Under the pieces are notes generated by a model. That model was not told the origin of the DNA. It worked only from the letters and a program-made list of their open reading frames with translations, and made no database searches. Made by a program: the position numbers and the translations under genes. Positions 1 to 64,000 of a stretch of DNA of 64,000 bases are shown in pieces. Source of the stretch: Eggerthellaceae bacterium (lineage in GTDB: Bacteria > Actinomycetota > Coriobacteriia > Coriobacteriales > Eggerthellaceae); NCBI GenBank assembly GCA_009782605.1, contig WRIR01000008.1:21934-85933 (forward strand). Reading direction: 5' to 3'. The first letter of the stretch is position 1, and every line of letters begins with the position of its first letter.

Positions 1-850
<850 letters not shown>

Positions 851-878
851 TTGCAATGCGAAACGGAGATGCTATCAT
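851..878 (+). promoter_or_regulatory. Probable vegetative promoter of groES-groEL
   Basis: A -35-like TTGCAA (851-856) and a -10-like TATCAT (873-878) are separated by 16 bp. They lie directly upstream of the CIRCE operator, which would then overlap the transcription start, the usual arrangement for HrcA-repressed promoters. Assignment is by motif only. Confidence 0.55.
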
Positions 879-890
879 GGGCAGCGTTGT

Positions 891-917
891 TTAGCACTCA
901 CAATCATTGAGTGCTAG
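891..917 (+). promoter_or_regulatory. CIRCE operator (HrcA binding site)
   Basis: TTAGCACTC, nine bases, then GAGTGCTAG. This matches the CIRCE consensus TTAGCACTC-N9-GAGTGCTAA except for the last base. CIRCE is the operator of the heat-shock repressor HrcA and sits upstream of groE and dnaK operons. It lies 124 bp before groES. hrcA itself is not in the window. Confidence 0.93.
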
Positions 918-1040
918 CACTCCGCCCGCACGAGTGGCTGTTGAGTATTCGGCTTATGCGGGCGGCTATGTGGAATACGAAGGAATACCCGAGTGGACAA
1001 AGAAGCACGAAGCAGAGAAACACGAAAGGAAGGCACGACT

Positions 1041-1328
1041 ATGAACTTGAAACCATTGGGCGACCGCGTCATCGTCAAGCAGGACGAGGCCGAGACAACG
1101 ACAGCAGGCGGCCTGATCCTCGCGTCGGACGCCAAGGAGAAGCCGCAAACCGGCGTCGTCTTGGCAGTCGGCGAAGGCAAGCTGGACAAGGCCGGGAAGA
1201 ACCTCCCGATGCCGGTCAAGACAGGCGACAAGGTCATCTACGGCAAGTACGGCGGAACCGAGATCACGGTCGACGGCGAGGATGTCCTGATCCTGCGCGC
1301 CGACGACATCTACGCGGTCTTCGCATAA
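1041..1328 (+). CDS. groS: Co-chaperonin GroES
   Basis: Heptameric lid of the GroEL folding chamber in the cytoplasm. The 95-residue protein starts MNLKPLGDRVIVKQDEAE, carries the mobile-loop region (TTTAGGLILASDAKEKPQTG) and ends with the family-typical DDIYAVFA-like tail. The track extends it to a GTG at 993, but the ATG at 1041 is chosen because GAAAGGAAGG lies just upstream and the standard GroES N terminus begins there. It is first in an operon with groEL, 131 bp downstream, under the CIRCE-controlled promoter. Confidence 0.98.
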   Translation: MNLKPLGDRVIVKQDEAETTTAGGLILASDAKEKPQTGVVLAVGEGKLDKAGKNLPMPVKTGDKVIYGKYGGTEITVDGEDVLILRADDIYAVFA

Positions 1329-1414
1329 CCGCCCGCCCGCCCCGCGTGCGCGCGTGCGCCCCCATGGCGGCCGTGCCGCCCCGCGCAACCGCCGCCCGCC
1401 CGCCCCGCGTGCGC
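1329..1414. repeat. 23-bp direct repeat between groES and groEL
   Basis: The same 23 bases, beginning CCGCCCGCCCGCCCCGCG, occur at 1329-1351 and 1392-1414 in the groES-groEL spacer. The spacer is almost free of A and T until the ribosome binding region before groEL. No ORF in it looks real. Confidence 0.8.
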
Positions 1415-1459
1415 CCGCACGCCCACAAGGAGAAGACAGAAGAAAGAAAGGCTTGAACT

Positions 1460-3088
1460 ATGGCAAAAGACATCACATTCGAGGTAAGCGCCCGCACCGC
1501 CCTGGCTGCCGGCGTGAACAAGCTGGCCGAGGCCGTCAAGGTGACGCTCGGCCCCAAGGGCCGCTACGTCGCGCTTGAGAAAAGCTACGGCGCCCCGGTC
1601 ATCACCAACGACGGCGTGACCGTCGCAAAGGAAGTCGAGCTTGAAGACCCGATCGAGAACATGGGCGCCCAGCTCGTCCGCGAGGCCGCGGTCAAGACCA
1701 ACGACGTCGCCGGCGACGGCACCACGACCGCGACCCTCCTGGCAGACGTCATCGTGGCCGAGGGCCTGCGCAACGTCACAGCAGGCGCCGACGCCCTGGG
1801 CATCCGCCGTGGCATCCAGAAGGCGACCGACGCCGTCGTCGAGGAGATCAGGAAGAACGCCATCTCGATTTCGGGCAAGGACCAGATAGCGACGGTCGGC
1901 ACCATTTCCGCAGGCGATTCCGAGATAGGCGAGAAGATTGCCGAGGCCATGGACGCCGTCGGCAACGAGGGCGCCATCTCCGTCGAGGAAAGCCAGACCT
2001 TCGGCCTGGACATCGAGATCGTGGAGGGCATGCAGTACGACCGGGGTTATGTGTCCATGTACATGGCAACCGACATGGAACGCATGGAAGCCGTGCTCAA
2101 GGACCCCTACATCCTGCTCACCGACCAGAAGGTGTCCAACATCCAGGACTTCGTCCCGCTGCTCGAAGAGGTCATGAAGAGCGGGCGTCCCCTGCTCTTG
2201 GTTGCCGAGGACATCGAGGGCGAGGCGCTTGCCACCATCCTGCTGAACAAGCTGCGCGGCACCTTCAACTGCGTCGGCATCAAGGCGCCCGGCTTCGGCG
2301 ACCGCCGCAAGCGCATCCTTGAGGACATCGCCGCGGTGACCGGCGCCCAGGTCATCGACAAGGACTTCGGCATGACCATGGCCGACGCGACCATCGAGAT
2401 GCTCGGCCACGCGAAGACCGTGAAGGTCACGAAAGACACCTCGCTCATCGTTGACGGCTCTGGCGACAAGAAGGCTATCGAGGACCGCATCGCCATGATC
2501 AAGAACGAGATCGACAACACCGACTCCGACTTCGACCGCGAGAAGCTGCAGGAGCGCCTTGCCAAGCTCTCGGGCGGCGTCGCCGTCCTCAAGGTCGGCG
2601 CGGCGACCGAGTCCGAGCTCAAGGAAAAGAAGAGCCGCATCGAAGACGCCCTCCAGGCGACCCGCGCCGCGGTCGAGGAAGGCATCGTTGCCGGCGGCGG
2701 CGTCGCCTTCGTCAACGCGATGCCCGCGCTCGACAAGCTGAAAGCCGCCGACAAGGACGAGCAGGTCGGCATCGACATCATCCGCAAGGCGCTTGAGGCC
2801 CCGATGCGCATTATCGCGCAGAACGCCGGCTTCGAGGGGAGCGTCGTGGTCGAGAAGGTCAAGGGCCTTGCCGCCGGCGAGGGCCTGAACTCAGCGACCG
2901 GCGAGTACGGCGACCTGGTCAAGATGGGCGTCAACGACCCCTTCAAGGTCACCCGCACCGCCCTGCAGTCCGCCGCGAGCGTGGCCGCGCTCATCCTCAT
3001 CACCGAGGCCACCATCACCGAGATACCGAAGGAAGGCCCCGACCTGTCCGCACTCGCCGGTGCCGGCGGCGGCATGGGGATGATGTAG
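1460..3088 (+). CDS. groL: Chaperonin GroEL (60 kDa)
   Basis: ATP-driven folding chamber that works with GroES. It is 542 residues, the normal family length, starting [20 protein letters not shown]. Visible hallmarks are the ATP-binding [10 protein letters not shown] and [15 protein letters not shown] motifs, GFGDRRK in the apical/intermediate region and the flexible GGGMGMM tail. A purine-rich run (AAGGAGAAGACAGAAGAAAGAAAGG) precedes the ATG. It is the second gene of the HrcA/CIRCE operon and is followed by a clear intrinsic terminator. Confidence 0.99.
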
Positions 3089-3195
3089 CAAACCTGCCGG
3101 GAGGCGCCCTCCGGGCACACCCACAGGGCGCTTGCGGCTCTATGCGGCAGCCCCTTGTGCGGGTAAGGCCCTCTGCGGCAGCCCCTCTGCCTGAG

Positions 3196-3235
3196 AAGAG
3201 CCGTGCGAACCCTGTTTCGCACGGCTCTTTTATTT
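3196..3235 (+). terminator. Intrinsic terminator of groES-groEL
   Basis: A 14-bp perfect stem (AAGAGCCGTGCGAA / TTCGCACGGCTCTT) with a 6-base loop is followed by a T-rich run (CTTTTATTTG). It lies about 110 bp downstream of the groEL stop codon. Confidence 0.9.
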
Positions 3236-3272
3236 GTCCGGGAAAGTTCGGTGTGTCAGGGACTGTGCCGGG

Positions 3273-3301
3273 AGGTTGAGGGTCATAATGACCCTCAACC
3301 T
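3273..3301. repeat. Perfect 29-bp palindrome
   Basis: Two 14-bp arms (AGGTTGAGGGTCAT and its complement) flank a single A. It has no T-run and lies between the groEL terminator and the 3' end of nadE, so it is not an ordinary terminator. It could be a protein-binding site, a hairpin for convergent transcripts or a palindromic repeat unit. Confidence 0.8.
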
Positions 3302-3388
3302 CGTTGACCTGCGACTTTGCAAGATTTCTTGTTCAGGGTAAGTGAAAAGTATCAGGTTATGTGTTCCCGCAACACCCGCGCGACACCC

Positions 3389-4198
3389 TTACTTCGGCAC
3401 CTCGGGGGATGGCGGGATGAGAGTGTGCTTGAAAGCGTTGGCCTTTACGAGGGCGGCGATGCGCTGCACTTCTTCTTCAGCGTGGCCCTGGGCGCACAGC
3501 TCTTCGACCCCCTGCCCGTCCTCGACCAAGGCCTTGAGGATGCGGTCGAGGGCGGGGTAGGCCATGCCGAGGCCTTCCTCGTCCGTCTGGCCTGGGGAAA
3601 GCTCGGCACTCGGTGCCTTCTCGATGGTGGCCTGCGGGATCAGGAGGGGGTGCCCCTGGGCTTCCTCGGCGGCATTGCGCCACCGGGCCAGCTCGTAGAC
3701 CTGCGTCTTGTACAGCCCCCCGAGGGGCGCGAAGGCACCTGCCATGTCGCCGTACAGCGTGCTGTAGCCCACCAGGGACTCGCTTTTGTTGCCCGTGTTC
3801 ACCAGCAGCCACCCGTGCGTGTTCGACAGGGCCATCAGGCAGACCATGCGGCAGCGGGCCTGGGTGTTCTCGGCGGCCACGCCCTCTACCGTCTGGCCGG
3901 CGTCGGCGAAGGCCTGCCTGAAGGCCTCGAAGGGCCCGACAATGGGAATGGTCAGGGTGCGTATGCCGAGGTTTTCGGCGAGCTCTTGGGCGTCGCGCAG
4001 GGCATGGCCGCTTGAGTAGGGGCCGGGGAGCATGACGCCGTGCACCGCATCGGCTCCGAGGGCGTCGACGCAGGCGACCGCGGCCAGCGCCGAGTCGATA
4101 CCGCCGGAAAGCCCGATGACGACCTCGGAAAAGCCCGCCTGCCCGACATAGCCCTCAAGGCCCTGCACACAGGCCTGCCAGGTTGCTTCGTTCTCCAT
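3389..4198 (-). CDS. nadE: NH3-dependent NAD+ synthetase
   Basis: Converts nicotinic acid adenine dinucleotide, ATP and ammonia to NAD+. The 269-residue protein has the ATP-pyrophosphatase P-loop GLSGGIDSALA near residue 30 and the synthetase motif LVNTGNKSESLVGYSTLYGD. It has no N-terminal nitrilase domain, so it is the short ammonia-using type. The track begins at 4246, but the ATG at 4198 has GAAAGGAAAG just upstream and is preferred. It stands alone between the groE region and hypA-hypB. Confidence 0.93.
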   Translation of the reverse strand: MENEATWQACVQGLEGYVGQAGFSEVVIGLSGGIDSALAAVACVDALGADAVHGVMLPGPYSSGHALRDAQELAENLGIRTLTIPIVGPFEAFRQAFADAGQTVEGVAAENTQARCRMVCLMALSNTHGWLLVNTGNKSESLVGYSTLYGDMAGAFAPLGGLYKTQVYELARWRNAAEEAQGHPLLIPQATIEKAPSAELSPGQTDEEGLGMAYPALDRILKALVEDGQGVEELCAQGHAEEEVQRIAALVKANAFKHTLIPPSPEVPK

Positions 4199-4225
4199 GG
4201 GCTTTCCTTTCTCGTAAGCGTGACA

Positions 4226-4327
4226 GGGGGATGGTACGTTTTCCACGTTTTTAGAAGTTGATAGACTAGTGGAGGTATATCAAAAGACAGTAAAACACAA
4301 TAAACGTAAGAAAACGTACCATCCCCC
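4226..4327. repeat. 102-bp element bounded by 17-bp inverted repeats
   Basis: GGGGGATGGTACGTTTT (4226-4242) and its exact complement (4311-4327) enclose 68 bp of A/T-rich sequence in the upstream region of nadE. The arms stay similar inward (CACGTTT against its near-complement AAACGTA). It codes for nothing and resembles a small non-autonomous mobile or palindromic repeat. Transposition is inferred, not shown. Confidence 0.7.
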
Positions 4328-4350
4328 TTTCATGCCGTCCCCTGTTGCGG

Positions 4351-5004
4351 TCATATCGCGCGGATGCGGTCGGCGAGCCATTGCGCCCATGCGTCGATGC
4401 CAGTGCCCTTGGTGGCAGATATCGGGAATATCGGCGCCGTGGGGTTGAGCTGCTTGACCGCGGCTCGGAAGGCGCCGTCGTCGAAGTCGAAGACCGGCAT
4501 GGTGTCGACCTTGTTCAGGATCACCGCTTCCGACACCTGGAAGACCCCGGGGTATTTCAGGGGCTTGTCGTCGCCCTCCGGGACGCTGAGGATCATGGCC
4601 TTCGCGTGCTCGCCCAGGTCGAAGTCTGTCGGGCAGACGAGGTTGCCCACGTTCTCGATGATGATGAGGTCAAGCCGCTCAAGGTCGAGCACGTCGACGG
4701 CGCGGCGTATCATCTCGCTTTCCAGGTGGCAGGCGCCCCCCGTGTTGATCTGTACTGCGGCGATACCTTGGGCCTTGATCCTTTCGGCATCGACGCTCGA
4801 CGCGATGTCGCCCTCGATGACCGCGATGTTGAACTCGTCGCGCAGGGCGTCGATGGTGGCGAGGATCGTCGAGGTCTTGCCGGAGCCGGGGCTCGCCATG
4901 ATGTCGAGGACGAAGACCCGGTGGTGCGCGAACAGCTCCCGGTTGCCCCGGGCAATCTTCTCGTTCTTGTCGAGTATGGGCCGCTTCAAGTCGATCTGGG
5001 TCAT
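4351..5004 (-). CDS. hypB: Hydrogenase/urease nickel-insertion GTPase HypB
   Basis: GTPase that, with HypA, delivers nickel to the large subunit of [NiFe]-hydrogenases in the cytoplasm. The 217-residue protein has the P-loop ASPGSGKTS near residue 38, the metal/switch region GGACHLES, and NKVD plus SATKGTG guanine-binding motifs. There is no long His-rich N terminus, so nickel storage is not suggested. It overlaps hypA by four bases (ATGA), consistent with translational coupling. No hydrogenase structural genes are in the window; hypC and hypD are 21 kb away. Confidence 0.95.
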   Translation of the reverse strand: MTQIDLKRPILDKNEKIARGNRELFAHHRVFVLDIMASPGSGKTSTILATIDALRDEFNIAVIEGDIASSVDAERIKAQGIAAVQINTGGACHLESEMIRRAVDVLDLERLDLIIIENVGNLVCPTDFDLGEHAKAMILSVPEGDDKPLKYPGVFQVSEAVILNKVDTMPVFDFDDGAFRAAVKQLNPTAPIFPISATKGTGIDAWAQWLADRIRAI

Positions 5005-5435
5005 GCGCCTGGCTTCTTTCTGGTCTCGTTTTCCTTGCCGCCGTCGGGCGGGGGACCAGCGGACGAGGGCCCGGCGGGCGGGGCGTCGTCAGGGATGTCC
5101 ACCTCGATGGAGTCGATCCACATGCCGCGCCCGGCCACCAGCTCAGTGGCAAAGCTCCCGCATTCCGGGCACAGCAGGGAGAAGCGGTCGTGCCCATAGG
5201 TCGCGCCGCATTCCAGGCACCGGCTTTTCGGCTGGACCATGGTGATCTCCAGCGCCGCGCCCTCGGACAGGCTCCCTTCGGACAGGGCCTCGAAGGCGAA
5301 GCGCAGGGCATCCTCTATGGCCTCGGTCATGACGCCGATGGAAAGGCTTATACTCAAGACCCTTTCGGCACCGGCCTCGTGCGCAGAGGCGTTCACGGTC
5401 TCCAAGACGCCGGTCATTATGCCTAGTTCATGCAC
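5001..5435 (-). CDS. hypA: Hydrogenase nickel metallochaperone HypA
   Basis: Nickel-binding partner of HypB in [NiFe]-hydrogenase maturation. It begins MHELGIM, where His2 and Glu3 form the nickel site, and contains the structural zinc site as two CxxC pairs (CLECG and CPECG) in the second half. At 144 residues it is longer than the usual ~115 because of a Pro/Gly/Lys-rich tail after residue ~115. It is the promoter-proximal gene of hypA-hypB. Confidence 0.94.
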   Translation of the reverse strand: MHELGIMTGVLETVNASAHEAGAERVLSISLSIGVMTEAIEDALRFAFEALSEGSLSEGAALEITMVQPKSRCLECGATYGHDRFSLLCPECGSFATELVAGRGMWIDSIEVDIPDDAPPAGPSSAGPPPDGGKENETRKKPGA

Positions 5436-5484
5436 GTCAGCACACCTTTTGCTACTCGTTGCCTCCTGGGCTGCAGGACGAAGG

Positions 5485-5529
5485 GCAGCTCCTGTGTCCC
5501 ACTGCAGGGTTGCGGAACACAGGAGCTGC
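5485..5529. repeat. 13-bp inverted repeat (hairpin) between tatC and hypA
   Basis: GCAGCTCCTGTGT (5485-5497) and its exact complement (5517-5529) are separated by 19 bases. It lies downstream of tatC and upstream of hypA, with no T-run on either strand. It may be a terminator-like or regulatory hairpin. The surrounding 190 bp are otherwise non-coding, with several GTCACGCTT-like repeats. Confidence 0.6.
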
Positions 5530-5623
5530 TCGCCGTCCCGTGTGACAGAATGGCGGTACAGCTTTCACGCTTTCCTGTGACGGGGTGCGGCAAGCCGTAG
5601 CGCCCCCTGTCACGCTTCCCCCG

Positions 5624-6469
5624 TCACGCTTTGAGCGCCTTCTTCTTCGCGGCCTTTTCGGCAGCCCATTCCTGCTCCCATTTCTCGTCCTCGGCTTTTT
5701 TCGCCTCATATTCGGCGGTCTGCTTCTTGATGCGGTTCCCGAGCGCGATGCGGGCAACCAGAAGGCTCGCCTCGTAGAGTGCCAGCATGGCCGCGAACAT
5801 GAGCAGCATGGTGACCGGCGAGGCGTCGGGGGTGACCATCGCCGAAATGACCATGAGGGTGATGTAGACCGTGCGCCAGTTCGAGCGGAGCTTCTTGTAG
5901 GGAATCACGTCGAAGATGACCAGGTAGAAGATGATAAGCGGCAGCTCGAAGGCGATTCCGAAGCCGATCTCGAACTTGATGATGAGGTTGATCCACTGTT
6001 TCGCCTCCGGAAGGATGGCCGCAAGACCGCCCGCCTGGTCGGTCATCCACTCAAAGGCCGGGTTCAGGATGACGAGGTAGCAGAACACGGTGCCGACGAT
6101 GAAGAGGGCAACCCCGGCCGCGAAGGTCGGGATGAACCACTTGCGCTCGTTCGGCTTCAAAGCCGGCAGGAAGAACGCGAGTATCTGCCAGAGGATGACC
6201 GGCATACAGGCAATCAGGGAGATCCAAAAGGAAATGAAGAAACGCAGGGCGAAGGCGTCGAATGCGCCGAACACGACTAAGCCTGCCGCTCCGTCCTCGG
6301 TGTGGGGCATGAATTCCAGCACGGGCTCTAAGAGGAACTGGGCGGCGATCGGAGTCGCAAGGTAGAAGACGAATACCGCTATGACCAGGCTCGCGAGGAT
6401 ACGTACCACGCGCATGCGCAGTTCTCCCAGGTGGTCGAAGAGGGGCATCCGTGCGGGACCGACAGGCAT
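5624..6469 (-). CDS. tatC: Sec-independent protein translocase TatC
   Basis: Receptor core of the twin-arginine pathway, which exports folded cofactor-containing proteins such as hydrogenases and reductases. The 281-residue protein has the conserved start MPLFDHLGELRMR and six hydrophobic segments spread over residues ~25-245, then a Lys/Ala/Glu-rich cytoplasmic tail. Translation could also begin at the second Met (MPLFDH). It lies 3 bp after the upstream TatA/B-like gene, so the two form an operon. Confidence 0.95.
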   Translation of the reverse strand: MPVGPARMPLFDHLGELRMRVVRILASLVIAVFVFYLATPIAAQFLLEPVLEFMPHTEDGAAGLVVFGAFDAFALRFFISFWISLIACMPVILWQILAFFLPALKPNERKWFIPTFAAGVALFIVGTVFCYLVILNPAFEWMTDQAGGLAAILPEAKQWINLIIKFEIGFGIAFELPLIIFYLVIFDVIPYKKLRSNWRTVYITLMVISAMVTPDASPVTMLLMFAAMLALYEASLLVARIALGNRIKKQTAEYEAKKAEDEKWEQEWAAEKAAKKKALKA

Positions 6470-6472
6470 GGC

Positions 6473-7153
6473 TCACTCCCCCTTCGCTTGTGTCGCGGCG
6501 GGCTTGCTTGTTGCGGGCTTGTCGGCGGCGGCAGGCTTTGCAGCTGCCGGAGCCGTGCCCTTCGTGGCCGCCTTTGTCGCAGGTTTATTGCCGTAGAGCT
6601 CTTCGGCCGAAGGCTTCGGCTTGCTCTCCGCAGGTTTGCTGGCCGCAGCAGCCGACTTGCTGGCTACCGCAGGCTTGTTCGCAGCGGACTTACTCGCAAC
6701 AGCAGCTGCAGAGGCGGCTGCAGGCGTGCCTGCGACGGGCTTTGCTGCCTCGACCTTGTCTGCGGCGGCAAGCCTTTTTTCCTCGGCTGCTTTTTTCGCG
6801 GCACGTTCCTTGTCGTATTTTGCCTTGCGCTCAGAGAAGCTCTCTGCCTTCTCCGGAAGCTTCTTTGATGCGCCGGACTTGTCGGACTTGTCGGACTTGT
6901 CGGACTCTCCGAGCTTGGCAAGCACTTCGAGGGGGTTCTTGAAAGGCTCGTCAGAGGTCGGGTCGTACACCTCGGTCTTGAGAACCTTGCTCATTTCCTC
7001 TTGAGCGCTCTTGAACTTGTTGATTGCCTGCGCCACAGTCTTCGCAATGGCAGGCAGCTTATCGGGCCCGAAAATAAGGAACCCGAAAAGCATAATGAGG
7101 AAGAACTCGAATCCGCCAATACCGAACAAAGGAGCACCCCTTATACCGCTCAT
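6473..7153 (-). CDS. TatA/TatB-family twin-arginine translocase protein
   Basis: Partner of TatC. One N-terminal transmembrane helix (FEFFLIMLFGFLIFG) is followed by the FGPDKLP hinge and an amphipathic helix, as in TatA and TatB. The 226-residue length and long Lys/Ala-rich low-complexity tail favour a TatB-like role, but the two families cannot be told apart safely here. The tail contains DKS and AAAKPA-type repeats. The track extends to a TTG at 7186; the ATG at 7153 is preferred because GGAGGTG lies 10 bases upstream and the helix begins right after it. Confidence 0.88.
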   Translation of the reverse strand: MSGIRGAPLFGIGGFEFFLIMLFGFLIFGPDKLPAIAKTVAQAINKFKSAQEEMSKVLKTEVYDPTSDEPFKNPLEVLAKLGESDKSDKSDKSGASKKLPEKAESFSERKAKYDKERAAKKAAEEKRLAAADKVEAAKPVAGTPAAASAAAVASKSAANKPAVASKSAAAASKPAESKPKPSAEELYGNKPATKAATKGTAPAAAKPAAADKPATSKPAATQAKGE

Positions 7154-7318
7154 CGTGCGAGGGCACCTCCATGCCCCTGCGCTCAATCTGTCTACAACCC
7201 TACCATCTTAGCACAAAAACAACCGCATGCAGAGCAAAAGCGCACAGCAGCGGCGCTTTGCGGCACCGACCCCCGCTTTTTGGGCAATTGCAGTACCCGT
7301 TTCACAGAATTACAGCAG

Positions 7319-7465
7319 TTATCGTATCAAAATCGAACTTGTGTATGGAATTTGGGCGTGAGCGCGCATAAATTCACGTCAAAACGCCATTTTAGCGTGA
7401 ATATTCGCCACCTTCCGTGAAAAAAGGCACGAAATCCGTACACAAGTTCGATTTTGATACGATAA
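7319..7465. repeat. 147-bp MITE-like element with 27-bp perfect inverted ends
   Basis: The 27-bp arm starting TTATCGTATCAAAATCGAAC (7319-7345) is repeated exactly in reverse complement at 7439-7465, enclosing 93 bp. The element is visibly richer in A+T than its neighbourhood and codes for nothing. Long perfect ends and small size fit a non-autonomous transposable element (MITE), but no target-site duplication is obvious. Confidence 0.75.
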
Positions 7466-7567
7466 CTCGGAAAATCTTGCAGGTGTGGGTGCAGGGGAAG
7501 CGGTACAGTCCTCTGGGCCCGAGGCGGCGCAGCCCTCCATGCCCGGGGTGGCGCGCCCACGCAGGCT

Positions 7568-7610
7568 GTTGTGGAAATCAAATCAACCCTGGCGGTTTGA
7601 TTCCCACAAC
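7568..7610. repeat. Imperfect 20-bp hairpin
   Basis: GTTGTGGAAATCAAATCAACC is followed almost at once by a near-complement (GCGGTTTGATTCCCACAAC). The pairing holds over about 20 bases with a few mismatches. No T-run follows. Confidence 0.6.
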
Positions 7611-7667
7611 CGCGCACAGCAGGATGGGGGGCGGGGATGTCACGTGACAGTTTTTAACCCCTCCCAA

Positions 7668-7756
7668 GTCCACACCAGTCAGCGTACATGTCGCATGGAT
7701 CTGCTGGTGTGACAACTTATACGGCCCCGTGTCACACAGGTCCACACCAGTCAGCG
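7668..7756. repeat. 17-bp direct repeat with internal complementary copy
   Basis: GTCCACACCAGTCAGCG occurs at 7668-7684 and 7740-7756. Between them CTGGTGTGAC is partly complementary to the repeat, so either copy could fold back on it. Confidence 0.7.
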
Positions 7757-7763
7757 AGGGTTT

Positions 7764-7852
7764 CTGTGGTGCCCGGGATTGCCCCGTTGCGCGGCTGAGC
7801 GTACTAAGGTACGCGAAGGCAAGCGTAAAAGGGGCAAGACCGGGTGCCACAG
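7764..7852. repeat. 22-bp imperfect inverted repeat
   Basis: CTGTGGTGCCCGGGATTGCC (plus CC) at 7764-7785 pairs with 7831-7852 at 18 of 22 positions. A smaller hairpin (GCGTAC/GTACGC) sits inside. Confidence 0.6.
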
Positions 7853-7853
7853 G

Positions 7854-7950
7854 AAGCCGCAGCGTCGGGCAGTTACGTCGGCTGGCAAGCCGGCGTAACC
7901 CAAAAGCCGCAGCGTCGGGCAGTTACGTCGGCTGGCAAGCCGGCGTAACC
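7854..7950. repeat. Tandem pair of 47-bp hairpin units
   Basis: The same 47 bases occur at 7854-7900 and 7904-7950 with period 50 and no difference seen. Each holds a stem-loop (GTTACGTCGGCT / AGCCGGCGTAAC) with one mismatch. They lie immediately past the stop codon of the minus-strand gene at 7952, so they could stabilise or end its transcript. Confidence 0.85.
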
Positions 7951-7951
7951 A

Positions 7952-8161
7952 TCAGTTCCCGGTCATTACCATGATGGCCATAGTGGGGATGGCGAGGGCG
8001 AGCACGAGGATCACGCAGACGACGATGGTCACGATCCTCCTGGTCCGCAGGGACTTTTCCTTGTCCGCTTGTGCGCGCACCTCACGCTCCTGCGCCGCGC
8101 GGATCCGCTCGCTCTTCTGTTTTGCAGTAAGCTTTTGCTGCTTTTGTTTTTTCGCTCCCAT
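7952..8161 (-). CDS. Small single-pass membrane protein, unknown function
   Basis: 69 residues. The first ~43 are very basic and polar (Lys/Arg/Gln/Glu-rich, likely helical), followed by one hydrophobic C-terminal segment (IVTIVVCVILVLALAIPTMAIMV). It starts with an ATG 15 bp after the stop of the amidohydrolase gene and probably shares its transcript. No family is recognised. The layout (charged cytoplasmic N terminus, C-terminal anchor) resembles small tail-anchored proteins. Confidence 0.6.
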   Translation of the reverse strand: MGAKKQKQQKLTAKQKSERIRAAQEREVRAQADKEKSLRTRRIVTIVVCVILVLALAIPTMAIMVMTGN

Positions 8162-8176
8162 GGGCCTTCCTAGTTT

Positions 8177-9535
8177 CTATTTCCCGAGCTTTTCCCTGAT
8201 CTTGATGACACGGGCGGCGTTTTTCGCGACTTCGACATCAGCGTACCACTGGCCCCTCTCGTACAGGACGGCTCCGTCGACCATATTCATGAGGACATCG
8301 GCGGCGGCACAGGTGTTGACGACGGCTGACACCGGGTCGGTCATCGGCTTTTGGTGGGACCCCGACAGGTCGACCGCGATGAGGTCGGCCCGCTTCCCTA
8401 TCTCAAGCGAACCTATCTTTTCCTCAAGGTGCAGTGCGCGGGCACCCCCGATGGTCGCCATTTCGAGCATGGTCGCACAGTCGAGGAACTGCCCGACGTT
8501 GACGGCGCGCTGCACCAGCATGCCGATGCGCATCTCGAACAGCATGTCGGTCGAGTCCACCGCCACCGGTGAGTCGGTGCCCAGCCCCATGCGCAGCTTC
8601 GCGCGCAGAAGCTCGTTCATCGGCGCGACCCCCATGCCCAGCTGGGCGTTGCAGCGGGGGCACAGGGCCACCGAGACGTCGTATTCCTTGAGCTTCTCGA
8701 TGTCCTCGTCGTCGATATGGACGCAATGGACGGCCATGACCTTCTCGGTCTCGAAGGCGCCCCAGTTCAGCGCGTAGCGGATCGGCGTCGTGCCGGTCGG
8801 CAGCCAGGGCGGCACCTCGACGAAGCCCCGGCGGTTGTCCATCTTGTGAACCGAGAGGACCGATGAGCCGTACTTGACGAAGTTGTATTCCTCGGCGCTG
8901 CCGGCGAGGTGCATGGCAACCGGCATGTTGCCGTTTTTCTGGGCGAACTCCGCAACCCGCCCCAGGATTGCCGGATGGCAGGCATAGAGCGCCGAAGGAG
9001 AGATGCCGATGGTGATGAGGGGGGAGGCGGACTCGTCCTGCCACCGGGCGATATCGGTGGTGGCCTGCTTCATGGCGTGGTTGACGCGGCGCTTGTCCAT
9101 GGCACCGACCTCGCGGTAGATGACGCTGCGCAGCCCCAGTTTCCGCGTCGCCCGGTGGACGGCGTTCGTCGAGGCGATGTCGGCAACGCAGGTAATCCCC
9201 GCAGACAGGGCCTCAAGGCCGCCAAACAGGGCTGAGTCGTAGCAGTCGGCATTGCTGAGCCGCCCGCTCTTTTCCACATACAGCATAAGCCAGGTGGGGT
9301 AGGGGACGTCGTGGACGATACCCCGCATCACCGTGCTCTCCAGGTGGGTATGCAAGTCGACCAAGCCCGGCATGAGGGCGGCCAGGCCGAAGTCCTTGAC
9401 CTCCTCCTTGGGGTAGCGGAGCTGGAGCATCTCCCGTTCCCCGATATCGCGGATCTCTCCGTCGCGGACGAGGATTGCGCCGTTTTGGATGGGGTTGGCC
9501 GTAATGGGCAGGATATGTTGGGCACACAGTAACAT
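8177..9535 (-). CDS. Amidohydrolase-family deaminase or hydrolase
   Basis: A 452-residue metal-dependent hydrolase of the cytosine-deaminase/chlorohydrolase branch of the amidohydrolase superfamily. Metal ligands are seen in order: LVDLHTHLE near residue 60, HLAGS near 205, HCVHIDDED near 265 and GTDSPV near 315; the beta-sandwich closes with IGSLEIGKRADLIAVD. The substrate cannot be read from sequence. The gene is divergent from ubiE. Aminodeoxyfutalosine deaminase of the futalosine menaquinone pathway belongs to this family, making it one candidate, but S-adenosylhomocysteine, guanine or triazine-type deaminases look alike. Confidence 0.85.
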   Translation of the reverse strand: MLLCAQHILPITANPIQNGAILVRDGEIRDIGEREMLQLRYPKEEVKDFGLAALMPGLVDLHTHLESTVMRGIVHDVPYPTWLMLYVEKSGRLSNADCYDSALFGGLEALSAGITCVADIASTNAVHRATRKLGLRSVIYREVGAMDKRRVNHAMKQATTDIARWQDESASPLITIGISPSALYACHPAILGRVAEFAQKNGNMPVAMHLAGSAEEYNFVKYGSSVLSVHKMDNRRGFVEVPPWLPTGTTPIRYALNWGAFETEKVMAVHCVHIDDEDIEKLKEYDVSVALCPRCNAQLGMGVAPMNELLRAKLRMGLGTDSPVAVDSTDMLFEMRIGMLVQRAVNVGQFLDCATMLEMATIGGARALHLEEKIGSLEIGKRADLIAVDLSGSHQKPMTDPVSAVVNTCAAADVLMNMVDGAVLYERGQWYADVEVAKNAARVIKIREKLGK

Positions 9536-9655
9536 AAGACTCCCTTTCCTCGCTTTCGCGTTCCTCGCGTTTTCCGATGGCCTTCCATGATAGCACTACC
9601 GCAAGGCCGAGCCGTGGAAACACACATGCTATACTTTTCTCAAAGCATGGCCAGG

Positions 9656-9680
9656 GTGTGTCAAGGGGTGTGTCAAGGGG
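9656..9680. repeat. Tandem 12-bp repeat in the ubiE/amidohydrolase divergent region
   Basis: GTGTGTCAAGGG occurs twice in tandem (9656-9680) in the 252-bp intergenic region, followed near 9750-9775 by three GACACAC-type repeats. Both divergent promoters must lie here. A TTGACG at 9690-9695 may be a -35 element for ubiE, but no clear -10 follows. Confidence 0.55.
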
Positions 9681-9787
9681 ATCTTTCTATTGACGTATTT
9701 CTGTATCAAAATGAGTCAAGAGAAAGGCTCCCCTGGCACACCGCCCCGACACACTGACACACCGACACACGCGCAGAAGGAGGAGCG

Positions 9788-10534
9788 GTGAGCATCGACA
9801 CGGCAACGGGGGAGGCGGCGCAGGCGGAGGTCTCGACCGAGCGCGTCTACGGGATATTCTCCGCAATCGCACGGAGATACGAGCTGTTCAACGCGGTATC
9901 CAGCATGGGGCTTTACCGGCGCTGGCTTGCCACCTTGGTCGAGCGCGCCCCGATAACCAACGAAAGCGACCTGCTCGACCTGGCGGGGGGCACCGGCGAC
10001 GTGAGCTTTGCCGCCGCCCGCATGAAACGGCCGCGCCATATCCAGCTGACCGACCTGGTCCCCGAGATGCTGGAGGTCGCGCGCGAGCACGAGCGCCAGG
10101 GGGCGGCACGCGGCGTCGCCGTCGACTTCGACGTCGTCGACGCGCAGGACATCCCCTATGCCGACAACAGCTACGACGTCGTGACCGTGGCCTACGGCAT
10201 CCGCAACATGCCCGACAGGGAGCGTGCCCTGCGCGAGATGCACCGCGTCTTGAAGCCAGGCGGGGGGCTCGCCTGCCTTGAGTTCTCAACCCCGGCCAAC
10301 CCCCTCGTGCGGGCCCTGCACGGCTTCTACCTGAGCACCGTTATCCCGTTCTTGGGCGGCCTCATCACCGGCGACCGCACAGGCTTCGTGTACCTGAAGG
10401 ATTCGATCCGGGCCTTTCCCCGCCAGGAAGACTTTGCCGCCATGATGGAGGATGCGGGGTTTCAGCAGGTGGAATGGGTGGACTGTTCCGCCGGCATCGC
10501 CGCCGTCCACACGGGGGTGAAGGGCGACGGATGA
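9788..10534 (+). CDS. ubiE: Demethylmenaquinone methyltransferase (UbiE/MenG)
   Basis: SAM-dependent methyltransferase for the last step of menaquinone synthesis, the quinone for anaerobic electron transport. The 248-residue protein has the family signature YELFNAVSSMGLYRRW, SAM motif I LLDLAGGTGDVSF near residue 64, and the post-motif YGIRNMPDRERALREMHRVLKPGG. The GTG start at 9788 is supported by AAGGAGGAGC directly upstream. It lies alone between the divergent amidohydrolase and the convergent giant surface-protein gene. Confidence 0.94.
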   Translation: MSIDTATGEAAQAEVSTERVYGIFSAIARRYELFNAVSSMGLYRRWLATLVERAPITNESDLLDLAGGTGDVSFAAARMKRPRHIQLTDLVPEMLEVAREHERQGAARGVAVDFDVVDAQDIPYADNSYDVVTVAYGIRNMPDRERALREMHRVLKPGGGLACLEFSTPANPLVRALHGFYLSTVIPFLGGLITGDRTGFVYLKDSIRAFPRQEDFAAMMEDAGFQQVEWVDCSAGIAAVHTGVKGDG

Positions 10535-10581
10535 GGGGCGGGGCCGGACGGCCCCGCCCCGGGGCGAACCAGGTTCGCCCC
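10535..10581. terminator. Two GC-rich hairpins between convergent genes
   Basis: GGGGCGGGGCC / GGCCCCGCCCC (10535-10560) is followed directly by GGGGCGAACC / GGTTCGCCCC (10561-10581). They lie right after the ubiE stop and before the stop of the giant gene on the other strand. No T-run follows, so they are probable rather than classical terminators. Confidence 0.6.
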
Positions 10582-10597
10582 TGCAATGGCGTCGCTT

Positions 10598-13500
10598 CTA
10601 CGACGGTGCGCTTCCGAGGGCAGTGGTGGGGTCCCTCTTCAGCATGGCGGCTATCAGGGGAACGACAAGCTGCGCCAACACCAGAAGCGACAGGGGGATT
10701 GAATAGTTGTCCGTCGCCGCCATAGGCCCGGCGAAGTCTTGCGTGGTGAGCAGGATGACCAGGCCCTCGACGAAGGCGACTGCCGATATCAGCAACACGG
10801 GCGTGTTCGCGGAGAGGCCTATTCCCCCGCCGGCGCCCCTCGTCCCTGCCTTGCCGGGCCTGCTGCCGGCCTTGCCTGCCCTGCCCTGCTCCCAGGCATT
10901 GCGGCTTTTCTCGCGCTTCACCATGAGGGCAACGCGCTGTTCCGGGGTCATCTCTGCCCAGGCGTCCTTGTCGATGGGCTCCTCGTGGTACTCGGAGGCC
11001 CGGCTGCGGCGGCCGCGCAGGAACCCGGCAAGCGTGAGCAGGAGCAGCGCGCCGGAAAGGACAGCCGCCACGAGGTTGAAAAGCGACCAGGTGCTTTGCG
11101 GGGAGTCTCCTGACGGAGTGCTCCCGCCAGCCGCCTTGGCCGTCGGCCCGTAGGCGACGGGATCGGGGCCGGAGTCGGGCGCAGAGTCGCGGTCGGGGTC
11201 GCGCCCATCCGCCTCCCCTTCCCTGTCGTCGGCATCATCCGCGCTCCCCGCCGCAGCCGCAGGGGCTTCCGATGCGGGGGCGGCGGGCACGGTGACGTAG
11301 ACCGGTATGGTGGTCGGCGGGGTGCTGTTCGAGCCGCCCGAGGGCGGGATGTTCACCGTCGGCGGGTTGACGACGACCGATGGCGGGTTGACGATGACCG
11401 TCGGCGGCTGCTGGGGCTCGGGCGCCGGCGGGTCGGCGTTCTTCTCCCACTGGGCGTAGACGGCCATGTCGGAAACGACCGGCGTGGAGGCCAGGAACTG
11501 CAGGCCGCCGCCGGGAGCGGCCGCCCAGTGCGTGAAGGTGTAGCCGGAACGTATCGGCGAGCTCGGAAGGTAGCTCAGGGTCGCCGCGGGCTCCTGCACA
11601 TAGATGGTGGCCGGACCGGTAAGGTAGCCTCCGTTGGCGTCGAAGGTCACCGCACAGCGCTTGAGCGGCGCGGTCACAGTTGCGGTGATCGAGGCCTTCA
11701 AGGTGGGGTCGGCGGCCACCGCTATCTGCGGGCGGTACTGGCCGGCGACGTTGGTGTAGCCGTTGGAGCTGACCGCGACCGTGGCGGGCGTCCCGTCATA
11801 GCTGGCGGCCTGAGCGCCGGACTTCGCCGCGATCTGCCCGGACTTGTCGGCCAGGTCGACCTCGGCGTAATCGATCGTGAAATCGCGCGCGGCAAGGACG
11901 TAGTCCTTCCCGTAGAAGAAGGAGCCGTCGTCGATGATGACCGCGCGGGCCGCGGAGGTCGTCGCCGGGGTGCCGTCGGGGTTGGTGATGAAGGGGTCGG
12001 CAACCGTGTAGACGACCTGATAGACGCCGGCCTTCGAAGAGTCGATCAGCGGCATCGCGCCGGTGCCGGAAGCACCCGTGATGACCACGTCCTTCAACCC
12101 GAGCTCGGGGCTCTCGGCGTCGACGACACCGACCCCCCGGAGCAGCTGGTCGCGCGTCAGGGTGACCGGCGTGGAGGTTGCGGCCAAAACAAGCGGGCCG
12201 TCGAGGGTGATGACCGGCATCGTGCCCCGGTCGACGGTGAAGCTCACCGTCACGGACACGCCGCCCACCCCCTGTGGGACGAAGGTGACGTCGTATGCGC
12301 CCATCGCCTGCCTGATTCCGTTGAAGGAGACGTCCACGCCATGGTCTGACAGGGAGCCCGCAGGCGTGACCTTGAAGCCGCGGGCCGCGGCCAAGGTGGC
12401 CAGGGTGGCCTTGGCGACCATGTCGTCCCTGTTCGCCAGGCTGCCGGCCTGCGCCCAGGTGAGCGGCACGTGGTTGGCGGCCACGATGTAGCGGTTGGTA
12501 TCGGCGGGGTCGGCGGTATTGGCGTCATGGACCGTGCCGTCCTCGTCGGGCGTGTTGGATATCGCCTTCCGGTCGAGGACCTGAGCCCGGATGTCCTTCG
12601 TCGGGAGGGGCGTGGACGCAGCTTCCTGCATCCCGCCCGGCACTCCGATAACGACAGGCCCGTAGGACCCCTCCTGGGGCCCGAGCCCTGCCCGGTCCTT
12701 GACGCTGGGGGCGACGTGCTCGATGCCGGTGACCATGCCCTGCGCATCGCGCACGAGGCGGACGGCATCGGCCTTGCCAAGCCCCAGTATGAGGCTGTCA
12801 AGCGGCGAGGCGGCCCTGACTTCGTCGGCAGTCGTGACGAAACTCCAGGCCTTCACGGCCCAGTCGCCAGAGAAGGCCCAGTCGCCCACGAGCACGTAGC
12901 CGACGGCGCTCGTCGAGTTGCCCTCTGTGTCGGTGACGGTATAGCCCAGCTTGTAGACACCCTCTGTCGAGGTGTCGACCGCGCCGGTGCGGGACAGGGC
13001 GAGCGGCGGCGCGGCATTGCCGTCCTCGGCATCCCCGTAGGCGACGCCGCCCCAGTAGTCGGCCTCGGTGAAGCTGCTGTTCAGGCCTGCCTGCCTCAGT
13101 TCGGGGACCGTGATCCAGGGATGATGCCCGTTGGAAACCGTGACGTTGACCTGGACGGATGCCGTGTGGTCCTCGTTGACCCAGAAGGTGGCCGGGATAA
13201 CGGTCGGGTAGCCCGCGGCACCCTCGGCAAGGAAGCTCGCCGTCTTGAAGCCGCCGTCGTCGGCGAGCGCCGGCGTGCCGCCCAAGGAGAGGCCCTGGTC
13301 GGCTCGCAGGTAGCTCTGAGCGTTCGCGCGGGAGACGAAGGCGCTGCCATAGGCCGTGCCGCTCTGCGCCTGCAGCACGCGGGCATCGGCCAGGTTGATG
13401 CGGAAGTGGCGTGCGGATATCGCGTAGGTGGCCCCGTTGCCCACCTCGGTCCCTTCGGGCAGCACCTTGGCGGTGACGGTACGCGTGAGGTTGGGCGAGG

Positions 13501-16500
13501 CGACGATCCCGATGATGGGGGCGTAGTCTGCGGCCACATCCTTGTAGCCCGCCACGTCAGCGACACGCATCGCCGTTGGCGTGCCGTCCGACCTCCAGGC
13601 CAAGGCACCTGAAAGCGCAAGTATCTGGCTTTCGTAGGGCTGGGCCACGTCGGATGCCTTGATGGCGAAGGAGCTCGCCTTCAGGATGAACTCGGGGGTG
13701 TAGTCGATCGAGCCGTCGTTGACGACGACCGCGCGGTCGACGCTGACCCTGTTGCCATCGGAGTCGGTCACCGCATAGGTGACCCGCGTGACAGAGGCGG
13801 CGTTCAGCGGGATCGCAGGCAGCACCTCGGCACCACTCGCATCCGGGTTGATGACGACCCAGCCGGTGATGTTGCCGTCGTCCTCGTCATGGGCTGTGAC
13901 GCCGGCCATCAGCTGTGCACGGGAAAGGCTTCCGGCGGCCGTCGGGCTCCAGGCGACCTCAAGGGGCGTGGGCACCGCGGCGATGGTGGGCATGCTGCCT
14001 TCGCCCACCTGGACGCGCAGGACGATACTCGCCTGGTTGGCGGGCTCGGCGACGGTCACCGAATAGGTGCCGGTCGCCGCGGTGAAACCCCCGCGGCTGA
14101 GCACGGTCGGGTCGAAGGGCTCGACTGCGCCTTCCGGCGTGGTTTTCAGGCCCCCCGCGCCGAGCGCCGCCAAAAGGGCCTTGTCGACGTCCGGGGCGTC
14201 CAGGATGGCCTGGGCCTCGGAATAGCGCAGCATGATGTGGTCGCCGTACACGTAGTAGTTGTCGCGGTCCGGGTCGTCCGGGCCGCTCCCCAAGACGCCG
14301 GCGTCAAGCACGGTGCCCGTGACGTCCTTGGTGATGAAGCCCGCAGGAGCGTCTTGGCCGCGCACGGTGATGCGGTAGGTACCCGCAGCCGGACCGTAGC
14401 CGCCCGCGCTCTGCACTGAGAGCTCGGTGGAGGACATCGGGAAGCCCGTCTCGCCGTTGTAGAGGGCGGCACCCGACTTGCCCAGTATCTCGCTGTTGAG
14501 GTTTGCGGGGTTCGTGGTGACATCGACAAGCCTGGTCACAAAGGAGCTCGCCCGCAAAACCCGCCCGTTGCCGGGCACGTAGCGCCCGTCGTTGACGATC
14601 ACGACACGGGTCGGCAGCACCCGCGGGTGGTTGAAGTCGGTGTCGATGACATCGTAGGTGAGGCGGTACATGCCGACCTTGGCCACATCGACGTCGCCCG
14701 TCGCGGGGTCGGCCTCGTAGGTGACCCAGCCGGTGATGACGCCGTCCTCGTCGTCAACGGCGCTCACGCCGTGCATGGCATGGTACTCGCCCGCAAGGAG
14801 GCTCCCCACCGGCCGGCTCGCCGCGTCGCCGACCCAGACCTCAAGGGGGGTGGGCACGGTGATCGTCGGCATACCCCCCTGGGAGACGGTGCCGGTGACG
14901 GCTACGCCCTGCTCGGCGAGGTCAATGCCATCGATGCGGAAGGTGATGGGCGTGTAGCTGCCGAGCGCCGCCCGGAAGTTCGCCGTGTTGACCAGGAGCG
15001 GCGTGCGCTCCGGCATGTCCGCGACCAGCCCTATGACGCGCACCTTGGCGGCGTCGATGAAACCTTGCGGGGCGCCTTCGAGGATCGCCTGGGCGTCCAC
15101 GAGGTTCACCGTGAAGCTGCTCGCGGCGATGGCGTAGTTGGCATCCTTGCCGCCCGGGTCGACGATGTCGGCATCGGTGACGTGCGCGGTAACGGTCGTG
15201 GCTGCGGGGCGCCCGGACACCCTCCAGGTTATCGGGTAGTCGCCGGCCGCAGCCGCGGCCGTATAGCCCGCCGGTGCCCCCGCCCAGTTCACGGTCAGGC
15301 GCTCGCCGGCGAAGGTGAAGGCCTCGGCATAGGACAGGCTGCGCGCCTGGCCCTCGCTGCCCTCGATGTCGGCGCTGCGGGCAACGAAGTCGCGTGCGCC
15401 GATGATGATGTCGTTCTCTTTGTCTATGAGGTAGCGCCCGTCGGTGACGACGACGGCACGCGACTTGGCGGCGGTGTTGCCGTCGGAGTCGGTGACGCTG
15501 TAGGCGACCCGCCACACGCCGACGTTGTGCCGGTCGAGCGCGACGTTGCCGGCAACCGCGACCGCGGTCCCGTCCAGGAGGGGGCCGTCCTCGGCGTCCA
15601 CGACGCTCATGGCACGTTTGAGGTCGGCGTCGGTGAGCGGCACGGGCGCGGCCGTCTGCTCGAAGACGAGCGGGTCTTCCGTGAACTCGATGACGGGGGC
15701 CAGGCCTTGGTCTATCTGGAAGGTGACGTGCGCCTGTACCTGGGGCTGGCCCTGGGGCGTGAAGACCACCTCGTAGGCGCCGCCGGCCTTGACCGGGTGG
15801 GCGGCGTCGCCTACCTCGTTGCTCAAGACGTCGACGCCCCAGTCCTCCATCGTCGCGGCAACCGCCCAGGACGCGGCGCGGGCGCGGTCGATGAGCAGGG
15901 CCTTGGCGCTGTTGCCCAGGCCGGCGAAGCCCGAAGCCTCGGCAAGGGCGAGGGTGGCGTTCGAGGCGGCCACGACGTAGCGCGCGGTGCCGTCCGTGCC
16001 CTCGCCGATGTCGTCGCCGTCGACGACCAGGCCGGTGACGCTGCGGGCGGGCGACCCGCCGTACAGGGGCTCGGCGGAGGCCAGGCCGACCACGATGGGC
16101 GCATAGGCGCCCGGCGCCTTCGAGTAGCCGGCCTTGTCGGCGACGGCGAGCAGGTAGTCGACCGGGATGGGGAGCAGGGCCTCCTCGGCATGGCTGCCGG
16201 TCGCGATGCGCCACGCGTGCGCCCGGGACGCCGCCAGCACCTCGGCGTCGGTGCCCGCCACGTCCTTGGCCAGCACGACGAAGTCGAGCGCCTCGACGGC
16301 ATAGTCGCCGTCGACGGCGTAGCGCCCGTCGTTGACCAGCACCTTGGTGGCCCGCACGACGGTGTTGTGGTCGGAGTCGGTGACGCTGTAGGCGACCTCC
16401 TGGAAGCCGGCCCTCGTGAAGTCGAGGGGGCTGGCCGCCTCGACGAAGCCGCCGGACCCGTCGAGGCTGCCCCAGGCAAGCAGGTGGGTGACGTCGCCGT

Positions 16501-19500
16501 CCTCGGAGTCGGTGGCCGAGACGCTGTCTGCGGCCGTGCGCTCCGGCCCCCAGACGTAGTCCCATGCGCTTGCCAGGACGGTGCCTGCCGGCTGGGCGGC
16601 CGCGTCCCCGGTCCAGACGGTGCGGATGGGCGGCAGGTGTATCGCGGGATGGTTGCCGTTCGAGACGGCGACCCCTATCCAGGCGAAGGCGTCCCGGTCC
16701 TCGTCGACCCAGAACTTGACGGGGACGACGGTCGGGTAGCCCGGGGCGCCTTCCGCCAGGAAGGCAGCCGCCGCGAAGCCGCCGTCGTCGGCCAGGGCCG
16801 GGGTGCCGCCGGGCGCGAGGCCGGCGTCGGCGCGCTGGTAGCTCGTCGCCTCGGCCCGCACCAGGAAGCTGCGGGCATAGTCCGCGGTGCCCGCAGCCCC
16901 CTGCAGGGCAAGCGCGTCGGTGATGTTGATGCGGAAGTCCTTGGCAGTGATGGCGTAGAGGTCGCCGTTGCCCCCGCTCGCGCCCTCGGCCAGCACCTTG
17001 GCGGTAATCGTCTTGGTCAGGGCGGCGTTTTCCTTGATGGCTATCGTGAGATGGTAGTCGCGTGCCGCCGCAGACATCGACACCGAGTCGGCGACGACGG
17101 CCGTTGCCGGCTCGCCCTGGGATGTCCAGGCCCGGGCCGCCGACCTGTCTAAGATCAGCTCGTCGATGTCCCGGGCTGCGGCGACGTCCCTCGACGGAAT
17201 GACGAAGGAGCTCGCCTGCAGGATGTAGTCGGGGGTATAGACCGCCGAGCCGTCGTTGACGATGACCGCGCGGGTGTCGAAGGACGTGTTGTTGTCGGAG
17301 TCGGTGACGCTGTAGGTGACCTGCGTCACCGAGAAGGCCTTGAGCGGTATGACGGGCATCTGCTCGGCGCCGTCGGCATCCGGGTTGATGCGGACCTCGC
17401 CGGTCAGCGGGCCGTCTTCCGTATCCCCCGCCGTCACGCCGCTCATCAGCTGCTCGCGGGTGACCGTGCCTGCTGTATGCGGGTCGAAGGGGATGTTGAG
17501 CGGCTTGGGCTCGGCCCTGACCCAGGGCGGCGCACCCTCGCTCACCTGGATGGTCAGGGCGATGGACACCGTGCCTTCGGAATCGGCCACAACAGCCGAA
17601 TAGGTGCCCCGCGCGGCCATGAAGCCACCGTCGCTGGCAAGGGTCGCGGGAAGGGTGGAAAGCGAGCCTGTGGGCGTGGCCTTGCGCACTCCGGCGCCCA
17701 GCGCCTCCAGCAGGGCTGCGGCCGGGTCGCCTGCAGCCAGGATGTCCTCGGCCTCGCCTATGCGCAGCGTGATGTCGTTGCCGAAGACGTAGAAGCTGTC
17801 CTTGTCCGGGTCGTTAGGGCCCGAGGCGATGGTCCCGGCATCGACCACCTCGCCGGTGATGGCGCGGTCGAGGTAGCCGCTGGGGGCATCCTGCCCCCGG
17901 ACGATGATGGGGTAGGAGCCCGCCTCGGCCCGGTAGTTCCCGCTGGCATAGACGGAGATGGCGGTCGAGGATATCCGGCCCCCGCTCTGGCCGTCGTACA
18001 GGGCGGCGGCAGACTTGGAGAGGATGTCCTGGTCGAAGGGCGGCACAACGTCCTTGAGCAGGGTCACGAAGGAGTTCGCGGCAAGGATGCGGCCTCCCAC
18101 CGCATAGCGCCCGTCATTGACGACCACCACGCGGTCGCGGTCGACGGTGTTGTTGTCGCGATCGGTGACCCGGTAGGAGACCATGTAGCGCCCCACCCGG
18201 GCAAGGTCCACCGGCCCGGTCGACGCGTCGGGGGAGGCCACGACCGCAGATATCAGGTCGCCGTCCTCGTCGTCGGCCGCCGCGACGCCGTAGAGGTCGC
18301 CCGCGACTGCGGCGTACTCGGCCGCCGTGATGGCAGCGGCAGGCTTGAGGCCCGGCTCGCCTATCCACACCTCGACCGGGGTCATGACGTCGAGCAGGGG
18401 CACGGAGCCCTGGGAGACCGTGCCCTCGACCGTCACGCTCTGGGTGGTCGCCGGGATGGTGTCGATGCGGAAGGTGACCGCATAGACCCCCAGCTCGTCG
18501 GTGAAGCCCCCCGAGGTCACCAGGAGCGCGTCGAGTGCGGCGGCATCCGGCACAAGCGGGATGACCCGGGCGGAGGCGGCGTCGACATAGCTCGCCGGGC
18601 TGCCCATGAGTATCTGGTACGCCTCTGCGAGGTTTGCCCGGAAATGGGAGGCCGCGATGGCATAGCTGGAGTCCTTGGTGCCCATGTCCACCACGTCGGC
18701 GTCGACCACCCGCGCGGTGACGTCCTTGGTGGTGGTGCGTCCCTCGGCCTTCCACGAGACCGGGTAGGAGCCTGCCGGGGCGTTTGCCGCATAGCCCGCT
18801 GGCGTGCCTGTCCAGGACACGGAAAGCGGCGCACCGGAGAGGTCGAAGGCCTCAGCGTACGAGAGGCTTTTCGCCTGGCCCTCGCTGCCGTCCACGCAAC
18901 CGACGCCGAAGCGCTTGACGACGAAGTCGCGTGCGCCGATGATGATGTCGTTCTCTTTGTCTATGAGGTAGCGCCCGTCGGTGACGACGACGGCACGCGA
19001 CTTGGCGGCGGTGTTGCCGTCGGAGTCGGTGACGCTGTAGGCGACCCGCCACACGCCGACGTTGTGCCGGTCGAGCGCGACGTTGCCGGCAACCGCGACC
19101 GCGGTCCCGTCCAGGAGGGGGCCGTCCTCGGCGTCCACGACGCTCATGGCACGTTTGAGGTCGGCGTCGGTGAGCGGCACGGGCGCGGCCGTCTGCTCGA
19201 AGACGAGCGGGTCTTCCGTGAACTCGATGACGGGGGCCAGGCCTTGGTCTATCTGGAAGGTGACGTGCGCCTGTACCTGGGGCTGGCCCTGGGGCGTGAA
19301 GACCACCTCGTAGGCGCCGCCGGCCTTGACCGGGTGGGCGGCGTCGCCTACCTCGTTGCTCAAGACGTCGACGCCCCAGTCCTCCATCGTCGCGGCAACC
19401 GCCCAGGACGCGGCGCGGGCGCGGTCGATGAGCAGGGCCTTGGCGCTGTTGCCCAGGCCGGCGAAGCCCGAAGCCTCGGCAAGGGCGAGGGTGGCGTTCG

Positions 19501-22500
19501 AGGCGGCCACGACGTAGCGCGCGGTGCCGTCCGTGCCCTCGCCGATGTCGTCGCCGTCGACGACCAGGCCGGTGACGCTGCGGGCGGGCGACCCGCCGTA
19601 CAGGGGCTCGGCGGAGGCCAGGCCGACCACGATGGGCGCATAGGCGCCCGGCGCCTTCGAGTAGCCGGCCTTGTCGGCGACGGCGAGCAGGTAGTCGACC
19701 GGGATGGGGAGCAGGGCCTCCTCGGCATGGCTGCCGGTCGCGATGCGCCACGCGTGCGCCCGGGACGCCGCCAGCACCTCGGCGTCGGTGCCCGCCACGT
19801 CCTTGGCCAGCACGACGAAGTCGAGCGCCTCGACGGCATAGTCGCCGTCGACGGCGTAGCGCCCGTCGTTGACCAGCACCTTGGTGGCCCGCACGACGGT
19901 GTTGTGGTCGGAGTCGGTGACGCTGTAGGCGACCTCCTGGAAGCCGGCCCTCGTGAAGTCGAGGGGGCTGGCCGCCTCGACGAAGCCGCCGGACCCGTCG
20001 AGGCTGCCCCAGGCAAGCAGGTGGGTGACGTCGCCGTCCTCGGAGTCGGTGGCCGAGACGCTGTCTGCGGCCGTGCGCTCCGGCCCCCAGACGTAGTCCC
20101 ATGCGCTTGCCAGGACGGTGCCTGCCGGCTGGGCGGCCGCGTCCCCGGTCCAGACGGTGCGGATGGGCGGCAGGTGTATCGCGGGATGGTTGCCGTTCGA
20201 GACGGCGACCCCTATCCAGGCGAAGGCGTCCCGGTCCTCGTCGACCCAGAACTTGACGGGGACGACGGTCGGGTAGCCCGGGGCGCCTTCCGCCAGGAAG
20301 GCAGCCGCCGCGAAGCCGCCGTCGTCGGCCAGGGCCGGGGTGCCGCCGGGCGCGAGGCCGGCGTCGGCGCGCTGGTAGCTCGTCGCCTCGGCCCGCACCA
20401 GGAAGCTGCGGGCATAGTCCGCGGTGCCCGCAGCCCCCTGCAGGGCAAGCGCGTCGGTGATGTTGATGCGGAAGTCCTTGGCAGTGATGGCGTAGAGGTC
20501 GCCGTTGCCCCCGCTCGCGCCCTCGGGCAGCACCCTGCCGACGATGGGCTTCGCCGAGTCGAAGCCCGCGACCGCGATGTCGAAGCGGTAGTCGCCCGGC
20601 AGGGCATCGCGCCCATAGCCGGATGCCGCGAAGCCCGCGACCTGGAGCATTCCCGCAGGCACGGGGGTGCCGGCCGCATGGTTCGCATCGCCGAGGTAGT
20701 AGGCGCTTGCCTGGGAGAGCTCCAGCACCTCGGCCTCGCTGCCCCTCACGTCGCCGTATGCGACGAGGAAGCCCTTGGCGCCGAGGATGATTCCTGCGGC
20801 AGTATCGACCATGAAGCTGCCGTCGTCGATGACGAGGGCGCGGGTGGCGTTCTCGGCCGCCATGCCGTCGGAGTCGGTGACGCTGTAGGTGACCGAGTAC
20901 ACGCCGGGGGTGGCGGTATGGAGGCTCGTCACGGCACCGCCGTTGACGGTATAGGTGGCCTGCGCGGTGATGTCGCCGTCCTGGTCGTCCCAGGCCAGCA
21001 TCTGGCCGCGCACCTCGTCGGCAGTGAGCTCATGGGCGGTTTCGCCCCGGTCGAAGGGGATGATGAGCGGGTCTTGCTGGAAGGTGATCACCGGAGGCGT
21101 GCCGTAGAGCGTGTAGGCAACGGCGACCGTGATGTCCTCGAAGCCCTTGATGGCGAACACGACCTCGTAGTCCCTTCCCGATATGCCGCCGGCAGCCGGG
21201 ATGTCGTTCTTGACGACCACGGCCCCGGCATCTCCCAGGGAGGCGAGGGCGCCGCCGGGGAGGCCCAGGGCGGTGGCGGTGTCCATGAGCTGCCAGGCCT
21301 GGGCCTGGGACCTGTTGACGAGCTTGAGCTGGGCCGCGTTGCCCATGCCTGCGTAGTCGGCGGCGTCGGCGACCGAGATGGTCGCGTTGTCGGCGGCAAT
21401 GCTGTAGCGGACGGCGCTGCCCGCGTCGTCCTTGTCGGCGAGCTCGTGGCACCCGGTCACGACCGCGTCTACGGTCGACTCAAGCGTAGTGGCCGGACCG
21501 CCCGCAGGGGCTGCAACGCCCAGGGTCACCGGGTAGGCGCCTTCCGCGCAACCGGGCCGGTAGCTGCCGGCGCTCTTGAGGGCGACGCCCACCGCGACCA
21601 TGCCGCCGGGCTCGGCGGCATCGACCAGCCACGCCCGGGCACGGGAGTCGCCCACAACGGCGGTAGCACCGGCATCGACGTCGGCAGCCTTCTTCACGAA
21701 GCTCGTGGCGTCAAGCAGGTAGTTACCGTCGCTCACGAAGGTGCCGACCGCCACCACGCCCGTCGCGGTGGTGGCATTGCCGTCGGCGTTGGCAACCGAA
21801 TACACAACCGGGTACACCCCGACCTTTGCCAGGTCGACCGCACTGGCGTCGATGGCGACCAGCCCGGTGATGTCAAGGCCGTTCTCGGCCGAGAGCGCGG
21901 TGACGTAGTCGGCCGGGTTGTAGGCGCCCGGCAGAATGGCGCTCGCCGGCTTGCGGGCTGCGTCCCCCAGCCAGACGAGGACCGGGGAGCCCACCATGAG
22001 CACGGGCAGCTCGCCCTCGACGACGATGGCCTGGACGGTCACCCAGCGGCCCTCGTCCGGGCTGGCGCCCGAGCCCAGCACCTTGAAGGTCACCGGGTAG
22101 CTCTGCCCGGCAACCGGGTCGGCCGGTATCCCCACGACGTGGACCTCGACCATGTCGGGGCTGAATGCGTCGCCCAAATCGGCACGCGCCTTGGCGCCCG
22201 CCATCATGATGAGCGTGTCGTTGCACTCGCCGCTCGGCCCTGCCATCAGGCTGGCAGCGTTCTTGGCCGTGATAGAGAAGTCGTTCGCGCCGATATAGGG
22301 CCGCGCCTCCATGAAGGGGAGCACGGTTATATGGCCGGTGCTGTAGATGCCCGGGTCGGCGGTTGCGGCATACCGGACGCGGTAGTCCTCGCCCTGGGGG
22401 TGCGCCATGCTGAAGGCCGCCCTGTCCAGATAGTAGCCCGGCTCCCCCCAGGGCGGGACGGCCTCCACCACGGACAGGCCGGTGCTTCCCGGCCAGGCGG

Positions 22501-25500
22501 CACCGGGGCGTACCGAGGCGCTTGCCTTGATCTCGCCGAGGAGCTCGTTTCCTTGTTCGGTGCTGCCGGTGCTGTATGCGGCGATCTCTGCCGCCCGGGC
22601 AAGGCCGATGTAGGCGTTCTCGTGGGTCAAGACTAAATCGGGGAGCTTGACTTCGAGATAGGGGGCAGGCTGCTTGTAGGTGTCGTGAATGGCAACAAGC
22701 TGCTGGCTGGCAACGACCGGGTTAGCGTTGCCGTTCTCGTCCTCAAGGACGAGATAGACCCTGCTGCTCTCAGAAAGCGTAGAGGTGGCACTTTCCGGCA
22801 ATACAAGGTCCCAGGTGCCGTCATCGTTGAGCGTGCCGAGTATCGGCTGCCCGTCCTTGCCGAGTATCGCATTGTCATCGGTGTCGACCACCGCATACAG
22901 CCTTATTGCAGGTTCCGGGTTGTGGGGCTCCGCGGCAGCCTGGGCGCCCTGGGCAAGCCAGGTTCCCGAGAGCTCGGCCTCAAGCCCTACCCAGAGCTTC
23001 CCGCTCGTCGGATAGCCTATCTTGGCCGGGGCCGGCGGCAGGACGTCCTCGACCGTGATGGGGGCCGGCATGTCCTCGGGCCGCGCCAGGTGTACCTTGG
23101 CCGGGTCGGGGTTGCCGGGGTATTCGACCCCGCGCCACAGCGAGTCCATGCGGAAGGTGTCCCCCGAGCGCAGGAAGCCGCCGTCGGAGTAGCGGACCAC
23201 GCCCTCAAGCATCCTGCCGGTCTTCTCCATCTCATAGACGTCGTTCTCCATCAGGATGGAGGAAACCTGCCCCGCCGTGGACATCTCTATGTCGCCCGTA
23301 GCGGCGCGGGTGATTGCATAGCGGCCGAAGACCTCGTCGGTCCAGATGGGGCGCCCGAGACTGTCAAGGCCCTCGGCCACCGAGCCGATGACGCGCAGGT
23401 ACTTGTCAGCGTTGGTGACCGGCTCGAACACCCGGTCGATCCTCGGGGCGGCGTTGTTGCCTTGGATGCGGCGGTAGGGCAGCATCCCCTGCGAGCCGAA
23501 GTTGTCCACCGCGGTCGTGAGTATCAGGCTGTTGTTGTTGTCGAAGGTGCCGTCGCCGCCAAAGCTCACGCTCCCGGCTATGGTCAGGCGCTGCATGGGC
23601 CACGACAGGTAGGGGTCCCCCCACGATGCCGAGCTCCCCCAGACGGGCGGGGGCGGGACAAGGCCGGCGCTCGTGCCGGTGCCGGTGCCCTGGGGGTTTA
23701 TCGACGAGTTGGAGGCGTTCGCCGTCCCGCCGACGCGGCTGGTGCCGTTGCCCCAGACCGCGATGTCAGAGTCGATGGAGTTGAAGCTCACCCCCGTTGC
23801 CGTGGTGGTGCGGAACACCCGTGCGGGGAGGGCCGTGGTGCCCGCCCCGAAGTTCGCGAAGTCGTAGTAGAGCGGGTTGGTGAAGGTGAACTCGAAGCCC
23901 TGCGTGCCGTGGACGATGGCGCCCCGGTCCACGCTGCCGTGCATGATGGCGACCGCCCCCGGCCCGATGTTCACCGTCCCGTTGTCGTTGCTGATGGTGG
24001 TCGCGGCATTGGTGCTCGTCCCCGATATGCAGGCGCCCCGCTGGGAGTAGAGCTCGATGGACGAGCCATAGTCGTGCACGTCGAAGCTCCAGTTCGGGCC
24101 CATGAAGTTGATGGCAGGGCTCTTGATGGTGGTCTCGAAGTCCTTGTTCCCCGCCCCGCCGTTGTTGCCCTCGTTGACGACCTTGAGGATGCCGCCGCTC
24201 TCGATGAAGAACTTGTTGTCCCGGCCGCAGAAGGAGATGCCTGCGGCTGTGGCGTTGTAGTTGGTGTTCGACAGCTTCCTGACCACCTCGACCTCGGCGT
24301 TCCGGGAGACGCGCATCTCGCAGTTCATGGGCTCGTTGAGGCCCAGGCCGACCGTTGCGTAGGTGCCTATCCCCGCATGTATCCAGAGCGCACCGTGCAT
24401 GAGGCTTTCCCTGTTCAAGAGCATGTTCTGCGACTCGCAGTAGAGCTTGGAGCCTGTGCCGCTCACATGGAAGTAGGCATCGCCCGGCTTGAGGCCGCGG
24501 ATGCCCTGGATGAGCGCGGTCCCGCCCTGCCCGGACGAGGTCTGCGTGTTGTAGGCGCTCAGCTTGGCGCCGTTGCTCACGGTCGTGCCGCCGTGGCCGC
24601 CGCAGGTCGAGATGGTGCCGGACTCGTCGGCCCAGCCCCAGATGTTGCTGTAGGCCGTGACCTCGGTGCCTTCGCCGTCGACCAGCATCCAGGCGCCCGT
24701 GGCCTGCTTCTGGGCGTATTCCGGGCTTGTCTTCGAGTTGGTGTTCAGGGATGTCGAGCCCTGGTAGTGGACCCGGTCCCAGGACGTCCCGATCGCGACG
24801 GCGGCGCAGTAGTAGTCAAGGCGGTAGTTCTGGAGGTATGCCTTGGTGCCGTTTATGAAGCTTATCTCGTTGTCCCCCGTGAGCGTGGACGCGACGAGGA
24901 CGCCCGTGGGGGCGCTGGTGCGGATGTCCATGTCGGCATTGTCGTAGACCTGGTGCTGGGCATAGACCATCGGCCCGTGGTTGCCGCTTGCCGCGTTGGG
25001 GGCCGGCATGTTGTTCGTGTTGTTGAGCTGCCCGTACCACACTATCTTGCCGGTGCCGCGCACCGTGCCGTTGAGGTTGTGCACGAGGCTTCCCCGCTGC
25101 GGGCCGTCGCCTTCCACGTCCTCAAGGTTGACGGTCCACCTGTCGGTGATGGTGGAGGGGAGGGGCACCCCGGGGGAAGAGTAGCCCCAGGTCGCGAAGC
25201 CCGTGGCGTTCGTGCCAGCGGAAGTGGTGCGGCTCCCCACGGCAACGAGGACGTTTTGCTGGGCGCTCCGGGCGGTCGTGCGCATTATCTTGATGTCCTT
25301 CAAGGTGAAGCTCAAATCGGGGCCGGGGGTCATCGTCAGGACCAGCGTGATGTTCTCGTTCTGGGAGCCGACGTGCAGCGTGTGCCCGTTGCCGTCGAGG
25401 ACGAGGTCGCGGGCGAGCACGGAGGGCTGCGTGTTGTTCGTGCCCCGGATGACGTTCGACGAGAGGCGGATGTAGCTCACGTTCGGGTCGTCCCAGGCGA

Positions 25501-25894
25501 TGCAGAAGTCGGCCCAGGTGTCGACCTCGACGCCGCCCGGGATGTCGCCTATGCCCGTTATGGTCAGCGGCATGACGGGGATGCCTTCGGCAGAGTGCGG
25601 GGCGGGGGCCTGTCCGGGGGCCGGCGGCCCGCCCGGGCCTTCCTGGACAGGGCCTTCCTGGGCGGTGGCGCCTTGCGGGTAGTTGAAGTCGTGCCAAGAG
25701 TCGAGCCCTGAGTCATGCCAGGAAGGGTTATCGTATTCCACCAGGCCGTTGCCGGGGGCGGCCACCTCTTCCGCAAGCGATGTCGTCGGGGGAGCCATCA
25801 TGACGGCTAGGTTGACCGCAAGGAGGGCAGCCAGGGCCTTCCTGGGTGCCTGCATTATCCCCTTGTTTCGCCTGCTGCTTTTCTCTGTGCTCAT
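10598..25894 (-). CDS. Giant secreted surface protein (beta-helix head, about 12 Ig-like modules, membrane-anchored tail)
   Basis: 5098 residues, probably a cell-surface adhesin. In order: signal peptide ~1-41 (hydrophobic core LAALLAVNLAVMM, likely cut after SLA); beta-helix/pectate-lyase-like region ~110-800, rich in Asn/Gly/Thr; about twelve modules of ~300 residues (~1330-4740), each with a DUF5011/cadherin-like Ig domain ending near AYSVTDSDGNT and VNDGRY; an InlB/Listeria-Bacteroides repeat (VTFDANGGY...FTHWAAAPGGG) ~4750-4820; Pro-rich then acidic linkers; hydrophobic segments near 4937-4960, 5031-5050 and 5066-5088. There is no LPXTG motif. GGAAAGG precedes the ATG. A strong promoter and ~230-nt leader lie upstream. 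Binding target unknown. Confidence 0.9.
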   Translation of the reverse strand: MSTEKSSRRNKGIMQAPRKALAALLAVNLAVMMAPPTTSLAEEVAAPGNGLVEYDNPSWHDSGLDSWHDFNYPQGATAQEGPVQEGPGGPPAPGQAPAPHSAEGIPVMPLTITGIGDIPGGVEVDTWADFCIAWDDPNVSYIRLSSNVIRGTNNTQPSVLARDLVLDGNGHTLHVGSQNENITLVLTMTPGPDLSFTLKDIKIMRTTARSAQQNVLVAVGSRTTSAGTNATGFATWGYSSPGVPLPSTITDRWTVNLEDVEGDGPQRGSLVHNLNGTVRGTGKIVWYGQLNNTNNMPAPNAASGNHGPMVYAQHQVYDNADMDIRTSAPTGVLVASTLTGDNEISFINGTKAYLQNYRLDYYCAAVAIGTSWDRVHYQGSTSLNTNSKTSPEYAQKQATGAWMLVDGEGTEVTAYSNIWGWADESGTISTCGGHGGTTVSNGAKLSAYNTQTSSGQGGTALIQGIRGLKPGDAYFHVSGTGSKLYCESQNMLLNRESLMHGALWIHAGIGTYATVGLGLNEPMNCEMRVSRNAEVEVVRKLSNTNYNATAAGISFCGRDNKFFIESGGILKVVNEGNNGGAGNKDFETTIKSPAINFMGPNWSFDVHDYGSSIELYSQRGACISGTSTNAATTISNDNGTVNIGPGAVAIMHGSVDRGAIVHGTQGFEFTFTNPLYYDFANFGAGTTALPARVFRTTTATGVSFNSIDSDIAVWGNGTSRVGGTANASNSSINPQGTGTGTSAGLVPPPPVWGSSASWGDPYLSWPMQRLTIAGSVSFGGDGTFDNNNSLILTTAVDNFGSQGMLPYRRIQGNNAAPRIDRVFEPVTNADKYLRVIGSVAEGLDSLGRPIWTDEVFGRYAITRAATGDIEMSTAGQVSSILMENDVYEMEKTGRMLEGVVRYSDGGFLRSGDTFRMDSLWRGVEYPGNPDPAKVHLARPEDMPAPITVEDVLPPAPAKIGYPTSGKLWVGLEAELSGTWLAQGAQAAAEPHNPEPAIRLYAVVDTDDNAILGKDGQPILGTLNDDGTWDLVLPESATSTLSESSRVYLVLEDENGNANPVVASQQLVAIHDTYKQPAPYLEVKLPDLVLTHENAYIGLARAAEIAAYSTGSTEQGNELLGEIKASASVRPGAAWPGSTGLSVVEAVPPWGEPGYYLDRAAFSMAHPQGEDYRVRYAATADPGIYSTGHITVLPFMEARPYIGANDFSITAKNAASLMAGPSGECNDTLIMMAGAKARADLGDAFSPDMVEVHVVGIPADPVAGQSYPVTFKVLGSGASPDEGRWVTVQAIVVEGELPVLMVGSPVLVWLGDAARKPASAILPGAYNPADYVTALSAENGLDITGLVAIDASAVDLAKVGVYPVVYSVANADGNATTATGVVAVGTFVSDGNYLLDATSFVKKAADVDAGATAVVGDSRARAWLVDAAEPGGMVAVGVALKSAGSYRPGCAEGAYPVTLGVAAPAGGPATTLESTVDAVVTGCHELADKDDAGSAVRYSIAADNATISVADAADYAGMGNAAQLKLVNRSQAQAWQLMDTATALGLPGGALASLGDAGAVVVKNDIPAAGGISGRDYEVVFAIKGFEDITVAVAYTLYGTPPVITFQQDPLIIPFDRGETAHELTADEVRGQMLAWDDQDGDITAQATYTVNGGAVTSLHTATPGVYSVTYSVTDSDGMAAENATRALVIDDGSFMVDTAAGIILGAKGFLVAYGDVRGSEAEVLELSQASAYYLGDANHAAGTPVPAGMLQVAGFAASGYGRDALPGDYRFDIAVAGFDSAKPIVGRVLPEGASGGNGDLYAITAKDFRINITDALALQGAAGTADYARSFLVRAEATSYQRADAGLAPGGTPALADDGGFAAAAFLAEGAPGYPTVVPVKFWVDEDRDAFAWIGVAVSNGNHPAIHLPPIRTVWTGDAAAQPAGTVLASAWDYVWGPERTAADSVSATDSEDGDVTHLLAWGSLDGSGGFVEAASPLDFTRAGFQEVAYSVTDSDHNTVVRATKVLVNDGRYAVDGDYAVEALDFVVLAKDVAGTDAEVLAASRAHAWRIATGSHAEEALLPIPVDYLLAVADKAGYSKAPGAYAPIVVGLASAEPLYGGSPARSVTGLVVDGDDIGEGTDGTARYVVAASNATLALAEASGFAGLGNSAKALLIDRARAASWAVAATMEDWGVDVLSNEVGDAAHPVKAGGAYEVVFTPQGQPQVQAHVTFQIDQGLAPVIEFTEDPLVFEQTAAPVPLTDADLKRAMSVVDAEDGPLLDGTAVAVAGNVALDRHNVGVWRVAYSVTDSDGNTAAKSRAVVVTDGRYLIDKENDIIIGARDFVVKRFGVGCVDGSEGQAKSLSYAEAFDLSGAPLSVSWTGTPAGYAANAPAGSYPVSWKAEGRTTTKDVTARVVDADVVDMGTKDSSYAIAASHFRANLAEAYQILMGSPASYVDAASARVIPLVPDAAALDALLVTSGGFTDELGVYAVTFRIDTIPATTQSVTVEGTVSQGSVPLLDVMTPVEVWIGEPGLKPAAAITAAEYAAVAGDLYGVAAADDEDGDLISAVVASPDASTGPVDLARVGRYMVSYRVTDRDNNTVDRDRVVVVNDGRYAVGGRILAANSFVTLLKDVVPPFDQDILSKSAAALYDGQSGGRISSTAISVYASGNYRAEAGSYPIIVRGQDAPSGYLDRAITGEVVDAGTIASGPNDPDKDSFYVFGNDITLRIGEAEDILAAGDPAAALLEALGAGVRKATPTGSLSTLPATLASDGGFMAARGTYSAVVADSEGTVSIALTIQVSEGAPPWVRAEPKPLNIPFDPHTAGTVTREQLMSGVTAGDTEDGPLTGEVRINPDADGAEQMPVIPLKAFSVTQVTYSVTDSDNNTSFDTRAVIVNDGSAVYTPDYILQASSFVIPSRDVAAARDIDELILDRSAARAWTSQGEPATAVVADSVSMSAAARDYHLTIAIKENAALTKTITAKVLAEGASGGNGDLYAITAKDFRINITDALALQGAAGTADYARSFLVRAEATSYQRADAGLAPGGTPALADDGGFAAAAFLAEGAPGYPTVVPVKFWVDEDRDAFAWIGVAVSNGNHPAIHLPPIRTVWTGDAAAQPAGTVLASAWDYVWGPERTAADSVSATDSEDGDVTHLLAWGSLDGSGGFVEAASPLDFTRAGFQEVAYSVTDSDHNTVVRATKVLVNDGRYAVDGDYAVEALDFVVLAKDVAGTDAEVLAASRAHAWRIATGSHAEEALLPIPVDYLLAVADKAGYSKAPGAYAPIVVGLASAEPLYGGSPARSVTGLVVDGDDIGEGTDGTARYVVAASNATLALAEASGFAGLGNSAKALLIDRARAASWAVAATMEDWGVDVLSNEVGDAAHPVKAGGAYEVVFTPQGQPQVQAHVTFQIDQGLAPVIEFTEDPLVFEQTAAPVPLTDADLKRAMSVVDAEDGPLLDGTAVAVAGNVALDRHNVGVWRVAYSVTDSDGNTAAKSRAVVVTDGRYLIDKENDIIIGARDFVARSADIEGSEGQARSLSYAEAFTFAGERLTVNWAGAPAGYTAAAAAGDYPITWRVSGRPAATTVTAHVTDADIVDPGGKDANYAIAASSFTVNLVDAQAILEGAPQGFIDAAKVRVIGLVADMPERTPLLVNTANFRAALGSYTPITFRIDGIDLAEQGVAVTGTVSQGGMPTITVPTPLEVWVGDAASRPVGSLLAGEYHAMHGVSAVDDEDGVITGWVTYEADPATGDVDVAKVGMYRLTYDVIDTDFNHPRVLPTRVVIVNDGRYVPGNGRVLRASSFVTRLVDVTTNPANLNSEILGKSGAALYNGETGFPMSSTELSVQSAGGYGPAAGTYRITVRGQDAPAGFITKDVTGTVLDAGVLGSGPDDPDRDNYYVYGDHIMLRYSEAQAILDAPDVDKALLAALGAGGLKTTPEGAVEPFDPTVLSRGGFTAATGTYSVTVAEPANQASIVLRVQVGEGSMPTIAAVPTPLEVAWSPTAAGSLSRAQLMAGVTAHDEDDGNITGWVVINPDASGAEVLPAIPLNAASVTRVTYAVTDSDGNRVSVDRAVVVNDGSIDYTPEFILKASSFAIKASDVAQPYESQILALSGALAWRSDGTPTAMRVADVAGYKDVAADYAPIIGIVASPNLTRTVTAKVLPEGTEVGNGATYAISARHFRINLADARVLQAQSGTAYGSAFVSRANAQSYLRADQGLSLGGTPALADDGGFKTASFLAEGAAGYPTVIPATFWVNEDHTASVQVNVTVSNGHHPWITVPELRQAGLNSSFTEADYWGGVAYGDAEDGNAAPPLALSRTGAVDTSTEGVYKLGYTVTDTEGNSTSAVGYVLVGDWAFSGDWAVKAWSFVTTADEVRAASPLDSLILGLGKADAVRLVRDAQGMVTGIEHVAPSVKDRAGLGPQEGSYGPVVIGVPGGMQEAASTPLPTKDIRAQVLDRKAISNTPDEDGTVHDANTADPADTNRYIVAANHVPLTWAQAGSLANRDDMVAKATLATLAAARGFKVTPAGSLSDHGVDVSFNGIRQAMGAYDVTFVPQGVGGVSVTVSFTVDRGTMPVITLDGPLVLAATSTPVTLTRDQLLRGVGVVDAESPELGLKDVVITGASGTGAMPLIDSSKAGVYQVVYTVADPFITNPDGTPATTSAARAVIIDDGSFFYGKDYVLAARDFTIDYAEVDLADKSGQIAAKSGAQAASYDGTPATVAVSSNGYTNVAGQYRPQIAVAADPTLKASITATVTAPLKRCAVTFDANGGYLTGPATIYVQEPAATLSYLPSSPIRSGYTFTHWAAAPGGGLQFLASTPVVSDMAVYAQWEKNADPPAPEPQQPPTVIVNPPSVVVNPPTVNIPPSGGSNSTPPTTIPVYVTVPAAPASEAPAAAAGSADDADDREGEADGRDPDRDSAPDSGPDPVAYGPTAKAAGGSTPSGDSPQSTWSLFNLVAAVLSGALLLLTLAGFLRGRRSRASEYHEEPIDKDAWAEMTPEQRVALMVKREKSRNAWEQGRAGKAGSRPGKAGTRGAGGGIGLSANTPVLLISAVAFVEGLVILLTTQDFAGPMAATDNYSIPLSLLVLAQLVVPLIAAMLKRDPTTALGSAPS
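15384..16989. repeat. 1606-bp internal direct repeat, copy A
   Basis: As far as I could compare by eye, and as the translated ORF tracks show, this block matches 18921-20526 base for base at an offset of 3537. Identity breaks at 15383 (A against G in the other copy) and at 16990 (C against G). It encodes residues ~2969-3504 of the giant protein. Confidence 0.9.
18921..20526. repeat. 1606-bp internal direct repeat, copy B
   Basis: Second copy of the block at 15384-16989, encoding residues ~1790-2325. Outside the block the neighbouring modules are clearly diverged, which points to a recent duplication or gene conversion within the gene. Confidence 0.9.
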
Positions 25895-26131
25895 TTGGCC
25901 GCCTTTCCTTTGTCTTTCATCTCTCTTTGTCTTTCTGGCCTGTGTCCTCCGCTTTCCTGTGCTCGGGCTCCTCTATCCCGATGCCTCGCCTTGCCATAAC
26001 GGGCAGGGTGGGCGCTGGGGTTTTCTTCCAGCGACAGGCTCTTTGGACAGACCGGGGGTAGACGCCAAGGCCGGCGACTCCCTCAATACCCCTTAGTATC
26101 AAATTCCTATTCTGTTTACCACCTGCGGCGC
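25895..26131 (-). other. ~230-nt structured 5' leader of the giant surface-protein gene
   Basis: Non-coding on both strands. Read on the minus strand from the predicted start it can form GGGGTA...TACCCC enclosing GTCGCC...GGCGTC (about 26062-26092), then CGCTGG...CCAGCG (about 26014-26034), then CCTTGCC/GGCAGG-type pairing. I recognise no riboswitch family in it. Such a leader is long for a structural gene and may be a regulatory RNA. Confidence 0.5.
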
Positions 26132-26160
26132 ATTATAGCGTCGGGAATGAATGATTTCAA
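26132..26160 (-). promoter_or_regulatory. Strong vegetative promoter of the giant surface-protein gene
   Basis: On the minus strand TTGAAA (26160-26155) and a consensus TATAAT (26137-26132) are separated by 17 bp. Transcription would start near 26125, leaving a leader of about 230 nt before the ATG at 25894. Confidence 0.75.
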
Positions 26161-26297
26161 CGATGCGGAATGCGGGGAAAGCCCCGGAAATCCCCTGTTC
26201 ATTCGGGAATTGACTCAGCTTCGCACGCCGGGCGCGCCAGGCCCCTCCCGCTTATGCGAAACCCGACTCAGGGCAGGGGGGCGCAGATGGCGGGAGG

Positions 26298-27374
26298 CTA
26301 GTGGTAGCGGTAATGGGCGGAGCAGCTGCCTTCGGAGGACACCATGCAGGGGCCGATCGGGTTCTCGGGCGTGCAGGCCTTCCGGAACAGGGGGCATTCT
26401 GCGGGCTCCATGACGCCCCGCAGCACATCCCCGCAGCCGCACCCCGGGTGCTCGACCGTCTCCTCGACCGCCGGGCGCAGCCTGCAAAGGGCGTCGAAGG
26501 CGGCGAAGCGCTCGCGGAGGCGGTAGCCGGACCCGGGTATCTCGCCGATGCCGCGCCACTGGGCGGGGCAGGCCTCGAAGACCTCGTCGATGGCGGCGGC
26601 GGCGGTCGGGTTGCCCCCCTCCATGACGCCCCGCACATAGGCTATCTCGATGTCGGCACGGCCTTCGTCAAGCTGGCGCACAATCATGGCGATGCCCTGG
26701 AGGATGTCGACCGGCTCGAAGCCGGTGATAACGCCGGGGATGCTGTAGGTGTGCGCAAGGAAGTCATAGGGCTTCCTGCCGATGATGGTGCTCACGTGGC
26801 CCGGCAAGATGAGCGCGTCCACTTTCAAGGCGGGGTCGCCCACGATGGCCTCAAGCGCCCCGGGCATGCTCTTGTGCACCCCGAATACCGAGAAGTTCCC
26901 CAGGCCGAGCGCTTCCGCACGCTTGAGGGCCATGGCAGTCAGGGGCGTGGTCGTCTCGAAACCGACCCCCACGAAGACCACTTCCCTGTCGGGATTTTCC
27001 CGGGCAAGCCGCAGCGCGTCGAGCGGCGAGTACACCACCTCGACGGAGCGGCCGGACGCCTTTTCCTCAAGCAGGCTGGAAGTCGAGCCGGGGACCCGCA
27101 TCATGTCGCCGAAGGTCGCGACCGTCACCTGGGGGACCCGCGCCAGGGCGACCGCAGTGTCGATGTCGCGGTTGGCCGTCACGCAGACCGGGCAGCCGGG
27201 GCCCGAGGCGAGCCTGATGCCCTCGGGCATGAGGCCCCTGATGCCGTTGCGCGCGATAGCGACCGTATGGGTGCCGCACACCTCCATGATGGTCGCCCGC
27301 TCGGGGGCGAGCGCACGGATGGAGGCCACGAGCCCCCGGGCGATCCCGGGGTCTTTGAAGGGGCTCAGGTCCAT
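26298..27374 (-). CDS. hypD: Hydrogenase formation protein HypD
   Basis: Fe-S scaffold that works with HypC to assemble and cyanate the Fe(CN)2CO cofactor of [NiFe]-hydrogenases. The 358-residue protein shows the family motifs MEVCGTHT, SGPGCPVCVT, GFETTTP and LPGHVSTI, and a Cys-rich C terminus (GCGCGDVL, CPLF, GPCMVSSEGSC) that holds the [4Fe-4S] cluster. Its ATG directly follows the hypC stop codon (TAGATG), so the two are tightly coupled. hypE and hypF are not in the window. Confidence 0.96.
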   Translation of the reverse strand: MDLSPFKDPGIARGLVASIRALAPERATIMEVCGTHTVAIARNGIRGLMPEGIRLASGPGCPVCVTANRDIDTAVALARVPQVTVATFGDMMRVPGSTSSLLEEKASGRSVEVVYSPLDALRLARENPDREVVFVGVGFETTTPLTAMALKRAEALGLGNFSVFGVHKSMPGALEAIVGDPALKVDALILPGHVSTIIGRKPYDFLAHTYSIPGVITGFEPVDILQGIAMIVRQLDEGRADIEIAYVRGVMEGGNPTAAAAIDEVFEACPAQWRGIGEIPGSGYRLRERFAAFDALCRLRPAVEETVEHPGCGCGDVLRGVMEPAECPLFRKACTPENPIGPCMVSSEGSCSAHYRYH

Positions 27375-27668
27375 CTATTCGGAGAGCAGCACGCCGAGCG
27401 AGGGCCGTGCCGGGGCGCCGGGCGCCGCCTCAGACCTAAGGTCGTCGGCGGCGAGCTCCGGGAACTGGCTGATGAGGTCGAGGGTTTCCTGGGCGAACTC
27501 GGCGCTGACCACCTGGATGGCGAAGCCCGCGTGCACCAGCACGTAGTCGCCCTCGCGGGCCTCGGGCGTGAGGTCGAGCGAGGCCTCGCGGGTCACCCCC
27601 ATGATGTCGACCGTCGCCAGGTTGTCCGCGCCGATGCTGTTGATTCTTGCAGGTATTGCCAAGCACAT
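27375..27668 (-). CDS. hypC: Hydrogenase maturation chaperone HypC
   Basis: Small chaperone that carries the Fe(CN)2CO unit with HypD to the hydrogenase large subunit. It begins MCLAIPARI, where Cys2 is the essential ligand, and has the OB-fold motif EGDYVLVHAGFAIQVV. At 97 residues it is slightly longer than usual because of a C-terminal extension. AGAGGCACGCC precedes the ATG. It is first in a hypC-hypD pair, divergent from the CNNM-type gene. Confidence 0.95.
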   Translation of the reverse strand: MCLAIPARINSIGADNLATVDIMGVTREASLDLTPEAREGDYVLVHAGFAIQVVSAEFAQETLDLISQFPELAADDLRSEAAPGAPARPSLGVLLSE

Positions 27669-27861
27669 GGCGTGCCTCTTTCGTGGTCGGTGTCCCCCTC
27701 ATTATACCAGGCCTGTGGCGGGAGGCGCCCGAAGAGCGCCCGAAGTGCGCAAGGCGTGGGCCGAAGGGCCCGGTTGGAAGGCCCGGGGGCTTTTGAGGCG
27801 CGAGGGGGGCCGGCTCGTGGTAGAATGGGGGGAACACCGACGAAGGAGACGACCCGCCTCG

Positions 27862-29175
27862 ATGCCTGTTGCGCTCAGCTTGACCCTTGTCCTGTTCTTC
27901 CTTTTGATGAACGCCTTCTTTGTCGTCTCGGAGTTTGCCCTTGTCAGGGTCAGGAAATCGCAGATCGAGATGGCGATAGACGCAAAGAAGCCGGGGGCTG
28001 TGCACGCCAAGGCCATCGCCGAGAACGTCAACGCCTACCTTTCCGCCTGCCAGCTGGGCATCACGCTTGCCTCGCTGGCCTTGGGCTGGCTCGGGGAGCC
28101 CGCCGTCTCGCAGCTCATCCATCCCCTGTTCAAGGCCTTCGGCATGTCCGACGTGCTGATATCCGCCATCGCGGTGGCCATCGGCTTCACCATCATCACC
28201 GCGCTGCACATCGTGGTGGGCGAGCTCATCCCCAAGTCGCTCGCCATTTTCAGCACAGAGCGCTACGCGCTTTTCACGGCAAGGCCCCTGCGGTGGTTCT
28301 ACCGCATCACCTACCCGGTCATGTGGCTGTTCAACACGGTGACGAACGGCGTCATGCGCCTGACCGGGCACGACGTGACCAAGGAGCACGATGCCTACAC
28401 CGACGAGGAACTGAAGCTGCTCATCGAGCAGAGCGCCGAGAGCGGCTATGTCGACCCGGAGCAGAGCGAGTACGTGAGCAACATCTTCGACCTGGGCGAC
28501 AAGGATGCCGAGGCTATCATGACCCCCCGCACCGAGCTCGCCTGCTTCGACGTCGAGGACCCCTTCGAAGACAACATCCGGATGGTGCGGCAGTACAAGT
28601 ACACGCGCTACCCGGTGATTCGGGGCAACAAGGACGACATCATCGGCCTCGTGCACATCAAGGACCTCTACGGGCTTGCGCCGGACGCTTCCTCAGACGA
28701 CCTCATCGTCAGGGCCATCCCGGCGGTCCCGGCAAGCGTCCCGGTGGACAGGCTCATGCAGACCCTCCAGGAGAGGCGGACGAAGATGTGCGTCGTCGTC
28801 GACGAACACGGCGGCACGGCAGGCATCGTGACCATGAGCGACATCATGGACGAGATCGTCGGGCGCTTCGAGGACGAGTACGTGCACGACGGCGAGGACG
28901 TGAAGCAGGTCGGCGAGGGCCACTACCGCGTCGACGGCACCATGCCGGTCGACGAGCTCTACGAGCTCATCGGCTTCGAGGTGGAGCAGACGGGCTTCGA
29001 GACGACGGGAGGCCTGCTCTTCGAGCTGTTCGACCAGATACCCGACGAGGGCGACACGGTCTCGGTCGGCCAGGACGGCAGGCGGGCGACCTTCACCGTG
29101 CTTAAGATGGACAAGCTGCGGGTGGACACGATTGACCTCGTCGTCGATGAGGCCTGCGGGGAGGTGTCGGGCTGA
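27862..29175 (+). CDS. CNNM/CorC (HlyC-CorC) family membrane protein with CBS domains
   Basis: Polytopic membrane protein of the family linked to magnesium or cobalt efflux; older annotations call it hemolysin-like. The 437 residues divide into an N-terminal transmembrane DUF21/CNNM domain (~1-190, with the AFFVVSEFALVRVRKSQ signature), paired CBS domains (~205-330, EAIMTPRTELACFD and VDEHGGTAGIVTMSDIMDEIVG) and a C-terminal CorC_HlyC domain (~345-425). The track starts at 27568 in another gene's territory. The ATG at 27862 is preferred because the hydrophobic region begins at once and GAAGGAG lies upstream. Confidence 0.9.
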   Translation: MPVALSLTLVLFFLLMNAFFVVSEFALVRVRKSQIEMAIDAKKPGAVHAKAIAENVNAYLSACQLGITLASLALGWLGEPAVSQLIHPLFKAFGMSDVLISAIAVAIGFTIITALHIVVGELIPKSLAIFSTERYALFTARPLRWFYRITYPVMWLFNTVTNGVMRLTGHDVTKEHDAYTDEELKLLIEQSAESGYVDPEQSEYVSNIFDLGDKDAEAIMTPRTELACFDVEDPFEDNIRMVRQYKYTRYPVIRGNKDDIIGLVHIKDLYGLAPDASSDDLIVRAIPAVPASVPVDRLMQTLQERRTKMCVVVDEHGGTAGIVTMSDIMDEIVGRFEDEYVHDGEDVKQVGEGHYRVDGTMPVDELYELIGFEVEQTGFETTGGLLFELFDQIPDEGDTVSVGQDGRRATFTVLKMDKLRVDTIDLVVDEACGEVSG

Positions 29176-29286
29176 CACGGGGCCGGGCGTGCGGCTGACG
29201 TGCCGACAGACGCGCACGCTCCCGGCTGGGGCGGGCGGCGGACATGCCGCCGGGCCGGGCTAACGGGGGCCGGGCGTGCCGCCGGG

Positions 29287-31524
29287 CTAGCGGGGGTTTG
29301 CCGACCGACCCCTCCTTTCGAGCGCCCTCGTGATGAGGGCTTCTGTAACCTGGGGGTTCTTCCCTAAAAGTGGGCCATGGAGGTATGAGCCGAGGACATT
29401 TCTGTAGAACACCCCGTCTATCTTCTCCGTATCGTTGTTCCCGTGGCCGGTCGACGACACGACGCGCCCGAAGGGGCGCAGGCCATCTCCCAGGAAGGTC
29501 CGTCCGGCGTGGTTCTCATACCCGGTGACCGGCTGTGTAGAAAGCTCGGTTTGTAGGCTTATGTCGCCGACGAGGCGGCCCGCCTTCCCCCCGGCATCCG
29601 TGGTCACCATGTCCACCAGCCCCAGGCCCGGGATGGGCCTCCCGCCGACCAGCTGCTCGTGCCCGAGAAGCTGGAAGCCCCCGCAGACCGCCAGGAGCAC
29701 GCCGTCGGCCTCCACGAAGGCGCGCAGCTTCTCGCGTATGCCGAGCAGCTGCTCCGACGCAAACGCCTGTTCGCGGTCAGGGCCGCCGCCTATAAACACG
29801 ATGTCGATGTCGGCGAGGTCGAGAAGGCCGAGGGCCTGGCCCTGGGTGACAGAGACTGCCTCGACGGGGATGCCGCGCCATTCACAGTGCTTCCGCAGAC
29901 AGGTCACGTTGCCTCCATCGCCGTAGAAGTTCAGCAAGTCGGGAAGGAGGTGGGCGATCCTGACGGGCTGCTCGGTGTGGCGGGGGGGCTGCTCGGTGTG
30001 GCGGGGGGGCTGCTCGGTGTGGCGGGGGGAAGGGTGGGTTTCTGTCCCGCTTTGACGAGCCTGCCTGTCTGCCGCCTTGACGAGGCGTGGAGAAGAGGCA
30101 CCGCCCCCGGTGTCACGCCCGCTGTCACGCCGCTCCAAGCGGAGCAAATCTTCCCGGACGGGAGGGAGCGCGGTGTAGTTCGCTATAAGGTAGGCCTGGC
30201 CCTCGAAGGACTGGCCCGCCAGGAGGGCGAGCACGTCCTCGGCGCTGTCGACCAGCTCCGCTTCAAGCCCGGCATATCGCAGGCGGGTCTGCAGGTCTTC
30301 TCTGCGGATGCCTCCCGCAAAGACCGGCAGGGCGGCCTGTTCCCCACTCTCTAAGCGCCGTGCAAGCGCCTCGAAATCAACGTCCCACAGCCACGAGGGA
30401 TCGCGCCCGTCGCCCTCCTTGTCGTTCACGAAGAAGGCGGCCGCAACCGGGCCGGTATCGTGCAGGATAAGGGAGAGGTTCTGGTTGAAGCCCGTCGGGT
30501 TCTTCGCCAGGTTGAGCAGGACCGGCCGCCCTTCGACCGAGAAGCGCTGCAGGCGGCCGTTTTGGGGGTCGAAGGCGTCAAGCGCACCGTGGAAGGCCGC
30601 TTCCGGGCAGCCCAGCAGGCGGGCGAGCGCGAATGCGGCGAGCAGGTTGTAGGCCATGTACTCCCCACTGTAAGCGGCGCTGATGCGCGTGCGGGCGCCC
30701 TGTTCCGCCAAGACCTCGAAGCTCAGCCCTTCGGCGCCCAGACTGATGTCCTGCGCCGCAAAGTCGAGCGGCGGGCGGCCAAAGCCACAGAGCCCGCAGG
30801 CGTACTCGCCCAGGTGCTCGTAGCGGCGGGAAGCATAAGCGAGCATCCCCGAACACATCGGGCACATCTGGTAGAACGGGGCCGGGGACGCCTCCCCGCC
30901 AGAGGTGTGACAGGGGGGGCCGCCGTCACCGTCCCCCTCGCCATCTCCCTCGCCACGCCCCGTCCCGAAGGTCGCCTTCTTGTTCGGCACCCGTGCCGCA
31001 ACAGCGGCGCAGAAGGGGTCGTCGGCGTTGTAGACAAGCACGGTACGCGGCGAGGACTCCAGGGCCGCAACAAGGCTGTCCTGGATAACGCTGACTTCCC
31101 CGACCCGGTCGAGCTGGTCGCGGAAGAGGTTCAAGAGCAGCAGGTAGTCGGGGGCGAGCTGGGGGAGCACTTTTGCCGCCCAGAGCTCGTCGCACTCAAA
31201 CACGCCCCAGTCGGCCTCCTTGCCGTGCAGCAGCGCGGTGGCGATGCCGGAGTCGAGGTTGGCCCCGGTGCGGTTGCAGACCACCGTGCTGCCGGCATGC
31301 TCAAGTGCGTCTGCAACCAGGTTGTTCACGGTCGTCTTCCCATTCGTCCCACACACGACGGCCGAGCCCTTCCGCAACAGCGGCTTGAGGCCAGCAATGA
31401 TGTGCGGGTCTATCAGGAGGGCGGCCTTTCCGGGGAAGTTCGCCGCGGGGCGGCGAAAGACATGCCGGAGGCCCCAGGTGCTCAGTGCGCTTGCCCCGCG
31501 CGCGGCCACCCGTCTCAAGCCCAT
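29287..31524 (-). CDS. murT/gatD: MurT-GatD fusion: lipid II isoglutaminyl synthase
   Basis: One 745-residue protein joins the two subunits of the enzyme that amidates D-Glu of lipid II. Residues ~1-490 are MurT: Mur-ligase ATP motif VVCGTNGKTTVNNLV, a four-Cys zinc ribbon (CPMC...CGLC) and the C-terminal MurT domain (LLNLAKNPTGFNQNL). Residues ~545-740 are GatD, a CobB/CobQ-like glutaminase with nucleophile LAVCGGFQLLGHE and catalytic-region GSYLHGPLLGKNP. A low-complexity linker (~500-545) with three PPRHTEQ units joins them. MurT also carries a Gly/Asp/Glu-rich insert before the zinc ribbon. The two are normally separate adjacent genes. Confidence 0.92.
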   Translation of the reverse strand: MGLRRVAARGASALSTWGLRHVFRRPAANFPGKAALLIDPHIIAGLKPLLRKGSAVVCGTNGKTTVNNLVADALEHAGSTVVCNRTGANLDSGIATALLHGKEADWGVFECDELWAAKVLPQLAPDYLLLLNLFRDQLDRVGEVSVIQDSLVAALESSPRTVLVYNADDPFCAAVAARVPNKKATFGTGRGEGDGEGDGDGGPPCHTSGGEASPAPFYQMCPMCSGMLAYASRRYEHLGEYACGLCGFGRPPLDFAAQDISLGAEGLSFEVLAEQGARTRISAAYSGEYMAYNLLAAFALARLLGCPEAAFHGALDAFDPQNGRLQRFSVEGRPVLLNLAKNPTGFNQNLSLILHDTGPVAAAFFVNDKEGDGRDPSWLWDVDFEALARRLESGEQAALPVFAGGIRREDLQTRLRYAGLEAELVDSAEDVLALLAGQSFEGQAYLIANYTALPPVREDLLRLERRDSGRDTGGGASSPRLVKAADRQARQSGTETHPSPRHTEQPPRHTEQPPRHTEQPVRIAHLLPDLLNFYGDGGNVTCLRKHCEWRGIPVEAVSVTQGQALGLLDLADIDIVFIGGGPDREQAFASEQLLGIREKLRAFVEADGVLLAVCGGFQLLGHEQLVGGRPIPGLGLVDMVTTDAGGKAGRLVGDISLQTELSTQPVTGYENHAGRTFLGDGLRPFGRVVSSTGHGNNDTEKIDGVFYRNVLGSYLHGPLLGKNPQVTEALITRALERRGRSANPR
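29965..30028. repeat. Three 21-bp tandem repeats in the MurT-GatD linker
   Basis: The unit GGGCTGCTCGGTGTGGCGGG (plus G) is repeated three times. Being 21 bp, a copy-number change keeps the reading frame and adds or removes seven linker residues (PPRHTEQ type). Confidence 0.85.
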
Positions 31525-31605
31525 GCCCGTCCCCTCCCTTCCTTTCGGGGGAGCCGGAGGGCCCGAGAAGGCCGGGGGTGTGGGAGGGATCCCATCAAGC
31601 TGCCC

Positions 31606-31809
31606 TCACGCGCCGCCTTCTGCCGCGGTCTCGTCAACCGGGATGAACAGGTCGCATTTGCAGATGCCCTCGCTCACGAACTCGTCGCAGGGACACAGGG
31701 ACGTGTCGTCGATGTTCACCCGGCAGGGGCAATGCCCGTTGCGCTTGGAAATCCCCCTGATGATGCCCATCACATAATCGGAATCGGGGTTGATGCGATA
31801 TCCTTTCAT
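31606..31809 (-). CDS. Small ferredoxin:thioredoxin reductase catalytic-chain-like Fe-S protein
   Basis: 67 residues with six cysteines arranged CPCR, CPCDEF, CKCDLF, the CPC-CPC-CxC pattern of the catalytic chain of ferredoxin:thioredoxin reductase, which holds a [4Fe-4S] cluster beside a redox disulfide. It is shorter than the plant/cyanobacterial chain (~110 residues). Physiological partner unknown; in anaerobes such proteins may reduce thioredoxins with ferredoxin. It overlaps the thioesterase gene by four bases (ATGA) and lies 81 bp before the MurT-GatD fusion. Confidence 0.75.
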   Translation of the reverse strand: MKGYRINPDSDYVMGIIRGISKRNGHCPCRVNIDDTSLCPCDEFVSEGICKCDLFIPVDETAAEGGA

Positions 31810-32321
31810 CGTGCTTCCTTTCCTGCCAGGGCCGCCTCGTGTGCGCCGCCCCCGGCCCTTTCTGTCGCCGAGCCTGTTACCCGGGCCTTCTTCGCCGCGG
31901 CCTTCTCGGCCAGGCGCTCGTAACTCACCGCAAGCGTGAGGACGCTGCCTTCCGAGACGATGTCGCCCTCGTCGTCGTAGGCCGCGACATTCCAGAAGGT
32001 CTTGGGGCCTTCCCTCCGGTCGACCTGTGCAACGCCCCGTAGCATGCCGTGGGTGGCGCTTTTGCGGTGGCTGACGTTCACATTGACCCCGAAGACCGTC
32101 TCCTTGCTGGCATCGGCATTGTTCGACGCGCCGTAACTGGCAGCGCTTTCAAGCAGGGCTATCGTGGCGCCGCCGTGCACGACCCTGTCGGGCTGGTACA
32201 GGTCGGCGCTTATCGGCATGTGCATCTCGACGCGCTCCGTGCCCGACTCGATCACCTTGATGCCCAGCAGGCTCATCAACCCGTTCGTCTCGCGCGTCCA
32301 TTCGTTCGTCCACTCGCCCAT
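31806..32321 (-). CDS. PaaI-type hotdog-fold acyl-CoA thioesterase
   Basis: 171 residues with the hotdog thioesterase signature PDRVVHGGATIALLES near residues 45-60 and a typical beta-strand pattern after it (GVNVNVSHRKSATHGMLRGVAQ). Family members hydrolyse aromatic or aliphatic acyl-CoA thioesters; substrate not predictable. An Ala/Lys-rich tail follows residue ~140. It overlaps the downstream FTR-like gene, so both are translated from one message. Confidence 0.8.
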   Translation of the reverse strand: MGEWTNEWTRETNGLMSLLGIKVIESGTERVEMHMPISADLYQPDRVVHGGATIALLESAASYGASNNADASKETVFGVNVNVSHRKSATHGMLRGVAQVDRREGPKTFWNVAAYDDEGDIVSEGSVLTLAVSYERLAEKAAAKKARVTGSATERAGGGAHEAALAGKEAR

Positions 32322-32384
32322 AGATTTCCTTTCCTACACGGCCGCAGTCCCCAGGGCCGCAACCATCCCGTGGCCTCGGCGGCC

Positions 32385-33287
32385 TCAGTACAAAACGACC
32401 GCCATGCTCCCGCAGGCCTCGAAAAGGGCGCGGAAGTCCTCGATATCGTGTCTGACATCGCCATGGGTCGGGTCGCTGATAAGAACCTGCCCGGCCCCGC
32501 GGTCGATCCCATAGAGTACCACACAATGCTCCCGCTCGTACCAGTTCCAACCGTCAAGCTCGATGCCGGTGAACCCGGGCATGGTGCCGTCGATCGTCGT
32601 CCAAACCAGCACCGGGTAGCCTTTTTTGGGAAAAAGGAGCAGCTCGTCCCACGGAGTCCCGCTTATGTCGCGGGCCTGGATGTCCGACGACCGGCTTTCC
32701 AGGAAGCGGTTCGCCGCCGCCACGATGCCCGGCGGATACACCGTCATCCCTTCCTCGGTACGGGGATCCCCCACAAAACCGTTGACGAAGTCGTCCTCGG
32801 AGTATGTGAGGAATGAGTCGGCGATGGCCGTCTTCTCAACAGCAAAGCCCATGCTGCGCAGCACTATGGTGAGCGCGACGGACTCGCACCCCGTCGGCAG
32901 CTCCGGGTATTGGTTGACGAACTGCACCCGCTGGGCGTAGGCCGCCACCGGGAAGCGGGGATCCGAGACGGAGAAAGCGCGGCGGTCAGTCAGGACGGCC
33001 TCAAAGGCCTGGGGGCCGAGGATGAGGGCAGGCCCGGCCGGGGGAAGCACTTTTCGCAGGTCGACTGCAGAAAAGAGAGAGGATGCCGAAACGGGGGAGC
33101 CCCAGAAGGGAGGGGCTTCCCCGGCCCTGTCCTCCGCCTCGTGGGCCTGGCCCTGCTGCGGGGCCTCGGCAGGGGCGGCCTCCCGGTCGCGCCACAGGAT
33201 GCTCGGTATGCTCAACGCCACGATGAGGGCGGCGAGGACGACAGCCGCCACGGCGACAGAAGCCTTCTTCTTCTCTCCGTTCGCCAT
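32385..33287 (-). CDS. C39-like (YvpB-type) membrane-anchored cysteine peptidase
   Basis: 300 residues with an N-terminal anchor or uncleaved signal (VAVAAVVLAALIVALSIPSI, ~10-30) and an extracytoplasmic C39_2-like domain (~105-300). Catalytic residues in family order: Cys in LPTGCESVA, His in REHCVVLYGI, Asp in VLISDPTHG. Substrate unknown. The gene starts 12 bp after the LytTR regulator gene and is probably in its operon, so its expression or role may be linked to that cell-envelope signalling system. Confidence 0.85.
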   Translation of the reverse strand: MANGEKKKASVAVAAVVLAALIVALSIPSILWRDREAAPAEAPQQGQAHEAEDRAGEAPPFWGSPVSASSLFSAVDLRKVLPPAGPALILGPQAFEAVLTDRRAFSVSDPRFPVAAYAQRVQFVNQYPELPTGCESVALTIVLRSMGFAVEKTAIADSFLTYSEDDFVNGFVGDPRTEEGMTVYPPGIVAAANRFLESRSSDIQARDISGTPWDELLLFPKKGYPVLVWTTIDGTMPGFTGIELDGWNWYEREHCVVLYGIDRGAGQVLISDPTHGDVRHDIEDFRALFEACGSMAVVLY

Positions 33288-33299
33288 GCAGGGTCTCGC

Positions 33300-34013
33300 T
33301 TAAAGCCCCAGGGCCTTTTTGAGGGCGGCGACACGGCGGCGGGACACCGGGATCTTCTCGTCGGAGCCGTTCAGGACCAGCAGCAGGGTGCCTCCCGAGA
33401 CCGGCTCGATCTCTTCGACGAGCGAGAGGTTCACCAGATAACCCCGGTGCACCCGGAAGAAGCCGTGCCCGTCGAGGCGCTTCTCCAGCTGCGCCAGGCT
33501 GACCGTTGAAAAGTAGCGGTCGGAGTCGGTCTGCAGGTAAGCATAGTCGTCGCGTGCCATGACGAAGCGTATCTTGTCGATGCCGATAAGTATCTTCTTC
33601 CCGCCCTTTTCCACCGGGATGCGCTCGGCCCGCTGCGCCTTCGCATGGAGCGACACGTGCTCGCGCACCCGTGTGATGGCCTGCGCCAGGCGGTCGGTCT
33701 CGACGGGTTTCACCAGATAGTCGACGGCACTCACCTTGAAGGCGTCGAGAGCGAACTCGCTGTAGGCCGTCACGAACACGACTGCAGGGGGGTACTTCAG
33801 GCGTTGAAGCGCGTCGGCGAGCTGGAGGCCGGTCGCCTCAGGCATGGAGATGTCGAGGAAGACCACGTCGCAAGGATGCTCCTTGAGCCTTTCGATGGCG
33901 TCCCTGACACTTGCCGCCTCCGCAACGATCTCGGTCTGAGCCAGCTCGTCAAGCAGGTACTTCAGTTCCGAGCGCGCAGGGGTCTCGTCATCAACGATGA
34001 TTGTCTTCAGCAT
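33300..34013 (-). CDS. LytTR-family response regulator
   Basis: 237-residue two-component regulator. The receiver domain (~1-120) has the acidic pair VDDE and phosphoacceptor Asp54 in VFLDISMPEA. The LytTR DNA-binding domain (~135-235) has DDYAYLQTDSDRYF and FFRVHRGYLVNL. The track starts at 34247, but the ATG at 34013 has GGAGGAAAAG just upstream and gives the normal N terminus. Its likely partner is the LytS-like kinase at 36864-38165, now separated from it by a restriction-modification cassette. Confidence 0.95.
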   Translation of the reverse strand: MLKTIIVDDETPARSELKYLLDELAQTEIVAEAASVRDAIERLKEHPCDVVFLDISMPEATGLQLADALQRLKYPPAVVFVTAYSEFALDAFKVSAVDYLVKPVETDRLAQAITRVREHVSLHAKAQRAERIPVEKGGKKILIGIDKIRFVMARDDYAYLQTDSDRYFSTVSLAQLEKRLDGHGFFRVHRGYLVNLSLVEEIEPVSGGTLLLVLNGSDEKIPVSRRRVAALKKALGL

Positions 34014-34295
34014 GGTCGCTTTTCCTCCAGGTCGACGTCTTCGGGGCCGCACAGGCCACCGGTAGGGTTTTCTTGGATGTGCCTTGTCAGGCCCCTCAAT
34101 TATAGGGCAAGATTTCCCTCCGCCCAAAAGATTCGCACAAGCGGCACGAGCCGAACCGCACAAACGACATTTCCGATCAACCGCCAATTCCTTGCATGTG
34201 CCGTCATTGGCCTTTAGTGTCGTAAATACTTCATTCGTAAATTCCACTTTTTGGCAATTTATTCGTACATTCTTCGTATGTTGAATGGGGAAACA
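34014..34295. other. Junction region, left edge of the AT-rich insert
   Basis: About 280 bases without a gene. Composition changes from GC-rich to AT-rich near 34,090-34,120. A 7-bp TAGGGCA (34103-34109) has its complement TGCCCTA at 36850-36856 near the other edge. TCGTA occurs three times in 34230-34280. No clear terminator for the restriction gene and no clear promoter for the regulator gene were seen. Confidence 0.5.
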
Positions 34296-35012
34296 CTATG
34301 CAAGCGCTTCGGCGACTCTCCCCCTTATCGCCGCCTCGAATTTTAGCCATGTCATATCACTGGCCGGTTCAATCATTTTCATTTTTGCAGGATCAACTAA
34401 AGCATAAAAAACGCGGTCATAGACACGCTCGGTCATTAAGCGCCTACATGACACAATGGAGCGTTCAAGGTATCCCGTTTCTTGATATTCACGATCAACA
34501 GGGAAATGGGGCTGTCTAAACTTTGTTGAAGTATGTATTTTTACATCATCTCTAATTACGAATACGTATCCAAGCCACGGTGTTGAATGATTGTATAGGT
34601 CGTATCGGCAGGCAGTTTGAAAATCAAACCCCGATCCTATCGCCTCTTCCGTACGATTGTTCATGTTGTTGCCATATGAGCTCCAAATGGATTTTAATTC
34701 GATTGCGGCTATTAATTTTTCTTCTCGAACAACTACGATATCCCAAGACTTTTCTGGACGAAAAAAACCTGGTAATTCTACTCCTCTTTTTCCAAAATGG
34801 ATTTCTTCCTTATTTATTCCAGAGTCAATGAATACTTGAGCAATCACATCAGCAAGGGCATCTAGATGTCCTCCACTTGTTACTTGGCTCCTGAATCCTT
34901 GATCCATATTGCCGGCTACTTGTTGACGTTTCGCTGCGTCTTCGCGTGATGACTCAATGCCAACAATTGCGTATTCCACAGCTCGTTTAATATCATTTCC
35001 GTTAAACTGCAA
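34296..35012 (-). CDS. Type II restriction endonuclease, XhoI/PaeR7I family
   Basis: About 238 residues. The block IAAIELKSIWSSYGNNMNNRTEEAIGSGFDF followed by PWLGYVFVI matches the XhoI/PaeR7I family, whose members cut CTCGAG; SWDIVVV plus AAIELKS fits the PD-(D/E)xK active site. The track gives a start at 35060 that overlaps the methylase by 59 bp. A TTG at 35012 is preferred: AGGGAGAAT lies 7 bases upstream and translation begins where family similarity does. Much richer in A+T than the neighbourhood, as is the partner methylase, indicating transfer. Start moderately sure, function sure at family level. Confidence 0.88.
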   Translation of the reverse strand: MQFNGNDIKRAVEYAIVGIESSREDAAKRQQVAGNMDQGFRSQVTSGGHLDALADVIAQVFIDSGINKEEIHFGKRGVELPGFFRPEKSWDIVVVREEKLIAAIELKSIWSSYGNNMNNRTEEAIGSGFDFQTACRYDLYNHSTPWLGYVFVIRDDVKIHTSTKFRQPHFPVDREYQETGYLERSIVSCRRLMTERVYDRVFYALVDPAKMKMIEPASDMTWLKFEAAIRGRVAEALA

Positions 35013-36612
35013 TTTTATTCTCCCTGTATCCAAAGGCAATCGAAGCTGCCTCATTAGCAAGACTATAATCCTTATTAACGAATGCCTTTTTCAAGGCGTC
35101 CGCAATATCATTGGCTATAGTGTCTGGGTCAGGAACCCTGATTTTCCTAAGAAATTGCGCTTGGAATCGAAGCGTACCTCCACGCATTTTGACTCCGTAA
35201 GCATCGATGAATAGCTCGCAATAGAAAGACATCAACAACCCGCCAAGCACCAGTAAATCCCATTTTTCTGAGGTGATATAATACAAATTTCCGTGAGGAT
35301 AGTGCTTATCGTCATAATAAGGTTCGAGTCTATAGTGCATATCCTGAATTAAGAGTTTCGGTGTATTTTCGAGTCCGGGACGATAGTTGTCAATGGTTCT
35401 AAACCATGTTCCGGAATTCTTTTTTGCAATATGCCTTTTACCAAGGACAGTGCGATTGTTAGAAAAAAAATCGCATAGTTTTTTGGTATTGGACAAATCC
35501 GAGAGTGAGCCATCTTTGTTCCAAGGACTAACAAGCCACAATGGGTCTGTGTAAACGCTCTCAGTACTTAACTGCCGGGATGTAATCATAGGAATCAAAT
35601 GTTCTGGCTCAACAAGGTCTTTTACCCTAGTAAGAAAGATGCTATCGTTGCCCGTTGCCATTCCAATTCCGACACGTGTTCCTGTTTCTAGGCTTTCGAG
35701 CATTGGAAAATGCTCTTCAAGATCGCATAATAGGGCTTGTTTTTCAGGCAAAAGAAGAGGCCAAGACCCATCTGTAAGTTTCTTTGCTTGGATTTCTCCT
35801 ATACGGCAATTTTGAACACCTTGAAAAACTTTTCGCTCGAAAGCATCGGCCAATTTAACTGCTTCTTTTTCATCAAAATATGAAGTGGCTTCAACATAGA
35901 TGACGTTACCTTGTGTTGCTTTGGATATGGTTGAAATGGCAGGGTAGGCAGAAACATTACTTTCAAAGGCATTAACATCATGCATTGAAATAATTGACTC
36001 AACTGCATAATTTTCAATAATATACTTGCGAAGCTTTTTGCCATATGAATTATGCATCCATCTATCAGCGCAAATAAAGGAAAGTTTGCCGGAAGAATTC
36101 AGCATGGATAAACCTTTTTCATAAAATCCGATGAATAGATCGCTGCCAGGAGTCATTGTCTGACAGTTCATCAGGTATTTTTGCTTCTTTTCTTCATCAA
36201 TGTCGTTCGATCGAAGATATGGTGGATTGCCAACGAGAAAATCTGCGCTGGTAAATTGCGGCATTATTAAAAAATCATCCTGGATAACCCAGCTTTCAAT
36301 CAATTTATTTGAAAGCTGGGAATCGATATTTTCAGAAGTAAGTAAGGCGCTTAGAGATCTCTTTGTGGTGGTTATTGAAGAGGGACAAACGTCGATGGCT
36401 TTTATTGATCCGTGCAAATCATCGAAATTATGACCAAATAGTCTGCATGACTCTATCAGTCGTTTTGCCATCTGTACCACAAAAACGCCAGTTCCGCAGG
36501 AGGGCTCTACTGCAACCCTTCTCGATAAATCGATACGAGAGTCATAACCGCACAAATCGAGCATCAGATTGACGATCCATTCTTTTGTATAAACAACTCC
36601 GTTTTTCTTCAT
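35002..36612 (-). CDS. N6-adenine DNA methyltransferase of the XhoI/PaeR7I-like system
   Basis: 536 residues. N-terminal catalytic domain with SAM motif I VEPSCGTGVFV near residue 40 and catalytic NPPY near residue 135, the order of gamma-class N6-adenine methylases; a target-recognition region fills the C-terminal half. It protects host DNA at the site cut by the adjacent nuclease. The track begins with a GTG at 36642; the ATG at 36612 is preferred because AGGAAAG lies upstream. Its 3' end overlaps the nuclease gene by 11 bp with the chosen start, so translation is likely coupled. Confidence 0.9.
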   Translation of the reverse strand: MKKNGVVYTKEWIVNLMLDLCGYDSRIDLSRRVAVEPSCGTGVFVVQMAKRLIESCRLFGHNFDDLHGSIKAIDVCPSSITTTKRSLSALLTSENIDSQLSNKLIESWVIQDDFLIMPQFTSADFLVGNPPYLRSNDIDEEKKQKYLMNCQTMTPGSDLFIGFYEKGLSMLNSSGKLSFICADRWMHNSYGKKLRKYIIENYAVESIISMHDVNAFESNVSAYPAISTISKATQGNVIYVEATSYFDEKEAVKLADAFERKVFQGVQNCRIGEIQAKKLTDGSWPLLLPEKQALLCDLEEHFPMLESLETGTRVGIGMATGNDSIFLTRVKDLVEPEHLIPMITSRQLSTESVYTDPLWLVSPWNKDGSLSDLSNTKKLCDFFSNNRTVLGKRHIAKKNSGTWFRTIDNYRPGLENTPKLLIQDMHYRLEPYYDDKHYPHGNLYYITSEKWDLLVLGGLLMSFYCELFIDAYGVKMRGGTLRFQAQFLRKIRVPDPDTIANDIADALKKAFVNKDYSLANEAASIAFGYRENKIAV

Positions 36613-36642
36613 TCGCTTCTTTCCTATATCTTCAAAGACCAC

Positions 36643-36834
36643 CTATATCTTACTCTTCAGATGCCTCTTATTTTGAATTCTTCGTAAACCTTCTACGATA
36701 AACTGAGATGCTAATTCTGCTTGCACGAATATGAGTCTATTCCTTCTCTTCAGGGGCAGCAGGAAAGAGCTGTAGGTCTCCTCCAGTGCCTCTGCTAGTC
36801 CAATAAATGCCGCTGAGATGATCAACACCCTCAA
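36643..36834 (-). CDS. Possible small ORF upstream of the methylase
   Basis: 63 codons from a TTG, ending just before the methylase region. The sequence (QAELASQFIVEGLRRIQNKR) belongs to no family I recognise and is too short and late for a helix-turn-helix controller protein. It lies in the AT-rich insert. It may be a remnant left by insertion or not a gene at all. Confidence 0.25.
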   Translation of the reverse strand: MRVLIISAAFIGLAEALEETYSSFLLPLKRRNRLIFVQAELASQFIVEGLRRIQNKRHLKSKI

Positions 36835-36863
36835 CTGCTATTCGACAAGTGCCCTACGCCTGC

Positions 36864-38165
36864 TTACGGGCAGCGCAGGGTGAGGGTGACTGTGGTGCCG
36901 ACACCCGGCTGGCTTTCGACCTGCATGGAGGCGTCCGGGCCGAAGTGGCCCTTGATGCGGTCGCTCACGTTGCCGACGGCGATTCCCAGCCCCGTGGTCG
37001 ACTTCGGGTTCAGGATGCTCTCGCAGGTCTCCTTGCTCATCCCGACGCCGTTGTCCCTCACATACACGCGCACGTCCTCGCCCTGCGCCTTCCCCACGAC
37101 CTCGATGTCGAGCTTCCCCGTTGAGGGGAGCGCATGGCGCACGGCGTTCTCGACGAGCGGCTGGATGAGGAAGGGCGGGACCAGCATGTCCTCGACCTCC
37201 GGGTCGACCTCCACCTCGATGCCGACCCGGTCCTCGCCGAAACGGGCGACCTCGAAGGAGAAGTACCGCAGCGTCTGCTCTATCTCGCGCGAGAAGAGGA
37301 TCAGGTCGGCAGAGTCCTCAAGCGTCCTGCGGTAGAAGACGGCGAACTCGCGCAGGAGTATCCGCGCCTTTTCCGGGTCTGTCCGCACGAGCGAGGCAAT
37401 GGTGTTGATAGTGTTGAAGAGAAAGTGCGGGTTGATCTGGCTTTGGAGGGCCTTGAGCTCCATCCGGGTCGCCAGCTTCGTCTGCTGCTCAAGGGCCGAG
37501 GCGGCCATCTGGGTCGACAGCAGCGTGCCGAAGCCCTCGGCGATCGATTTTTGGGCCTCGCTGATGTGCGTGGCCTTGCGGTAGTAGAATTTCAAGGTCC
37601 CCGCGGCGCGCCCGCCGACCGAGAGCGGCACGATGATGGCCGCCTTGATGTTGGCGGACTTCGTGGGGAAGCCGATGTCTTCCGGTGTGGGCAGAATCCT
37701 CATCTGGCCGTCCTCGATGGCCAAGCGCGTCGCCTGGGTGCGGACGGCGCTTCCCGGCGGGCTCGCCTCCCGGTCGGCTCCGGCATACCCGAGGATCTGT
37801 TCCTCGTCGGTGATGGCCACGGCGATGGCGCCGGTCGAAGGCAGGAGCAGGTCGCAAACCTTTTGGGCAGAGTCTATGTCAAGCCCCTCCTTCATGCAGG
37901 CGAGCGTCTGGCTTGCCAGCTTCAGCATCGAGTCGGTCTGGCGGGCCCGGACGCTGTCGGGATCCATAAGGAGGCGCGAGACCAACACCAGCGAAGAGGT
38001 GAAAGCGATGCCTGCCAAGACGATGACGGGCGTGTTGAAGGTAGGCTGGAGCAGCGACCCCAGCAAGACGAAGCCCGAAAGCACCGTCAGGGTGAACATC
38101 AGCATTTCCAGGGTGAAGAAGCGGGGAAGGTGCGACTTGTCCCGCCTTTCCTTTTTCGATGTCAT
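36864..38165 (-). CDS. LytS-like sensor histidine kinase
   Basis: 433 residues. Two N-terminal hydrophobic segments (~18-60, MLMFTLTVLSGFVLLGSLL and VIVLAGIAFTSSLVLVSRLL) lead to a GAF-like domain (~90-220) and a His_kinase domain with the phosphoacceptor in LKALQSQINPHFLFNTINTI (His ~247), then an HATPase with LVENAVRHA and DNGVGMSKE. This class pairs with LytTR regulators. The ATG at 38165 is preferred over the track start at 38228, which lies inside the upstream gene. It is 13 bp after the TSUP gene. Its regulator is 2.8 kb downstream, beyond the inserted cassette. Confidence 0.93.
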   Translation of the reverse strand: MTSKKERRDKSHLPRFFTLEMLMFTLTVLSGFVLLGSLLQPTFNTPVIVLAGIAFTSSLVLVSRLLMDPDSVRARQTDSMLKLASQTLACMKEGLDIDSAQKVCDLLLPSTGAIAVAITDEEQILGYAGADREASPPGSAVRTQATRLAIEDGQMRILPTPEDIGFPTKSANIKAAIIVPLSVGGRAAGTLKFYYRKATHISEAQKSIAEGFGTLLSTQMAASALEQQTKLATRMELKALQSQINPHFLFNTINTIASLVRTDPEKARILLREFAVFYRRTLEDSADLILFSREIEQTLRYFSFEVARFGEDRVGIEVEVDPEVEDMLVPPFLIQPLVENAVRHALPSTGKLDIEVVGKAQGEDVRVYVRDNGVGMSKETCESILNPKSTTGLGIAVGNVSDRIKGHFGPDASMQVESQPGVGTTVTLTLRCP

Positions 38166-38178
38166 TCTCACACGCCTT

Positions 38179-39024
38179 TCACTTCGCCCAAAGGCCAAGC
38201 TCGTTGAGGACAAGAAGGGCTGCGGCAACGATCAGGAAGCCGCCGAACACGAAGCGGAGCGCCCGCTCGGGAACCCTCTTTACGAGGCGCGCGCCAATCA
38301 CGGCCCCGGGAACGGAGCCTGCCGCAACGGCGATGCCCGCCAGGAAGTCAATGTTTTCCAGGGCCGCGTGCCCGACCACCCCGGGAATTGCCAGGATGAC
38401 CATGGCGACAAGCGAGGCTCCGGAGGCCTCCTTCATGGACACACCCAAGACCGCTATCATGAGCGGGATCATGAGAAACCCGCCGCCGACCCCGATATAG
38501 CCGGCAACAAGCCCTGCGGCGAGCCCTATCGGGAAGCCGACGGCAACCTGCGAAGGGGAAAGCCGCAGCCGGCCGCCGCCGGCCGCCGTGCCGCTACTGC
38601 CCGGCCCACCGCCTGCGACCGGCTCGCCATCAACCAACCGCGCCTCCTTCAGCCTGGCTGCCTGGACAAGCATGGTCGCTGCCGAGTAGGTTATCACGGC
38701 CGCGGCAACCACCATGACCAGCCAGGCCGGGGACACCGACGACAGCCACACCCCCGCAACCGAGGTGAGGGCCCCGCCGAGGCCGGCGGCAAGGCCCAGC
38801 GGGAGGATGCAGGCCTTCTGACGGATGCGGGCGGCCGCACCCGCAAGGGAGGTCGGCACGATGACGAAAAGCGAGGTGGCCGTTGACGCAAGGGCGCTCA
38901 TCCCAAAGGCAAGCCGAAAGACCGGCACGATGACGGTGCCGCCGCCGATCCCCAGCAGGCCCGAGAAGATGCCGATGAGCAGCCCGACCGCGGCAAGCAG
39001 GGAAAACGACAGGGCCTGGTCCAT
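38179..39024 (-). CDS. TSUP (TauE/SafE) family membrane permease
   Basis: 281 residues with about eight hydrophobic segments and the duplicated family motif: GIFSGLLGIGGGTVIVP near residue 18 and GLVAGYIGVGGGFLMIP near 175. Relatives export or import sulfonates, sulfite or related anions; substrate not predictable here. A Gly/Ser-rich loop lies near residues 133-150. It sits 3 bp after the glycosyltransferase gene and 13 bp before the kinase gene, so all three are likely co-transcribed. Confidence 0.88.
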   Translation of the reverse strand: MDQALSFSLLAAVGLLIGIFSGLLGIGGGTVIVPVFRLAFGMSALASTATSLFVIVPTSLAGAAARIRQKACILPLGLAAGLGGALTSVAGVWLSSVSPAWLVMVVAAAVITYSAATMLVQAARLKEARLVDGEPVAGGGPGSSGTAAGGGRLRLSPSQVAVGFPIGLAAGLVAGYIGVGGGFLMIPLMIAVLGVSMKEASGASLVAMVILAIPGVVGHAALENIDFLAGIAVAAGSVPGAVIGARLVKRVPERALRFVFGGFLIVAAALLVLNELGLWAK

Positions 39025-39027
39025 GGG

Positions 39028-40299
39028 CTATTCGGCGATGTTGAGGCGGATCTCGCTTGTCGAGCCCGGGTCGATGCCGCCCGTCCCGAGGTTTATCATG
39101 ACCTGGCGCTGCGAGACCGACTGGATGAGCGCGGTCGTGAGCATCGTGTCATGTTCCATACGTGCCATGATCTCGGGCCAGACGAACTGGAACTCGAAGT
39201 ATCGCGAGCAGTTGCGCTGCGCGTAGGTCGCGGCCTCGCCGGTCGCGGCCTTCGCGGCCTTGCGGTAGGCCGACTTGTCGGGCCGCGCCAAGGACCGCAT
39301 GAAGGCCGTCATGCGGATGCGGTTCATGATCCCCGGCTCAAGGAAGGGCCCGGGGTAGGGCTCAAGCGAGGCAGCCTTCACCTGGAGAAGGTCTATCTGC
39401 GTGCGGCTGTACTCCAGCTTGCGGAACTCGTAGAGCCACCGGTAGATGTCCTGGCGAAAGCGCGTGCCCTCGCTCGTTGATGCCGGGGGTCGGTGCAAGA
39501 GGCTCCACTGGTTGTCGAACCACATGTCGGAGCCGTACATGCGCAGGTTGAGCATGTAGTCCAGGTCTTCGCCCCGGGTTATCCACGGGTCGAAGCTCAG
39601 GCGCTTGAAAGCCTCCTTGTGCAGCACGAAACAGCCCCCGCACACGTAGTTCGAGCGGGAAAGCCTCGGACCGCGCATCGCCTTGGCCATCCACTTGTTG
39701 AAAGCCCTGCCCTGCTGCCACAGGCGGTTGTACCACTTGTCCTGGCTCGCGGACAGGTAGGTGCCCTGCGTGTTGAAGAAAAAGCCGGACTTCGCCAGGA
39801 TGGGGATGCCCTTCTTCGTCAGCTTCCCCAGGCCATACATCGCGTTGTGCAGGAATTCCGGGTCGTCGATCACCTCGTCGTCGTCGATGAAAACCACCGC
39901 ATCGAACCCAAGGGTGCTGGTGACGAGCAGCCCCAGGTTGCGGATGGCCCCGTAACTGGAAAGCCCGATCTCTGCCTGCTGCCTCCCCAGTCCCAGCTGC
40001 TCCATGCGCTGCTGAATCAGGTTGAGCTCAGGGGCCCCTATCACCACGATGCCGAGCTTGGGAAACTTGGAGGCTATCTTCTGGACCTTTTCCGCAGCCT
40101 GCACCTCGATGGAAGGCTCGCTCACCACCAGGATGACAATAGGCCCGATGTCGACCACCTGCTGCAAGGACTCAAGGCAACGGGGCAGCTCCCCGGCCTG
40201 AGTGAGCGGCGTCGCGTGATCGTAGGTCGTGAGGACGTTCCCGCCCTCCCGGGAACGCCGTACTGAAACGTAGGTGGGGATAACGATTACCGGGTTCAT
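39028..40299 (-). CDS. GT-A fold (family 2-like) glycosyltransferase
   Basis: 423 residues. It begins MNPVIVIPTYV like GT2 enzymes and contains the metal/nucleotide-sugar motif VVFIDDDEVIDDPEF near residue 145, followed by CGGCFVLHKEAFKRL and WITRGEDLDYMLNLR, the typical acceptor-side ED motif. No transmembrane segment is evident, so a cytoplasmic envelope-glycan role is likely. Sugar and acceptor are unknown. First gene of the probable operon running through the TSUP permease and LytS kinase; a TACAAT -10-like box lies at 40388-40383. Confidence 0.82.
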   Translation of the reverse strand: MNPVIVIPTYVSVRRSREGGNVLTTYDHATPLTQAGELPRCLESLQQVVDIGPIVILVVSEPSIEVQAAEKVQKIASKFPKLGIVVIGAPELNLIQQRMEQLGLGRQQAEIGLSSYGAIRNLGLLVTSTLGFDAVVFIDDDEVIDDPEFLHNAMYGLGKLTKKGIPILAKSGFFFNTQGTYLSASQDKWYNRLWQQGRAFNKWMAKAMRGPRLSRSNYVCGGCFVLHKEAFKRLSFDPWITRGEDLDYMLNLRMYGSDMWFDNQWSLLHRPPASTSEGTRFRQDIYRWLYEFRKLEYSRTQIDLLQVKAASLEPYPGPFLEPGIMNRIRMTAFMRSLARPDKSAYRKAAKAATGEAATYAQRNCSRYFEFQFVWPEIMARMEHDTMLTTALIQSVSQRQVMINLGTGGIDPGSTSEIRLNIAE

Positions 40300-40449
40300 T
40301 CTCTTCCTTTTGATGAAAGGCTCCGGTCACAAAAGCAGGCCGCAGAGGCCACCGATGCGGACCAGAAGGGGTGTACGTGGCTATTGTAACCCTTTCACGC
40401 AGTTTTGCCATCCAATTCACCGAGTGAACAAAGTGTGGCCGCGTCGGGA

Positions 40450-40506
40450 GCTGCCCGGGTGCCGCTTGGTGCACTGTCCAGGTGCTGCCCGAGTGCCGCT
40501 TGGTGC
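40450..40506. repeat. 23-bp direct repeat, period 34
   Basis: GCTGCCCGGGTGCCGCTTGG-type sequence at 40450-40472 recurs at 40484-40506 with one difference. It lies in the 230-bp spacer between queT and the glycosyltransferase gene, near the end of queT. Confidence 0.7.
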
Positions 40507-40532
40507 CGCCCAGGCACAGCCCGAACGCTGCC

Positions 40533-41090
40533 CTAGCTTTGCGGCATGGTCTTCCGAAGGGCTTTGAGAAGGGGATATCCCAGCGCATAAACCACGACCG
40601 CCTGGCCGAAGCCGACCGCCGCCACACCGAAGAGGTACATGGGCAGATAGGCCCCCTCAAGGCTTATCGACGTGAAGGGAATGGTGTAGAACCCCAGCCC
40701 CTGTAGGAGAAGGGGCAGGTAGGCGGGCACGATGAGCGCGTTGGCGACGACCGGCCCGAGCAGGGCGAGACGCGGGCTTTCCCGAAACCTCCTGCACCAC
40801 AGGGCGGCAAGCAGGGTCGCGAGGGTCCCGAAGGCCACGTCGAAGATGCCAAGGAGGCCGGTGCCGTTCATGACCGACGCGGCAAGGTTCGCGATGGCGC
40901 AGCCGAGCGTCAGCCCCGGCACCGCCGCAGGCGTGAGCACGGCGAGGACGGTTATCGCCTCCGAGACACGGAACTGCACCGGGCCCCAGGCAAGGCCTTG
41001 CAGGAGGAACATGGCAAGCAGGGTCGCACTTGCGTAGACGGCGGCTATCATGCCCGCCTGCGCGACAAAGGACGCCCGTGTGTTCTTCAT
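40533..41090 (-). CDS. queT: QueT-family ECF substrate-binding subunit (queuosine precursor)
   Basis: 185 residues, about six hydrophobic segments, with the QueT-type motif LAWGPVQFRVSEAITVL. QueT is the S-component of an energy-coupling-factor transporter thought to import queuosine precursors such as preQ0 or preQ1. It has no ATPase of its own beside it; the shared EcfA1-EcfA2-EcfT module at 44.3-46.9 kb could serve it. Transcribed alone, with TATAAT on the minus strand at 41131-41126. No preQ1 riboswitch was seen in the short leader. Confidence 0.87.
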   Translation of the reverse strand: MKNTRASFVAQAGMIAAVYASATLLAMFLLQGLAWGPVQFRVSEAITVLAVLTPAAVPGLTLGCAIANLAASVMNGTGLLGIFDVAFGTLATLLAALWCRRFRESPRLALLGPVVANALIVPAYLPLLLQGLGFYTIPFTSISLEGAYLPMYLFGVAAVGFGQAVVVYALGYPLLKALRKTMPQS

Positions 41091-41207
41091 GGCATGTTCC
41101 TTCCTCGCACGGCCACGGCAGGTGGATTATACACGGCAGGAACGGGGCAGCCGCGCAGGAGCGGGGCGACCCCCCGGAGGGCCCGCGACCTCGCAGAGTG
41201 GGTGTCC

Positions 41208-43118
41208 TCAGGTGTCCTCAGGCTTGGGCTCTTCCTTTTTCGGGGGGAAGTACGAGTAGAAGACGTCCTCGTGCAGCACCGTCCCGTCGAGGCCTGTCAC
41301 CGTCCGGTAGTTCGTGATGCTCTTTCCGCCGGTCGCCGCCTCCACCCAGTCGCTGTTCCTGCTCTCCACCGTGCGCTGGGGGCTGGTCCCCCAGATGCTG
41401 ACAGTCATGCTGGACCCGTCGTAGCGCGCGGTCACCAGGATATGGCGGTCGGTGTCGTTCGTGAAAGAGAGCGTGGGATACTCCCAGGACACCGCCGCGT
41501 CGCGGCCCAGGGGATAGTGGGGCAGATACAGGCTGTGGTTCGCGCGCTCGAGGATGGGGAGCCCCGCCTCATAGGCTGCGTTGAAGACCCCCGTCGCGAC
41601 GTTGCATATCCCGCCGCCGGGCTCTTGCACCATCTCGTTCTGATCGTTGATGGCACCGGCCTCCCTGTAGCCACTCGACTCGTCACAGCGGCCCACGACC
41701 TCGTTCCAGAGCCAATCCTCGCCGGGCGCGACGAGCGAGTTGTTGAGCCTGTCGAGGCAGCGCTCGATGTTGAATTCGCGGTTCGACCCGCTGCCCGACC
41801 CGTACCCCAGGTCGAAGGAGGCTATCAGCTCGATGACGCCCCAGGACGAGACGTCTGCCGCCGTCACCGCGGGGTCGACCTGCGCGGTGCCGCAGAAGAC
41901 CCGGCGGCTCGTCGCGCTGCCGAAGAGGATGCTTTGCACGTCCTCGACCGCCCGAAGGAGGTCGGGGCCCTCGCCCCGCTCCCCGCCGACGATGACCGGG
42001 GTGCCGCTGCTAACGTCGATGGATGCGTTTTGGGCGGTGCCGAAGCCGGCCTCGTCCATGAGCTGCCGCAGCCCGTCATAGGCCTTCGCCGCGTCCACCG
42101 AGGCAACCAGCCGCTGGGCGCTGCCCTCGCCTTCGACCGCGACCGTGACCCACGCGCCGAGCAGGGCCGCGTCCGCCTCCCAGACCTCGCCCTCGTAGTC
42201 GAACACGATAGGCTCGTCGAGGATGTCGTTGACCTCGGTCGCGAACACCTGGGCGGCATCGTCGTTGATGTTGATCGGGATGGTCCTCATGGGCGCCTCG
42301 AAGGCCTCGCCCGACCGGTCGAGCAGCATGCTTTCGGCGCGTTCGGTGAACAGGGCCTCGTCGACCTTGATGCCCGTCCGGCCACTCCTGACCCAGGCGA
42401 AGCCGCCCGAGTCGATGTCGATGTTGCTGTTCACCATGCCGATGCCGATGGTGTCGTTTATCGGCTTAAGCGCCACTGCAAGCTGGTCGCGGTCGAAGTC
42501 GACGGTCGCCGAGAGGTCGATGTTACCCGCCCAGCTGTTCACGCGGTCGACCAGGCTCGGGACGACATCGAAGACGCTGCTTACCTGCCCGATCTCGTAG
42601 GCCTTGTCGACGAGGGCCGCTGCGTCGACCGACGCGCCCAAATCCGTTGCGGAAAGCGTCCAGGTAATCGAGGCTTCCTCGGGGCCGGCGGGGCCGGCCT
42701 CCTGGGCGGGGTCGGCGACATCCCCTTCCTCGGGGCTGTCCCCCTCGCCCTCCCATGAGACGGCCTTGGTCGCAAGGCGTTCTTCGGAAACGGCATCGGG
42801 CCTTACGTGGACCCGCGTACCCGCAAGCCGTCCGTCGAGGGCCACCTGAAGCTTCTCGGTGGCCGCCGCCTTGCCCAGGCCGCCGATGTCGACCCCTTCG
42901 ATTTTGACGCCTTTGTGCACCTTGTTGTAGCTCCAGGCGAAGTCGGTGCCGACAATCACGCCGGTCATCACCACGAGCAGGATGCCTGCGATGGCCGCCT
43001 TCTTTCCGAAGGATGCTTTTTTCCGGGGAATGGCAAAGGGTGCCGTCGCAGACACGTCCCGTGAGGTCGTGCCATAAAAAGCAACAGAGCTTTTCTGATG
43101 GTTGCGTCGAGGAGCCAT
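41208..43118 (-). CDS. VanW-family cell-envelope protein
   Basis: 636 residues. A basic N terminus is followed by one transmembrane segment (IAGILLVVMTGVIVGTDFAW, ~42-62), two or more YoaR/PG-binding_4-like domains (~70-400) and a VanW domain (~435-580, LNNSLVAPGEDWLWNEVVG... and GGGICNVATGVFNAAYEAGLP). The protein should face outside, bound by its N terminus. VanW proteins occur in vancomycin-resistance clusters and more widely; their biochemical role is unknown. No other van genes are present, so resistance is not implied. Confidence 0.9.
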   Translation of the reverse strand: MAPRRNHQKSSVAFYGTTSRDVSATAPFAIPRKKASFGKKAAIAGILLVVMTGVIVGTDFAWSYNKVHKGVKIEGVDIGGLGKAAATEKLQVALDGRLAGTRVHVRPDAVSEERLATKAVSWEGEGDSPEEGDVADPAQEAGPAGPEEASITWTLSATDLGASVDAAALVDKAYEIGQVSSVFDVVPSLVDRVNSWAGNIDLSATVDFDRDQLAVALKPINDTIGIGMVNSNIDIDSGGFAWVRSGRTGIKVDEALFTERAESMLLDRSGEAFEAPMRTIPININDDAAQVFATEVNDILDEPIVFDYEGEVWEADAALLGAWVTVAVEGEGSAQRLVASVDAAKAYDGLRQLMDEAGFGTAQNASIDVSSGTPVIVGGERGEGPDLLRAVEDVQSILFGSATSRRVFCGTAQVDPAVTAADVSSWGVIELIASFDLGYGSGSGSNREFNIERCLDRLNNSLVAPGEDWLWNEVVGRCDESSGYREAGAINDQNEMVQEPGGGICNVATGVFNAAYEAGLPILERANHSLYLPHYPLGRDAAVSWEYPTLSFTNDTDRHILVTARYDGSSMTVSIWGTSPQRTVESRNSDWVEAATGGKSITNYRTVTGLDGTVLHEDVFYSYFPPKKEEPKPEDT

Positions 43119-43141
43119 GGCTGTTCCGTTTCATCTGCGTT

Positions 43142-43170
43142 TATTACTACAATTATGGCTTTCGTGCAAT
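43142..43170 (-). promoter_or_regulatory. Probable promoter of the VanW gene
   Basis: On the minus strand TTGCAC (43170-43165) and TAATAA (43147-43142) are 17 bp apart, ending 24 bp before the VanW ATG at 43118. Confidence 0.5.
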
Positions 43171-43232
43171 GATACACCATCCGAGCCCCGAACGCACCCC
43201 TTTCTACATGAACTCTCCACTGGTTTTCTGTC

Positions 43233-43262
43233 TTGCGCCACGGGGGGTGGGTCTGGTAGTAT
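43233..43262 (+). promoter_or_regulatory. Probable promoter of the FMN-riboswitch transcript
   Basis: TTGCGC (43233-43238) and TAGTAT (43257-43262) are 18 bp apart, placing the start of transcription near 43270, about ten bases before the FMN aptamer. Confidence 0.55.
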
Positions 43263-43280
43263 GTCCCCATGAATTCTGTT

Positions 43281-43471
43281 TCAGGGCGAGGTGAAAATCC
43301 TCACCGGTGGTTATCGGCAGGGTTCGCCGCGAACGGCAGCACTTAAGGTGCCGCACGCGCGACCCGGGCCGCGAGTCCACGACCCTGCATTTGTCCCCGA
43401 GAGGCGGGCGGGCGCAGGCTGATTCTGGTGGGAGCCCAGAACCGACGGTCACAGTCCGGATGAAAGAGGCA
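43281..43471 (+). promoter_or_regulatory. FMN riboswitch (RFN element)
   Basis: The conserved RFN core is complete: AGGGCGAGGTGAAAATCCTC, ACCGGTGGT, GCCGCGA, the GAGTCC arm, a CTGATTCTGGTGGGAGCCCAGAA arm and the closing ACCGACGGTCACAGTCCGGATGAAAGA. FMN binding normally shuts off riboflavin genes. It is followed by an intrinsic terminator and the riboflavin importer ribU, so it should cause premature termination when FMN is plentiful. Confidence 0.96.
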
Positions 43472-43513
43472 GAGATCTGTCCCGCAAGCAGTCCCGCGCG
43501 GACAGACCCTTTG

Positions 43514-43553
43514 AACCTGTATGAAGAGAATTCATGCGGGTTTGTTCTTTTTT
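43514..43553 (+). terminator. Riboswitch-controlled intrinsic terminator
   Basis: AACCTGTATGAA and TTCATGCGGGTT form a 12-bp stem with two G-T pairs and a 5-base loop, followed by TGTTCTTTTTT. It lies between the FMN aptamer and ribU, the expected place for an expression-platform terminator. Confidence 0.88.
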
Positions 43554-43616
43554 AGGCAGGGAACAAGACCTGAACCGCAAGGCCTTAAGAACCGCAGGAA
43601 GAGAAAGGGTCCTACC

Positions 43617-44291
43617 ATGACGAGCAAGAAACCCGAAGCACACGAGGCTGTCGAGGCAGCCGCAACGACCGCAGCCGCGCAGGCTGCCCCAGAAGCCCCG
43701 GCGCCCGACTCCGAGGCCGCTGACCTCCAGTTCACCAACACGAACCGCTGGGACACGCGCCAGCTGGTGATCCTGGCGCTCATGTGCGCCATCAGTGCGC
43801 TTTTGGCCTTCATCGAGTTCCCCCTCCTTCCCGCAGCCCCCTGGTTGAAGTACGACGCCTCCGCGATGCCCGCCATGGTCAGCGGCTTCGCCTACGGCCC
43901 GGTGGCCGGCCTCGTTGTCGGAATCATCGGCTCCCTCGTCCATGCGGTCCTGCTCGGAGACTATGTCGGGGCGCTCATGAACATCATCATCGTCACGTGC
44001 TTCGTGGTCCCCGCCGCGCTTGTCTACAAGCGGATGCACACCTGGAAGGGTGCCGTCATCGCGCTGGTCGTCGGCTGCATCACCGCGACGCTGGGGGCGC
44101 TTGCCGCCAACCTCGTCATCACGCCGCTGTATTTCGGGATGCCCCGTGAGGCTGTCGTCGCCATGATACTGCCGGTGCTCCTGCCCTTCAACCTTATCAA
44201 GGCCGTGCTGAACTCCGTGCTGACCCTCATCGTCTACAAAAGCATCTCGAACCTCATCACGCCGAAGAAGAAGCAGATCAAAGGCAGATAG
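43617..44291 (+). CDS. ribU: RibU: riboflavin-specific ECF substrate-binding subunit
   Basis: 224 residues. After a ~35-residue Ala/Glu-rich cytoplasmic N terminus come about six hydrophobic segments, with RibU-like features (ALLAFIEFPLLPAAPWLKYDASAMPAM and the following GPVAGLVVGIIGSLVHAVL). It captures riboflavin for ECF-type import. The ATG at 43617 is chosen over the track's 43521, which lies inside the terminator; AAAGGG lies upstream. First gene of the ribU-ecfA1-ecfA2-ecfT operon under the FMN riboswitch. Confidence 0.93.
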   Translation: MTSKKPEAHEAVEAAATTAAAQAAPEAPAPDSEAADLQFTNTNRWDTRQLVILALMCAISALLAFIEFPLLPAAPWLKYDASAMPAMVSGFAYGPVAGLVVGIIGSLVHAVLLGDYVGALMNIIIVTCFVVPAALVYKRMHTWKGAVIALVVGCITATLGALAANLVITPLYFGMPREAVVAMILPVLLPFNLIKAVLNSVLTLIVYKSISNLITPKKKQIKGR

Positions 44292-44315
44292 CCCACTCGG
44301 GCGAAGGGGCGCAAA

Positions 44316-45164
44316 ATGACAGCGGCGGCCACAGAGGACATCCATATTGACTTCGAGGCGACCGGCTTCACCTATGACGGCGAGGCCTTCGTGCTCGATG
44401 GCATCGACCTCGTGGTCGAGGAAGGCTCCTTCGTTTGTATCCTCGGCGGCAACGGGTCGGGGAAATCGACCCTGGCCAAGCACATCAACGCGCTGCTCCT
44501 GCCCGATGAGGGCAGGGTCGCCGTGTTCGGCGCCGATACCCGCGACGAGCGCTCCGTGTACTTCATCCGCAGCAATGCCGGCATGGTCTTCCAGAATCCC
44601 GACGACCAGCTGGTCGCAAGCCTCATCGAGAACGATGTCGCCTTCGGGCCGGAAAACCTCGGCGTGCCGACCGACAAGATGCGGCAACGCGTGACCGAGG
44701 CGCTTGCCCAGGTGGGGCTGCAAGGCTTCGAGAAGAGGGAGACCCACGCGCTGTCGGGCGGCCAGAAGCAGCGCGTCGCCATCGCCGGCGTGCTGGCCAT
44801 GGACCCGCGCATCCTCATCCTCGACGAGGCCTCGGCCATGCTCGACCCCCGGGGGCGCCGGGGGCTTTTGCGGGTGTGTTGCGAGCTCAACGCCCAGGGG
44901 ATGACCATCGTCATGATCACCCACTTCATGGAAGAGGCGAGCCTTGCCGACAGGGTCGTCGTGCTCGATGCCGGGCGCATCGCCCTTGACGGCGTCCCGA
45001 GCAAGGTGTTGACCCAGACCGAGCAGCTGGCGGGCCTGAACCTCCAAGCCCCCTTTGCCTGTCGGCTTTCCGGCGAGCTCCAACGCCGCGGCGTGCCGGT
45101 CGCCACCCACGTTTCCGAAGACGATTTGAAGGAGGAGCTGTGCCGATTGCTTTCGAAGACGTGA
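44316..45164 (+). CDS. ecfA1: ECF transporter ATPase EcfA1
   Basis: 282-residue ATP-binding subunit of the energy-coupling module. Walker A GGNGSGKST near residue 45, Q-loop VFQNPDDQLVAS, signature LSGGQKQRVAIAG, Walker B ILILDEASAMLDP and switch His in MITHFMEE are intact. With EcfA2 and EcfT it powers uptake by RibU and possibly by other S-components such as QueT. It lies 24 bp after ribU and overlaps ecfA2 by 25 bp. Confidence 0.95.
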   Translation: MTAAATEDIHIDFEATGFTYDGEAFVLDGIDLVVEEGSFVCILGGNGSGKSTLAKHINALLLPDEGRVAVFGADTRDERSVYFIRSNAGMVFQNPDDQLVASLIENDVAFGPENLGVPTDKMRQRVTEALAQVGLQGFEKRETHALSGGQKQRVAIAGVLAMDPRILILDEASAMLDPRGRRGLLRVCCELNAQGMTIVMITHFMEEASLADRVVVLDAGRIALDGVPSKVLTQTEQLAGLNLQAPFACRLSGELQRRGVPVATHVSEDDLKEELCRLLSKT

Positions 45165-46048
45165 GCTTTTCCTACCATGCCCCCGCAACGAAGAAGAGGG
45201 CGAAGAAGGGGGTTTCGGCAGCAAGGAAGGGCGCCCCACCGCCTCCGGAGGCCTGGGCGCTCAAAGACATCGACTTTTGCCTCGAAGACGGCGAGTTCTT
45301 CGGGATAGCCGGCCACACCGGCAGCGGGAAGAGCACGCTCATCCAGCACACGAACGGGCTTTTGCACCCCACGGTGGGCCGGGTGCTCGTCGACGGGCAA
45401 GACATCCTCGACAAGAAGGAGGCCACCCGCGCGCGCTCGAAGGTCGGGCTGGTCTTCCAGTATCCCGAATACCAGCTCTTCGCCGCCACGGTCTACGACG
45501 ACGTGGCCTTCGGGCCGCGCAACATGGGCCTGGCGCCCGACGCGGTCGATGCCTGTGTGCACGAGGCGCTTGCCCAAGTCGCGCTCGATTTTGACACGGT
45601 CCAGGGAAGGAGCCCCTTCGAGCTTTCCGGCGGGCAGCAGCGCCGCGTGGCCTTCGCGGGCGTGCTCGCCATGAAGCCGTCGGTCCTCGTCCTCGACGAG
45701 CCCGTCGCCGGCCTCGACCCGGCGGCCCGCCGGGACTTCCTCGGTTTGATTACAGGCTTCCACGACGAAGGCCTCACCGTGGTCATCGTCTCGCACAACA
45801 TGGACGACCTCGCCCGCCTCTGCGACCGTATCCTCGTGCTCAAGGAGGGCGAGATGCTGATGCTCGGGACCCCGGAAGAGGTGTTCTCGCACGAGGGGGC
45901 GCTGCGGGAGGTCGGGCTCGGCGTGCCTGCGGCCCAGCGCATGGCGAACAGCCTGAAAGGTGCGGGCCTGGATCTCGAAGGCGGGCTCTACGACACGGCA
46001 CGCCTTGCCGACAGCCTTGCCGCCCTGTACCACGCCGCCGTCCGATAG
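45140..46048 (+). CDS. ecfA2: ECF transporter ATPase EcfA2
   Basis: 302-residue partner ATPase of EcfA1. Walker A GHTGSGKSTL, Q-loop VFQYPEYQLFA, signature ELSGGQQRRVAFAG, Walker B VLVLDEPVAGLDP and switch SHNMDDL are all present. An insert of about 25 Lys/Ala/Pro-rich residues (KKRAKKGVSAARKGAPPPPE) sits between the first strand and the Walker A region, unusual for the family. GTG start at 45140 with GGAGGAGCT directly upstream, inside the end of ecfA1. Confidence 0.94.
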   Translation: MPIAFEDVSFSYHAPATKKRAKKGVSAARKGAPPPPEAWALKDIDFCLEDGEFFGIAGHTGSGKSTLIQHTNGLLHPTVGRVLVDGQDILDKKEATRARSKVGLVFQYPEYQLFAATVYDDVAFGPRNMGLAPDAVDACVHEALAQVALDFDTVQGRSPFELSGGQQRRVAFAGVLAMKPSVLVLDEPVAGLDPAARRDFLGLITGFHDEGLTVVIVSHNMDDLARLCDRILVLKEGEMLMLGTPEEVFSHEGALREVGLGVPAAQRMANSLKGAGLDLEGGLYDTARLADSLAALYHAAVR

Positions 46049-46072
46049 CGGACACAGGGGGACGGGGGAATT

Positions 46073-46879
46073 GTGTTGATGATAGCGATATTCGGGAGGT
46101 ACTGGCCGGGCACCAGCCCGCTGCACCGCATGGACCCCCGCGCAAAGCTCCTGTTGGCCTTCTTCGTGATGGTCGTCATCTTTAGCGCCCAGAGTTTTTG
46201 GGGGCTCGCCGTCTGCGCGGCCTTCGTTTTCGGGTTCTTCGCCTGCGCCCGCATACCGCTGGTGCAGGCCATACGGTCGGTGGGCCTGCTCTTCTTCATC
46301 GTGGTCGTCGCGGCGCTCTTCAACGTATTCTTCGTTCAGGGCGGCACGGTGTTCTTTCACTTCGGCCCCATCCAGGTAAGCGAGGCAGGCCTCTACCAGG
46401 CGGCCTTTATCGGCTGCCGGCTCTCGCTGCTGCTGCTCAGCATGAGCCTGCTCACCCTGACCACGACGACCCTCGACATCACTGACGCCTTCGAGTACCT
46501 GCTTACCCCCTTCGAGCGCTTCGGGCTGCCCGCCCACGAGCTGTCGATGATGATGGGCATCGCCCTGCGCTTCCTGCCGCAGTTCGCCTTCGAGCTTCAA
46601 ACGATCCACCGGGCGCAGGTCAGCCGCGGGGCGAATTTCTCGAACAGCCCCTGGAAGGGCGGCCTGCACATGGTCGGCTCCCTGATGGTGCCGCTGTTCA
46701 CCAGCGCCTTCCGCCATGCCGAGACGCTGTCTTTGGCCATGGACTCCCGCTGCTACCACGGCGGGGTCGGGCGCACCCGGCTTGCCCCGCTGGCCTACGG
46801 CCCGCTTGACCGTCGGGCGCTTGCGGTGATTGTCGTGATGTTCGTGCTGGTCCTTGCGACCAACTTCATCCCCCGATAA
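46073..46879 (+). CDS. ecfT: ECF transporter transmembrane subunit EcfT
   Basis: 268 residues, the membrane scaffold linking the ATPases to S-components. It has the family start SPLHRMDPRAKLLLAFFVM, five or more hydrophobic segments, and cytoplasmic coupling motifs including SRGANFSNSPW and AMDSRCYHGG that insert into the ATPase grooves. Start uncertain: GTG at 46073 or ATG at 46079. It completes the ecfA1-ecfA2-ecfT module. Confidence 0.93.
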   Translation: MLMIAIFGRYWPGTSPLHRMDPRAKLLLAFFVMVVIFSAQSFWGLAVCAAFVFGFFACARIPLVQAIRSVGLLFFIVVVAALFNVFFVQGGTVFFHFGPIQVSEAGLYQAAFIGCRLSLLLLSMSLLTLTTTTLDITDAFEYLLTPFERFGLPAHELSMMMGIALRFLPQFAFELQTIHRAQVSRGANFSNSPWKGGLHMVGSLMVPLFTSAFRHAETLSLAMDSRCYHGGVGRTRLAPLAYGPLDRRALAVIVVMFVLVLATNFIPR

Positions 46880-46892
46880 GGAAGGAGACCCC

Positions 46893-47447
46893 ATGCCCCG
46901 AAAGGAAAGCCCCCTCAAGAAGGATGGCCCCGCGGCCACCCAGGAGTCCCCAGCCCCCCAGGCCAGCTCGGCCCAGTCGGCCCCGCCGGAGCCCCCGCAC
47001 GCCCCCGATGCCTTCGGCCCCCCCTTCCCCTCGACCGGGCTCCTGGCCGCCCTGGAATACCTCACGGACATCCCCGCCTGGTTCCTGGCAACCTGCGAGG
47101 GCGACCAGCCGCACGTGCGCCCTTTCAGCTTCGTCGCCGAACAGGGCGGGAAACTGTGGTTTTGCACCGCGCGGACCAAGGACGTGTACCGCGAGCTTGA
47201 GGCGAACCCGAAGTTCGAGCTCTCCGGCTGGAAGCCGGGCCGCGGCTGGATAGTGTTGCGGGGCAGGGCCGGGCTGGCCGACGAGGCACGCCCCGATCTG
47301 CGCCGCGCGGGCTATGAGCACATGGCTGGCCTCGGCGAGAGCTACGACGGGGCAGACGACCCGGCCCTCACCTTCTTTTCCGTCGAGGACCCCGTTGCCT
47401 GGATAGCCGACATAGACGGCAGCAAGCAGTTCCTCCGCCTTGCCTGA
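46893..47447 (+). CDS. Pyridoxamine 5'-phosphate oxidase-like flavin-binding protein
   Basis: 184 residues. After a Pro/Ala/Ser-rich N terminus of ~45 residues comes a split-barrel PNPOx-like domain (ALEYLTDIPAWFLATCEGDQPHVRPF...KLWFCTARTKDVYRELEANPKFELSGW). Such domains bind FMN or F420 and reduce small molecules; the exact reaction is unknown. The ATG at 46893 has GGAAGGAGA just upstream, 13 bp after ecfT, so it is likely in the FMN-regulated operon. A flavin-dependent protein there would make biological sense. Confidence 0.82.
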   Translation: MPRKESPLKKDGPAATQESPAPQASSAQSAPPEPPHAPDAFGPPFPSTGLLAALEYLTDIPAWFLATCEGDQPHVRPFSFVAEQGGKLWFCTARTKDVYRELEANPKFELSGWKPGRGWIVLRGRAGLADEARPDLRRAGYEHMAGLGESYDGADDPALTFFSVEDPVAWIADIDGSKQFLRLA

Positions 47448-47535
47448 CGGCAATGGAGGCGGTCGGAAGGGCACCGTCCCCCCTGCTACGGCAACTCCCC
47501 TTGTTCGCCCGTCGGAGAGGCCCCGTCCGAAAGAC

Positions 47536-47856
47536 TCAGGCGAAGCGGTAGATGTCCTTGGTGGCCTGGGAGAACCCGGCGTAGACCTCTTGGGCGATGG
47601 CCTCGTCCTCCACAAGGGCGAAGGATACCGGCTGCCCCTCTTCGTCGAGCTCGGTCACCTCAAGGAGCAGGACCTCGCCCGACGAGCCGGCGGGGGCGTC
47701 CTCGGTCACCGGGAAAAAGAACCCGTAGCGCCTACCTCCGTGGATAAGCAAGCCTAAGAACTCCAGGTTGACGAGCTCGCCTTCCTCGTCCTCGAAGGTG
47801 AACACGACGCCTTCCTCGACGGGAGGGCAGAAGTCGGGGGAGCTTCCCTGCCTCAT
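47536..47856 (-). CDS. DUF1292-like small acidic protein
   Basis: 106 residues, strongly acidic, beginning with the DUF1292-like pattern VVFTFEDEEGELVNLEFLGLLIHGGRRYGFFFPV. Family function is unknown. Predicted to be a soluble beta-rich protein. Its ATG lies 12 bp after the secDF stop, so it is probably co-transcribed with secDF. It converges with the oxidase-like gene. Confidence 0.75.
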   Translation of the reverse strand: MRQGSSPDFCPPVEEGVVFTFEDEEGELVNLEFLGLLIHGGRRYGFFFPVTEDAPAGSSGEVLLLEVTELDEEGQPVSFALVEDEAIAQEVYAGFSQATKDIYRFA

Positions 47857-47868
47857 GGCCGCCCCTGC

Positions 47869-50601
47869 TCAGTCTTTCTTCTTGCGGTAGTGGTGGTTGC
47901 TCTTCGACTTGGCCCCCTGCGAAGGGCCTCCCCCCTTGGCCGGTGCGCCCGCAGGCACGCTGCCAAAGGCGCTGCCGCCCGCGCCCGCGCCGCCGATACC
48001 CGCTGCTGCCACAGCTGGTGCGGCGCTGGCTGCCGAGAGTGCGCCGAAGCTCGGTTTGGCGAACTCGAAGAGGGTGACCTCCGGGCCGTACTTCTTCACC
48101 AGCCGCGCATACTGCGGCTCCCGCGTCTTCCACATGGCGTAGAGCGGCGTCGCAATCGCAATGGACGAATAGGCCCCGCAGACCAGGCCGACCGTCATGG
48201 CGAAGGCGAAGTCGCGCAGGGTCTCGCCGCCGAAGAGCAGCATGGCGACGACGGGGATAAGTGACGAGACCACCGTGTTGATCGAGCGGATGAGCACCTG
48301 GTTGACCGAGTGGTTCGCCATGGACATGAAGTTGCACTTCATGTCCGACTCCTTCGCGTTGTCGGCAATGCGGTGGAACACGACGACGCTGTCGTAGAGC
48401 GAATAGCCTAAGATGGTCAGCAGCGCGGCGATGGTGTTCGGGTTTATCTCGCGGCCGACCAGGGTGTATATCCCCATGATCAGGATGAGGTCGTGCAAAA
48501 GCGAGACGATGGCCGTGAGGCCCATCTTGTACTCGAAGCGGAACGCGATATAGATGATGATGAGGATAATGGAGACCAGAAACGCGATAAGCGAGGCCTG
48601 GATGACGCTCGCCCCCCAGTCGGGCCCTATCGTCATCACCTCGAAGCTGCTGGTCGACAGGCCGAACTTGTCCGCCACCTGCCGGGCGCTCGCGGCAGCG
48701 GCCTCGGCACTCGTCGTGGTCGTGCGCACGAGGAAGCCCTTGTCGCCGTCGGCAAAGGTCGTCTGGATGACCGCGTCGGGCTCGCCCGCCTCGGTGAAGG
48801 CCGCACGCATGTCCTCAAGGGCGACGTCCCCCGTCCCGTGGAAGGACACCGAGGTGCCCCCGACGAACTCGATGCCGAAGCTCATGCCCTTGACCCCGAC
48901 CACCGCGAAGGAGGCGAGAACCAGGAAGGCGGCAACGCTGAGGAAGACCTTGCGGTACCCCATGAAGTTGATGTCCCGCTTGATGAAGCGGCCGCGGGGG
49001 CGGCGGGGCTCGGAAAGCGTCTCCGCAATCCCCTGGCTGTCGGCACCGCCTACTGTCCCGGCGGATGCGGACGCCTCGGCTCCCGTCCCTTCAGCAAGGG
49101 CCCGCACCTGGTTGGCGGCAGCGCCGCCGGCACCGCCGACACCGCCTGCCGAAGCCTGCACGGAGCCGTCCTCCCGGTAGGTCCCCGAGGCGACGAGGCT
49201 TTCCTTGATGCCCCAGAAGCCCGGGTGCTTGGAGATGGAGCGCGGCGCCAAAAGGCGGATGAGCGGCGCCTTGAAGATGAGCATCATCATGATGTCGCAC
49301 ATGATGCCGAGCGCCAGCGTCATGCCGAAGCCCTTGACCGAGGCGCTTGCCAGGAAGAAGAGCGCCAGGGCCGAGACCATGGTCACCAGGTCGGCGTCGA
49401 TGGAGGTCTGGATAGCGTGCCTCACGCCCGTGATGGAGGCGGCGCGGACCGTGCGGCCCATGCGGATCTCCTCCCGGAAGCGCTCCATCGTCAAAATGGA
49501 CGAGTCGGCCGCCATGCCGATGGTCAGCACGATGCCCGCGATGCCCGCAAGCGAGAGGCTGAACAGCCCGAACGCGGAAAGGGCCGCAAGTATCCCCAGG
49601 TAGAGCATCGCAAAGACCATCATGGCGGCGGCGGTCACGAAGCCGAGCCCCCGGTAGAAGAACAGCAGGTAGCACATGACGAGCAGCAGGCCGATGAGCG
49701 CGACGAGGACACCCGAGCGCAGGGCGTCCTGGCCGAGCGTCGGGCCGACCACCTGGCTTTGCGAGTACTCGAAGCTGATAGGCAGCGAGCCGCTTTCCAG
49801 GATGGTCTGGAGCGACCGCGCCTGCTCCAGCGTGTAGTTGCCCGTGATCTGGACCTGGCCGTTCGGGATGACGCCCTGCACTGCAGGCGCGCTTTGCACC
49901 TCGCCGTCCAGGATAATGACTATCTGGCCCTTCGTGGCCGCCAGCTCCCTCGTGGCCTCGGCGAAGGCCTGCGCGCCTGCGTTGTCGAGGGATATGTTCA
50001 CCGAATAGCTGGTGGCGGCCTCGTTGGCCTTCCCCACCGTCACGTTCGTGATGTTCGCACCGGTGACGAGCGGGGTGTAGGCGCCTTCCTCGACGCTCAT
50101 GCGCTCCACGGTGCCCGAGGGGAACTGGTTGCCGAACTCGTCAGTGATGGCCCCCTGGGAATAGATGTTGCCGCTCTCGATGTTCGCCTTTACGCCCTCG
50201 TCGGTGAAGGAGTCGAGGCGCGCGAACACGAGCTTGCCCGTCTTGCCGATGGTGGCCAGGGCCTGCTCCGTGTCGGAGAGGCCGGGTATCTGGACGAGGA
50301 CCTGGTTGTTGCCCTGCACCTGCACCGTGGTCTCCGACGCGCCGAGCGCGTTCACGCGGCTCTCGATGATGGCACGGCTCCGCTCCATGTCGTCGGCGGT
50401 GACCGGGGCGCCGTCGGCCCCCTTTGCCGTCAGGACGACCGACAGGCCGCCTTGGATGTCAAGCCCCTGGTTGATCCGTTCCGCCGGCGGCGTGAACAAG
50501 AAGATGGACCCGACCGTCAGAAGCGCGGTGAGCACCAGCAGCCAGACGTTTCGCCTGTCGCTGTCCAGAAGCATTCTTTTTTTCGTTTGTTTTGCAACCA
50601 T
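47869..50601 (-). CDS. secDF: SecD-SecF fusion protein translocase subunit
   Basis: 910 residues fusing SecD and SecF, which use proton flow to help Sec-dependent export. SecD part ~1-520: first transmembrane segment, periplasmic/external domain starting GLDIQGGLSVVLTAKG, five more helices with the RFREEIRMGRTVRAAS loop. SecF part ~580-860: FGIEFVGGTSVSFHG, then five helices including YDSVVVFHRIADNA. A ~70-residue Gly/Ala/Ser-rich cytoplasmic link joins them, and a Gly/Ala-rich then basic tail ends the protein. Separate or fused forms both occur in bacteria. It follows tgt on the same strand after a 223-bp gap. Confidence 0.95.
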   Translation of the reverse strand: MVAKQTKKRMLLDSDRRNVWLLVLTALLTVGSIFLFTPPAERINQGLDIQGGLSVVLTAKGADGAPVTADDMERSRAIIESRVNALGASETTVQVQGNNQVLVQIPGLSDTEQALATIGKTGKLVFARLDSFTDEGVKANIESGNIYSQGAITDEFGNQFPSGTVERMSVEEGAYTPLVTGANITNVTVGKANEAATSYSVNISLDNAGAQAFAEATRELAATKGQIVIILDGEVQSAPAVQGVIPNGQVQITGNYTLEQARSLQTILESGSLPISFEYSQSQVVGPTLGQDALRSGVLVALIGLLLVMCYLLFFYRGLGFVTAAAMMVFAMLYLGILAALSAFGLFSLSLAGIAGIVLTIGMAADSSILTMERFREEIRMGRTVRAASITGVRHAIQTSIDADLVTMVSALALFFLASASVKGFGMTLALGIMCDIMMMLIFKAPLIRLLAPRSISKHPGFWGIKESLVASGTYREDGSVQASAGGVGGAGGAAANQVRALAEGTGAEASASAGTVGGADSQGIAETLSEPRRPRGRFIKRDINFMGYRKVFLSVAAFLVLASFAVVGVKGMSFGIEFVGGTSVSFHGTGDVALEDMRAAFTEAGEPDAVIQTTFADGDKGFLVRTTTTSAEAAAASARQVADKFGLSTSSFEVMTIGPDWGASVIQASLIAFLVSIILIIIYIAFRFEYKMGLTAIVSLLHDLILIMGIYTLVGREINPNTIAALLTILGYSLYDSVVVFHRIADNAKESDMKCNFMSMANHSVNQVLIRSINTVVSSLIPVVAMLLFGGETLRDFAFAMTVGLVCGAYSSIAIATPLYAMWKTREPQYARLVKKYGPEVTLFEFAKPSFGALSAASAAPAVAAAGIGGAGAGGSAFGSVPAGAPAKGGGPSQGAKSKSNHHYRKKKD

Positions 50602-50824
50602 GACCGAGCGTTTTCCTTTTCTCTACCATGCCTTGGGGGGCTTCCCCGGAGCATACCGTCCTCAGGCCTCGTGCCGCCTGTTTCCCTGTCGAGAGGCGTT
50701 TTTTTACATAACCTTCACATTGTGCCACAACTCTTCGTTTTGAGCAGCGGAAAAACCCGTCTGGGAAAGAAATCTCAAGAAGCGACACAGAACCCCCGGA
50801 CGGGGAGGGGGCAGCCTGCTTTTG

Positions 50825-52854
<2,030 letters not shown>

Positions 52855-52964
52855 ATCCTTTACCTCGTTTATCCGCGTATCGACTCGTTGTGGCTCCTTT
52901 GGTAGTATAGGCTACCGTGCCTTTGACAGTATACGGCAGTTGAGAAAGGGTGCCCGAGATTCCT

Positions 52965-53543
52965 ATGAAATTACTACTCCACGCATGCTGCGGCCCCTGC
53001 TCCTTAGAGCCGGTGCGCCTGCTAGCCGAAGCCGGACACGAGGTGACCCTTGCCTTCATGAACGCGAACATACAGCCGGCCGACGAGTACGCCCGGCGGC
53101 GCGACACGCTGGCGGCCTGGGCGGGGGCCGCCGGAATCCCGGTCGTGGAGGGCGCCTCGGACCCGACGCTCTGGGAAGCGGCCGTCGCCCCTGCCCTCGC
53201 CGGGCCCCGGCAGGAGCGCTGCCGTGCCTGCTACCGGCTGCGCTTCGAGGAAGTGGCACGTGTCGGGGCCGAGGGGGGCTTCGAGGCCGTCTCGACCACG
53301 CTTAGCATAAGCCCCTACCAGCTCACCGGGGTGATTGCCGAAGAGCTGGGCCGCGCTGCGGCGGCACAGGGGCTGGCCTGCGTGTTCGAGGACTTCCGCC
53401 CCTTCTACCCCGAGGCAACCCGGCGCAGCCGCGCGCTGGGCATGTACCGGCAGAACTTCTGCGGGTGCCGCCCCTCTGCCGACGAGGCCGCCGCCGAGCG
53501 TGCCGAGCGCAGGCGGGCGCGGAAGGAGGGGGCCGGCGCATGA
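52965..53543 (+). CDS. queH: Epoxyqueuosine reductase QueH
   Basis: Reduces epoxyqueuosine to queuosine in tRNA, the final step, as the non-orthologous alternative to QueG. 192 residues starting MKLLLHACCGPCSLEPV (the HACCGPC motif), with RCRACYRLR and FCGCRPS supplying the remaining cysteines for its Fe-S cluster and redox disulfide. The track uses a GTG at 52950; the ATG at 52965 fits the family N terminus better but has a weaker ribosome site. It overlaps queA by four bases (ATGA). Confidence 0.93.
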   Translation: MKLLLHACCGPCSLEPVRLLAEAGHEVTLAFMNANIQPADEYARRRDTLAAWAGAAGIPVVEGASDPTLWEAAVAPALAGPRQERCRACYRLRFEEVARVGAEGGFEAVSTTLSISPYQLTGVIAEELGRAAAAQGLACVFEDFRPFYPEATRRSRALGMYRQNFCGCRPSADEAAAERAERRRARKEGAGA

Positions 53544-54703
53544 GGACGAGCGATTTTGACTACCACCTGCCCGAAGAGCGGATCGCCCAGGCTCCGGCCG
53601 CCGTGCGCGACGCGTGCCGCCTGCTTGTCATGGACCGGAAGAGCGGGGCGCTTGAGGACCGGGCCTTTTGCGACATCCTCGACTACATCAATCCGGGGGA
53701 CGTGCTCGTCGCCAACGAGACCCGCGTGATGCCCGCCCGCCTTTTCGGCACGAAGCGGGACAGCCGCGGGGCGGTCGAGGTGCTGCTGCTGCGGGAGAGG
53801 CCGGGGCTCGGGGGGCGGGGCGGGGCACCGCCAGGCGCAGGCGAGGCTGTGGCACCCGCGGGCACCGCGTCGGCGGCAGCCGACACCGCACCCGCGGGCG
53901 CGGGCGCCACGGCCCTCTGGGAGGCGCTTGTCCGCCCGGGCAGGCGCCTGAGGCCGGGGGCGGTCGTGGACTTCGCCGACGCCGGAGGTTTCCCGGTGCT
54001 GCAGGCCGAGGTCGTCGACTGGCTTGAGGGCGCACAGCGGGGCGCACGCCTCGTGAGGCTTTCCGCCCCGCGCCACCGGGCGCTCGACGAGGCACTGCGC
54101 CTGGTCGGGCACACCCCGCTGCCCCCCTACATCAAGGACTACCACGGTGACGAAGAGCTCTACCAGACCGTCTTCTCCCGGCAGGAGAAATCTGCGGCCG
54201 CGCCGACCGCGGGACTGCACTTCACGCCCGAGCTCATTGAGCGCATACGGGCGAAGGGCGCCCGCTTCGAGACCATCGAGCTCGCGGTCGGGCTCGACAC
54301 CTTCCGCGTCGTCGACGAGGACGACCCCGCCGACCACCGCATCCACACCGAGTCCTATTCGGTCCCCGAGCAGGCGGCCTCCGCGGTCAACGAGGCGCAC
54401 GCCCGGGACAGCCGGGTGATAACGGTGGGGACCACGAGCGTCCGCAGCCTTGAGAGCGCCTGGGACGCGCAGGCGGGCGTCGTGCGCGCCTGCCACAACG
54501 AGGCGACGGCGCTCTACCTCTTGCCGGGCTCGCGCTTCAACGTGGTCGACGCCCTCGTCACGAACTTCCACGTCCCCCGCTCGACGCTCATGATGCTGGT
54601 CTCCGCGTTCTCTTCCCGGGACAAGGTCATGGCGGCATACGCGCACGCCCTCGCACAGGAGTACCGCTTCCTCTCCTTCGGGGACGCCATGCTCATCACG
54701 TAG
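53540..54703 (+). CDS. queA: S-adenosylmethionine:tRNA ribosyltransferase-isomerase QueA
   Basis: Adds the epoxycyclopentane ring from SAM to preQ1-modified tRNA. 387 residues: MRTSDFDYHLPEERIAQAP start, VANETRVMPARLFG, PLPPYIK, SVAAPTAGLHFT-type core and VGTTSVRSLES. Between strands near residues 80-125 an Ala/Gly-rich insert of about 40 residues (GGRGGAPPGAGEAVAPAGTA) makes the protein longer than the usual ~345. The ATG at 53540 overlaps the queH stop. A bidirectional terminator follows. Confidence 0.95.
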   Translation: MRTSDFDYHLPEERIAQAPAAVRDACRLLVMDRKSGALEDRAFCDILDYINPGDVLVANETRVMPARLFGTKRDSRGAVEVLLLRERPGLGGRGGAPPGAGEAVAPAGTASAAADTAPAGAGATALWEALVRPGRRLRPGAVVDFADAGGFPVLQAEVVDWLEGAQRGARLVRLSAPRHRALDEALRLVGHTPLPPYIKDYHGDEELYQTVFSRQEKSAAAPTAGLHFTPELIERIRAKGARFETIELAVGLDTFRVVDEDDPADHRIHTESYSVPEQAASAVNEAHARDSRVITVGTTSVRSLESAWDAQAGVVRACHNEATALYLLPGSRFNVVDALVTNFHVPRSTLMMLVSAFSSRDKVMAAYAHALAQEYRFLSFGDAMLIT

Positions 54704-54745
54704 CAGGCCACAGTAGGAACATCCCCGTCCGTGCGCCCCCGCGTC

Positions 54746-54766
54746 ATTGCGGGCTTGACCCGCAAT
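54746..54766. repeat. Small palindrome of the dispersed 'GCGGGCTTGACCCGC' type
   Basis: ATTGCGGG, CTTGA, CCCGCAAT: an 8-bp stem with a 5-base loop, inside CGTCATTGCGGGCTTGACCC. Palindromes of this kind recur between genes in many bacterial genomes. It is the only copy I noticed here. Confidence 0.55.
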
Positions 54767-54806
54767 CCTGCCCGTTCCCAGGGTGTCGCGGGGGCCCGGC
54801 AATAGA

Positions 54807-54832
54807 AAAGAGCCCCTTTTCAGGGGCTCTTT
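54807..54832. terminator. Bidirectional terminator between queA and the cold-shock gene
   Basis: AAAGAGCCCC and GGGGCTCTTT form a 10-bp stem around TTTTCA. A and T flanks on both sides suit termination of both converging transcripts. Confidence 0.8.
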
Positions 54833-54861
54833 GGCGCACATCATAGAAAAAGTTCTTGTGT

Positions 54862-55065
54862 TTAGAGCTTCGCTACATTGCTTGCCTGGAGTTTGCCGTT
54901 CTGGCCCGTAGTCACCTCGAAGGAGACGGCCGTCCCCTCTTCCAGGGTCTTGAAGCCATCCATCTGTATCTCAGAGAAATGGACGAAGAGATCTTCACCA
55001 TCCGCCTGAGACACGAATCCATAGCCTTTTTCCGGGTTGAACCACTTTACAGTACCTTCCGCCAT
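54862..55065 (-). CDS. Cold-shock domain protein
   Basis: 67-residue single cold-shock domain that binds single-stranded RNA and DNA. RNP1-like KGYGFVSQ and RNP2-like DLFVHFSEI are intact after [12 protein letters not shown]. The ATG at 55065 is preferred to the track's 55119 because AGAGGAAAAA lies upstream and the family begins there. The ~150 bp upstream is AT-rich and non-coding, suiting a promoter with a long leader. Confidence 0.96.
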
Positions 55066-55219
55066 ATTTTTCCTCTTTTCTCTTTCCTTCTCACGGGAAA
55101 GCAAATCTTCGTGCTGCATGGCGGCAACACTTCTGCCCTTAATCTGGGCTTTGCATAACCTTACACTAAAAATTCAAAAACTGCGGCACATTTTCCATTA
55201 TTCATACATAATTCTTTAC

Positions 55220-55663
55220 TCAGGTGAGAATCTTATCCGAACCCCCCTCGGGCAGGGCGGCATCGGGCGGGGAGAACATCTCTTCCCATTCCTCTTCCGT
55301 GAGCTCTTCGAGGCCGATCTCAAGGCCGAAGGCGCCCGCCAGGGCAAGGGCCTGGGCCTCGCGGACGCCCGCACGCTGGTCGGCGCCCGCCTCCCGCAGG
55401 TAGTGCGACTCAAGCAAGAGGCTCTGCGCGATGTACTCGGCAACCATCGGATCGGTCCCCGAGACCTGGAGTATCCCGGCAAGCGACTCCGGCGCAAGCG
55501 ACAGCAAGACGCTGCCGTCCATGTCGGTCGCATCCCCGACCGCGGCCTCGATCTGCTCTGCGGCTCCCGCATAGTCGCGCTCGCCGGCGGCCTTCAGTAT
55601 GCTCTTGCGGATAGCTGCGGTAAACTGCAGGAACATTCTCATGAGGTAGTCTTGTTCAAACAC
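55220..55663 (-). CDS. Helical protein of unknown function, possibly DUF6483-like
   Basis: 147 residues, acidic, mainly helical. The start FEQDYLMRMFLQFTAAIRKS resembles a group of short uncharacterised proteins (DUF6483-like) known from Firmicutes and Actinobacteria; that match is from memory and weak. No catalytic motif or membrane segment is visible. It lies 107 bp downstream of ruvB on the same strand and may be the last gene of that transcript. Confidence 0.65.
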   Translation of the reverse strand: MFEQDYLMRMFLQFTAAIRKSILKAAGERDYAGAAEQIEAAVGDATDMDGSVLLSLAPESLAGILQVSGTDPMVAEYIAQSLLLESHYLREAGADQRAGVREAQALALAGAFGLEIGLEELTEEEWEEMFSPPDAALPEGGSDKILT

Positions 55664-55770
55664 GGGCGTCCTTCCTTCTGTGTCCTTCGGTGCCGTTCGG
55701 ATCCTTCGTCTTTCGCTGCCGGGCCTGCCTGCGCCGCCCGGCCTGTCCGGCCTGCCACTGCCGCAGCCTC

Positions 55771-56943
55771 TCAGTCCGGCGGGGCCAGGCCAAGGTGCTC
55801 AAAAGCGCGTGCCGTGGCCTGCCTCCCCTTGGGGGTGCGCACAAGGAGGCCCTGCTGCATCAGGTAGGGCTCGTAGACGTCCTCAAGCGTCTCGGTGTCC
55901 TCGCTCAAGGCGGCGGCCAGGGTGGAAAGCCCGACGGGCCTGCCCGAGAACTGCACCGCCAAAAGTTCGAGTATCCGGTTGTCGACCGGGTCGAGGCCCA
56001 GGTGGTCGACCTCGAAGAAGTCCAGGGCCTCGGCCACGGCCTTCTCGTCGATGGTTCCGTCGCCCCGTACCTGCGCCCAGTCGCGCACACGCTTGAGCAG
56101 GCGGTTTGCAAGCCGTGGCGTCCCCCTGCTCCGCCGGGCGATCTCCCACGCGCCGTCCCGCTCGACCCGCGCCTGTAAGATGAGCGCGGAGCGCAGCACG
56201 ATGGACGCCAGTTCCTCGAAGCTGTAGTAGTCGAGCCGAAAGGCGATGCCGAAGCGGTCGCGCAGGGGCCCGGTGAGCAGGCCCGTCCGCGTCGTCGCGC
56301 CGATAAGGGTGAAGCGGGGCAGGTCTATCCTGATGGAGCGGGCGGCGGGCCCCTTGCCCACCACGATGTCGAGCGCGAAGTCCTCAAGCGCCGGGTAGAG
56401 GACTTCCTCAACCATCCTGTTCAGCCGGTGTATCTCGTCGATGAAGAGCACGTCCCCCTCTTCGAGGTTCGTCAGTATCGCCGCAAGGTCGCCGGTCCGC
56501 TCGATTGCCGGGCCGCTCGTCGTCTTGATATGCGCCCCCAGCTCGTTTGCAACCACCGTTGCGAGCGTCGTCTTGCCCAGGCCCGGCGGCCCCGACAGCA
56601 GGATGTGGTCGATGACGTCGTTGCGCTGCCGGGCTGCCTCGATAAGTATCTCGAAGGACTCCTTTATCTTGGCCTGCCCGAGGTAGTCGGAAAGCGCGCG
56701 CGGCCGCAGGCTGCGCTCGATTGCCAGGTCGTCCTCGCTCAGCTGGGGGTTGACCGCACGCAAGCCCTCCTGGCCGCCCGCCTCCGGCACGGGGCCTGCA
56801 TCGGCGGCGGCGGCGGCGGTGTCGGCGGCACCGGCAGCGGCACCGACAAGGCCGACAGCGCCAGCCAGGCCGGCAGCCGGGCCGGCAGCGGGGCCTCCCG
56901 CCTCGAAGATGATGCCGTCTATGTCGTTTCCCTGCCCGCTCAT
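55771..56943 (-). CDS. ruvB: Holliday junction branch-migration ATPase RuvB
   Basis: AAA+ motor that with RuvA drives branch migration of Holliday junctions. 390 residues: Walker [14 protein letters not shown], Walker [12 protein letters not shown], sensor [11 protein letters not shown], arginine finger region [15 protein letters not shown] and a C-terminal winged helix. The RuvB core starts near residue 60 ([12 protein letters not shown]); before it lies an unusual Ala/Gly-rich extension of ~55 residues. Third gene of ruvC-ruvA-ruvB, 37 bp after ruvA. Confidence 0.97.
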
Positions 56944-56980
56944 TCCTGCCTTCCGCCGCAGCCGGCCTTGTGTTTCCGGC

Positions 56981-57565
56981 TCATGTTCCCAAGCGCTTCA
57001 AAGCATATTGTAGCAGGGCTGCCTCGCCTGCCGCACCAGAAGCGCCCTTCAACGCAAGGTCTGCCTCCTGGACGCTGAACCCCATGGAGAGAAGGGCCTC
57101 CCGGGCGTCGCGCACCGCCGTCGAGGCAGGGGGCGCCCCGCCGTCGGCATCGTGCAGTTGGTCCTTCTCAAGCGACCCTTTCAGCTCGACCACGATGCGT
57201 GACGCGGTCTTCTTGCCGACGCCCGGAATGCACGAGATAGCCGGGATGTCCTGCGCCATGATATGGGCCCCCAGCTCGTCGGGGCTGAAAGCCGACAACG
57301 CGGCGAGCGCAACCTTGGGGCCGACGCCGGACACCCCTATCAGGCGAAGGAAGAGGCTCTTTTCCTCAAGCGTGAGGAAACCGAACAGGGCAAGCGCGTC
57401 TTCCCGCACCTGCAGGTAGGTATGCACGGTCACCTCGCTCCCAACTTCGGGGAGCCGCGCGAGGTCGACCGTGGCCATGCCCAGGGCATAGCCGATTCCC
57501 GCCACCTCGACATAGGCCGTGTCGGGGCCCTTGCCCGCCAGCACGCCTTTTATGAATGCGATCAT
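56981..57565 (-). CDS. ruvA: Holliday junction DNA-binding protein RuvA
   Basis: 194 residues. Domain I OB-fold [26 protein letters not shown], domain II helix-hairpin-helix motifs ([13 protein letters not shown]-type and [17 protein letters not shown]) and a C-terminal domain III that contacts RuvB. It binds four-way junctions as a tetramer. AAGGAAC precedes the ATG. Between ruvC (50 bp upstream) and ruvB. Confidence 0.97.
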
Positions 57566-57615
57566 GTTCCTTACTGCACCCTTCCTCTTCAGCCGCGTCT
57601 GCCTGTTGTGCCTGC

Positions 57616-58131
57616 CTACCGCACCTGCGCCGACGCTTCCAGCATCCTGTTTTGGGCGGTGAAGCAGATTGCCGCCGCAAGCGCGTCGGCGGCGTGGTCG
57701 GGCCGGGGTTCGACCTCAAGCGACAGGAGGTGCTTCACCATATACTGCACCTGCCCCTTCTCGGCAGTGCCCGTGCCGACGACCGCCAGCTTTATCTGCC
57801 GGGGGGAGAATTCCTCGACCCTCAGGCTTTCCGAAGCGCAGGCCACCAGGGCCGCCCCGCGCGCCTGGCCGGTGGCAAAGGCGCTTTTCGTGTTGGCCCC
57901 GAACCACACGGTCTCGATGCCCACACAGGTGGGCTTGAAGCGCAGGATGACGGCGGCTATCTGGTCGTGTATCCTTTTCAAGCGCTGGGGGAGGCCGGCG
58001 CCGGCCTCAGTGGAGATGCAGCCGAAGGCGACGCATTCCAGCTGCGACCGCTGCTGCAAGACGATTCCCCAGCCCGTGTTGGCAAGGCCAGGGTCTATCC
58101 CCAGCACGACGCTTTCTGCCGACATGGGCAT
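57616..58131 (-). CDS. ruvC: Holliday junction resolvase RuvC
   Basis: 171-residue endonuclease that resolves Holliday junctions. Catalytic acidic residues lie in VLGIDPGLANTGWG (Asp), IETVWFGANTKSAFATGQARG (Glu) and PRPDHAADALAAA (two Asp). The track starts at 58206; the ATG at 58131, with GGAGGAAAGG directly before it, gives the normal length. First gene of the ruvC-ruvA-ruvB operon. Confidence 0.97.
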   Translation of the reverse strand: MPMSAESVVLGIDPGLANTGWGIVLQQRSQLECVAFGCISTEAGAGLPQRLKRIHDQIAAVILRFKPTCVGIETVWFGANTKSAFATGQARGAALVACASESLRVEEFSPRQIKLAVVGTGTAEKGQVQYMVKHLLSLEVEPRPDHAADALAAAICFTAQNRMLEASAQVR

Positions 58132-58320
58132 CCTTTCCTCCCTGCCTTCCTTGTCTTCCTTACCTTCCCGGCGCAGGGCTACGCGCAAGACCCGCACTAC
58201 AAACACTTGTTCGTTATACTATCACAGCATATACGGAATTCTGCGAAAAAGCAAGGCTTTTCCGTTTTTGCCCTTTTTCCCCTTTTTTTTCTGCGGAAGT
58301 TGTTATACGATTTCCTGCAT

Positions 58321-58355
58321 GTATACAGGCGAATATACATTTTCATCCTGTATAC
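58321..58355 (-). promoter_or_regulatory. Possible operator upstream of ruvCAB
   Basis: GTATACAGG (58321-58329) and its exact complement CCTGTATAC (58347-58355) are 17 bases apart, with a third half-like CCTGTATG at 58358-58365. The site lies ~190 bp upstream of ruvC. It matches neither the CGAAC-N4-GTTCG actinobacterial SOS box nor the 16-bp enterobacterial one, so a LexA role is only a guess. Confidence 0.35.
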
Positions 58356-58402
58356 GTCCTGTATGATTTGATGGGCTTGGGTGCGTCGAGGGAACGGAGC
58401 GC

Positions 58403-58497
58403 TCTCAGGTCTTTGTCCGGGGTAGTGAACTAGGGGTGGTTGGAATACACTACCGTCTTTGCGGGTGGCCGCCCGGTGCACGGACAAAGACCTGAGA
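58403..58497. repeat. 95-bp element with 17-bp perfect inverted ends
   Basis: TCTCAGGTCTTTGTCCG (58403-58419) is repeated in exact reverse complement at 58481-58497; GGAAC and GTTCC a few bases further out extend the symmetry. The interior is non-coding. Resembles a small MITE-like or palindromic repeat. Confidence 0.7.
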
Positions 58498-58619
58498 ATG
58501 TTCCGTTTTTGGTTGTCAAACAAATCAGCAGAACGACAGGCAGCATCCCGTTGGTTGGCGGCATCCCGTTAGTTGGCCTCCGCCCAAGTTCTGAGCGCCC
58601 CTATCTTACCTTTTTTTCC

Positions 58620-59105
58620 TCAGGTATGTACGAGAATCCTGGAAAGTTCCTCACGTGTCTCGAACTTTTCCTCCTTTTCCGTCCGCACCATGAAGACCTC
58701 GCCCTCCCAGGTGTCGCTGCCGTAGCGGGTCGTCCGTATGTGACAGTGCGGGAAAAACTCCTTCTCATGAGGGAAATCGACTTTCTCAAAGCCGTATGTG
58801 AGGTCTTTGAGCACCTTGTCGATCGCGTCGACCGGGTGCGTGTGATCGTCAAAAGGGAATAAGCCGACCTCGGAATTGAATCCCGAGCGCTCCGAGACGT
58901 ATATCGTCCGGATATGTTCTCGGCGCTTCCGCTCGACTCGGACGATGGTGATAATGGCAATCGCCGTCATCGCCCACCATGCGACCGATATTACCAGGTC
59001 AAACACGTTGTCTGCCCAATTGAAACGGAGATAGTACCAGAACCCCAGCAAGAAGGCTGAGATAATGGTGGTCAGTACGTATGTGGTGATGTTCTTCCTT
59101 TTCAT
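58620..59105 (-). CDS. Two-helix membrane protein of unknown function
   Basis: 161 residues. Two hydrophobic segments (TTYVLTTIISAFLLGFWYYL, ~8-27; FDLVISVAWWAMTAIAIITIV, ~35-56) are followed by a soluble domain of ~105 residues with no recognised motif. The ATG at 59105 is preferred to the track's 59168; GGGGAACGAG precedes it. Related proteins may exist in other Coriobacteriia, but I recognise no named family. Confidence 0.65.
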   Translation of the reverse strand: MKRKNITTYVLTTIISAFLLGFWYYLRFNWADNVFDLVISVAWWAMTAIAIITIVRVERKRREHIRTIYVSERSGFNSEVGLFPFDDHTHPVDAIDKVLKDLTYGFEKVDFPHEKEFFPHCHIRTTRYGSDTWEGEVFMVRTEKEEKFETREELSRILVHT

Positions 59106-59672
59106 CGCTCGTTCCCCTGTTCTCACAATCACGGATTCTGCACATCCCCGGCTCATGCGGGGAGGCACACCGACGACACGGACAGGAGAACAGGGGGCGT
59201 TCCCTTTCCCGGCATCTGCGAAGAAGCCGAGGATTGCCTTGTTTGGGCAACAATGACCACCCCGTCACTACCACCCCTGTCACGCCGCCACGGCCAGCAC
59301 ACGGCCCTGCACAGCATCAACGTCGCTATTCCTTTGTCCTACTAAACTTCCACCCTTAGTATTGTTTGGGATTGTACCACATCCCGACCCATAGGAAAAC
59401 CCTTTTTATAAAGAAAGATTCTCAAGAATAAGGGGGCAAAAGGGGAGGATCCTGTGTCCCGACGTGTCAATGGGGACGTCTGGGTTGTCACGGAAGGGGC
59501 CCCCTGCCGGGGTGGGTAGGTGGTTCGGCAGGGGGCCCGAGTGCGTGTGCCTTGCGGCACGGGGCCCCCGGGGGCGGGGCGGGACTTGAGGCAGTAGGCC
59601 CCGGCCCCGGGGCGACGGCCGGGCGGCTGCGGGAACGGGAAGCCCGCACAGCCCCGGCCTTCGACTATCCTG
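59106..59672. other. Non-coding region with a strong hairpin
   Basis: About 565 bases without a convincing gene. The first ~290 bp form the upstream region of the membrane-protein gene. GGGCCCCCTGCCG (59497-59509) and its exact complement (59526-59538) form a 13-bp GC hairpin downstream of the sortase-tailed gene, a probable terminator or boundary element of the fibre cluster although no T-run follows. Confidence 0.6.
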
Positions 59673-61217
59673 TCACTCCGGGCGCTTGGGCAACGCCCTC
59701 CTGGAGCGGACAGCAAGGAGAAGGAGCGCCGCGCCGCTCAAGGCCGTCAGGGACGCCCAGAGCACGAGCCCGGCCGTGTCCCCGGTCTTGGGGGCGGGCT
59801 TGGGCTGCTCCGGCGGGGCCGGGGGCGGCGGGGGCGGGTCGTCGGGAGGCGGGGGCGGCGGGGGCGGGGGCGGCGGGTCCTCCTGGAGCTCGGCCGTCCA
59901 CACCCAGTGGATGAGGCCCATGAGGTCCTGGTACTCGTTGCCGAGCGCCGGGTCCACCTGGAGGCTGACGTTGAGGGCGCGCTCCTCGCCGGGGGCGAAG
60001 AAGCCTAAGGATATGTCGTTGCGCATGGCGTGCGGGTTGGGCTCGTCGGCGTCGGGGCGGCCCCAGACCGGGCCGTCGTAGACGGTCGCGCCGTCAGAGG
60101 CGGTGACGACCACGGCGACGTGCTCGCGCAGGAGCCGGTCGATGAGGGCCAGCTGCCCCTCGGTGAAGGCCGAGGGCGCGAGCAGGGCGAGGGCGGCGCC
60201 GTCGCTGCCGTCGGGGGTGCCGTCGCCGGCGGGGCCGCTGCCGTCGCCGGCCGCGGCCCCATCATCCGCGGCCGCGGCCAGGCGGGGGTCTGCGCCCTGG
60301 GCTATGTCCTCCGCCCGCAGGAACACCTCCACCCCGCGGGTGTAGGCGTTGGCCACCTCGATGGCCTGGGTGCGGGTCTCGCCGGGCATGAGGCGCTTGA
60401 AGTTGCCGAAGAGGTCGGTGCCCTCGGGGGTGAAGACGAAGTCGGCCGGGGCGCCGCCCATGAAGGTGGAGCGGGCCGGGAGGGCCTCCCGCCCGCCGGG
60501 CAGCCACTCCGGGATGCCCAGCGACTCGTGGGTCTTGCCCCAGGCCGAGGCGCCGCCGCCTGCGGCCTGCACGCACTCCATCCTGACCGTGATGAAGCCT
60601 GACAGCCCCTGGTACTCGTTGCCGAGCGCGGGGTCCACGGAAAAGCCGGTGAACAGCGGCTCGGAGGTCGTCTGGCCGGGTGCGAGCACGCCCCTGTAGT
60701 AGAAGTAGCCGTCGGCCTCGTCGTAGAGCCACATCGTGTCGTTGTAGTGGATGGCGATGCTGTCGGTGGGAAGGGCCTCGGCCGGGGCGGGGGACGCCGC
60801 GGCGGGCGCGGAGGCGGGCTCGGGCGCGGGGCCGCCCCAGCGCTTCTCCACCCTGACGCGCACGAGGATGTCGGCCTCGCCGGTGTTGGTGACGTTGACG
60901 GCCTTGTCCACCTCGGCCCCGGGGTATATCCCCTCGGCGCCGTCGTAGTCCTCGACTATGCGGGCGGCCACGCCCGCGGTGTCGATTATGTGGACGGAGT
61001 CGCCTATGAAGCGGGTGAGGGCCTGCGTGGTGCCCACCGCCCCGGCCACGAAGGCCGCGGCCAGGGCCAGGGCCGCCAGCACGAGCAGCCAGGGGCGTGC
61101 GGGCCGGGCGGCCTGCGCCGTTGCGGCTGCGGGCTGCGCCGGGGCGCCGTGCGGGGCGCCTGCGGGCTGCGGGGCGCCGTGCGTCATGGCGCCGTGTGTG
61201 TTGTTGTCGTGCGGCAT
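59673..61217 (-). CDS. Secreted surface protein with sortase-like C-terminal signal
   Basis: 514 residues. N-terminal hydrophobic segment (WLLVLAALALAAAFVAGAVG, ~40-62), then an extracellular region with two related parts, each containing VDPALGNEYQ followed by L, a poly-Pro stretch (about 11 Pro, then more) and a sorting-signal-like end: APKTGDTAG, a hydrophobic helix and an RSRR tail. The first part shares the GVAARIVEDYDG...YPGAEVDKAVNVTNTGEADILVRVRVEK pattern seen in SipW/TasA-type secreted proteins. The ATG at 61217 has GGAG five bases upstream. Last gene of the four-gene cluster; likely a wall- or fibre-anchoring component. Confidence 0.75.
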   Translation of the reverse strand: MPHDNNTHGAMTHGAPQPAGAPHGAPAQPAAATAQAARPARPWLLVLAALALAAAFVAGAVGTTQALTRFIGDSVHIIDTAGVAARIVEDYDGAEGIYPGAEVDKAVNVTNTGEADILVRVRVEKRWGGPAPEPASAPAAASPAPAEALPTDSIAIHYNDTMWLYDEADGYFYYRGVLAPGQTTSEPLFTGFSVDPALGNEYQGLSGFITVRMECVQAAGGGASAWGKTHESLGIPEWLPGGREALPARSTFMGGAPADFVFTPEGTDLFGNFKRLMPGETRTQAIEVANAYTRGVEVFLRAEDIAQGADPRLAAAADDGAAAGDGSGPAGDGTPDGSDGAALALLAPSAFTEGQLALIDRLLREHVAVVVTASDGATVYDGPVWGRPDADEPNPHAMRNDISLGFFAPGEERALNVSLQVDPALGNEYQDLMGLIHWVWTAELQEDPPPPPPPPPPPDDPPPPPPAPPEQPKPAPKTGDTAGLVLWASLTALSGAALLLLAVRSRRALPKRPE

Positions 61218-61255
61218 TGCGGCTCCTGCCTCCCTGTCCGTCCTTGCGGGGCCCC

Positions 61256-62014
61256 TCAAGGCACCCTCACCACGCCGGTGGCCTCGTCGAGGGCGGCGAA
61301 CGCCGCCTCGGCGCCGGGCATCTCGGCGGACTGTATCGCCTCGGCTGTCATGACCACCCGGTACCCGGGGCCTGTGCCGGGGGCCGCGCCCTGCAGCAGG
61401 GCGGTCTCGGCGGGGCCCCAGTCTATGGGGACGACCGCGTTGGTGAAGAGCACGGCTTTGCTGTGCTCCGGGTCGTCCACGTCGAAGATGTGGTTGTAGT
61501 TGTAGTAGGTGACGCCGGGGCTGCCGGCCTCGTGTCCCGCGTAGGTGAAGTCGTCCTGGTTGTAGACCTCGTACACCCTGCCCGCGGCAACGAGGGCCGC
61601 CAGGTCGGCCGCCGTGTAGGTGCCCGAGGTGGATATGTTGGGCGGGGGCGTGGGGTATGCGCGGTCGTGGAAGAGGGTGGCCAGGACGAGGTCGATGCGG
61701 GCCTGGTCGGTTATGAGGCCGCCCGCCCCGTCGTGGAGCTCCATGCGCACGCGCATGAAGCCCGCGCCCTCGGTGGCGGTGACCGTCGGGTCCTTCACCC
61801 GCACGCTGCCGGGCACGAGGTCCAGCCCGTCGCCGTCCTCCCAGCCCGGCTCGTCGAGGTCTATCCCTATCCTGCCGAGCGTGAAGGTGTTCTCCACCTC
61901 GTCGGAGTCGGTGAAGAAGGCCGCCGTCACGGCCCAGGCGACGGCGCCCGCGAGCGCGAGGGCGAGGCCCGCTACCGCGAGCGCCCTCCTGTCGGCTATG
62001 AGCTTCCTTGTCAT
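61256..62014 (-). CDS. TasA/camelysin-like SipW-type secreted protein
   Basis: 252 residues. Signal-like helix ALAVAGLALALAGAVAWAVTAAFFTDSDEVENTFTLG followed by IGIDLDEPGWEDGDG and DLVPGSVRVKDPTVT, the pattern of camelysin/TasA-type proteins processed by a SipW-like peptidase. The rest is beta-rich with FMRVRMELHD. No anchor at the C terminus. The track extends to 62665 in another frame context; the ATG at 62014 has AAGGAG upstream. Middle gene of a four-gene set. Confidence 0.78.
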   Translation of the reverse strand: MTRKLIADRRALAVAGLALALAGAVAWAVTAAFFTDSDEVENTFTLGRIGIDLDEPGWEDGDGLDLVPGSVRVKDPTVTATEGAGFMRVRMELHDGAGGLITDQARIDLVLATLFHDRAYPTPPPNISTSGTYTAADLAALVAAGRVYEVYNQDDFTYAGHEAGSPGVTYYNYNHIFDVDDPEHSKAVLFTNAVVPIDWGPAETALLQGAAPGTGPGYRVVMTAEAIQSAEMPGAEAAFAALDEATGVVRVP

Positions 62015-62060
62015 GTCATGGCTCCTTCTTCTCTCTCTTGCTCTCTCTTCCCGCGCCCTG

Positions 62061-62091
62061 CCGCCCGCCCTGTTCCGGGCCGGGCGGGCGG
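62061..62091 (-). terminator. GC hairpin between fibre-cluster genes
   Basis: CCGCCCGCCC (62061-62070) and GGGCGGGCGG (62082-62091) form a 10-bp stem in the 134-bp spacer between the second and third genes of the cluster. No T-run; it could be a partial terminator or an mRNA-processing hairpin setting different gene doses. Confidence 0.5.
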
Positions 62092-62148
62092 CGGGGGCGC
62101 AGGGCCGGGGCGGCGGGGGGACGCGCCCCCTGCCGCCCGGGGCGCCCT

Positions 62149-62841
62149 TTAGGCCTGCGCGAGGACGTCGAGCAGCGCCGGGGTGGCGGCTGCGAGGTCC
62201 GCGAAGGCGTCGTACTGCACGGCGGCGCCCTGGAGCACTATGTTGATGCCGCCGAGCGTGTCGCGCAGCCAGTCCATGTCGGCCGGGGTCACCGTGGGGT
62301 TGACGGCCACCTGGGTGAACAGCGGCACGGTGGTGGCGTTGGGCGCCACCTCGTGCCTGTAGGCCCAGGCCTGGGCCGCGCTGTCGGCGGCGCCCGTGGC
62401 GCTGGAGTCCGCCAGCTGCCAGTCGGCCGTGTTCCAGTCGATGCTTATCAGGCCGAGCAGCCGCGCCGCCTCGGCGTCGGTGAGGTTCCTGCCCGCGCCG
62501 TCGGTGAAGCGCAGGCCTATGGCCACCCACTCGCTGACGCGGTTGGCCGAGGTGTTGGTCACCTGCGGGTCCTTGGGCACGCGCGCGCCGGGGACCAGGT
62601 CGCGGGCGCGGTCGCGCCCGGGCCGGGTGTCGCCGTCGGGGTCGTTGGGGTCGCCCTCGTCCCACTTGGGCTCGGTGAGGTCGGCCTCGATGTTCTCGGC
62701 GAAGGTGAACTCGTTGGTGACGGGGTCCGTCTTGGAGAAGAGGTAGGCCGCCGTCAGGCCCGCCGCGACGACGAGCGCCAGCAGCAGGGCGAGGACGGCT
62801 ATGCGCCCCTTGCCCCTCTTGGTTTCAGTCGTGTTTCCCAT
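62149..62841 (-). CDS. TasA/camelysin-like SipW-type secreted protein
   Basis: 230 residues. Signal helix IAVLALLLALVVAAGLTAAYLFSKTD, then NEFTFAENIEADLTEPKWDEGDP, DLVPGARVPKDPQVTNTSANRVSEWVAI and IDWNTADWQLA, closely related to the next gene upstream. Typical SipW/TasA-type arrangement (cleaved helix, beta-strand start NEFTF). ATG with GGAGGCTGAG upstream. Second of three paralogues. Confidence 0.8.
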   Translation of the reverse strand: MGNTTETKRGKGRIAVLALLLALVVAAGLTAAYLFSKTDPVTNEFTFAENIEADLTEPKWDEGDPNDPDGDTRPGRDRARDLVPGARVPKDPQVTNTSANRVSEWVAIGLRFTDGAGRNLTDAEAARLLGLISIDWNTADWQLADSSATGAADSAAQAWAYRHEVAPNATTVPLFTQVAVNPTVTPADMDWLRDTLGGINIVLQGAAVQYDAFADLAAATPALLDVLAQA

Positions 62842-62868
62842 AGTCTCAGCCTCCTAGTCCCGGCGCGC

Positions 62869-63843
62869 CTACGAGGTCAGCCCGTCGTAGGGGTTGGCCT
62901 CGAAGAGCGCCAGGAGGGCGTCTATGGTCGCCTGGTCGTCCGGGGCGTCCATGCCGTCGACCATCGACTGCACCACTGCCGCGCGCAGCACGATGTAGAA
63001 GCCGCCGATGGTGTCGGGGGGCTCGCAGCCGCAGTCGGGGTCGGTGCCGCTGGACACGTTGTAGAGGCAGTCCGCGTCGTGCACCTGGACCGGCATGCAG
63101 TCGCAGGCCTCGGTCCCGAGCATGCCGCCCGGCCCGACCGCATCGGCGCCGGCCATCTCGTAGATGGCGCACATCGTGTGGTGGCGCCAGGTCTTGGGGT
63201 CTGTGCAGGTGCAGGGGTTCTCGAACAGGTCGCAGGCGTCGGTGTGGGTCATGGTGAAGCCCGACAGCCACGCGTACTCCTCGTCCCAGTCGAAGCCGGC
63301 CGGCAGCGGGCCTTCCATCATGTCCTTGGTCCTGATGGTGACGCTGCTGAACAGCGGGGTCGTCACCTCGCCGGGGGCGAGCTCGTGCTGGTAGACCCAG
63401 ACCTGCTCGGCCGCGTCGGCCATGTCGGGGTCGGCAAGCGCCCAGTCGACGGTGTTCCAGTCGATGTCGAGCATGCGCAGCAGGCGCCCCACCCAGTCGT
63501 CGTCGGCGGGGTCGTCCGAGAGCATGTTGCCCTCGCCGTCGGTGAAGTTCACGCGGACGGCGGCCCACTCGGAGACGCCGTTGCTCGACGTGTTGGTGAC
63601 CATCGGGTCCTTGGGCACCTGGGCGCCCGGGACCAGGTTCTCGGCCAGGCCCGGGTCCCAGTTGGGCTCGGTGAGCTTGCCGCGGATGTTGTCTGCGAAG
63701 GAGAAGGCGTTCTCCTTCTGGTCGGTTATGGCCGACAGGTAGGCCAGCGTGGCGCCCAGCGCCAGCAGCACCGCCAGCACCGAGGCCAGTATCACGGCCT
63801 TCTTCCTCTTCTGCGGGTCCATCGTGCGAATCTTCTCTCTCAT
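62869..63843 (-). CDS. TasA/camelysin-like SipW-type secreted protein with Cys-rich insert
   Basis: 324 residues. Signal helix AVILASVLAVLLALGATLAYLSAITD, then NAFSFADNIRGKLTEPNWDPG and DLVPG-equivalent NLVPGAQVPKDPMVTNTSSNGVSEW, paralogous to the gene at 62149. It differs by an insert (~200-280) with about nine cysteines (CDLF..PCTCTD, CDCMPVQVHDADC, CGCEPP) that could form disulfides or bind metal outside the cell. Start at 63843 with AAGGAGGCAC upstream. First gene of the cluster in this window. Confidence 0.8.
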   Translation of the reverse strand: MREKIRTMDPQKRKKAVILASVLAVLLALGATLAYLSAITDQKENAFSFADNIRGKLTEPNWDPGLAENLVPGAQVPKDPMVTNTSSNGVSEWAAVRVNFTDGEGNMLSDDPADDDWVGRLLRMLDIDWNTVDWALADPDMADAAEQVWVYQHELAPGEVTTPLFSSVTIRTKDMMEGPLPAGFDWDEEYAWLSGFTMTHTDACDLFENPCTCTDPKTWRHHTMCAIYEMAGADAVGPGGMLGTEACDCMPVQVHDADCLYNVSSGTDPDCGCEPPDTIGGFYIVLRAAVVQSMVDGMDAPDDQATIDALLALFEANPYDGLTS

Positions 63844-64000
63844 CTTGTGTGCCTCCTTCTTGCCTGGGGGGCCTTCCGCCCCCCTGCTCCTTGCTCCTTG
63901 GCTGTCGCCATTGCCTGTTGCCTGTCCTTGCCTTGCTTGCTGTCCTTGCTTGCTTGCTTGTTGCCCTTGCCTGCCTGCCGCTCCTTGCCTGCTGGTTCCT
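63844..64000. other. Low-complexity leader of the fibre cluster
   Basis: A hairpin GGGGGGC/CTTCC/GCCCCCC (63866-63884) sits just before the ribosome site, and 63890-64000 is made of short imperfect CCTTG/CTTGC/CTGCC repeats (CAAGG/GCAAG on the coding strand). No ORF. It may be part of an untranslated leader or upstream gene's 3' flank. Confidence 0.6.

Follow-up and report, generated by a model that had tools for sequence, protein, structure and literature searches.

Three minus-strand genes with a shared type of N-terminus, and a longer one with a proline-rich stalk and a sorting-signal-like tail, lie near the end of the window, the stretch of 64,000 nucleotides analysed here. They raise the question of whether this locus encodes a SipW-dependent surface fibre and, given that the contig ends exactly at window position 64,000, which parts of such a system have been cut away. 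We addressed it by comparing the four genes with one another, with family models and TasA, and with related clusters in the same genome, in a sister genome and across Coriobacteriales.

Four genes at the end of a contig

The open reading frames C, D, E and F occupy positions 59673-63843 of the minus strand, with the coordinates that the earlier note had given. Each has a good ribosome-binding site, from which the starts were placed at 63843 (C), 62841 (D), 62014 (E) and 61217 (F), and two starts were corrected in this way, that of F to the ATG at 61217 and that of E to the ATG at 62014. C (62869..63843) encodes 324 aa, D (62149..62841) 230 aa, E (61256..62014) 252 aa and F (59673..61217) 514 aa; the ribosome-binding site of F is aggagccgcaATG, and an alternative TTG start at 61259 would extend F to 528 aa. 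The intergenic gaps are short, as in an operon, with 27 bp between C and D, 134 bp between D and E and 38 bp between E and F. Upstream of C, a short-repeat leader on the same strand (63844..64000) runs to the contig end, which falls inside the cluster, so that the sequence past 64,000 is unreadable. The lineage is Eggerthellaceae, in agreement with the Coriobacteriia-like genome perceived from the letters alone, and the nearest named relative is the MAG Eggerthellaceae bacterium Nt197P3bin53. Family searches with the gene at 58620-59168 gave no meaningful match.

C, D and E each start with a SipW-type signal that is basic and hydrophobic, after which come an aromatic residue and the pattern N-x-F/T-x-F...E-P-x-W. 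In C, the signal peptide and a putative N-terminal donor-strand segment span 63664..63792 on the minus strand (LGATLAYLSAITDQKENAFSFADNIRGKLTEP), as judged from the conserved N-x-F...E-P-x-W block and from an alignment of the D group, 24 D-like proteins from Coriobacteriales, with the TasA N-terminus. F is longer than the other three and comprises two beta-rich segments, a poly-proline stalk and APKTGD with a hydrophobic tail. The stalk (59799..59876, minus strand) is evident from the translation and from a tandem repeat at 59811-59877, and after it comes the sorting-signal-like tail (59673..59795, minus strand), in which APKTGD is followed by a hydrophobic stretch and RSRRALPKRPE. The tail matched the TIGR03063 srtB_target model weakly (14.8 bits against a cut-off of 18.15 bits). 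PKTGD is invariant in five full copies of F, and F is the only protein of the cluster with a sorting signal.

Family membership and relation to TasA

The D profile gave E-values of 2e-65 for C and 1e-14 for E, and in profile-profile comparisons with the D group, E reached a probability of 99.4 (E 2e-21) and F a probability of 97 (E 1.2e-10); by these scores, the similarity among C, D, E and F is far beyond chance. We regard it as established from sequence comparison that the four are homologous proteins with alternate (SipW-type) signals and predicted export. The picture drawn from the letters, of three secreted SipW-type paralogues and a larger fourth protein with a related segment, stalk and sortase-like tail, was borne out by the open reading frames, signals and profile matches.

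Among family models, E scored over the cut-off for TIGR04088 ('cognate_SipW') and matched the Pfam camelysin family (Peptidase_M73) weakly and below cut-off (E 0.038). C scored 15.6 bits for TIGR04088 in hmmscan, against a cut-off of 19 bits, and was at the cut-off in a six-frame search of the genome. Residues 92-204 of F matched NCBIfam TIGR04090 (BsaA family SipW-dependent biofilm matrix protein) with 53.8 bits (2.2e-14), just below the model cut-off of 60 bits. No family model, including TIGR04088, TIGR04090 and PF12389, was matched by the window's D at E <= 0.01; within the D group, TIGR04090 was matched by 19 of the 24 members, Peptidase_M73 (PF12389) by 13, and TIGR04088 at E <= 0.01 also by 13. 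Profiles of each of the four proteins and of the wide D group gave no relevant match among PDB sequences, and no relatives were seen in viral contigs. NCBIfam and Pfam models as well as the profile comparisons support homology of C, D, E and F to the SipW-dependent TasA/camelysin/BsaA superfamily, and with it the relationship to TasA and camelysin proposed earlier.

We then compared the D-group profile with Bacillus subtilis TasA, using a query whose residues 28-261 were checked to match PDB 8AUR along the whole chain. The score was 40, against a maximum of 32.7 for controls in which the real signal was joined to shuffled mature TasA, and up to 26.1 for control proteins outside the family. When the signal was omitted, the mature D group scored 19.2 against mature TasA in hhalign, within the range of the shuffled controls (maximum 19.8). 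Because the mature parts did not rise above shuffles, orthology to B. subtilis TasA is not claimed, the direct link is carried by the N-terminal region together with the family models, and the relationship is one of superfamily membership.

Conserved regions of the D group are the signal and N-terminal segment, an L-x-P-G...K box and a C-terminal strand. The proline of the box (P84 of D), invariant in all 24 sequences, aligns in the profile with P62 of TasA, which is part of the 'proline box', reportedly the best-conserved part of the protomer interface among camelysins (PMC10151520), and K90 of D is likewise invariant in the group. The phenylalanine of N-x-F (F45 of D), at least 90% conserved in the 24 sequences, lies near F39 of TasA, a residue-level match read from the profile alignment; the donor-strand residues of TasA are F29, I32 and F39 (PMC9674648). 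Such conservation is consistent with donor-strand assembly without proving it.

Structure models divided over the TasA fold that had been expected, and both were of low confidence. That of F (3-row alignment, pLDDT 50) matched 8AUR at E 0.0063 with a probability of 0.98, the highest in the Foldseek list, at rank 25 by E-value. The model of C (11-row alignment, pLDDT 67), with an N-terminal helix, a beta-rich core and an insert below 50, matched the TasA fibre 8AUR weakly (rank 3, E 0.019, probability only 0.28) and had no Foldseek match below E 0.001. A beta-rich TasA-type fold for C and F is suggestive only.

Related clusters and the SipW peptidases

Elsewhere, the full cluster has the order A-B-Bp-C-D-(SipW)-E-F, in which B and Bp are further paralogues and A is a secreted protein of ~1,670 aa without a sorting signal. 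The order A-B-Bp-C-D-E-F is kept in contigs C1 and C26 of the same genome and in two clusters of the sister genome (WRIS01, the MAG Eggerthellaceae bacterium Nt197P3bin53 of the same genus), which also holds further fragments; orthologues of D are present in all complete clusters. By this comparison, what the window's cluster is missing would be A, B and Bp, and from the paralogous and sister clusters Bp, B and A are therefore expected upstream of its C. The earlier note had expected a SipW-like peptidase and further partners just beyond 64,000; the partners have counterparts in these clusters, but not the upstream peptidase, since in the one sister cluster that carries a SipW-type peptidase the gene stands between D and E. 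A REP-like palindrome of the C1 cluster was looked for in the window and not found.

Contig C12 starts with a fourth F tail, 94% identical in DNA to that of the window, and contig C18 carries an orphan C gene upstream of rpsB. The window's genome (G000) thus holds at least four F-bearing cassettes, a number that may be an undercount because contigs C1, C26, C8 and C12 break within clusters. Protein identity among the copies in this genome was 53 to 77%, indicating divergent cassettes rather than recent copies, except for the C8/C12 tails. The only genomes seen with multiple cassettes of this type were G000 and G002, and a search of the named genome collection with the C profile returned the sister MAG only, at two loci.

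C differs from D and E in its cysteine content (nine against none in either) and carries a Cys/His-rich insert (63016..63246, minus strand) of two C-x-C-x(n)-H-x(n)-C modules, written C-x-C-x(n)-H(H)-x(n)-C where the histidine may be doubled, with flanking cysteines. The Cys and His residues are invariant in an alignment of six paralogues or orthologues, and A contains one similar module (CTCENGLHDAANAEC). Among the loci examined, the motif occurred solely in C proteins and A, save two unrelated frames, and we found the insert of C in no genus other than the window's. The insert could serve to bind metal or to form a disulphide lock.

A SipW-like peptidase, whose absence from the genome had been set out in advance as evidence against the fibre cluster, is present, so that this objection does not arise. 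Two peptidases exceeded the TIGR02228 cut-off, at C4:51291 and C5:108982, and both align with the catalytic-type Ser (SMTP/SMDP) and His (THR) of the SipW/ER type. The former aligns closely with the in-cluster SipW of the sister genome but stands alone; the latter starts a second, different cluster with a PKTGD-tailed protein and a BsaA-family protein over the TIGR04090 cut-off (1.2e-28). A third TIGR02228 match, on contig C13, was below cut-off and, from its sequence, has the Lys of an ordinary signal peptidase I. As far as the contig reaches, the window's cluster has no SipW gene, and SipW would act on it in trans unless one sits past the contig end.

Using the C profile, we found relatives in 24 of 399 Coriobacteriales genomes, spread over 17 genera. 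Of 18 loci outside the window's genus, 15 have a SipW gene next to the D-like one; of the other three, one lies at a contig end, one has a fused frame and one is a cluster whose stretch showed no SipW. Most of a dozen neighbourhoods read also include a protein with a sorting tail and a large secreted one.

A candidate wall-anchored fibre and known systems

We consider it probable that the window holds the contig-cut 3' part of a SipW-dependent fibre operon of the TasA/camelysin/BsaA type, in which F would be the wall anchor and A an adhesin borne by the fibre, and where fibre formation itself is inferred. SipW would cleave the signals after export and expose the N-terminal strand, upon which B, Bp, C, D and E could polymerise by donor-strand exchange into a mixed fibre, as TasA does; TasA and CalY of Bacillus cereus form heterofilaments together (PMC13082335). 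A sortase would attach F, a two-domain relative and the presumed base of the fibre, to the wall via PKTGD, with the Pro-rich stalk holding it off; the large unanchored A would be an adhesin retained by way of the fibre. The Cys/His insert may lock or bridge the C subunit by metal or disulphide bonds, and the divergent cassettes may provide the cell with alternative fibres processed by a shared SipW. A more far-reaching proposal, which we regard as unlikely, is that the cassettes (at least four F copies and the orphan C) form a repertoire of interchangeable wall-anchored hetero-fibres matured by SipW in trans, each with its own version of A, and that the Cys/His modules of C and A serve as a metal or disulphide lock between fibre and adhesin.

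The conserved regions also bear on the name of the matched Pfam family, Peptidase_M73 or camelysin metallo-endopeptidase, after which C, D and E might be read as secreted metallopeptidases rather than structural subunits. D has a single His and no Cys, too few such residues for an HExxH zinc site, and on this residue content the peptidase reading was rejected for D; the label is inherited from the family name, the conserved regions include the TasA protomer interface (PMC10151520, PMC9674648), and a peptidase role for the three is very improbable indeed. The sorting tail of F, together with sortases in the genome (three together on contig C19 and one on contig C15), would suit a classical SpaA-type pilus with subunits joined by isopeptide bonds. 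However, C, D, E, B and Bp carry no sorting signals, and the sortase that the earlier note had suggested looking for after 64,000 was seen in none of the stretches read around complete clusters. Next to the sortases on C19 is a separate set of pilin-like genes whose products have LPxTG-like tails, and the Clostridium perfringens sipW-bsaA operon yields SipW-dependent filamentous polymers for which the neighbouring sortase is not needed (PMC7395162). For the absence of sorting signals outside F and of a neighbouring sortase, the classical pilus was rejected as very unlikely.

Joint polymerisation is an inferred step, and the paralogues have diverged strongly in size and insert, which would suit a surface layer or secreted surface proteins that stay separate instead of forming a common polymer. 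The subunit gene order is nevertheless conserved between clusters and two species, the interface motifs are conserved, and the BsaA and TasA relatives do polymerise (PMC7395162, PMC9674648), making this arrangement distinctly unlikely.

The family is known; new are the divergent F-bearing cassettes, at least four in number, which would share a SipW acting in trans, and the Cys/His insert of C, specific to the genus; the wall anchor and the recurring unanchored large protein are also of some interest. TasA/BsaA-type fibres have been studied in Bacillus and Clostridium, and among the papers searched none dealt with SipW together with Eggerthella. The SipW-linked multi-subunit sets of Coriobacteriales, which comprise a wall anchor and a large partner protein that is secreted, are candidate surface fibres of gut Actinobacteria. 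A large protein without a sorting signal beside one TasA-like member that has it offers a testable model of fibre-wall attachment, in which a non-covalent donor-strand fibre would be tied to a Gram-positive wall.

Compared with known systems, the cluster shares SipW-dependent export and an extracellular filament-forming family with C. perfringens BsaA (sipW-bsaABCRSD, TIGR04090). It differs in its number of paralogous subunits, up to five, in a member with a PKTGD anchor and a large protein that has no anchor, in showing no two-component genes in the cluster, and in the location of SipW elsewhere in the genome. With B. subtilis TapA-SipW-TasA (8AUR, 5OF1) it has in common the SipW-type signal, N-terminal aromatics, the L-x-P-G...K box and, from the models, a suggested beta-rich fold, whereas identity is low, no significant similarity was found between the mature parts alone, and the system here is multi-subunit, predicted to be wall-anchored and present in several cassettes. 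B. cereus CalY and TasA with SipW (PF12389) likewise represent several paralogous SipW substrates per operon (PMC13082335, PMC10151520), but that system is described as sortase-independent with the chaperone-like CapP, whereas here a sorting-signal protein lies in the operon. The other SipW-adjacent clusters of Coriobacteriales have SipW, a D-like and often B-like and E-like subunits, and commonly also a protein with a sorting tail and a large secreted one; the Cys/His insert of C sets the window's genus apart from them.

Surroundings of the cassettes

Downstream of the window cluster, a gene at 58620-59168 encodes a putative membrane protein, for which a search for family matches returned none that was meaningful. 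The D-E spacer of the paralogous C1 cluster in the same genome contains REP-like palindromes (L040:10198-10335), with two exact copies of GCGGGTCGGGGCCCGCAATGAC; none of these palindromes was found when the window was searched. In the sister genome of the same genus, a gene pair located between two cassette copies (L049:1281-2713) may resemble AbiEi/AbiEii, as judged by eye.

Other SipW and C loci in the genome

A second SipW cluster, unlike that of the window, was found on contig C5 (L003:8341-11746). It opens with a SipW whose N-terminus is lengthened by a long stretch rich in Ala and Pro; next come a protein of the BsaA family (match to TIGR04090 at 1.2e-28), a Pro-rich protein with a PKTGD tail and a frame of ~1,560 aa. 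Subunit C, with its Cys/His insert, is also encoded by a solitary orphan gene on contig C18 (L046:3279-4301), whose neighbours resemble the gene for methionyl-tRNA synthetase on one side and rpsB on the other.

Sorting tails and sortases

Two very large surface proteins, one on contig C4 (L042:17455-19500; open frame of 5,675 aa) and one on contig C11 (L051:4650-8999; open frame of 4,883 aa, counted through one TGA), were found to carry PKTGD tails resembling that of the wall-anchored member F, a resemblance that suggests a single sorting motif common to this genome. On contig C19 (L044), three sortases are grouped with pilin-like genes bearing LPxTG-like tails; this group is a classical sortase pilus and a separate system.
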